Source: Chloroflexota bacterium (GTDB lineage: Bacteria > Chloroflexota > Limnocylindria > Limnocylindrales > CSP1-4). Taken from it: a stretch of 35,447 nucleotides of DNA. Of the stretch, positions 1-35,447 are shown piece after piece. Where the stretch lies: positions 1 to 35,447 of the forward strand of contig PMXR01000048.1 in assembly GCA_003171035.1 (NCBI GenBank), in the 5' to 3' direction. The notes under the pieces are model-generated. The model saw only the letters and a list, made by a program, of their open reading frames with translations. It was not told where the DNA came from and did not search any database. How positions within the stretch are numbered: the first letter of the stretch is position 1; every line of letters starts with the position of its first letter. Made by a program: the position numbers and the translations under genes.

Positions 1-53
1 ACCCACGACCAGCCGATTAAAAGTCGGCCGCTCTACCACTGAGCTAACGGCCC
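1..53 (-). tRNA. tRNA-Lys (anticodon TTT), truncated by window start
   Basis: Reverse complement reads GGGCCGTTAGCTCAGTGGTAGAGCGGCCGACTTTTAATCGGCTGGTCGTGGGT; D-arm and CCGA-CTTTTAA-TCGG anticodon arm are visible; T-arm and 3' end lie outside the window. Confidence 0.93.
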
Positions 54-98
54 CCAAGGCCATGCCGCCCCGGGCGGCTGAACGGATAGTAACCGCCG

Positions 99-1748
99 CT
101 ACTTGTTCAAGTCGGCGACCGCGGCGATGAGCTGGGCATCGGTTGACGCGGCGAACTGGGTCGCCGTCATGGCCGTCAGGTCCGCCGGGTCCGTCGGCAG
201 GGCAGTTCCCTGCAGCTGGACCTTCTGGTCGGGCGTGATGCCGACGCCGAAGATCCGATGTCCGTCGGGCGTGAGCCACCACGAAGTACCCAGGATGATC
301 ACCGATCCGTCGGAGAGCGTGAACGGCTGGAGGACGGTCCCGGTGCCGAAAGTGTTGACGCCAACGACCTTGGCGCGGCCCGAATCCTGAAGGGCGCCGG
401 TCACGATCTCCGAAGAACTGGCCGAGTCGTGGTCGACCAGAACCACCAGAGGCAGGGCGGTGTGCACTCGCTGGGTGTCGACGGTGTACGGCGTCTTGTT
501 GCCGCTGGCGTCCTGCTGGATGTAGACGGTTCCGCTCGAGAGGAACTCACTTGCGACCTCGCGCGCCTCGTCGGCGTAGCCACCCGGGTTGCCGCGGAGA
601 TCGAGGATGAGCGCGGACGCACCGGCGGCCGTGGCTGAGGTGATGTCGGCCTGAACCTGATCGGCGGCGCCGGTCGAGAACTCTGCCAGCGAGATGTCGG
701 CGATGTGCGTGCCCGGGACCATGCCCCAGTCCGAGAGTGGAACCGTGATCTTGGCTCGCACCATGGTGATGTCGACCGGGGTCGAAGTGCCCAGATGGAT
801 GACGGTGATGGTGACCGACGTGCCGGGGTCGCCACGAATCACGGTCGTCAGGTCGTTGAAGGTCATATTGGCCGTGGATTTGCCGCCTACGGCCGTGATC
901 TGGTCCCCGGCCCTGACGCCGGCTTTCGCGGCGGGAGTGCCACCGAGCACGCGATCGACCTTGAAGGCGCCGTTGTCGTCCGACAGAACCACGCCGATGC
1001 CGGCGATGCTGCTGGTGTTGAGTTGAGACTGCATGGCCGCGTATTCCGCGGCTGATAGGAACTCGGAATGGCCGGTATCGCCCAGGCTGTTGACCATGCC
1101 GGCGATGGAGCCGTACAACAGCTGCTGGTCGGTGACCGAGTTTCGACCGACGAAGTTCCCCTTGACGACCTGCAAAGCCTGGTCGTACAGGGCGGCCGAC
1201 TGCGCGGAGGCGCCGGCACCGTTGGTGCCCCCGTTGGAGGAAGCGAAGCCGAAGTGGTCGGTGAGGAGGCCGCCGGAGAATGCCAGGAAGCAGACGGCGA
1301 CGACGGCGATGACCTGCGGAAGCCTGCTCTGTCGACTCGATGAACGCGGAGCGCCGGTCGGCACGCCCCAGCTCTGCTGAGGCTGCGGCGGCCAGGTTGG
1401 GCTTGCCTGCCAGCCGGGCGCTGCCGGCGGCTGCTGGGGCGGCCACTGGTTCTGGTAGGTCGGCGCAGGCGGCGCCGCACCCCATTGCGCTCCCCACTGC
1501 GGCGCGCCCCACTGCGGAGGCGGAGTGGCGCCGATCCAGCCGGCCGGCGGAATCGGTTGCCAGGCAGATGGAGCGGGTGGAAGCGGCGTGCCGGGCTCGG
1601 TTGCCGCTGAGGAGTCAGTAGCGCGATCTCCGGCCGGCTCCCCGGTCGATGCGTTGGCCGCCGAGTCGGGGGCGTAGTTCGGGCCCGAGGCCGCGCCTTC
1701 GGGCTGTGGCTCCGAGCCGTCCCGATCCTTGTCGTCGTCGAGTTGCAT
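99..1748 (-). CDS. S41 family C-terminal processing peptidase (CtpA-like) with Pro-rich N-terminus, TM segment and PDZ domain
   Basis: Protein from MQLDDDKDRDG...: Pro/Gln-rich N-term, TM VIAVVAVCFLAFSGGLL, PDZ (GIGVVLSDDNGAFKVDRVLGGTPAAKAGVRAGDQI), S41 core (LILDLRGNPGGYADEAREVASEF, DHDSASSSEIVTGALQDSGRAKVVG). The ORF-track start at 2255 runs through the tRNA, so the internal start at 1748 with an upstream GGAGG is preferred. Confidence 0.9.
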   Translation of the reverse strand: MQLDDDKDRDGSEPQPEGAASGPNYAPDSAANASTGEPAGDRATDSSAATEPGTPLPPAPSAWQPIPPAGWIGATPPPQWGAPQWGAQWGAAPPAPTYQNQWPPQQPPAAPGWQASPTWPPQPQQSWGVPTGAPRSSSRQSRLPQVIAVVAVCFLAFSGGLLTDHFGFASSNGGTNGAGASAQSAALYDQALQVVKGNFVGRNSVTDQQLLYGSIAGMVNSLGDTGHSEFLSAAEYAAMQSQLNTSSIAGIGVVLSDDNGAFKVDRVLGGTPAAKAGVRAGDQITAVGGKSTANMTFNDLTTVIRGDPGTSVTITVIHLGTSTPVDITMVRAKITVPLSDWGMVPGTHIADISLAEFSTGAADQVQADITSATAAGASALILDLRGNPGGYADEAREVASEFLSSGTVYIQQDASGNKTPYTVDTQRVHTALPLVVLVDHDSASSSEIVTGALQDSGRAKVVGVNTFGTGTVLQPFTLSDGSVIILGTSWWLTPDGHRIFGVGITPDQKVQLQGTALPTDPADLTAMTATQFAASTDAQLIAAVADLNK

Positions 1749-1841
1749 TTGCCAAAGGCCTCCAGTGTCTATGCAGCGCACATCATGGCGCACCTGGCCC
1801 GGCAGGGATGCTGAAGGGGGCGGAGTTGCGCGCTGCCGGTT

Positions 1842-1888
1842 GGCGACGTGGCGTCGAGGACCGCGCCACCCCGGGCGACGTGGCGTCG
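1842..1888. repeat. Direct repeat pair GGCGACGTGGCGTCG (1842-1856 and 1874-1888)
   Basis: Two identical 15-bp copies 32 bp apart in the intergenic region between the S41 gene and tRNA-fMet. Confidence 0.7.
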
Positions 1889-1937
1889 GGACCTTCGGCA
1901 GTTTGACTCGAACCCCCCACGTCCCTACACTTCCCGG

Positions 1938-2012
1938 CGCGGGGTGGAGCAGCGGCAGCTCGTCGGGCTCATAACCCGAAGGTCGGCGGTTCGAATCCGT
2001 CCCCCGCAACCA
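1938..2012 (+). tRNA. Initiator tRNA-fMet (CAT) with encoded CCA
   Basis: CGCGGGGTGGAGCAGCGGCAGCTCGTCGGGCTCATAACCCGAAGGTCGGCGGTTCGAATCCGTCCCCCGCAACCA; C1xA72 mismatch and GGG/CCC anticodon stem are initiator hallmarks. Confidence 0.97.
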
Positions 2013-2025
2013 ATGCCGATAACTG

Positions 2026-2049
2026 AAACCCGGCCTCAGGGCCGGGTTT
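2026..2049 (+). terminator. Hairpin terminator downstream of tRNA-fMet
   Basis: AAACCCGGCC-TCAG-GGCCGGGTTT, perfect 10-bp stem. Confidence 0.75.
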
Positions 2050-2073
2050 CGTGATTCCTGGCGAAGTCTCCAG

Positions 2074-2121
2074 TCCGTACTGGAGCTCGAGGCAGCCGCC
2101 CACTTGAGCGCGCGGAAATAG
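2074..2121 (+). pseudogene. 3'-terminal fragment of a DUF5661-like gene (partial duplicate of 3687..3968)
   Basis: 34-bp exact match GAGGCAGCCGCCCACTTGAGCGCGCGGAAATAGC at 2089-2122 and 3936-3969; in frame it reads ..SVLELEAAAHLSARK* versus ..AVLEREAAAHLSARK* in the intact gene. Confidence 0.75.
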
Positions 2122-2286
2122 CAGCCGGATCGTCGTGAGACGCGGCTCGTCCACGACGACAACGCGCTGGTGCGCGCCGGGCGTTTCCGGCCTTGCGCCG
2201 AACTGTGGGGTCGCTGCCGAGCGGCGTGCACGGACTCCTGGACCGATCGGCGCACGAATACCGACCGGTCCCACGGGGGTAGAACC

Positions 2287-2553
2287 CTAGGCTTGAGCGG
2301 AGGAGCGTCCGCCTACCAACATGCGATACACGGCGACCACGACGACGCCACCGATCACGGCGACCACGATGCTCTCGACATTGATGCCGGTCACATCGGC
2401 GACTCCCAGGACCGTGCCGGCGAGATAGCCGCCGACGACAGCACCGACGATGCCCAGAATGATCGTGGCGATGACGCCTTCCGAGCCGCCCATGATCAGG
2501 TTGGTGATAAAGCCGGCAATCGCTCCGAGGACGATCCACGCGATGATGCCCAT
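2287..2553 (-). CDS. GlsB/YeaQ/YmgE family stress response membrane protein
   Basis: MGIIAWIVLGAIAGFITNLIMGGSEGVIATIILGIVGAVVGGYLAG...; classic family pattern; GGAGG RBS. Confidence 0.92.
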   Translation of the reverse strand: MGIIAWIVLGAIAGFITNLIMGGSEGVIATIILGIVGAVVGGYLAGTVLGVADVTGINVESIVVAVIGGVVVVAVYRMLVGGRSSAQA

Positions 2554-2658
2554 TTCAGCATTCCTCCATTCAAAAGGGGATTGAGGATGAGCGACGAACA
2601 GCCTCAGTGCTCCGAATGAGCTCCGTAAAGGGCGCGTTCGCGCTGTTGGGTCTCCCTG

Positions 2659-2832
2659 TCAGCGCGGTCTGGCGGCGTCCTGCACGTTGCCCACGCCCTG
2701 CTGCGCGCTGCCTTGGATCTGCTTGGCCTTGCCTTTGGCCTGCTGCGACCGATCGCCGGTCAACTTGCCGAGCCCCTCTTCGGCTTTGCCCGTGGCCTTG
2801 TTGATGGAGCCTTTGGTCCGTTCGCCGGTCAT
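2659..2832 (-). CDS. CsbD family protein (57 aa), not in the supplied ORF track
   Basis: Reverse-strand translation MTGERTKGSINKATGKAEEGLGKLTGDRSQQAKGKAKQIQGSAQQGVGNVQDAARPR*; KAxGKxxEGxGKLTGD pattern. Confidence 0.9.
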   Translation of the reverse strand: MTGERTKGSINKATGKAEEGLGKLTGDRSQQAKGKAKQIQGSAQQGVGNVQDAARPR

Positions 2833-2922
2833 TTCGATACTCCTTATTAGCCGTGCGTGAGCACGTAGTCGTCTATGTCTATGGAAGTCTCTTCTGAGTC
2901 TGGGTACTGACTGAGCCTGCCG

Positions 2923-3584
2923 CGAGGATGAGAACCCTCCCCGATTGGCCGTGCACCTGCCGGGATCAGTCCGTCAGAAGTGCCGACCGGGTGGCGCCGG
3001 CGCTACGCTGATCCGGTCGCTGCGGCGCGGCTCCATCGGTTCGGGCACAAAAGGAGTGGACGTGGAGACCACGTCAAGGTCCGACAAGCGCGAAACGACT
3101 CGCTCTGCTGAGCCGAGTGCGGACCCGGAACGCCATGTCGACCCCAAAACGGCCGAGTTGCGGGCCGAACCAAACGCGTTCAGACGTCTCGGCAAAGCGG
3201 GTTGCGTGATTCTCGCCGGAGTTGCCTACCGGCCCGCGGATCGGGGCGGTCGCGGTCAGCCCTGCGTCAGCCCCCGGTCGCTGTCGGTGCCGTCGGTCTT
3301 CAGAGACTCGCGAGAAACATTCCGCCGGCGCGGATCGCGAGCGCCTTGGATCCTTCCGACGGATCGGCCGACGCCGCGATGATCGTCAGGATCGTCGTTC
3401 CCTTGACGAGGATCAGCTGGCTGGAGCTGGGCGCCCACATCGCCTTGTCGGCGGCGAGTCCGGTCACGGTCTCACCGATGAGCGGTATGGCGGGATCGTA
3501 GGTGTCCACACCGACGGAAATGATCGCGCCGGTGGCGTCGGGGCCGGCACGCCCGGAACGTCGCAAGTGGGGTTCTCATCCTCG
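2923..3584. repeat. 15-bp perfect inverted repeat bounding a 662-bp segment
   Basis: CGAGGATGAGAACCC at 2923-2937 and its exact reverse complement GGGTTCTCATCCTCG at 3570-3584. Confidence 0.7.
3300..3566 (-). pseudogene. Possible C-terminal fragment of a secreted/lipoprotein-like ORF, truncated at the inverted repeat
   Basis: ...TGAIISVGVDTYDPAIPLIGETVTGLAADKAMWAPSSSQLILVKGTTILTIIAASADPSEGSKALAIRAGGMFLASL* looks protein-like but has no good start (TTG only); an in-frame stop lies inside the 3570-3584 repeat. Confidence 0.45.
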
Positions 3585-3686
3585 TAACCGGCATGGCTCC
3601 GAGGCCAGACTCAATGCCAATGGATTCGCGTTCGATGTGTACACGCGACGCGCAAGTCGGATGAGGCCACGGAGGGACCAACTGAG

Positions 3687-3968
3687 ATGACCGTCAAGAA
3701 ATCGTTCACGCGGGAAGAGGCGCTCGCCGTCGCGACTGAGCTCTCGATCGACTTCAAGGCGCTGAAGTGCGACCTCGAGCAGTTCCGGATGGGGCTGGAT
3801 GTCGAACTAGAGCACGGGCTCCGAAACCCGCAGACGAACGTCACCGGGGATGACTGGAACCTCACCGGGAAGATCGCGCTCGCCCATCTGAATGAGTTCC
3901 CGGACTACTACACACGTTTGGCCGTGCTTGAGCGAGAGGCAGCCGCCCACTTGAGCGCGCGGAAATAG
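3687..3968 (+). CDS. DUF5661 family protein
   Basis: MTVKKSFTREEALAVATELSIDF...EQFRMGLDVELEHGLRNPQTNVTGDDWNLTGKIALAHLNEFPDYYTRL; RBS GGAGGG upstream. Confidence 0.85.
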   Translation: MTVKKSFTREEALAVATELSIDFKALKCDLEQFRMGLDVELEHGLRNPQTNVTGDDWNLTGKIALAHLNEFPDYYTRLAVLEREAAAHLSARK

Positions 3969-4001
3969 CGCCAGCATTACCGGCTAGCGTTCGCCAGAAG
4001 C

Positions 4002-4397
4002 CTACCGAGCGCCGTATTCCTCGTCCGTGACCAGATCGCCCCACGTGGCCTCCTGGCCCTCGGCATTCGCTTCCCACATGGCGAGGTGGGTCATGAAGTG
4101 GCCCGGTGTGGCGCCGTGCCAGTGCCACTCGCCGGCCGGGGTCTGGACCGTGTCGCCGGGGTGGATCTCGACGACAGCCCCGCCGCGCGACTGGATCAGG
4201 CCTATCCCGTCGGTAACGTGCACGGTCTGACCGACGGCATGTGCGTGCCAGGCGTTGCGGGCACCCGGCGCGAAGCGCACCACGCTGACGCGGATCCGAG
4301 ATGGCTCTTCGCCCCGCGCGATCACGTCGAACCAGGCGTCGCCGGTGAAAGTTTCGGGGGGCGCCTTCACCGTCGGCTGCTTCTTGAGGATCTGCAT
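4002..4397 (-). CDS. Cupin domain-containing protein
   Basis: RFAPGARNAWHAHAVGQTVHVTDGIGLIQSRGGAVVEIHPGDTVQTPAGEWHWHGATPGHFMTHLAM; cupin His/Glu motifs. Confidence 0.92.
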   Translation of the reverse strand: MQILKKQPTVKAPPETFTGDAWFDVIARGEEPSRIRVSVVRFAPGARNAWHAHAVGQTVHVTDGIGLIQSRGGAVVEIHPGDTVQTPAGEWHWHGATPGHFMTHLAMWEANAEGQEATWGDLVTDEEYGAR

Positions 4398-4439
4398 TCC
4401 ATGCTCCTTGTCTCGAAATGCCGGGCGGCGGGACAGCGT

Positions 4440-4808
4440 TTACGGCACGAGTTCGAGCGCCGCCGATCGGGCCTGCGGGCTGTTGATGTGGGCGACGCTG
4501 CTCGGTGAGTAGCTGTACTTGGCTCGATACGCGGCATCGAGCGCGTCGTCGATCTCGTGGGGGACTGCCAGGAACGTGACGTCCCTGTCGACGCCGCCGG
4601 CCCGAATGTTGCCTTCGTGAGTAGCCTGCGTGCCGCGGAACCAGGCGGCGTCGGGCCCGTTCACCGACCGAACGTAGAGCCTGCCGTCGTGCGCAACCAC
4701 CCAGATGATCACGTGTTTGCGGAGCGTGCCGTCGGGTCGTCGCGCGGCGATATCGAGTTCGTTGGCCGCGCCAATCCTTCTGAGTTCATCGCTCGTCCAC
4801 GCTGCCAT
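4440..4808 (-). CDS. DUF2255 family protein
   Basis: MAAWTSDELRRIGAANELDIAARRPDGTLRKHVIIWVVAHDGRLYVRSVNGPDAAWFRGTQATHEGNIRAGG. Confidence 0.85.
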   Translation of the reverse strand: MAAWTSDELRRIGAANELDIAARRPDGTLRKHVIIWVVAHDGRLYVRSVNGPDAAWFRGTQATHEGNIRAGGVDRDVTFLAVPHEIDDALDAAYRAKYSYSPSSVAHINSPQARSAALELVP

Positions 4809-4856
4809 CGGCGTGTCCTCCTTCGGCGTATGCCGCCATCCAACCACATCGAGCGG

Positions 4857-5258
4857 CTAAGCCTGCGGTATCAACCCAAAACGGCGCAGCTCATCCAGGA
4901 GAACGCGGCCGTCGATGGGCTTGACCAGGAAGTAGTCGCACTGGGCGTTGATCGCCTCGACCACGGTGTTCCGGTCGGCCAGGGCCGTGGTCATGATCAC
5001 TTTGGCGCGCTTCTCGGCATCGATCCCGGCCTTCGTCTCCAGGGTGCGGATCCGCCTCAATGCCTCCTGCCCATCCATCTCGGGCATCATGATGTCGAGG
5101 CAGATGAGATCAAAGGGAGCGCCGTCCTCGAGCGCCGTCCGAACCGCCTCGACACCCTCCCGGCCGTTCATGGCGATCTGCGGCACGCCGAATCGCTTGA
5201 GGATTTCGCGCAGTAGGGCTCGACTGGTGAATTCGTCCTCCACGATGAGCGTCTTCAC
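4857..5258 (-). CDS. REC-only response regulator (CheY-like)
   Basis: [24 protein letters not shown]...[23 protein letters not shown]...VIMTTA...YFLVKPI; GTG start overlaps the stop of the upstream kinase (GTGA). Confidence 0.92.
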
Positions 5259-8200
5259 ACCAGGCCCTCCGATTGGGCGGCATCGGTCGTCGCGAAGTCG
5301 CGCATGGCTTCCTTGAGACTGGCGAACTGCAATTCGAGACCCGGCACGAGGGTCATGATGGCGTCCAGATCGCCGGCCTGTCCAGCCTCTTCGGCGGCGA
5401 GCGCCGCCCGTTTCAGCGCCTCGCCGCCGACGTTGGCCGAGGCACCCTTGATCGAGTGGGCCTGGCGCCGCGCGCCGGCGGCATCTCCGGAAGCCAGACA
5501 GCTTCGAAGCGTTGCCAGCTGGTCGGGCATTTCCTCGAGGAATCCGCCCACGATGACTCTGGCCATCTGATCGTCGCCCATCATTCGAGCCATCATGCCC
5601 GCCCGATCGAAAACCGGCGTCTCGGCGCCTTCGACCGATTCGGCAGCCGCGCCCTCGGCTACGGGGACCGCAACGGCGGCCGCTCCCGGACCGGCCACCG
5701 TCGACGGCAGCCACTTCTCCAGCGCAGCGGCGAGGGCGGCGGGCGAGATTGGTTTGGTGAGGTAGTCGTTCATCCCGGCCGCCAGACACCTCTCCTTGTC
5801 TCCGGCCAGCGAGTCGGCGGTCATCGCGATGACGGGGACTCCATGCCGCAGCACATCGGAGTTGGGGTCGCGGATCCGGCCGGTCGCGCGCAGGCCGTCC
5901 AACTCGGGCATCTGGACGTCCATCAACACAAGGTCATAGGGAATCGACTCGAGCGCTCTTATGGCCTCGAGGCCGTTGCCCACCGCATCCGACTCCAAGC
6001 CGAGCTTGCGGAGAATTCCCAGCGCCACTTGCTGGTTGGTGGTGTTGTCCTCCGCGAGCAAGATCCGGCCCGAGCCCCGGAAGGCCGGCTCCGCCGACGC
6101 CGCAGACCCCTTCGCCACCGCGGGCCCGGTCGGCGCCACTGGGGCCGCAGCCTGAACCGCCGTGGCCGCCGCTTTCGCGTCTTCCGAACCGGCGACGACC
6201 GTCGCCAGGCAGTCGAACAAGTCCGACTGCCGGATCGGTTTGATCAGGTATCCGGACAGGCCGATCTCGTCCATCAGCCGGCCGTCGCCGCGGCCGCCGA
6301 GAGAAGTCATCAGCACCAGGCTGGTCGGCTTCAGGGCCGCGTCGGACGTGATCGTCCGGGACAGGTCGATGCCGTCGACGCCCGGCATCTGCATGTCGAC
6401 CATGGCCGCCGTGAACGGGTCGCGTTCGTCGAGCGCCCCGCGCAGGGCCCGCAACGCCGCCGCCGCGTCGGGCACGTCGTGCGGCCGCATTCCCCATGCC
6501 GTGAGCTGGATCCGCAGCACCTCGCGGTTGGTGGCGTTGTCGTCGACCAGGAGAATCCGCACCCCGCGCAGATCGGCCCGCGGCGCGTCTCGGTTCTCGG
6601 CGCCGGAACGTTTCGCGAAACGTGATGTGAACCAGAACTCGGACCCGACGCCGTCCTCGCTGACCAGCCCGATCTGTCCGCCCATGAGTTCGGCGAGCTG
6701 CTTGGAGATGGCCAGACCCAGGCCCGTGCCGCCGTATTGACGGGTCGTCGAAGCGTCCGCCTGGGTGAACTTCTGGAAGAGCCGGCCCTGGATCTCCCCG
6801 GGTATGCCGATGCCGGTGTCTTTCACGGAGAAGCGCAACACGACGTCGGTGCCGGTCTCCGAAACGAGCGTGGTCCGGACCGCGACCTCGCCCTGGTGGG
6901 TGAACTTGACCGCGTTGCCGGCGAGATTGAACAGCACCTGGCGCAGCCGGCCGGGGTCGCCGCCGAGGTAGGTCGGGACGTCCGGGTCGGCCGAGCAGAT
7001 GAACTCCAGCCCGGCCTCCTGGGCTCGTACAGCCAGCCCGCTCGAGAAGTCGTCCAGCAGCGCACGGATGTCGAAGTCGATCGTCTCGAGTTCGACCCTG
7101 CCGGCCTCGATCTTGGAGAAATCGAGGATGTCGTTTAGCAACGTCAACAGGGCCTCGGCGCTGGTCCGGACGGTCTCGGCATAGCGGCGTTGGTCTGAGT
7201 CCAGCGGGGTGTCGAGCAAGAGGCCGGTCATGCCGAGGACGCCGTTCATCGGCGTTCGGATTTCGTGGCTCATGTTGGCCAGGAAGTCGCTCTTGGCCTG
7301 GTTCGCCGTGTCGGCTTCCGCGGCCAGTTCGATCGCCCGGCTCATGGCGTTCGCGAGCTGGAAGATGGTGTCCCGCTGCTCTCGTTCGGCCTCCTTCTGG
7401 GCGGTGATGTCCCAGCTCGTGCCGATGACGTGGATCGGCCGGCCGCCGAAGTCACGCTGTACCAGTGCGATGGCACGGATGTGATGGATCGCACCGTCCG
7501 GCCAGACCACGCGGAACGCCGTGTCGAAGTCCTCTTCACCGATCAACGCGGCGTGCATCTCATCGTCGACACTCGGGCGGTCGTCGAGCAGAAGCCGTGC
7601 TTGCCAGGACTCATATGTGCAGCTGAACCCGTCGCGGCCGATGCCGTACAGGCCGAGCATCTGGTCGTCCCAGACGAGGCAGTCGGCCACCGGGTCGAAG
7701 TCCCAGATGCCGACGCTACCGGCACGTGCGGCCAGCGCCAGCCGGTCGCCGGTGCTCCGCAACGCACGCTCCGACCGGCGCGCCGCGGAGATGGCTGTGT
7801 CCGTCCGGAGCATCACCAGGACGGCGATGACTCCCCAGGCCGCGAGAGATACGGGAGTGCCCGCGGCTTCGCCCAGGAACGCCTGAAGAACGAGACTCGC
7901 CGGCGGCAGCAGCAACGCCCCGGTCAGGAGGAGCCTGCGCGCCGTGTTCCGGCTGGTCCAGTCCTCGCCCCGGTTCTGCATCTCGGTGCCGGCCGCCGGA
8001 TGCGTGGCCGCCGCCGCCCACATAACCATCGACATCAGCCACAGGGCGTCGAGCGGCGATATGTCTACCGAGACGTCCATCAGGCTGAGGCGCAGGTTGA
8101 GGAAATCGGCGATGACGACGGCCACGACACCCGCCAGCAGCATCGCCAGCCAGCGGGAGTGCAGGTCCGCGGCGAGAAGGGCCCGCAACGCCACGGCCAG

Positions 8201-8734
8201 GAGTGCCACGTCCGCAATGGGGTAGAAGAGCATCACCGCCAGGTCGAGCGTGGATCCGGTGTAGCCGTCCAGCGATGGCTGGACCACGAACTCGAGAACC
8301 ACCATGAAGGCCGCGGTGGTGATGATCAGCGTGTCGAGAACCGTCTCCTTGTCCGGGCGGGCACGGACCAGGAGCAGCACACCGCCGATGAGTAGCGGGT
8401 ACTCGGCAATGTAGAAGACGTCGGCCAGGGACGTGGCGGGCGAGACGTCCGCGACCGTGGTCAGCCAGTACCAGACGGCGTCGCCCAGCGTCACCGACAG
8501 CATCCCGGCGCCGAAGAGGGCCCAGCCGAGACGTCTCTCGGGACGTCGCAAGAGCAAGCTGCCGATGACGGCGGCTACCGCCAGCGCCTCGGTCCCCAGA
8601 TACGTGACCGCCTGGCCGCCGCCGTCGAGGAACGGCAGGAAGTGGATAGCCACCGCCACCGATCCCAGTGCCATGATCGCGAGCCACAGGCGCGAGCGAG
8701 CGTCCTTCCGGGCAGACACATCCAGCTGAACCAT
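5255..8734 (-). CDS. Membrane hybrid sensor histidine kinase (multi-TM, PAS, HisKA, HATPase_c, REC, REC, HPt; BarA-type phosphorelay)
   Basis: H-box [67 protein letters not shown], two REC domains ([31 protein letters not shown]) and HPt [15 protein letters not shown]. Confidence 0.96.
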
Positions 8735-8766
8735 ATGTTGAGATGTCGGCCGGATGGGCCTCGGAC

Positions 8767-8797
8767 ACGATTACCGGCGCGCTTACGATTACCGGCG
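8767..8797. promoter_or_regulatory. Direct repeat ACGATTACCGGCG x2 (8767-8779, 8785-8797) in the upstream region of the hybrid kinase
   Basis: Two exact 13-bp copies with 18-bp periodicity in the 77-bp gap upstream of the kinase start (8734). Confidence 0.5.
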
Positions 8798-8811
8798 GCC
8801 GGGAGCGACCT

Positions 8812-9153
8812 TCAGCGGCGCTTGCTCGCGTGGCAGTCGATGCAATCTGTGGCCCAGGCCAGGACTTCGAGGCGTTCCGGTGCGATGGGCTTGCCACACG
8901 TGAGGCACGTACCGAACGTCCCGGCGGAGATGCGCGCCAGCGCCCCGTTGATCGATACGAGATGGACTTCTTCGCGTTCACGCATCTGCTGGCCGCGCTG
9001 GCTTTCCGATACTTCGCTGGCGGCGGCGGTCTGGGCGCCGTGCGCTACGCGCGGATGTTCCACCTCTTCGGATAGCTCGAGGCGAAGCCGTGCCTGCTCG
9101 CCTTCGAGCGTGATTCGCGCGTTCTCGATCAGCTGAGGGTCCATGCCATGCAT
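8812..9153 (-). CDS. TraR/DksA C4-type zinc finger protein
   Basis: MHGMDPQLIENARITLEGEQARLRLEL...GTFGTCLTCGKPIAPERLEVLAWATDCIDCHASKRR; C-x2-C...C-x2-C. Start could also be 9144 or 9201. Confidence 0.9.
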   Translation of the reverse strand: MHGMDPQLIENARITLEGEQARLRLELSEEVEHPRVAHGAQTAAASEVSESQRGQQMREREEVHLVSINGALARISAGTFGTCLTCGKPIAPERLEVLAWATDCIDCHASKRR

Positions 9154-9157
9154 CGTA

Positions 9158-9177
9158 CGCTGCCCGGTCGGGCAGCG
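9158..9177. promoter_or_regulatory. Operator-like inverted repeat CGCTGCCCG-GT-CGGGCAGCG
   Basis: Perfect 9-bp arms with 2-bp centre directly upstream of the probable DksA-like start. Confidence 0.45.
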
Positions 9178-9320
9178 CGCACCCAATCGGGCATTGGTCA
9201 CAGCCTCATCGGCGGGCGCCGGAACTCCACGCGGGGCGATCGGCGCCGTCTGGACTAGACTCGACGGGCCGTTGCGACGGTGGTACCCATGAGGACCGGC
9301 GGGCCGGTCGAAGGAGCACG

Positions 9321-9488
9321 ATGGCTAGCGCAAATGATCCGGTCTGCGGCATGGAGGTCGATACCACGACCGATCTCCATTTCGAATACGAAGGCGAGAC
9401 CTACTACTTCTGCAGCCGCGGCTGCAAGCTCGAGTTCGAGGACGACCCGGAGAAGTACCTGGATCCAGAGTACGAACCGCACATGTAG
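9321..9488 (+). CDS. YHS domain-containing protein (55 aa), not in the ORF track
   Basis: MASANDPVCGMEVDTTTDLHFEYEGETYYFCSRGCKLEFEDDPEKYLDPEYEPHM*; AAGGAG RBS. Confidence 0.93.
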   Translation: MASANDPVCGMEVDTTTDLHFEYEGETYYFCSRGCKLEFEDDPEKYLDPEYEPHM

Positions 9489-9580
9489 AGTTGGGTGCGT
9501 GGTACGCTCAGAGTGAGCGTTGGGAGTGCCGCTGGGCCTCCTGCTGAAGAAGAATCCATGACTCCAGGAGTACAAGCCCG

Positions 9581-9868
9581 ATGGCCTATGTGATCGCCGA
9601 GCCGTGCGTAGATACGATGGACCAGGCATGCGTGTCCGTCTGCCCGGTCGACTGCATCCACTTCGATGAAGGCACGGACCGCACCCTCTTCATCGATCCC
9701 AACGAGTGCATCGACTGTGGCGCATGCGAGCCCGAGTGCCCGGTCAACGCCATCTTCGCCGAGGACTCCGTTCCGGCCGAGTGGGCTGCCTATACCGAGA
9801 TCAACGCTCTCTGGTATTCGGACAAGGACGCGGCTCGCGCCAAGGTCAACGCGGCCAAGCCGGCCTGA
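9581..9868 (+). CDS. Ferredoxin, FdxA-like (7Fe/2x[Fe-S] cluster type)
   Basis: MAYVIAEPCVDTMDQACVSVCPVDCIHFDEG...FIDPNECIDCGACEPECPVNAIFAEDSVP. Confidence 0.93.
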   Translation: MAYVIAEPCVDTMDQACVSVCPVDCIHFDEGTDRTLFIDPNECIDCGACEPECPVNAIFAEDSVPAEWAAYTEINALWYSDKDAARAKVNAAKPA

Positions 9869-9887
9869 ACCTCGCGCCGATCTTTCG

Positions 9888-9914
9888 AGCGCCCGGCCCT
9901 CTGGGTCGGGCGCT
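9888..9914 (+). terminator. Terminator-like hairpin after ferredoxin
   Basis: AGCGCCCG...CGGGCGCTT stem shortly after the stop codon; no strong T-tract. Confidence 0.55.
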
Positions 9915-9988
9915 TGTGATTCCAGAACACTCGCATCGAGCCGGCGTAAGGGCGCGTTGCCCGTGAAGGCGTGTTGAGCGGCCCCGGC

Positions 9989-9994
9989 TAGACT
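9989..9994 (+). promoter_or_regulatory. -10 hexamer TAGACT positioned for a leaderless transcript
   Basis: TAGACT-gaaccg-ATG (6-nt gap to start 10001). Confidence 0.5.
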
Positions 9995-10000
9995 GAACCG

Positions 10001-10912
10001 ATGCGCATCGTTTCCATGCTTCCTTCCGCTACCGAAATCATCTGTGCCCTGGGGCTGAGCGACCAGCTGGTCGGCATCAGCCACCGCTGCGACTACCCGC
10101 CGGAAGTCAAGGGAGTGGCGATCGTCACTCGCCCAAAGAGCTCCGAAGCCGCTGCGGCCGTGGCCGCGGCGGGGCACGCCCAGGACGACGAGCTGGGGCC
10201 GAGTGAGCTGGATCGAGTTGCGCTGGTGGCCGCGTCGCCGGATCTGGTCATCATCCGCGAAGGCGGCGCCGGGCCGGGCCATCGTGAGATCGAAGCGGCC
10301 CTGGTCGGAGCCGAAACATCGCCGGAGATCGTGGCCCTCGATCCCATCACTCTCGAGGGCATATTCCACTCCATCACGACCATCGGGGCGATGACGGAGT
10401 CCGAGGACGATTCCATAGAACTGCTCGAGGCCCTGCGCGAGGAGATCGGCGAGGTGGAGCAGGGTGTCCTGGCACGCCACGACGCAGGTCTCCGGCCGAA
10501 GCGCGTTGTGGTCCTCGAGGGTCTGGCGCCCCTGATGGCGAGCGGCCGGTGGGTTCCCGAGCAGGTCCGGCGCGCCGGCGGCTGGGAACTCCTCGGCCGG
10601 GACGGCGAGCCTGCCTCACCCACTAACTGGGAGGCGATTCGGGACGTGGATCCGGAGATGCTCTTCTTCTCGCCGGCAGGTCTGACGCTGCGCCAGACGC
10701 AGGCGCTGTGGCGGTCGATCGATCGCCCCGAGTTCTGGGACGACCTCGAGGCGGTCAGGCGTGGCCAGGTCTTCTTCGTGGAGCCGGTCTACTTCTGCCG
10801 ACCGGGCCCGCGGGTCGTCGACGGCGTGGCGATGCTGGCCGAGATCTTCGACCCGGAGACGTTCGTCGGCACGGCGCCCGAAGACGGCTGGACGCCGCTC
10901 GTCGAGGACTAG
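10001..10912 (+). CDS. Cobalamin/iron-siderophore-type ABC substrate-binding protein (BtuF-like)
   Basis: MRIVSMLPSATEIICALGLSDQLVGISHRCDYPPEVKGVAIVTRPK...; FVEPVYFCRPGPRVVDGVAMLAEIF. Confidence 0.88.
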   Translation: MRIVSMLPSATEIICALGLSDQLVGISHRCDYPPEVKGVAIVTRPKSSEAAAAVAAAGHAQDDELGPSELDRVALVAASPDLVIIREGGAGPGHREIEAALVGAETSPEIVALDPITLEGIFHSITTIGAMTESEDDSIELLEALREEIGEVEQGVLARHDAGLRPKRVVVLEGLAPLMASGRWVPEQVRRAGGWELLGRDGEPASPTNWEAIRDVDPEMLFFSPAGLTLRQTQALWRSIDRPEFWDDLEAVRRGQVFFVEPVYFCRPGPRVVDGVAMLAEIFDPETFVGTAPEDGWTPLVED

Positions 10913-10913
10913 C

Positions 10914-11648
10914 GTGGGCGACGCGAGCCGGCCGGAACTCGAGCCACACGATGGCGGGCGGGAGGCCGGAGGCATCGACTCCGAGATGATCCGCTACTAC
11001 GCGGCCCGAGCCGGCGAGTACGACGACTGGTACCTCCGGCGTGGCCGCAACTCGCATGGGTCGACAAGCGACGCCGCGTGGCGGGCGGATCTCGAAGCGG
11101 CGGCAGATTGGCTGGGCAGCCGCCCTTTCGGCGGCGACATCGTCGAACTGGCGGCGGGCACGGGCTGGTGGTCACCGCTGCTGGCGAGATGCGGCAAGCT
11201 GACCATTCTCGACGCGGCGCCGGAGCCGCTCTCGTTGGCGCGGGCAAGGTTGGCTGCCGCGGGTTTGGACGTGGAAGCACGAGTCCGCGACGTTTGGGCC
11301 GAGCCGGATCGATCCGTGAACGGCCTCTTCTGCGGTTTCTGGATCAGCCATGTCGACCGAGCGCGACTCGCCGAATTCCTCGGCATCGTCGCTCGATGGC
11401 TCGTCCCGGGCGGCCTCTTCGCGTTCATCGACTCGCGCCGCGACCCCGAGTCGGGGGCCCGTGGCCATCGCCCGCCGGAGAACGATGTGCAGATGCGACG
11501 GCTGGACGATGGCTCCACGTACCAGGTTCGAAAGATCTACTACGAACCGGCCGACCTCGCCTCCGCGCTGGAGCGGGCCGGCTTCAGCGACGTCGACGTC
11601 TCCACCACGGCACGATTCTTCGTGCTTGGGTCGGCGCGGCTGAGGTAG
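10914..11648 (+). CDS. Class I SAM-dependent methyltransferase
   Basis: GTG start; IVELAAGTGWWSPLLARCGKLTILDAAPEPLSLARARL; FWISHVDRARLAEFLGIVARWLVPGGLFAFIDSR. Confidence 0.88.
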   Translation: MGDASRPELEPHDGGREAGGIDSEMIRYYAARAGEYDDWYLRRGRNSHGSTSDAAWRADLEAAADWLGSRPFGGDIVELAAGTGWWSPLLARCGKLTILDAAPEPLSLARARLAAAGLDVEARVRDVWAEPDRSVNGLFCGFWISHVDRARLAEFLGIVARWLVPGGLFAFIDSRRDPESGARGHRPPENDVQMRRLDDGSTYQVRKIYYEPADLASALERAGFSDVDVSTTARFFVLGSARLR

Positions 11649-11649
11649 C

Positions 11650-11694
11650 CGCCCCGGGCAGAGAGCCCGGCGGGAACACGCTGCGCCCGGGGCG
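11650..11694 (+). terminator. Hairpin immediately after the methyltransferase stop
   Basis: CGCCCCGGGC (11650-11659) / GCCCGGGGCG (11685-11694) perfect 10-bp arms. Confidence 0.5.
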
Positions 11695-11830
11695 TCGGGT
11701 TGAGGCGGCGGCTTTCTGGGCCCCACACAACCTGCGCGCCGTCTTCACAGGAAGTCCACCTTCTCTTCAGGAGAACTTCAGACCTCCAAGCCAGTATTCA
11801 CGTCAGTTCCTCCTCCCTCCTCCCAGGGCT

Positions 11831-11884
11831 CAGACGAGATCAACCGGCCGGTCGCTTCCTCCCTCGGCGACCGGCCCTCGTCTG
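11831..11884. other. Bulged long hairpin in the intergenic region upstream of proC
   Basis: CAGACGAG-atcaacc-GGCCGGTCGC-ttcctccctcg-GCGACCGGCC-CTCGTCTG: 8-bp plus 10-bp perfect stems separated by a one-sided 7-nt bulge. Confidence 0.7.
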
Positions 11885-12067
11885 TCCGGGGGTTTCCACA
11901 GCCAGTCTTCGGCGGCCGAGTCGCGCCTGCGAGTCAGCCGAGCCGGGGCCACGCTGCCGCCGGGACGCCCATGAGCCGCCGCCGAGTCGTGTCCACGATG
12001 TCGGCGGTCGCCGCCCGAATGGCTCAATTTCGCGCGAAACCGGCCCTCACCGGCCCTCATCCGGACC

Positions 12068-12073
12068 TATACT
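12068..12073 (+). promoter_or_regulatory. -10 hexamer TATACT positioned for a leaderless proC transcript
   Basis: TATACT-cgccgac-ATG (7-nt gap to start 12081). Confidence 0.5.
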
Positions 12074-12080
12074 CGCCGAC

Positions 12081-12995
12081 ATGTCGCCTCTTTCGAACCG
12101 AACCGTAGCGACAATCGGCTCCGGCGTGATGGCCGAGTCGATCATCGCCGGGCTGCTCCGCGGCAAGTTGGTCGAACCAGCGCGGATCGTCGGCAGCGAG
12201 CCTCGAGCCGAGCGGCGCGAGGAGTTGACCACCCGCTACGGCGTGCGCATGGTCGCCTCCAATCTCGAGGCTGCCCGCGACGCCGACGTGATCCTGCTCT
12301 CCGTCAAGCCCCAGACCCTGACCAAGGTCGGGCACGAGCTGGGTGGCCACCTGCGGCCCGAACAGCTCGTGGTGTCGATCGTGGCCGGTGCGAATTGCCA
12401 TGTCCTGACGAGTCTCCTCGACCACCGCGAAGTGGTTCGCAGCATGCCCAACACCCCGGCCCAGATCGGGCGCGGCATGACGGTCTGGTATGCCACGCCG
12501 GAAGTGACCGAGTTGCAGCAGAACCAGGCCCGCGTCCTGCTTCGCGCTCTGGGCACGGATCTCCAGATGGAGGACGAACGCTTCGTCGAGATGGCCACGG
12601 CCGTCAGCGGAACCGGCCCGGCGTATGTCTTCCTCGTGATGGAGGCGCTGATCGACGCCGCGGTTCACCTCGGCTTCCCGCGCCACGTGGCCCACGATCT
12701 GGTCATCGAGACGCTGGAGGGCAGCACCGCCTTCGCCAAGGCCACCGCCCAACACCCCGCCGTGCTGCGCAACATGGTCACTTCGCCGGGTGGCACCAGC
12801 GCGGCGGCAATCCACGAACTCGAGTCCGGCAGGCTTCGGACCGTTCTCTCCGAAGCGGTCTGGGCGTCCTACCGCCGCACCGTGGAACTCGGGGCGGACC
12901 TCGAGCAGGGCCTGGGATTGAACGAGGGCCAGCCTGCCGCATCCAGCAACGGGGCCGGGACCAAGGCCTCGACCGCACGGCACTCCGGGCACTGA
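12081..12995 (+). CDS. proC: Pyrroline-5-carboxylate reductase
   Basis: VATIGSGVMAESIIAGLL...ILLSVKPQTL...VVRSMPNTPAQIGRGMTVWY...ATAVSGTGPAYVFLVMEALIDAAVHLG...MVTSPGGTSAAAIHELESGRLRTVLSEAV. Confidence 0.95.
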   Translation: MSPLSNRTVATIGSGVMAESIIAGLLRGKLVEPARIVGSEPRAERREELTTRYGVRMVASNLEAARDADVILLSVKPQTLTKVGHELGGHLRPEQLVVSIVAGANCHVLTSLLDHREVVRSMPNTPAQIGRGMTVWYATPEVTELQQNQARVLLRALGTDLQMEDERFVEMATAVSGTGPAYVFLVMEALIDAAVHLGFPRHVAHDLVIETLEGSTAFAKATAQHPAVLRNMVTSPGGTSAAAIHELESGRLRTVLSEAVWASYRRTVELGADLEQGLGLNEGQPAASSNGAGTKASTARHSGH

Positions 12996-12996
12996 C

Positions 12997-13872
12997 ATGC
13001 CGGGCGACCGCGAGGCCGGCAATTCCGTGACGCCCAGCGGGCTTCTTGCGATCTTCGCGCACCCCGACGACGAGAGCTTCGGCGCCGGCGGCGTGATGGC
13101 GCTGGCTGCCGCCGCGGGCAATCCGGTCTGGGTGCTGTGCGCCACGAACGGTGACCAGGGCGGGAAGCCGGGCGAGGTCGGCGTCGACCATTCGCTCGAT
13201 CCTGAGATCCGTCGCGAGGAACTTGCCTGCGCGTGCCGGGAGCTGGGCGTATCCGAGCCGATCTTCCTGGGCTATCGCGACTCGGGCATGGAGGGCTGGG
13301 GCGCCCCGGAGGGCTCCCTCAGCCTCGCCGACAAGCAAGAGGTCGTGGAACGCATCCTGGCGGTCATCCGCAGGCTTCACCCGGCGGTCATCGTCACTTT
13401 CGACCCGGGCGGCGTCTACGGCCATCCCGATCACACCGCCTGCTCCGACACGGCCACCGCCGCGTATCGCGTGGCCGCGGCCGAGCCGGGCGGGCCCGTG
13501 GCTCTCTATCACCAGGCTTTGCCCCGCTCGACCGTGGCGGGAATGCAAGCTATGCAGGAAGCCGAGCGGCGGCGCGGCGACGACAAGCCACCCACCGAAG
13601 ACGACATCCGCCAGGCCGAGGCCTTCATCAAGCTGGCTCGTCCCGACGAGGAGATCACCACCGTCGTGCCGATCCTCTCGGTTGCGGAGCGCAAGATCGC
13701 GGCCCTCGCCTGCCACGACAGTCAGATGCGTGGGCGCCGCTGGGACGACCCGGAGGAGCGGGCCCAGATGGAGCAGATGTTCGGGCGCGAAACGTTCGTG
13801 CGCGTCGACCCGGCGCCGCAGCCGGGCGAGAGGGAGGATCGATTCATGGGCTTGAAGTGGGCCGACTCGTGA
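12997..13872 (+). CDS. PIG-L family deacetylase
   Basis: LLAIFAHPDDESFGAGGVMALAAAAGNPVWVLCATNGDQGG (AHPDDE) and VTFDPGGVYGHPDHTACS. Confidence 0.93.
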   Translation: MPGDREAGNSVTPSGLLAIFAHPDDESFGAGGVMALAAAAGNPVWVLCATNGDQGGKPGEVGVDHSLDPEIRREELACACRELGVSEPIFLGYRDSGMEGWGAPEGSLSLADKQEVVERILAVIRRLHPAVIVTFDPGGVYGHPDHTACSDTATAAYRVAAAEPGGPVALYHQALPRSTVAGMQAMQEAERRRGDDKPPTEDDIRQAEAFIKLARPDEEITTVVPILSVAERKIAALACHDSQMRGRRWDDPEERAQMEQMFGRETFVRVDPAPQPGEREDRFMGLKWADS

Positions 13873-15821
13873 CCGATGGCGATGGCATGCGAGGAGTGCT
13901 TGCCGCCGACGCTGCCCCAGGCGCAACCGAAAACGGCCGGACCAGGAGGGGTTTCCGCGACGGCCTCACGATCGAGCAGGCGGCCGCGATCGAGCCCGCA
14001 CGCGAGTTCCGCCTTTCGCCGGACGGCCGCCGTCTCGCGTTCACGTCCGAAGCGGCGGGTGCCCGCCAGATCTTCCTCATGCCGGTCCGCGGCGGCTACC
14101 CGGAGCAGCTCACCGCATCCGAGAAGTCGGTCTCCGATCCGCAGTGGTCGCCGGACGGGCGCCGAATCGCCTTCGTCCGGGACGAGGCCATCTGGATGAT
14201 CGACGTCGAGGGCTCGCATCAGGCCCTGGTCGCGCAGCACCCCGCCGGCAACCGCTCGCCGCGCTGGTGCGCCGACGGCCATCAGATCGCGTTCATTTCC
14301 AGGCGCCGCGGCTGGGATCAGGTGTGGCTGGTGGACGCGCCGGTGCCGCGCCGCGGCCGGCCGGCAACACATCCGCGCTCACCGGAGCCGTGCCCCGTAA
14401 CCCGGACGGGCATCGACATCGACGAATTCGTCTGGTCGCCGGACGGCCGGCAGATCGCCGTGACGTCGCAACGGATGCCGGACCTGCTCACGTCGCAGAT
14501 ACACGTCGTCGAAGTCGCCACCGGGCGCGAGCAGCTGATCGCCGGCGAGGCCGCGTGGGAGACCGGGCCGCGCTGGCTGCCCGACGGTTCCGGTCTGCTG
14601 ATGCTCTCCGACGCCGACGGATGGTTCCAGGCGGTGCGCGTCTCAGCCGACGGTCGGGATCGGGTCGTGCTCACCGCCGGGCCGCGCGAGCACGGCGAAC
14701 CGGGTGGTGGTTGGGGCTATGTGCCTCTGCCCTCGCCGGACGGCCGGCGTTTCGTGCATATCGAGATCCACGACGGTCTGGCGGATCTGCTGGTCGCCGA
14801 TCTTGCCGGCAACTCGCGGCCGTCGACACTCAGCCCGTTCGAAGGCGTCTGGATGGCCGTCGGCTGGCTGCCCGATTCGTCGGCCGTACTGGCTCTCGGT
14901 TCGAGCGATCACGCCCCCGACGACCTGTGGCTGCTGCCGATGCCCGGAGCTGCTGCCGATGGTGCGAAGCCGCGCCAGCTGACGCATTCACTGCCGACGG
15001 TTGTCGATGCCGGCCGCTTCGCCACCGGGACGCGGATCGGCTTCGAGGCCCGAGACGGACTGCGTATCGAAGGCACGCTCTTCCTGCCGGCCGGTGCCGT
15101 CGGCGAGGAATCGACCCGAGTGCCGTGCGTGATCCACTCGCACGGTGGCCCGTGGCATCAGTCCTTCCGTGACTGGATGCCGTTCCGGCAGCTCGTCGTC
15201 GATGCCGGCATGGCCTTCCTGGAGGTCGATTTCCGCGGCTCGACCGGCTACGGCCGCGAGTTCCGCTGGGCCAACCGCGGAGAGTGGGGACACGCCGACG
15301 CGTTCGATTTGATCGACGCGGCACATTGGGCCGCGGCTCAGCCCTGGTGTGACGGCCGCCTGGCCCATTACGGCGGCTCATACGGCGGCTACATGACGTT
15401 GTGCGTCCTGACCGAAGAGCCCGCTCTGTGGCGAGCCGGCATCGATCTGTACGGCGACTCCGAAATCTCGGAGAGCTACCGCCACGGCGACCGGCCCGGC
15501 CGGATCGACCTGGAGCGGATGATGGGCAAGCCTGACGACCCCGAGGCGGCCTCGGCTTACCGGCGAGGATCCCCGTTGTACCGTGCCGAGCGGATCGAGG
15601 CGCCGCTGCTCATCCTCCACGGCCGCAAGGACCGCCGCGTCACGCCGCTGATGACGGAGAAGATCGTTGAAGCTCTCGAGATCGAGGGCAAACATTACGA
15701 GCTCCACTGGTACGACGAGGAGCCGCACGGCTGGAAGAAGCGCGAGAACCGCCGCGACGCCTGGAAGCGCTGCATGGAGTTCCTGCGGCGCCACGTTCTT
15801 GATCAACTGGACGAGGACTGA
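13869..15821 (+). CDS. S9 family peptidase (prolyl oligopeptidase/acylaminoacyl-peptidase type) with PD40/beta-propeller repeats
   Basis: Repeats FRLSPDGRRLAFTSE, PQWSPDGRRIAFVRDE, FVWSPDGRQIAVTSQR; catalytic HYGGSYGGYMTL, LILHGRKDRRVTP, EEPHGW. GTG at 13869 overlaps the upstream TGA; the ORF-track start at 13233 is out of frame inside the deacetylase gene. Confidence 0.93.
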   Translation: MTDGDGMRGVLAADAAPGATENGRTRRGFRDGLTIEQAAAIEPAREFRLSPDGRRLAFTSEAAGARQIFLMPVRGGYPEQLTASEKSVSDPQWSPDGRRIAFVRDEAIWMIDVEGSHQALVAQHPAGNRSPRWCADGHQIAFISRRRGWDQVWLVDAPVPRRGRPATHPRSPEPCPVTRTGIDIDEFVWSPDGRQIAVTSQRMPDLLTSQIHVVEVATGREQLIAGEAAWETGPRWLPDGSGLLMLSDADGWFQAVRVSADGRDRVVLTAGPREHGEPGGGWGYVPLPSPDGRRFVHIEIHDGLADLLVADLAGNSRPSTLSPFEGVWMAVGWLPDSSAVLALGSSDHAPDDLWLLPMPGAAADGAKPRQLTHSLPTVVDAGRFATGTRIGFEARDGLRIEGTLFLPAGAVGEESTRVPCVIHSHGGPWHQSFRDWMPFRQLVVDAGMAFLEVDFRGSTGYGREFRWANRGEWGHADAFDLIDAAHWAAAQPWCDGRLAHYGGSYGGYMTLCVLTEEPALWRAGIDLYGDSEISESYRHGDRPGRIDLERMMGKPDDPEAASAYRRGSPLYRAERIEAPLLILHGRKDRRVTPLMTEKIVEALEIEGKHYELHWYDEEPHGWKKRENRRDAWKRCMEFLRRHVLDQLDED

Positions 15822-15833
15822 AAGGGGGGTTCG

Positions 15834-16253
15834 ATGCCGCGCCGAGGCCAGAAGGTCGATCTTCTCGATACCGATGCCATGGATGACTTGTTCGAGCGCC
15901 TTGAGCGGATGAACGAGGTTGAATTGCTGGCCATGCGGGCAGCGTGGCGTTCGACGAGCCGGCAGGAACACGAAGACGCGTGGACCGCAGTCAAGGCGGT
16001 GGGCGCCATCGATGGGCTTACCGACGAGATCGACCGAGTGCGCGAGGCCGCGCGCACATGGGCCTCCATTGGGTCCAACGTCGCCCCGCAGGTACTCATC
16101 GGTCAGGTCCAGAACTGGCACGCGATCAAAGCGGAGGCCACCGAAGCGATCGTCGATGTCGCTCTTGCAGTGGCGCTCGAGGGACGGCTCGACCAGCGCC
16201 ACTATGACGTGCTGATTTGGCCCTGGCTCAGCGCCATGGCGACCCCGGACTAG
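15834..16253 (+). CDS. Hypothetical protein (139 aa)
   Basis: MPRRGQKVDLLDTDAMDDLFERLERMNEVELLAMRAAW...; GGGGGG RBS, same strand and adjacent to S9 peptidase. Confidence 0.7.
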   Translation: MPRRGQKVDLLDTDAMDDLFERLERMNEVELLAMRAAWRSTSRQEHEDAWTAVKAVGAIDGLTDEIDRVREAARTWASIGSNVAPQVLIGQVQNWHAIKAEATEAIVDVALAVALEGRLDQRHYDVLIWPWLSAMATPD

Positions 16254-16319
16254 CGCACGCCGCCGACACTTCCCGTCGCAACCCAAAGCCGCCGCTGCGC
16301 CGGTTTCGCCTCGCCGATG

Positions 16320-16325
16320 TAGGCT
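16320..16325 (+). promoter_or_regulatory. -10 hexamer TAGGCT positioned for a leaderless transcript
   Basis: TAGGCT-cagccc-GTG (6-nt gap to start 16332). Confidence 0.45.
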
Positions 16326-16331
16326 CAGCCC

Positions 16332-16832
16332 GTGGCAGACCTTCGAGTTGAATTGCTTGTCGTCGAGGATTGCCCGCATCTCGACCGGGCGCGGCGCGAC
16401 CTCGAGAGCATCCTCGGCCACGGGGTCATCGAGGTGCCGATCCAACTCATCTACGTCGGCAGTCAGGAAGACGCGGAGTTCCTGGGGTTCCAGGGTTCGC
16501 CGACGATCCGCGTCAACGGCGACGACGTAGATTCCCAGCCCGATCTGCCGGTAGCGGTGGGCTGCCGGAGGTATCGAACCGCCGACGGCAAGATCGTCGG
16601 TTCGCCGCCGGTCGAACTTATCAAGGCCGCCGTCGACTCCCACCGTCGCAGTCGCCTCCAAGCTTTCCAGCGCGAGGAGGCCGCCAAGGTCGCCGAATTC
16701 GCCCGGGCCGCCGCCGACGCCGAGGCCGCCGGCGCGGCCGTCAGCGACCTCGCGCCCACGTCAGGCGCGGCCGAATCCCCTGTTGAATCCGCATCGAGGC
16801 AACCGGAGGGACGTGACCATGGCGCTGAATGA
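16332..16832 (+). CDS. Thioredoxin-fold-like protein (DF-family/alkylmercury-lyase-associated type)
   Basis: VELLVVEDCPHLDRARRDLESIL...YVGSQEDAEFLGFQGSPTIRVNGDDVD; GSPTIRVNG motif; GTG start; C-term 60 aa low-complexity Ala-rich. Confidence 0.65.
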   Translation: MADLRVELLVVEDCPHLDRARRDLESILGHGVIEVPIQLIYVGSQEDAEFLGFQGSPTIRVNGDDVDSQPDLPVAVGCRRYRTADGKIVGSPPVELIKAAVDSHRRSRLQAFQREEAAKVAEFARAAADAEAAGAAVSDLAPTSGAAESPVESASRQPEGRDHGAE

Positions 16833-17793
16833 GAACCTCCGACTTCTGCCGCAGCGGACGATGCGTTCGATCCTGATCTCGCTGTCGCATCGCCGCGCGC
16901 TCGCCCGGGCCGCCGTCCGGAGTCCGCTGACTCGCCCTATCGTCGCTCGTTTCGTGGCCGGTGAGACGCTCCAGGAAGCGCTGCCGGCGATCCTCGCTCT
17001 GAAGCGGGCGGGGCTGCACACGACGGTCGATGTCCTGGGGGAGTCGGTCGGCTCGCGGGACCAGGCCGCCGCGGCGGTAGATCGATACCTGGCCACCATT
17101 GCGGCCCTTTCGGAGCGAGATCTGGACCCGAACGTCAGCCTCAAGCTGACGCAGATGGGTCTCGAGATTGACCGCGCCTGCTGCCTCGAAAACGTCCTGA
17201 GGGTCGTGGAAGCGGTTCGTGGCGTGAGCGGCTTCGTTCGCTTCGACATGGAAGACCACACCATGACCGACGCCACTCTCGAGGTCTGGCGGGCGGCCCA
17301 CGAGGCCTATCCCCGAGTCGGGGTCGTGATCCAGGCGGCGCTGCGGCGCAGTTCGGCGGACGTGGATTCGATCATCGCCGCCCACGGCCGTGTCAGGCTC
17401 TGCAAGGGCGCATACGACGAGCCGGCGAGCGTCGCGTATCGGACCAGGTCGGCCGTCGACGCAAACTACGCCCGTCTCATGGAGCGGTTGCTGGTTGCCG
17501 ACGTCCAGCCGGCCATCGCCACGCACGACCCCAGGTTGATCGCCAAAGCGATCTCGATCGTCGAGCGGGAAGGCATCGACCGCGACCGGTTCGAGTTCCA
17601 GATGCTGTACGGCATCCGGCGCGACCTGCAGCGGACGTTGATCGACCGCGGCTACCAGGTCCGGATCTACGTGCCGTACGGGACGGAGTGGTATCCGTAC
17701 TTCATGCGCCGCCTGGCCGAGCGCCCTGCCAACGTCGGCTTCATGGTTCGGGCGATAGTCAAAGAAGAAGGCCGTCGACTAAAAGGCCACTGA
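16819..17793 (+). CDS. Proline dehydrogenase (monofunctional)
   Basis: TTVDVLGESV...NVSLKLTQMGLEID...FVRFDMEDHTMTDATLEVW...VGVVIQAALRRS...RLCKGAYDEPASVAY...PAIATHDPRLI...EFQMLYGIRRDLQ...VRIYVPYGTEWYPYFMRRLAERPANVGF. Confidence 0.95.
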   Translation: MALNENLRLLPQRTMRSILISLSHRRALARAAVRSPLTRPIVARFVAGETLQEALPAILALKRAGLHTTVDVLGESVGSRDQAAAAVDRYLATIAALSERDLDPNVSLKLTQMGLEIDRACCLENVLRVVEAVRGVSGFVRFDMEDHTMTDATLEVWRAAHEAYPRVGVVIQAALRRSSADVDSIIAAHGRVRLCKGAYDEPASVAYRTRSAVDANYARLMERLLVADVQPAIATHDPRLIAKAISIVEREGIDRDRFEFQMLYGIRRDLQRTLIDRGYQVRIYVPYGTEWYPYFMRRLAERPANVGFMVRAIVKEEGRRLKGH

Positions 17794-17867
17794 GGCCACC
17801 CCCCGGCCGAGTTGCCACGCCAAGCCGGGCCCCCTGTAAGCGAATAGAGCCACCCCCGGCCAAGTTG

Positions 17868-17972
17868 CCGCGCCCGGTGTCGGCACCGAAGCGAGGCGAC
17901 TCTGAAGGCGCAGCCGACTCCGTTGGCTGCGCCAGGCGTCGCCGAGCGAAGGCCTGCCGGCACCGGGCGCGG
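17868..17972. repeat. Structured hairpin element, copy A
   Basis: Outer stem CCGCGCCCGGTGTCGGCA / TGCCGGCACCGGGCGCGG (18 bp, one G-U), conserved internal loop CCGAAGCGA / GAGCGAAGG, inner stem GGCGAC/GTCGCC, extra apical stem GGCGCAGCC/GGCTGCGCC. Confidence 0.8.
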
Positions 17973-17991
17973 CTGCCTCTGACCCGGTGAT

Positions 17992-18636
17992 CTACTCCAC
18001 CGGCTGTCGCAGGACCGTCTTGAGTTTGGCCGGATCGGCCCGGCGCGGATCTCCGAGATAGATCTCGTGGTGCGGACCGCGCGGCTTGCAACCCTGCGCG
18101 GTGATGAAAGCGTGCAGCCGTTCGATCGTCGGCAGTTCTTCGGAATATGGCCCGACGTGCATCACCTGGGCGGAGCGGCCCTCACGCCAGCGCTCGAAAC
18201 GGAGCCGATCGAGTTCGGGTGAGTTGCCCTTCTTGCGGCGGACTTCGGCGACGGCTTCGTCGAAAACGGCCGGTGTGACGTCGTCCGAGACGGCCAGCAT
18301 GGCGCGCCAGCCCCATTGCTCTTGTGGCTTGTGGACGTCGAACGTGCCGTCGGCGGCGGTGAACCAGAGGGCTTCGAGCGGAAGGATCGGCATCGTCAAT
18401 CCATCTCGCTTGAGCCGGAACTTGATCGTGTACACCACCGGAAACAGCACCGCGAACGCCTTCTGAAAGTCCGTGGTGGGGTATTGCGCGCCTTCGTCGG
18501 GCGCGCCCCGGCCGTCGATCATCAGGTAGCCAAGGTCGGGTAGATCGACCATGACGGGTTCTCGGGGCGGATTGAAGAACGGGGCCAGGGCCTTCTTGAG
18601 GTCCGTGGCCGTGGTCGTGGTCGTGGTCTTGGCCAT
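17992..18636 (-). CDS. GyrI-like domain-containing protein
   Basis: MAKTTTTTTATDLKKALAPFFNPPREPVMVDLPDLGYLMIDGRGAPDEGAQYPTTDFQKAFAVLFPVVYTIKFRLKR...QVMHVGPYSEELPTIERLHAFI. Confidence 0.87.
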   Translation of the reverse strand: MAKTTTTTTATDLKKALAPFFNPPREPVMVDLPDLGYLMIDGRGAPDEGAQYPTTDFQKAFAVLFPVVYTIKFRLKRDGLTMPILPLEALWFTAADGTFDVHKPQEQWGWRAMLAVSDDVTPAVFDEAVAEVRRKKGNSPELDRLRFERWREGRSAQVMHVGPYSEELPTIERLHAFITAQGCKPRGPHHEIYLGDPRRADPAKLKTVLRQPVE

Positions 18637-18671
18637 TTCCACCTCCTGCGCGAGAACTCGATTCCGGCGTC

Positions 18672-19187
18672 CTAAGACGGGTGGCTTCCGGTCCGGAGCG
18701 CCCGTGCGGAGTCGATTGCCAATGCCATCTGCGAGCAATGCTCCTCGATATGGCCGGCGAGCATGGTGTCGACGATCTGTCTGACGGTCATCTCGCCTCG
18801 TCTCTTGTGCAAGCCGTGCCGCGAGACCTGCCGGTCGTCCAGCTCCAGCAAGCGCCGCAGTATTCGTTCGAGCGAGTGGTCGAGGCGTGCGTAGAGCTCC
18901 GACACCGGCAGCGTCCTGTCTCGATCGATCGTCAGGATGCGGACCAGATCTGTCTCCTCGCGTCCGAACGGAACGGGCTCCACCGCACCTACCAGGACGC
19001 GCTCGACTTCGCCCAGCCAGTACGGGAGCATCTCGTCGATGTGAGCCAGGATCTCGCGATCGACCCATTCGCGTCGGCGCGGCAGGTCGTCGGGCGGGAG
19101 TGGGCCCATCTCGACAACGCCGCGCAGCTTGACCAGCTTGTCGCGGGCGGTGCGTAACCGCTCCACCTGGGCATAGAGGGTTGCCAT
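18672..19187 (-). CDS. DinB-like/DUF-type four-helix bundle protein
   Basis: MATLYAQVERLRTARDKLVKL...VDREILAHIDEMLPYWLGEVERVL...LYARLDHSLERILRRLLELDDRQ...MTVRQIVDTMLAGHIEEHCSQMALAI; DinB-like His placement. Confidence 0.65.
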   Translation of the reverse strand: MATLYAQVERLRTARDKLVKLRGVVEMGPLPPDDLPRRREWVDREILAHIDEMLPYWLGEVERVLVGAVEPVPFGREETDLVRILTIDRDRTLPVSELYARLDHSLERILRRLLELDDRQVSRHGLHKRRGEMTVRQIVDTMLAGHIEEHCSQMALAIDSARALRTGSHPS

Positions 19188-19339
19188 TTCTCTCGGTGTT
19201 TCTCCGTGACTGGGACACCCGACGCCATCCGTGTCCAAACAAATGTAGCGAATCCGATGCGCGAGTGGTCACCGCAGTTGCCACGGTTCGTCGATGCACC
19301 GCGAGTGGTTCTGCGGCGCACCGCCGGCGGATCGGAAGG

Positions 19340-20308
19340 CTACGGCTCCTCAAGAATGACCGGCCGCGACTCCGACGGAGTGGCGAACTGGGCCAGCAGG
19401 ACACCGGCCAGCACGACCGCGGCACCGACGACGCGGATCGGCGCAAACGCCTCGTCGAGGAACGTGATCCCCAGGAAGATCACGACGATCGGTTCCACGG
19501 TCGCCATCAGCGAGGCCTGCGCCGCCCCGATCCTGGCGGCGGAGGCGTAGAACGCCTGGATCGCAACGGCCGCGGCGAAGATTCCGATACCGGCCAGGCC
19601 GGGCCACGCGGCCGACGGGATCTGCGTCGGCAGCAGCGGCTCGCGGGCCAGGACGCCGACGACCAGCGTGGCCAGGAAGGTCCCGGTCATCATCACCGCC
19701 CCGGCGACCGGCGGGGAGACCTCAGCACCCCGGCCGCGCGATCTCATGTCGGCGGTCTGGCCGGGTCTCTCACCCGCCATCCATGCCGTCAGGACGATGT
19801 AGCCGGCGTAGGCGACCGGCGACAGCAGAGCCAGGACGATCCCGCCCTGGTTCGTGTTGGGGTTGACTCCGCCGACGGTGAGGATCGTCCCGAGGATCAC
19901 GATGGCCAGCGCGCCCCAGGCCAGCCTGCCCTCGAACCTGTAGCCGAGTCGGAGAGAGACGACGGCGACGAGCGCCGGGTAGATGCTCATCAGCAACGCC
20001 ACCAGCGAGGTGTCTATCCGTTCGATGGCGGCGTAGTAGACGCTGGCGTTCACCAGGAAGAATGCACCGGTAAAGAGCAGCCGGCCAACGGTCCGGCGGT
20101 CCAGGAGTACAAGTTCCGCCCGAGCTCGCGGCTGGGCCAGCAACCACACCCAGCTGACGATCGCGGCGAAGGCGAATCGCCACACCAGCATGGCGAGCCA
20201 ATCGACGCCGGCAGGGTACACGTAGGCCTTGAAGAAGAGCGGTCCGGTACCGTACGCCGCGCCCGCGAGTGCGCCCAATCCGATGCCGGTGATGCGTCGC
20301 CGATCCAT
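19340..20308 (-). CDS. EamA/DMT family transporter
   Basis: MDRRRITGIGLGALAGAAYGTGPLFFKAYVYPAGVDWLAMLVWRFAFAAIVSWVW...; 10 TM-like segments, internal repeat. Confidence 0.9.
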   Translation of the reverse strand: MDRRRITGIGLGALAGAAYGTGPLFFKAYVYPAGVDWLAMLVWRFAFAAIVSWVWLLAQPRARAELVLLDRRTVGRLLFTGAFFLVNASVYYAAIERIDTSLVALLMSIYPALVAVVSLRLGYRFEGRLAWGALAIVILGTILTVGGVNPNTNQGGIVLALLSPVAYAGYIVLTAWMAGERPGQTADMRSRGRGAEVSPPVAGAVMMTGTFLATLVVGVLAREPLLPTQIPSAAWPGLAGIGIFAAAVAIQAFYASAARIGAAQASLMATVEPIVVIFLGITFLDEAFAPIRVVGAAVVLAGVLLAQFATPSESRPVILEEP

Positions 20309-20314
20309 CAGAGT

Positions 20315-20320
20315 AGGCTA
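20315..20320 (-). promoter_or_regulatory. -10 hexamer TAGCCT positioned for a leaderless EamA transcript
   Basis: Reverse strand TAGCCT-actctg-ATG (6-nt gap to start 20308). Confidence 0.45.
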
Positions 20321-20482
20321 CAGGACGACGCCGAATGCCGGGCCGAGACCTGCCGATCAGGGTAGGTACGTAGATGGCATCAGGCCGGTGCCTGGATGCA
20401 CTCGACCGTTGACAGCACGCACGCTGCGTTCGCAGTAGTACGCACCCCACCCCCGGACCCCTCAATCGAGACTACCGTTTGA

Positions 20483-20500
20483 GTACCGTTGAGGCGGTAC
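20483..20500. promoter_or_regulatory. Operator-like inverted repeat GTACCG-ttgagg-CGGTAC
   Basis: Perfect 6-bp arms, with an additional half-site CTACCGTTTGAG immediately upstream; lies 89 bp before the zinc-finger gene. Confidence 0.45.
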
Positions 20501-20588
20501 GAGTGAGTCATATGCCACGCGCGGTCTCGTCCCTACGATTTCCAACATCGAAGCGGTCGAATGACCGCAATGTCTGAGGTCGGATGCG

Positions 20589-20843
20589 ATGACTCGGGCC
20601 CGCGAACGCTGCCCACGCTGCGGTAGGCGCCTTGTAAGCACGCGTTTCGACACCACCTTCCGACTGCCCGATCGCAGTGAGCGTCTGTGCTTCGGGATCC
20701 CGGGCGGGCTCTGCGAAGACTGCCATCAGCTCTACATCGACCCCGAATTGATCGAGTTGCTCGACCTCGGTCAGGGCCGTTGCGTCTTCGCGATCGAAAG
20801 CGACCTCGTTGTTCAAGAGCAGGCCTGGTCCAGCGCCGACTGA
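20589..20843 (+). CDS. Small zinc-ribbon protein (YgiT-like)
   Basis: MTRARERCPRCGRRLVSTRFDTTFRLPDRSERLCFGIPGGLCEDCHQLYIDPELIELLDLG; two CxxC. Confidence 0.7.
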   Translation: MTRARERCPRCGRRLVSTRFDTTFRLPDRSERLCFGIPGGLCEDCHQLYIDPELIELLDLGQGRCVFAIESDLVVQEQAWSSAD

Positions 20844-20888
20844 CATCGACGGCGCTCCGACTTGCATGCCGGTGCCACAATCAGCCCT

Positions 20889-21254
20889 GTGAAGCAGGAC
20901 CCGGTAGTCGAGCACACCGACCTCGACGATCTCCCCAACCGCCGCCCGGCCGGAATGTGCCGCGGTCAGGGCCACATCGTCGTCTACGGCAACCCTGCCT
21001 TCGTGGCGGCTTTTGGGGCAGCGGCCGTGGGCATGCCGGCTCGCGAGGGCATCCTCGACTTGCCGCCTCGTGCCTTCGCCATGCTCGACGCGGTGCTCCT
21101 GAGGGGCAAGCCGCTGGCCGGCTGGATCCGCATGGGCGGGTCGGAGTGGCGTCTGACCGTGGCCCCGCGGGTCGACCCGGCCGGCGAGGTCTACGGGATT
21201 TCGTTCCATCTGCGTGAGAGGTCCGACACGCCCGCGACTGGGGCGAGGGCCTGA
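20889..21254 (+). CDS. Small PAS-domain-like protein
   Basis: VKQDPVVEHTDLDDLPNRRPAGMCRGQGHIVVYGNPAFVAAFGAAAVGMPAREGILDLPPRAFAMLDAVLLRGKPLAGWIRMGGSEWRLTVAPRVDPAGEVYGISFHLRER; PAS-like YGNPAFVAAFG...VGMPAREG. Confidence 0.6.
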   Translation: MKQDPVVEHTDLDDLPNRRPAGMCRGQGHIVVYGNPAFVAAFGAAAVGMPAREGILDLPPRAFAMLDAVLLRGKPLAGWIRMGGSEWRLTVAPRVDPAGEVYGISFHLRERSDTPATGARA

Positions 21255-21259
21255 CGGGG

Positions 21260-22297
21260 TCAGGAAGGTCCCGGGCGCCGGACGCGTTCGGCTATCCAAA
21301 GGCTGACTGCGGCGCGGCGTCTGAGGTCGGAACCACCGAGATGGCCCTTGAGAGTGGCGTCCAGATCCAGTAGCCCGGACATCGCGGCGTCCAATTCGGG
21401 CAGAGTCCAGGTCCGGGCCTGCTCGGCCAGTTTCTGAGCCACGTACGAGTTGAGCTTGGTGATGCGGACCAGCTCGGCGGCCGGCGTCCCGGAGGCGAGC
21501 AGGTCGGCGACGTCGATCAGCTGCTTGAGCCGGCGGTGGAGCTGCGTCACGAATAGGGGAGCCGGGACATCGTCCAGACGCTCGGCCAGTTCGGCGGCTT
21601 CGGAGGCACGGCGCATCCCGACCGCATCGAGGAAGGCCCAGGTCGAGCCGGGCACTGCGTCGGCGACGAGCTCCTTGACGTCGTCCGGGCCGATCTGGTC
21701 GTCGAGACGGTAGACGGCCAGCTTCTCCAGCTCGGCCACTGCCAGTTCGCCCTGCCGCCTGCGGTCCACGTCGCGCTCGCGGACGTTGGCGCCGACGCGC
21801 TCCGCCAGCAGGGCCGCGGCAGCCGGCGAGATGCGGATGCCGCGCTCGCGGGCCCGGTCGCCGATCCAGCGGGACATCTGATCGCGGGTCGGAGCCACGA
21901 ACTCACGCACGTCGCCGCCCGCATCGGCCACGGTCTTGCGAAGCGCCTCGAGCGAGGCCGGGCGGCGGGTGCTGTTGGCGCCGTCGACACTGTCGAGGAA
22001 CGCCAGGCCGTTGCCGGGAGCCACTGCCTGGAGCGTCTGGGCCAGGAGCGCCGCGAGCGGTTTGCTGGCCACGAGTGGCGCCGGTTCGGAGACGACCACG
22101 AGGGTGCCGCCGCCGAAGAGCGTGGCCGTTGCCACCTTCTCGCCGATCTCCGCCGCGGTGGTATTGGCGCCCGTCAGCCGAACGCGGTCGAGCGGCGGCC
22201 CGTCCCCCGCCAGCCGAGTCGCGAGTGAGTCCGGGGCGTGGTTGATGCCGTAGGAGTCGTCGCCCCAGTAGTAGCCGAGCGGTGCCGTGGGCGGCAT
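21260..22297 (-). CDS. holA: DNA polymerase III subunit delta
   Basis: GYYWGDDSYGINHAPDSLA...TLFGGGTLVVVSEPAPLV...AAALLAERVGANVRERDVDRRRQGELAVAELEKLAVY...WAFLDAVGMRRASEAAELAERLDDVPAPLFVTQLHRRLKQLIDVADLL. Confidence 0.88.
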   Translation of the reverse strand: MPPTAPLGYYWGDDSYGINHAPDSLATRLAGDGPPLDRVRLTGANTTAAEIGEKVATATLFGGGTLVVVSEPAPLVASKPLAALLAQTLQAVAPGNGLAFLDSVDGANSTRRPASLEALRKTVADAGGDVREFVAPTRDQMSRWIGDRARERGIRISPAAAALLAERVGANVRERDVDRRRQGELAVAELEKLAVYRLDDQIGPDDVKELVADAVPGSTWAFLDAVGMRRASEAAELAERLDDVPAPLFVTQLHRRLKQLIDVADLLASGTPAAELVRITKLNSYVAQKLAEQARTWTLPELDAAMSGLLDLDATLKGHLGGSDLRRRAAVSLWIAERVRRPGPS

Positions 22298-22968
22298 CAG
22301 CTGGCTCCGGCGGCGGGCGCCACTGCGACCGCTCGTGCCAACGCGACCGCGCGCGCCGCCGCGATGGCGCGGCCGGTCCACGCCAATCGGCGGACCTCAT
22401 CCGGCGCTACTCCGGCCAGTTCGCAGGTTCGGCGCTCCAGTTCGACGGCTCGGAGGCGCACTTCTTCGAAAGTGGCGGCGGTCCAGGTGCCACGGGCACG
22501 GGCCGCTCGCTCGGCCGGCGGGTAGCGGCGTGCCCACGAGGCGAAGCGCTCGACCATCGGTTCGAGATGCTGCCCGGCGCGCTTGTCCGAGTAGGACACG
22601 ATCAATGCTTCCGGCGTGGCCGTGGCCAACCATGGCTCGAACCACGCGGCATCCGCCAGGCGGGTTACTGGATGGCCCACGATCGCCGGACCCAACTCGG
22701 GGTAACCCCGGCGAGCCAGCCACTCGGCCGAGCCGTCGGCGTGGGCGAGCCCTTCGACCTCGGGCTTGACCAGCGCCACTTTGTCGACGTCATGCAGCAG
22801 CGCCGCCGCTTCGACGAGGTGGCGATCGAGCGATCGACCGGCGGCCACGGCCCGCCACGCCAGCCAGGCCGCGACTTCGGCAACGGCTCGCGAGTGGCAG
22901 AGGTGCCACGGCTGTGGCTCGAGTGACAGCAGCAATGCCGCGCTCTCGCGACGGCTGGGAATAGACAT
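22297..22968 (-). CDS. HD domain-containing protein
   Basis: MSIPSRRESAALLLSLEPQPWHLCHSRAVAEVAAWLAWRAVAAGRSLDRHLVEAAALLHDVDKVALVK; TGATG junction with holA. Confidence 0.82.
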   Translation of the reverse strand: MSIPSRRESAALLLSLEPQPWHLCHSRAVAEVAAWLAWRAVAAGRSLDRHLVEAAALLHDVDKVALVKPEVEGLAHADGSAEWLARRGYPELGPAIVGHPVTRLADAAWFEPWLATATPEALIVSYSDKRAGQHLEPMVERFASWARRYPPAERAARARGTWTAATFEEVRLRAVELERRTCELAGVAPDEVRRLAWTGRAIAAARAVALARAVAVAPAAGAS

Positions 22969-25564
22969 CGGTGGAAGCGTACAGGAGGGCGAACGATGGA
23001 ACCGCGGCGGCGGGCAGAGGCTCTTCGCGCCGGGTCGCGCCGCCCAAAGCGACGCCCGAACCCGCGCCCGAACCGGCGCCCGAACCGGCCGCACCTCCGG
23101 AGCCGGCGCGCGAGGCAACGACCGTGACGTCGGCGCCGTCCAGGGTGGTCTCGACCGTGCCGTTCTGGTCCGTCCGGAACACCTTCGATGCGTGGGCCCG
23201 GAGCCGCGCCATCGTTGCCCCGTTCGGATGGCCGTAGGTGTTGTCCGCGCCAACAGACACCACCGCGATACTCGGGCGCAGGGTCGCGAGCAGGACATCC
23301 GAGGAAGCGGTGGCGCTGCCGTGGTGAGCCACCTTGAGCATGTCCAGCGTCGGCAGGCCGCGGCTGAGCAGTATCGGGTCCACGTCGTCCTCGACGTCCC
23401 CGGTCAGCAAGAACTTGCGACCCTCGAATTCGCCCAGGAACACGATCGATGCGTCGTTGGTCTTGCGATTGTCCGTGGCGGTCGGGTCCAGGTAGGCCGG
23501 GCGCGTGCTGCCGTCGTCCGGCCAGAGGACTCGCAGCGTGGCGTCGTCGAGTTCCAGCGTCTCGCCGGTGGCGAGTCGTTCCGCGGGAATGCCGCGCGCC
23601 GCGAGCGCCGACTTCCAGGCCCTGTAGGCGGCCGTGTTCGCCGACCAGCCGGATTCGAAGGCGCGCCCGACTCTGTAGCGCTGAACCACGGCCACGAGCC
23701 CGGCCACATGGTCGTCGTGAGGATGGGTCAGGACGATCGCGTCCAGCCTGCGGTCCCACGTCGGTATGTAGCGGTCGAGATCGGTCATCAAGACGTTCGG
23801 ATCCGGGCCGCCGTCGATGAGGATTCGCCCGCCACGGTCGCCTTCGAGGAGTATCGAGTCGCCCTGCCCGACGTCGAGCACGATCACGTGGATGCTGCCG
23901 TCCTGCCTGGCCGCGACCACGTTGCCGGCGAGCACGGCCAGCACTGCGGCGCCCGCCAGAGCCACGCTCGACCACCGCCCGGGGCGCGGCCACTTCCCGG
24001 CGACGGGCGCGGTCCTGGCCCCGGCGACGGGCGCGGTCCTGGCCCCGGCTGCGGGCGTCGCCGTGGAGGCGGACCTGCGGCCGGCTCGATCCTTGCGCCG
24101 CGCCGTCCCGGCCAGTGCCCGATGCATCGCAACCAGGAGCGCCACCGCGATGGCTGCGGCTGCGACGTTGGCCGGAAAGGGAAGAGTCTCGTTCGCGCCG
24201 GGCACCGCCGCGGCCGCCCGCACCACCGCAATCAGTACGGTCAGCGAGATGGCTCCGGGCAATGCCAGCAAGCCGGGCAGTGGCGCAGGGGCGCCGGCCA
24301 CGTCCAGCCAGCCGGCGACGAACGCAAGGGCGCCCGCGGCCATCACCGGCGGGACCAGCGGAACCGCCACGAGGTTGGCCGCCGGAGCAATCAGCGCCAG
24401 TCGCCCGAACGTGAGTAACGCGATCGGGAGCGTCGCGGCCTGGGCCGTCAGCGAGACGCCGAGACTCTCACGCAGCGAGCCCGGCAGCCGTGGCGCACGC
24501 GATCCGAGCCAGGCGGTGAGCGGCGAGGCCCAGGCCACGAGTCCCGCCGTCGCCACGGCCGAAAGCTGGAACCCGACGTCGGCGACCGTGACGGGCTCGA
24601 CCAGAATCAGGATCGCCACCGCCCACGCCAGCCCCACCATCGCTCGCGAGCCGCGGCCGCTCTCCACCGCAACCAGCGCCACTCCGGCCATGACCGCCGC
24701 GCGAAGCACCGATGCGGATGCTCCGGCGAATAGCGTGTAGGCCACGATCGCCAGGATCGTCACGATGGCCCGCGTCCGCCGGCTGACGCGGCCGCGCAGC
24801 AACGCCGCCACCGTCGCGGCCACGATGGCTATGTTCCAGCCGGAAATTGCCACGATATGGCTGACGCCGGCGGTGGTGAAGGATGCCGCAAGGTCGCGGT
24901 CGACCCGGTCACGCAGGCCGATCAGGATGGCCGCTTCGAGACCACCTTCGGGCTCCGGCAGCACCCGCTGTAGCGCGTCGCCGGACGCCTGACGCAGCTC
25001 CTCGAGCCGGCCGGCCGGCGAATCGTCGTGGGCCACGACCGCGAAGTCCGTGGCGCGGCAGCTCGCGTCGATCCCCTGAGCGGCGAGGAACCTGTCGTAG
25101 TCGCCGTCGGTGAGCGCCGACATCTCGCCCGACCACGAAATCGTGTCGCCGGCGATGAGTCGCGGATATACGGGCATCTGGGCCGAGCAGCGCAGAGCCG
25201 GCGTGGCCAACGAGATTGTGGCGATCTGCTGGCCCTTGGAGAGATGAGCGCTCTCGACCCGAGCGACCCACGGACCGGTTCCGGACGCCGGCGACGTAGC
25301 CTCGGGCGGACCGCCGCTACTCACGGCCAGGCCGATGGCGAGTCGCGCCGCCACGAGCGATGCCCCAAGCGTGGCGATCACCAGAGCCGCGGCGAGGTTC
25401 CGCCGGCCGCCGCTGCGGGCAAGGCAGGCAGCCACGCCGAGGGCGAGTGCCACTGCCGAAGCCGCCAACACAGCCACGGCCGAGTCGGCGGCGATGGGCG
25501 CGTATGACACGGTTCCGGCGCCGAAGATCACACCGATGGCGAGCCAGCCCGGCCGTGGCAGCAT
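22790..25564 (-). CDS. comEC: ComEC/Rec2 family competence protein with C-terminal metallo-beta-lactamase domain
   Basis: SHIVAISGWNIAIVAATVAALL, GASASVLRAAVMAGVALVAVESGR; VIVLDVGQGDSILLEGDRGGRILIDGG, VLTHPHDDHVAGLVAVV, LKVAHHGSATASSDVLL. Confidence 0.94.
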   Translation of the reverse strand: MLPRPGWLAIGVIFGAGTVSYAPIAADSAVAVLAASAVALALGVAACLARSGGRRNLAAALVIATLGASLVAARLAIGLAVSSGGPPEATSPASGTGPWVARVESAHLSKGQQIATISLATPALRCSAQMPVYPRLIAGDTISWSGEMSALTDGDYDRFLAAQGIDASCRATDFAVVAHDDSPAGRLEELRQASGDALQRVLPEPEGGLEAAILIGLRDRVDRDLAASFTTAGVSHIVAISGWNIAIVAATVAALLRGRVSRRTRAIVTILAIVAYTLFAGASASVLRAAVMAGVALVAVESGRGSRAMVGLAWAVAILILVEPVTVADVGFQLSAVATAGLVAWASPLTAWLGSRAPRLPGSLRESLGVSLTAQAATLPIALLTFGRLALIAPAANLVAVPLVPPVMAAGALAFVAGWLDVAGAPAPLPGLLALPGAISLTVLIAVVRAAAAVPGANETLPFPANVAAAAIAVALLVAMHRALAGTARRKDRAGRRSASTATPAAGARTAPVAGARTAPVAGKWPRPGRWSSVALAGAAVLAVLAGNVVAARQDGSIHVIVLDVGQGDSILLEGDRGGRILIDGGPDPNVLMTDLDRYIPTWDRRLDAIVLTHPHDDHVAGLVAVVQRYRVGRAFESGWSANTAAYRAWKSALAARGIPAERLATGETLELDDATLRVLWPDDGSTRPAYLDPTATDNRKTNDASIVFLGEFEGRKFLLTGDVEDDVDPILLSRGLPTLDMLKVAHHGSATASSDVLLATLRPSIAVVSVGADNTYGHPNGATMARLRAHASKVFRTDQNGTVETTLDGADVTVVASRAGSGGAAGSGAGSGAGSGVALGGATRREEPLPAAAVPSFALLYASTDVYSQPSRERGIAAVTRATAVAPLPLASRCRSRGLAGVAGRGRRSIARSPPRRSGGAAA
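24001..24048. repeat. 24-bp exact tandem duplication inside comEC (encodes GARTAPVA x2)
   Basis: CGACGGGCGCGGTCCTGGCCCCGG at 24001-24024 and 24025-24048. Confidence 0.9.
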
Positions 25565-25571
25565 CGGCCGC

Positions 25572-26234
25572 TCAGACCACGACCTGGTCGCGGAACTTGG
25601 CCAGCGTGGTCGCAGAGATGAGCTTGCGCGACACGAGATCGTCGACGGAGGCGAAGACCATCTGCTCGCGCGAGGCGATTATCTTGGCCGCGGTCGCCGG
25701 GCCGATGCCGGGCAGCGAATCCAGCTGAGCGGACGTGGCTGTGTTGAGATTCAGCGGCCCGGGCGCATTCGTGGCCGCGGTACCGCCGGACCCGGTCGCG
25801 GCTTCGCCACGTCTCGGGACCACGATCGACTGGGCATCCTGCAGCTTGGCGGCCAGGTTGAGCGCGGTTTCGGCGGCACGCGGATCCACGTCCGGCGAGT
25901 AGCCGCCGGCCGCCCTTATGGCATCGCCGACTCGTGACCCGGCCGGCAGCGAGTACACGCCCGGCCTCGCCACCGCCCCCGCGACCTGGACCACGACCAT
26001 CGCAACCGACGGCGAGGCTCGGGTCGCGGCAGAACCGGTCGCGCCCGACACCACCTGGACCTGCCCGCCCGGCTGGAGCTGGCTGTATGCGACTACCGCC
26101 AGCGATCCAACCAGCAGCACGACGACCACAAGCACCGGCAGCAACGCCGTCTGCGTCCTCGCGCCCGGCGGGGCCGTCCCGGCGGGGTCCTCGACCGTCG
26201 TCTCGAGCGCCCGCCAGGGCGCGCTCATGCCCAT
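25572..26234 (-). CDS. comEA: ComEA family helix-hairpin-helix DNA-binding protein
   Basis: TM segment, SLBB-like VQVAGAVARPGVYSLPAGSRVGDAIRAAGG, C-term LNLNTATSAQLDSLPGIGPATAAKIIASRE. Confidence 0.93.
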   Translation of the reverse strand: MGMSAPWRALETTVEDPAGTAPPGARTQTALLPVLVVVVLLVGSLAVVAYSQLQPGGQVQVVSGATGSAATRASPSVAMVVVQVAGAVARPGVYSLPAGSRVGDAIRAAGGYSPDVDPRAAETALNLAAKLQDAQSIVVPRRGEAATGSGGTAATNAPGPLNLNTATSAQLDSLPGIGPATAAKIIASREQMVFASVDDLVSRKLISATTLAKFRDQVVV

Positions 26235-26314
26235 CCCTCACTCCGATTAGGTTCCGCGGCGGACATCGCGCGAACCCTATCGAGTGCGGCTCACCTGCGG
26301 CTTATTTGGCGGTA

Positions 26315-26393
26315 GCGCGGCAGGGGGCCGGCACCGAAGAGAGGCGACTCTGTAAAGCGTCGCCGAACGAAGGATGTCGGCCCCCTGCCGCGC
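26315..26393. repeat. Structured hairpin element, copy B
   Basis: Outer stem GCGCGGCAGGGGGCCGGCA / TGTCGGCCCCCTGCCGCGC (19 bp, one G-U), internal loop CCGAAGAGA / GAACGAAGG, inner stem GGCGAC/GTCGCC (26343-26348 / 26359-26364). Confidence 0.8.
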
Positions 26394-26396
26394 GTC

Positions 26397-27764
26397 CTAC
26401 GGAGCCCGGGCGACGATCTCCTTGAGATAGGCGTCGATCTCCGCCACGGAACGAAGAGCGCGCTCGAAGTAGTCGTTGACCGCCTTCATGGCCGCGGTCT
26501 GGACATCGGTCATGTCTTCGGTTCGATCGGCTTCGGCGCCGTGCTTTTGAACCGAGTTGCGGAGCTTCAGCAGGTGGCCGACCATCTCGGCCTCGGCGGG
26601 CCCGTCGAGCGCCTGGATCGCCGACATGATCAACTTGTCGACCTGCTCGGTCATCGTTTCGGAGTCGAAGTCGTCGCCGGATGCCGCGGCGTCGTTGAGG
26701 GTCTGGATGATCGCGGCGACCTGATAGAGCGCGGTGATCGGCTCGTCGAACAACTCGCGGATGAATGCCGCCTCGACGTAGTGGCCGTTCATGCGGAAGA
26801 CGTTGTACAGGCGCCGCGCTACCTTGCCGTAGCTCGGATGCTCGACCGTGTACTTCCACACTTCGTGCTCCAGCGCCTCGACGTAGTCGTCGACCGTGTC
26901 GGCCGACAGCTCCTTGACGAGCTTGGAGAAGATAGGGATCGACCCGGCGTCGAGGTAGACCTCCTGGAAGTAAGGATCCAGGAAACCGTCGAGCGGGACG
27001 ATCTTGCCGTCGGGCGCTTCCCACGTGGCGTCGAGGACGTTGCTGGCGTTGGCCAGCTTGCCGCGCGACGAGTCGGCGATGACCCAGTCGATCTTGCACC
27101 AGCCGGGATCGCGAGTCGCGTCGGCCCAGGTGTAGACGGCCTTCGAGCCGTCGAGCAGCTCGACCTCCATCTGGCCGGCTTTGACCTCGTCGGGCGTCCA
27201 CGACATCGGCGACTTCACGCCGACCGGCTTGCCGGCCTTCTTGGCCTCGACCGGGTGCTGGCCGAACTTGACCTCCCACAACCGATGGCCCGGCCCGCTG
27301 GCGGTGGCGAGCGCCTTCTCGCGGATCATGTCGGCGAGGATCGCGCAGGCTTCCTCGCGAGTGTCCGCCTTGATGTTGATGCGCTCGAAGAAGTCGCAGT
27401 CGGCCGGGAACGTGTTGATCTTGCTCTGGGCGGCCGAACCGGAGATCGAGAGAGCGGTCAGGACGTTGGGTGGGCGGTCGTCGAAGCCGACGATCTTGCC
27501 CATCTCGCGGAAGCGGGCCAGATCTGCCGGGGCGAAGTCGAGCATCGAAACGCGGTGGCCGTAGACGCCGGTGTTGACGTCGACCAGCAAGTCGCCGCCG
27601 GCCTCCTCGTTGGCCATCGCCTGGACCCACTCGCGGGCCTCTTTCTCGTCGAGTTCAACGCCCAGGCGTTGGGCGGACTCGACGATCTTCGCGATCGCGG
27701 CGTCGTAGTCCGCGGTCTTCGACACGGTGGCAGCCCCGGCTGCAACGGCCTTGCCCGGCTCCAT
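26397..27764 (-). CDS. Hypothetical protein (455 aa), possible divergent nucleotidyltransferase-fold protein
   Basis: Single clean ORF; ...LSISGSAAQSKINTFPADCDFFERINIKADTREEACAILADMIREKAL...GWCKIDWVIAD... resembles a GS..DxD plus third Asp pattern. Confidence 0.85.
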   Translation of the reverse strand: MEPGKAVAAGAATVSKTADYDAAIAKIVESAQRLGVELDEKEAREWVQAMANEEAGGDLLVDVNTGVYGHRVSMLDFAPADLARFREMGKIVGFDDRPPNVLTALSISGSAAQSKINTFPADCDFFERINIKADTREEACAILADMIREKALATASGPGHRLWEVKFGQHPVEAKKAGKPVGVKSPMSWTPDEVKAGQMEVELLDGSKAVYTWADATRDPGWCKIDWVIADSSRGKLANASNVLDATWEAPDGKIVPLDGFLDPYFQEVYLDAGSIPIFSKLVKELSADTVDDYVEALEHEVWKYTVEHPSYGKVARRLYNVFRMNGHYVEAAFIRELFDEPITALYQVAAIIQTLNDAAASGDDFDSETMTEQVDKLIMSAIQALDGPAEAEMVGHLLKLRNSVQKHGAEADRTEDMTDVQTAAMKAVNDYFERALRSVAEIDAYLKEIVARAP

Positions 27765-27826
27765 GACGGCCTCCTCCTGCGCGTGCCCCGTCCCGGGGAG
27801 TGGCGCGATTGTACGGCCGGGGGAGC

Positions 27827-30385
27827 CTACCGGACGACGATGTTGACCAGCCTGCCGCCGGCGTGGATCACCTTGAGCGGCGTCTTGCCGTCCAGGGCGG
27901 CTACGACCTTGGGCCGCGCCAGGACGAGCTTCTCCAGATCCGCTTCGGAGATTCCCACCGCGACCTGGACTTTGTCACGGAGCTTGCCGTTGACCTGGAC
28001 CGGGACCTCGCGTTCGTTCTCGGTGGCGGCGGCTTCGTCGACCGCCGGCCACGCGGTGGCGTGGATGGATGACGCGGTCTCGCCGCGGGCCGCGGCCAGC
28101 CGCGACCACAGCTCGTCGGTGATGTGCGGTGCGGCCGGCGCGAGCATCAGCAGGATCAGCCGGATCGCCTCGTCCCAGGCGGGAGTGCCGGCGATCTCTG
28201 TGCCGCGGTAGCGCTGGAGCAGGTTCGACAGCTCCATCAAATGCGCGACCATCGTGTTGAAGCGCTTCTCCGAGTATTCCTCGGTGACCGTGCGCAGGGT
28301 CCGATGGACCGCGGCGCGCAGAGCTTCCTGGGCCGCGGCCGCGTCCTGCCCGGCGGGCAACGTGCCGGATTCCGGATCGCCGGCGTCCACGCCGTGCGGA
28401 TCCAGGGCGGAGTACCAGACTCTATTGAGGAAGCGGGCGATACCGCCGATGCCGGTTGGGCTCCACGGCCCGCCCTGATCCCACGGGCCCATGAACATCA
28501 GGAAGAGCCGGACCGTGTCGGCGCCGTAACGCGCGACCAGCTCGTCCGGATCCTGGACGTTGCCGCGGCTCTTGCTCATCCGCTCGCCGTCGGCGCCCAG
28601 GATCTGGCCCTGGTTGAAGAGCCGCTTGAACGGCTCGCGCTCGTGGACCAGACCGCAATCGGCCATCGCCTTGGTGAAGAAGCGGGCGTAAAGCAGATGC
28701 ATGACGGCGTGCTCGGCGCCGCCGGTGTACTGGTCGACCGGGCACCAGCGCGCCTCGATCGAGCGGTCGACCGGCAGGTTCTTGTCGGCGGGCGACAGGT
28801 AGCGGAACCAGTACCAGCTCGAGTCGATGAAGGTGTCCATCGTGTCGGTTTCGCGCTGGGCCGGCCCGCCGCACTGTGGGCAGGTGGTGTTCATGAATGC
28901 CGCGTCCGATTTGAGCGGGCTGTTGCCGCTGCCGGCGTAGTCGACGGTCTCAGGCAGCCGCACCGGCAGCTGGTCGTCGGGGACCGGCACCATGCCGTCC
29001 TTGTCGCAGTAGACCACCGGGATCGGCGTGCCCCAGTAACGCTGCCGGCTCATCAGCCAGTCGCGCAGCCTGTAGTTGATGGCAGCCTTGCCGCGGCCTT
29101 CCTTCTCGAGCATCGCCACGATGTCGGCGAAGCCCTGCTTGGCCGGCTTGCCCGAATGCGGCCCCGAGTTGACCATCCGGTCCGTCGCGCCGTGGGCGAT
29201 GTACGCCTGCGTGAGTGGCGCCGCCACTTCCGCGTCCGAGACTTCTGAGCCGGCGATGACGCGCCGGATCGGCAGCCCGAACTTCTGGGCGAAGGCGAAG
29301 TCGCGCTCGTCGTGGGCAGGCACGGCCATGATGGCGCCCGTGCCGTAGCCGGCCAGAACGTAGTCGGCGATCCAGATCGGGATCCGCTCGCCGTTGATGG
29401 GATTGACCGCGTACGAGCCGGTGAAGACGCCGGTCTTCTCACGCTCGGTCGACATCCGTTCGATTTCGGTCTCGCGGCTGGCGGCGGCGACATAGGCCGC
29501 GATTTCGGTCGCCTGGGATGGGTGCGTCAGCTTCGGCACCAGGGCGTGTTCGGGCGACATGACCATGAAGGTCGCGCCGTACAGCGTGTCGGGCCGAGTG
29601 GTGAAGACGCGAAGTTGGTCTCCTCCGGGCTGGGCATCGTCCGCGGCGGTCGTGAAGTCGACCTCGGCGCCCTCGGATCGGCCGATCCAGTTGGTCTGCA
29701 TCAGCTTGATCGGCTCGGGCCATTCGAGCCCGGTGAAGTCGAGCAGTTCGTCGGCGTACTTGGTGGTGCGCAGATACCACTGCTCGAGCTCTCGCTTCTC
29801 GACGCGCGCCCCGCAACGCCAGCAGTGCCGATCGGTGCCTTCGACCTGCTCGCGGGCGAGCGTGCCGTCGTTCGGGCACCAGTCGACCGGTGACTTCGCT
29901 CGATAGGCCAGCCCGGCTTCGAGGAAGCGCAGGAAAATCCACTGGTTCCAGCGGTAGTACTCGGGCTCGCAGGTTACGACCTCGGCGTTCCAGTCCCAAC
30001 CCGCGCCCATCGAGCGCAGCTGGCGGCGCATGGTGTCGATGTTCTTCAAGGTCCACGTGTGCGGATGGACCTTGTTCTTGATCGCGGCGTTCTCGGCGGG
30101 GAGGCCAAAGGCGTCGAAGCCGATCGGCATGAAGACGTTCTCGCCCCTCATCCGGTGGAAGCGGCCCAGAGCGTCGGTCGGGGTTTTCACATACCAGTGG
30201 CCGATGTGCAGATCCCCCGACGGGTAGTCGTACATCGTCAGCAGGTAGTACTTGGGCCGCGAGTCGTCGGCGAGGTTCGTGTCGTAGAGCCCAAGCTCCG
30301 CCCAGCGCTGCTGCCAGAGCGGCTCGATCGCCGCGGGCTCGTAGCGGTCGATACGGGCGTGCTCTGGGCGCTCTGGTTCCGACAC
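27827..30385 (-). CDS. leuS: Leucyl-tRNA synthetase
   Basis: [103 protein letters not shown] start. Confidence 0.98.
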
Positions 30386-30483
30386 TTTGGCCTCTCAATC
30401 GTTCGTGGGCGGTCCGGGCCAGCGATGCCTCCCGGGGCTCGAAGAAGGTCAGTTTAGCGGAGCGCCGCCACGTGCCGAAACGG

Positions 30484-31182
30484 CTACCGCCGCGCAACCT
30501 TCGGGGACGCAAGCGCCGGCGCGCGCTGGGTGGTTCCGCCTGGTGCATCAGGACGGGCGGCAAACCCGCGCATCACGCTGTCAACCAGCCGCTCCGCGAA
30601 ATCGTCGTCCAGCACGCCACCGAAAACGAGGCGGAAGTAGACCGGCCCGACGAGAAGTTCCGTGGCGACGGAGGCGTCCGTGTCGGGGCGCAGGTCGCCG
30701 CGCGCGATGCCACGGGCGATCATCTGCTGCACCTCGGTGCGCCGGGCCGCGACGACGGTGGCTCGGAACGGATCGCCGAGCGCGGGATTGCCCGCGATCT
30801 GCGACATGAGGGCCCGAATGACGGGCCCGAACTCAGTTTCGGTGATCGCCTTGAGCGGATTCAGCACCGCCGCGAGCATCTCTTCGCGCGTGTTGCCGGT
30901 ATCGGCGATCGTCAGATGGGGTGTGGCAAGGTCCACTATCAGTGCCTGCGCCAGAGCCTCCTTCGATCGCCAGCGGCGATAGAGAGTGGCTTTTCCGACG
31001 CCCGCTCGAACGGCGATGTGCTCGAGCCGGAGGCGCGTGTATCCGTCCTGGATGAGCAACTCGCGAGCGGCATCGAGGATGGCGCGATGCAGCTTGTCGC
31101 TTCGCGGCCGACCCCTGTGAACGGTGGCGCCCAGGGTTGCGGGCGAGTTGCGAGACGGAGCGTCTTGATTAATTCCCAGCAC
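30484..31182 (-). CDS. TetR/AcrR family transcriptional regulator
   Basis: GRPRSDKLHRAILDAARELLIQDGYTRLRLEHIAVRAGVGKATLYRRWRSKEALAQALI; TetR HTH. Start taken as GTG 31182. Confidence 0.92.
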   Translation of the reverse strand: MLGINQDAPSRNSPATLGATVHRGRPRSDKLHRAILDAARELLIQDGYTRLRLEHIAVRAGVGKATLYRRWRSKEALAQALIVDLATPHLTIADTGNTREEMLAAVLNPLKAITETEFGPVIRALMSQIAGNPALGDPFRATVVAARRTEVQQMIARGIARGDLRPDTDASVATELLVGPVYFRLVFGGVLDDDFAERLVDSVMRGFAARPDAPGGTTQRAPALASPKVARR

Positions 31183-31191
31183 TACTGTAGG

Positions 31192-31209
31192 ATACGGAAC
31201 GGATCGTAT
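31192..31209. promoter_or_regulatory. Candidate TetR operator ATACG-gaacggat-CGTAT
   Basis: Inverted repeat in the 47-bp divergent promoter between tetR (starts 31182) and the small Cys protein (starts 31230). Confidence 0.5.
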
Positions 31210-31229
31210 AGAAGCAAGGAGATCTTGCA

Positions 31230-31463
31230 ATGACCAGAACCAACATCGCAGCAATCGAAACCATCGAAACCGCCGAGCGCGAGAACCCGGTCTGCAGCTG
31301 CGGTCAACACACTGCCGCCGTCGCCAAGAACGATGGAATCTGGCTTGAATGCCTGTCCATCCGCGACGCCGACTGCGGCCCTCTCGGCCGGTTGCTGGCT
31401 CCGTTCCAGGAGGCCGGTCACGTACGCATGCTGATCGTCGAACCGCTCGACTACGCCGCGTAA
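31230..31463 (+). CDS. Small Cys-containing hypothetical protein (77 aa), divergent from tetR
   Basis: MTRTNIAAIETIETAERENPVCSCGQHTAAVAKNDGIWLECLSIRDADCGPLGRLLAPFQEAGHVRMLIVEPLDYAA; AAGGAGA RBS. Confidence 0.75.
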   Translation: MTRTNIAAIETIETAERENPVCSCGQHTAAVAKNDGIWLECLSIRDADCGPLGRLLAPFQEAGHVRMLIVEPLDYAA

Positions 31464-31579
31464 TCCGCGCAACTTGCGCGACTGACGGCATCGGCCGAAC
31501 AATGGCCAGGTGCCCCGGGGAGGCCGTCTGAAGCGGCTACGATCCATCCCGCAGCACCTGTCAGGCTGATCCTTATCGA

Positions 31580-31613
31580 GGCCCCTGCGAACCCCCGCAG
31601 GGGCCTTTCTTTG
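31580..31613 (+). terminator. Rho-independent terminator
   Basis: GGCCCCTGC-gaaccccc-GCAGGGGCC-TTTCTTTG; 9-bp stem with T-tract. Confidence 0.92.
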
Positions 31614-31726
31614 TGTCCGACCTAGACGGCTGCGGACGCGGGCGGCGCGTTCGTCGGGCAACGAGCGCCGCTCAACAACTGCTCAATAGGGTGGGCCCGA
31701 TGTCGTCTGTAGCCGTCCCGCGGGAC

Positions 31727-31732
31727 TACCAT
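31727..31732 (+). promoter_or_regulatory. -10-like hexamer TACCAT positioned for a leaderless kinase transcript
   Basis: TACCAT-cgattcg-ATG (7-nt gap to start 31740). Confidence 0.4.
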
Positions 31733-31739
31733 CGATTCG

Positions 31740-33383
31740 ATGGAAACTGCCCGAAGAAGCCTGCGGCTGTTCGGACCGGCACGCTTGATGCCGGTGGCGG
31801 CGACGATCGCGGCGGCACTCGTATTGGCGAGCCTGGCTGTTGCCCTGGCCGTCCGACTCGGCGTGACTCACGCCGCGCCGATCTACCTGCTCGCGGTCGT
31901 GGCCGTCGGAATGCGCTGGGGCACGGTCCCAGCGGTGATCACCTCCGTGGCGGCATTCCTCGCCTTTGACTTCCTGTTCGTCCAGCCTCTATACGCCTTC
32001 ACCATCAGCAGCCCGGAAGAGTGGCTGAACCTGCTCCTCCTCCTGGCCGTCGCGGTGGCCATCGGCCGGCTCGTGGCACTCCAGGCCGAGCACGCCCAGG
32101 AAGTGGCCCAGCGGGCCCGCGAGGCGCAGGCCTTGTTCGGCATCAGCCGGGCCCTCGCCGAAACGCGGACGATCGAGGAAGCGGCGCCGGTCGTGCTCGA
32201 GCGACTGGCTGCGGCGGCGGCGATGGACCGGATCTGGTTTGCGCTTGGGCCCACTCCGGCCGACGAAAAGACGATCGCAGACACGGCTCCGGGCGAGCCG
32301 CTACCGGTACCGGCCTGGCAAGTTGTGCTGCAGCGCTCACCCGGCGAAGAGCCGGCTCGTTGGGCCCGCATGCACGTGGCCACGGACATGGTTCGCAGAA
32401 GGGCCGACCGCGCCACGGTCCACCGCGTCAGGGTCGAGGCGTCCGGCGAGGCTCTGGGTTCGGTCTGGGCCTTGCGCGCCCGCGACGAGCGCCAGCCCGA
32501 CCGGGCCGAGACGCGGATTCTCTCGGCCGCGGCAGACCAGCTCGGCCAGGCCGTCATCCGCGATCGGGCCGATCACGAGCGAACCAACGCCGAGATCGCT
32601 CGACGCAGCGAAGCCCTCAAGACGGCTTTGCTCGACTCCGTCTCGCACGATCTGCGAACCCCGCTGGCCACGATCCGCGCGGCGGCGGGCAGCATGCTCG
32701 ACGAATCGGTGGCTTGGACGCCGGAGGACCGGCGCGAGGCCTTTCTGGCGATCGACTCGGAGGCCGAACGCATGGGCCGGTTGGTCCGCAACCTGCTCGA
32801 TCTGAGCCGGATCGAAGGCGGCGCTCTAAAGCCCGAACTCGAACCCTGCGATCTCGACGACTTGCTCGCCCAGGTCGTCCGCCGAGCGGGCGCTGCATCG
32901 GCCAAGCATGTGATGGTGGAGCTGCCCGACTCGCTGCCGCCGGTCCTGGCGGACCAGTTGTACCTGAGCCAGGTGTTGGCCAACCTGCTCGAGAACGCCG
33001 TCCGCCACGGCGGCGACCTGATCCGAGTGCGAGGCTCGCAGTTGCCGGGCGGCCTGGTGCAGATCAGCGTCGAGGACGACGGACACGGCGTGCCCAAGAC
33101 CGCGCTGCCTCACCTCTTCGAGAAGTTCTACCAGGCCGGGCCACCGAGCGAGGGCAAGCGACGCGGCATGGGCATCGGGATGACCGTCGTCGAAGGACTC
33201 ACGCGGGCCATGCGAGGCGAGGTCGAGGCAGGCCGCAGCGAACTCGGTGGCCTGCGCGTTGACGTGCGGCTCCGTCCCGCGTTCGTGCCGGAGGAGAACG
33301 CCGCGCCGGCCGACCCGGCCGCGCCGGCCGACCCGGCCCCGGCCGCCGAGGCCATGCCGGATCACGTCCGGGCCGACGCATGA
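31740..33383 (+). CDS. KdpD-type sensor histidine kinase lacking the N-terminal KdpD/Usp region (DUF4118, GAF-like, HisKA, HATPase_c)
   Basis: DUF4118-like IYLLAVVAVGMRWGTVPAVITSVAAFLAFDFLFVQPLYAFTISSPEEWLNLLLLLAVAVAIGRL; LLDSVSHDLRTPLATIRAAAGSML; LLENAVRHG; GMGIGMTVVEGLTRAMRGEV. Confidence 0.93.
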   Translation: METARRSLRLFGPARLMPVAATIAAALVLASLAVALAVRLGVTHAAPIYLLAVVAVGMRWGTVPAVITSVAAFLAFDFLFVQPLYAFTISSPEEWLNLLLLLAVAVAIGRLVALQAEHAQEVAQRAREAQALFGISRALAETRTIEEAAPVVLERLAAAAAMDRIWFALGPTPADEKTIADTAPGEPLPVPAWQVVLQRSPGEEPARWARMHVATDMVRRRADRATVHRVRVEASGEALGSVWALRARDERQPDRAETRILSAAADQLGQAVIRDRADHERTNAEIARRSEALKTALLDSVSHDLRTPLATIRAAAGSMLDESVAWTPEDRREAFLAIDSEAERMGRLVRNLLDLSRIEGGALKPELEPCDLDDLLAQVVRRAGAASAKHVMVELPDSLPPVLADQLYLSQVLANLLENAVRHGGDLIRVRGSQLPGGLVQISVEDDGHGVPKTALPHLFEKFYQAGPPSEGKRRGMGIGMTVVEGLTRAMRGEVEAGRSELGGLRVDVRLRPAFVPEENAAPADPAAPADPAPAAEAMPDHVRADA

Positions 33384-34117
33384 GCGGCCCGTCGATCCTG
33401 CTCGTCGAGGACGAGGCGCCCGCCAGACGCGCCCTGGCCGACTACCTCGAGCGGCGCGGCTACGAGGTTCGTGGAGCGGAGACGGCCCATGAAGCCATGC
33501 GGCAGTGGGACGCCCGCCGCGCCGACCTGGTCCTGCTCGATCTGGGCCTGCCCGATCTCGACGGCGTGGACGTGATCCGCCGGATCCGCCGCGAGGCCAC
33601 GACACCGATCATCATCCTGTCGGCCCGCGGCGACGAACGCGACAAGATCGCAGGGCTCGAGGCCGGCGCCGACGACTACCTGGCCAAGCCCTTCGCCACC
33701 GACGAGTTGAACGCCCGTATTCGGGCCGTCCTCCGGCGCGCGGGAGGGCCCGATGCCGATGCTCAGGGCTGCCTCCGCCTCGGCCCGATCGAGCTCGACA
33801 CCGTCAGACGAGAGGTCCTCGTCTCGGGCGAGACGGTTCGGCTGACTCCCCGCGAGTACGAGCTCCTGAAGGTCATGATGTCGAACCAGGGCCGGGTCAT
33901 GACCAAGGCCAGGCTGCTGCGCGCGGTCTGGGGTCTGGCCTATGCCGACGAGAGCACGTACCTCCACGTCTACGTGAACCGGCTCCGCCGCAAGCTCTCG
34001 GCCGCGGCGCCGGCAGCAACGCTCGATGGTCTCATCGAGACTGAACCCGGTATCGGCTACCGGATCGCCGACCACGAATCGCTGGGCGTAGCCCCCGTCC
34101 GTGACCCGCTCGTTTAG
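33380..34117 (+). CDS. kdpE: KdpE-type OmpR/PhoB family response regulator
   Basis: SILLVEDEAPARRALADYLERRGYEV...LVLLDLGLPDLDGVDVIRRIR...GADDYLAKPFATDELNARIRAVLRR...VRLTPREYELLKVMMSNQGRVMTKARLLRAVWG; ATGA overlap with kinase. Confidence 0.94.
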   Translation: MSGPSILLVEDEAPARRALADYLERRGYEVRGAETAHEAMRQWDARRADLVLLDLGLPDLDGVDVIRRIRREATTPIIILSARGDERDKIAGLEAGADDYLAKPFATDELNARIRAVLRRAGGPDADAQGCLRLGPIELDTVRREVLVSGETVRLTPREYELLKVMMSNQGRVMTKARLLRAVWGLAYADESTYLHVYVNRLRRKLSAAAPAATLDGLIETEPGIGYRIADHESLGVAPVRDPLV

Positions 34118-34184
34118 ACAGCGTTAAGGCGCCGCGCCGCGTCGGACCGCGCCGCCTCTTGGGGGTCGAGACGATCCTCGAGGC

Positions 34185-34454
34185 ATGGCAAGCGAACAGG
34201 GACGTCCCTCAACGAACCCCGATCCGGATGAAACCCGGCGCCGGCTGACCTCCGAGGTCGCGGAAGTCGAGACCGCGATAGAACTCGTGGCTTCCGGCCC
34301 GGCGTCGAGCGTGACTCTCAGCGGCCTCAAATTCGGCGAGGAACTGGCGCGCCATTTCCACGCGGAGGCTCAGTCAAGGGGCCTCCGCCTCGAGCCGATC
34401 CCATGGCCCGAGGACGCCGGCTGCGACCTGATCGTGCGGAGGATCGATGAGTAG
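34185..34454 (+). CDS. Hypothetical protein (89 aa) within kdp locus
   Basis: MASEQGRPSTNPDPDETRRRLTSEVAEVETAIELVASGPASSVTLSGLKFGEELARHFHAEAQSRGLRLEPIPWPEDAGCDLIVRRIDE; overlaps next CDS by 8 bp. Confidence 0.7.
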   Translation: MASEQGRPSTNPDPDETRRRLTSEVAEVETAIELVASGPASSVTLSGLKFGEELARHFHAEAQSRGLRLEPIPWPEDAGCDLIVRRIDE

Positions 34455-34872
34455 CGGAGTCCCCAAGGCCAGGGTTCTGATGATCGAGGACGACCTGACG
34501 CTGGCGTCGATCATCACGAAGCATTTGCGAGCCCGGGGCCACGAAGCTCGCATGGCTGCCTCCGCGGAGGAGGCCGCAGAGCTGATCCGCTCCGGGTACC
34601 GGCCGACGATCGTGCTACTCGATATCAACTTGCCCGGTGACTCCGGATGGGGCTTCCTCCGCGGCGGCACCCTCGCCGCGGCGGGCAGCCCGCCGGTGTT
34701 CGTGGTCAGCGCCACCAACGTGCCGCCGTCGCGGCTGCGCGAGTTCCACTGCGCCGGCTACCTGCCCAAACCCTTCGCCGTTCCGACGCTCATCGAAATC
34801 GTGGAGCGGCATCACAGCGAGGCCGGCGACCCCGACCCCAGCGTCCCCCAGGGAGGATTCGATGCTCTTTGA
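34447..34872 (+). CDS. REC-only response regulator within kdp locus
   Basis: KARVLMIEDDLTLASIITKHLRARGHEARMAASAEEAAELIRSGYRPTIVLLDINLPGDSGWGFLR...VFVVSATNV...GYLPKPFAVPTLIEIV. Confidence 0.9.
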   Translation: MSSGVPKARVLMIEDDLTLASIITKHLRARGHEARMAASAEEAAELIRSGYRPTIVLLDINLPGDSGWGFLRGGTLAAAGSPPVFVVSATNVPPSRLREFHCAGYLPKPFAVPTLIEIVERHHSEAGDPDPSVPQGGFDAL

Positions 34873-34954
34873 TCTGGCGATGTTCGCCCTGATGGCAGCC
34901 TGCCTGCTGTTCTTCCTGGGCATGATCTGGCTCTGCCAGAAGCTGGCGCAGTGA
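34862..34954 (+). CDS. 30-aa single-pass membrane peptide upstream of kdpF, not in the ORF track
   Basis: MLFDLAMFALMAACLLFFLGMIWLCQKLAQ*; overlaps upstream REC gene by 11 bp and kdpF GTG by 4 bp. Confidence 0.65.
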   Translation: MLFDLAMFALMAACLLFFLGMIWLCQKLAQ

Positions 34955-35040
34955 ACATCCAGGACCTGCTGGGCGGCGTGATCGTCCTCTTCCTCGGCGT
35001 CTACCTCATGTTTACCCTTCTGCGAGCGGAGAAGTTCTAG
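34951..35040 (+). CDS. kdpF: KdpF, small subunit of K+-transporting ATPase (29 aa), not in the ORF track
   Basis: VNIQDLLGGVIVLFLGVYLMFTLLRAEKF*; KdpF-like YLxxxLLRxExF end, directly before kdpA. Confidence 0.88.
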   Translation: MNIQDLLGGVIVLFLGVYLMFTLLRAEKF

Positions 35041-35447
35041 ATGATTCCCTCGCTCCCCGGCCTGCTCCAGGCCCTCAGCCTCTTTGCCGTCGCGATCCTG
35101 CTGACACGGCCGCTCGGCGGCTACATGCGCAAGGTCTTCGACGGCGAGCGAGTCTTCATCTCGCCCGTCATCCGGCCGATCGAACGCGGCATCTACAAGG
35201 TCATGCGCATCGACGAGAACGTCGAGCAGCGCTGGCCCGCATACGCGGTGTCGGTCCTGGTCTTCTCGTTCGTGTGCATCCTGGCCCTGTACCTCCAGCA
35301 GCGGTTGCAGACGTACCTGCCACTCAGCACGACAGGTGCCTCCGGAGTCGGCAACGTCAATCCCGACCTCGCCTACAACACCGCCGTCAGCTTCGACACG
35401 AACACGAACTGGCAGAACTACCTGGGCGAGACGACGATGACGTACCT
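35041..35447 (+). CDS. kdpA: Potassium-transporting ATPase subunit KdpA, N-terminal part, truncated by window end
   Basis: MIPSLPGLLQALSLFAVAILLTRPLGGYMRKVFDGERVFISPVIRPIERGIYKVMRIDENVEQRWPAYAVSVLVFSFVCILALYLQQRLQTYLPL...NVNPDLAYNTAVSFDTNTNWQNYLGETTMTY. Confidence 0.97.
   Translation, partial: MIPSLPGLLQALSLFAVAILLTRPLGGYMRKVFDGERVFISPVIRPIERGIYKVMRIDENVEQRWPAYAVSVLVFSFVCILALYLQQRLQTYLPLSTTGASGVGNVNPDLAYNTAVSFDTNTNWQNYLGETTMTY

Follow-up and report, generated by a model that had tools for sequence, protein, structure and literature searches.

Two hairpins in a 35,447-nucleotide stretch of Chloroflexota DNA (the whole stretch analysed, hereafter the window) carry largely different outer stems around one and the same purine-rich core. 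The question that this arrangement raises is what kind of element would keep its inside fixed while its arms are free to change. Here we find that the two hairpins, copies A and B, are members of a real, previously undescribed small family of non-coding elements about 75-125 bp long, and we weigh the ways in which such a family could have arisen and been maintained.

Architecture and stability of the two hairpins

Copy A spans 17867-17973, where a preliminary description had placed it at 17868-17972, and copy B spans 26315-26393 as described. The core CCGAAG(C/A)GAGGCGACTCTG ... GCGTCGCCGA(G/A)CGAAGG is common to both, exactly, and the outer stems, which differ in sequence over most of their length, are each 19 bp long and paired with one G-U. 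The stems had been called fully paired, which holds for their 19 bp but passes over a small bulge between the outer stem and the CC/GG pairs, of 2 nt in copy A (17953-17954) and 1 nt in copy B (26374). Beyond these pairs lies a symmetric, purine-rich 7x7 internal loop in which GAA, a G-C pair, a variable pair and then GA face GA..GAA, the variable position being C-G in copy A and A-A in copy B. Folding also recovered the inner stem GGCGAC/GTCGCC in both hairpins, followed by a one-base mismatch, CU/AG and the apical part. The extra apical stem attributed to copy A is present, with a length of 12 bp when folded (17907-17918/17922-17933) rather than the 9 bp first given, and the short apical loop of copy B is a GUAA tetraloop. 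The parts of both hairpins are as follows, as obtained by folding; R1 is the covariance model of the family introduced in the next section.

17867..17973, + strand: copy A, whole hairpin (folding z -9.61; R1 match 62.9 bits, E 7e-13, copy A itself being in the R1 training set)
17867..17885, + strand: copy A outer stem, 5' arm, 19 bp
17886..17900, + strand: copy A core, 5' side (CC, GAA, GC, GA, GGCGAC), conserved in 16 copies
17907..17933, + strand: copy A extra apical stem-loop, 12 bp; relatives carry long as well as short versions of the apical part
17938..17952, + strand: copy A core, 3' side (GTCGCC, GA, GC, GAA, GG)
17955..17973, + strand: copy A outer stem, 3' arm
26315..26393, + strand: copy B, whole hairpin (folding z -9.16; R1 match 68.7 bits, E 2e-14, copy B itself being in the R1 training set)
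26315..26333, + strand: copy B outer stem, 5' arm, 19 bp
26334..26348, + strand: copy B core, 5' side (CC, GAAGAGA, GGCGAC)
26352..26355, + strand: copy B GUAA (GNRA-type) apical loop
26359..26373, + strand: copy B core, 3' side (GTCGCC, GAACGAA, GG)
26375..26393, + strand: copy B outer stem, 3' arm

Folded as RNA, copies A and B had z-scores of -9.6 and -9.2, and folded as DNA -7.0 and -7.3, with 0 shuffles equally stable in either case, which excludes a chance origin of the hairpins; they also rank as the two most stable 120-nt segments across the entire 35 kb. A count of inverted repeats (17/18, G-U allowed) was tried as a significance test and gave 6 in the window against 0-6 in shuffles, without setting A and B apart. 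This count is uninformative, so the significance of the hairpins rests on the folding z-scores and on the family described below.

Two direct repeats were seen in passing. An imperfect one of about 28 bp (GAGGCCACCCCCCGGCCGAGTTGCCACGCC / GAGCCACCCCCGGCCAAGTTGCCGCGCC), its units about 57 bp apart, continues into copy A's left arm (window 17793-17868). The other, of 48 bp and 92% identity (window 2075-2122 and 3922-3969, 1847 bp apart), lies directly downstream of a tRNA-Met gene (1938-2012) and could represent a duplication or attachment-type sites.

Copies and range of the family

A whole-genome pattern search of the source genome (G000) found the exact core pair nowhere beyond A and B. When the core (19 bases) was allowed up to 2 mismatches, 14 of 61 genomes gave matches, about a dozen of which proved on folding to be true copies with the same plan. 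The covariance model R1 was built from 13 copies, A and B included, and the covariance-model search that the preliminary description had proposed returned 16 copies in 7 of the 21 species of the genus (G000, G005, G006, G007, G008, G011 and G020, with 1-4 each). Across all 21 species copy number ranges from 0 to 4 per genome, and these values are lower bounds, the genomes being drafts that are 69-95% complete. Further matches in G085 (34 bits), G008:C103 and G010 were set aside on inspection as chance. Outside the genus R1 found no convincing further copies among 107 genomes of the family, 177 of the class and 400 of the phylum, in runs that score few candidates per genome, which diverged copies could escape, and that recovered both G000 copies every time. 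Genome-wide counts rest on searches of genome sequence, and other intergenic hairpins were examined in a 20-contig sample (about 280 kb).

The exact core pattern was also run against 85,462 GTDB genomes and matched 14 stretches. Seven are true copies, found only in four 'Chloroflexi bacterium' MAGs (fen_1019, fen_1029, fen_1042 and fen_1071) that coincide with genus members already counted. The other seven, in Methylocystis, Defluviicoccus, Elusimicrobia, Paraburkholderia, Xaviernesmea, Porticoccaceae and Cryobacterium, were rejected: they are without an outer stem and are located within or next to predicted genes, and their number is roughly that expected by chance for a 22-base gapped pattern. 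Comparison with Rfam at gathering and relaxed thresholds yielded no family that describes A or B, only chance microRNA-type and similar matches to long hairpins, and the element was not matched in plasmids, phages or IMG/VR. A lack of further copies, or an Rfam or known REP/MITE family that already fitted, had been named beforehand as grounds for abandoning the element; relatives carry copies, and no such family fits. As far as could be searched, the family is confined to one genus of Chloroflexota.

Genomic addresses

The genes flanking copies A and B, called with their starts by a simple codon-usage script, and the single tandem pair are listed here.

16813..17793, + strand: proline dehydrogenase, flanking copy A (Pfam PF01619, E 3e-37)
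17992..18642, - strand: GyrI-like domain protein, convergent, flanking copy A (Pfam PF06445, on a longer frame)
25572..26234, - strand: ComEA-like protein (SLBB plus helix-hairpin-helix, Pfam), flanking copy B
26397..27764, - strand: 455-aa protein without a Pfam match, flanking copy B, its stop codon 3 nt from the hairpin
G006, 5866-6015 on one contig end and 1-31 on the other: tandem pair of two nearly identical copies

Site A, between the convergent proline dehydrogenase and GyrI-like genes, is occupied in G000 only (1 of 19 species read), and site B, between the 455-aa and ComEA-like genes, in G000 and G008 (2 of 12), where the copies stand in opposite orientations. Orientation relative to flanking genes is thus mixed even within one locus. 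The spacer between atpD and atpC, whose names were assigned by eye from the N-termini, holds a copy in 5 of 19 species (G020, G011, G008, G005 and G007), antisense to the operon every time. In a tree built from AtpC, proline dehydrogenase and the 455-aa protein, with weak support for its deep branches, these five carriers fall into one sister pair and three scattered species. The arms of the atp-spacer copies in G020, G011 and G008 can be aligned, and these copies likely reflect an old presence with losses and vertical inheritance, while copies A and B seem to have been gained more recently.

The sister species G020 and G011 have a common copy in a convergent spacer adjoining a putative pgi (named by eye), the G006 tandem pair follows a cydB-like gene (by eye) and spans the C4/C97 contig break, and further copies occupy co-directional spacers in both orientations. 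All contexts read are co-directional or convergent spacers, and none is a clearly divergent one that bears promoters; a stop codon lies mostly within about 40 nt of the copy and in a few cases farther away. The orthologous empty sites A and B of relatives are mostly without a comparable palindrome, which indicates that the arms arrive together with the element. Spacers that hold copies are very unstable in length and contain tandem repeats. In the window (26240-26310) and in several relatives, the ComEA-like gene is preceded by a spacer in which species-specific tandem repeats, some made of GATAAGC / GATGAGC units, give way to a conserved CCGATAGNGTTCGCG-like stretch that is perhaps a promoter region.

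Covariation and evolution of the arms

In the model-fitted alignment of all 16 copies, 87.7% of cells are paired and two-sided changes occur at 15 of 24 pairs, 11 of them in the outer stem. Cells with two-sided changes number 37, against 12.1 +/- 2.9 in shuffled alignments (0 of 500 shuffles reached this value and no slid version came near), a test that kinship among the copies inflates. The same picture emerged from a 13-copy MAFFT alignment made without model fitting (12 pairs), and RNAalifold recovered the stem from the 16-copy alignment with 10 two-sided pairs. The proposal, first made on two copies, that the stems vary with pairing kept around a fixed loop is therefore borne out across the family. 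The core is nearly invariant across the 16 copies, with a G-C to C-G swap in the inner stem of a G007 copy, and the GAA/GAA and GA/GA loop mismatches are kept in most of them.

The left arm GC(A/G)GCGAC..CGGACACCGG recurs in G005, G007 and the site-B copy of G008, which suggests descent from a single ancestral element with arms that have since drifted in concert. Apical forms tend to follow the genome over the site: the copies of G011 are all long (3/3) and both copies of G020 are short, though two sites are common to both species, a pattern that hints at homogenisation between copies or at repeated apical deletion.

A second hairpin family in the same genus

A second hairpin family follows the same plan, with the core CGCTCAGCCACCGCTTTAGCG, a 3x3 loop and a variable, covarying outer stem; two-sided changes occur at 6 of 17 pairs. 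It is found in the atpD-atpC spacers of G000, G001 and G008, in a diverged form in G012, and elsewhere. A copy in the source genome is the following.

G000:C87:82761-82811: second-family copy

The covariance model R2, built from 7 copies, detected this hairpin family in 8 of the 107 genomes examined at family level, every one of them a member of the genus, its weakest matches (E 0.003-0.008) being candidates only; besides the source genome the hairpin occurs in G001, G002, G008, G012, G014, G016 and G020, each genome having one or two strong copies. The plan of a fixed core with variable, paired arms is hence not unique to the family of A and B. In 19 species of the genus the atpD-atpC spacer itself measures 40 to 329 nt, and hairpins of several kinds have gathered in it, a third type among them being built around CGCTCCGCGCAAAGCCGCAAGCGGCTCGAGCGCTTCGCGAGCG.

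Nature of the element

The reading that we favour, with moderate confidence, is that A and B are copies of a small, non-coding, dispersed palindromic element that rarely spreads as DNA and whose hairpin arms are kept paired. We prefer it because of the 16-copy family, the patchy presence at orthologous sites, the tandem pair and the common left arm; dispersed, low-copy elements with presence and absence between related species and one tandem pair behave as a small palindromic DNA repeat does. In this model the rare spread would be that of a non-autonomous repeat moved by some enzyme or by recombination, as presence and absence between species suggests. Copies would then persist at places where a long hairpin does no harm or is of benefit, after genes and at a distance from promoters. 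The purine-rich core with its G-A loops may be the recognised part, probably with one strand extruded as a hairpin, in ssDNA or RNA, and arm pairing would be held by selection for the hairpin, probably aided by template-switch correction. Several observations count against this reading. Between 0 and 4 copies per draft genome is low for a repeat family, neither fixed termini nor a target-site duplication was recognised by eye in the copies and empty sites, and a Y1_Tnp gene is absent from all 21 genus genomes in a search that was positive in 5 of 14 control genomes. Moreover, the element is missing from the mobile-element collections searched (plasmids, phages and IMG/VR), and the apparently inherited atp copies of G020, G011 and G008 suggest that some sites are not new insertions.

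A possible but less probable account is that the element is a structured RNA, acting in a 3'-UTR, between cistrons or as a small RNA. Its GA-rich loop, modelled as a GAA/GAA loop together with tandem sheared G-A pairs, would bind a protein or ligand, and its arms would covary under selection on the helix. The covariation, the retention of loop purines while the arms vary and the location directly after stop codons all agree with this, as does the stronger RNA fold of the + strand over the - strand in A, B and 12 of 15 copies, an energy lead that may partly be the RNA-parameter bonus for G-A loops. However, the copies take both orientations to neighbouring genes, their addresses are not conserved and no promoter-like site was found at them. 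Nor do the arm mismatches single out a strand: within the first 12, 16 and 20 pairs, 12, 20 and 21 of them would form G-U on the + strand and 6, 10 and 15 on the - strand, so that the G-T versus A-C counts (12:6, 20:10 and 21:15; p 0.24, 0.10 and 0.41) favour neither significantly. The preliminary description had offered a structured RNA or a structure-recognised DNA element; what is upheld is a structured element that recurs, its arms covarying about an unchanged core, and with mixed orientation, unconserved sites and strand counts that favour neither side, an RNA nature is no more than possible.

We regard as rather doubtful a broader scheme whereby the genus carries several unrelated hairpin families of one plan after stop codons, read by a shape-recognising host factor, which would make them a new class of 3'-end element with non-RAYT spread.

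Template-switch mutation is an alternative source of covariation in long palindromes (PMC8794818), and arm pairing could be maintained by selection, by template switching or by both. It is improbable, though, that the element is purely a functionless quasi-palindrome in which switching during replication copies arm onto arm and so mimics compensatory change. The mechanism is documented, the palindromes are long and GC-rich, and the host spacers, unstable in length and bearing tandem repeats, would suit it, but switching across the whole palindrome would perfect the internal loop too. The conserved mismatches of the core argue against template switching as the sole cause, and a common core at different addresses would be left unexplained.

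We consider it very unlikely that the hairpins are bidirectional transcription terminators between convergent genes or attenuators within operons. Copy A and some copies in relatives do sit in convergent spacers, and the stem is very stable and GC-rich, yet both strands lack a T-tract, no intrinsic terminator was called on the stems, several copies lie within operons (atpD-atpC, for example) and termination requires no conserved core; ordinary hairpin-plus-T terminators exist elsewhere in the genome (in the 20-contig sample). A classical REP moved by a RAYT transposase, which would fit a palindromic, extragenic, dispersed and once tandem element, is already largely refuted and extremely improbable given the missing Y1_Tnp gene, the lack of a consistent unpaired GTAG or CGTC tag (among 15 copies read, GTAG precedes the stem in copy B alone) and a length and copy number far from those of REPs as defined in PMC3733652.

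Relation to known elements

REP/BIME sequences form GTAG- and CGTC-tagged superfamilies of 20-40 bp and high copy number (PMC3733652). The present element resembles them as an extragenic imperfect palindrome that is dispersed in either orientation and occasionally tandem, and differs from them in size, in its few copies, in having neither consistent tag nor RAYT, and in placing its conserved core inside and its variable arms outside. Like MITEs it is short and non-coding, is present or absent at orthologous sites of related species and brings its arms with it; unlike them it is without conserved terminal inverted repeats or a defined target duplication, and the Y1_Tnp search found no parent transposon. 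Structured RNA motifs (Rfam candidates; for example PMC2864571 and PMC6429828) likewise combine conserved loop nucleotides with covarying helices, whereas our element matches no Rfam family better than chance would, keeps to neither a particular gene nor a particular orientation and occurs in a single genus, the comparison with known motifs having been made through Rfam. It would be best described as a new, low-copy, REP/MITE-like dispersed palindrome.

What sets this undescribed repeat family apart is its inside-out pattern, the inside conserved and the arms free to change while paired. Selection on a hairpin and template switching leave similar covariation signals, a matter of consequence for any claim of conserved RNA structure, and the family is a compact natural case for telling hairpin selection from template-switch correction. 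For the uncultured Chloroflexota, it provides a marker for recent genome change.
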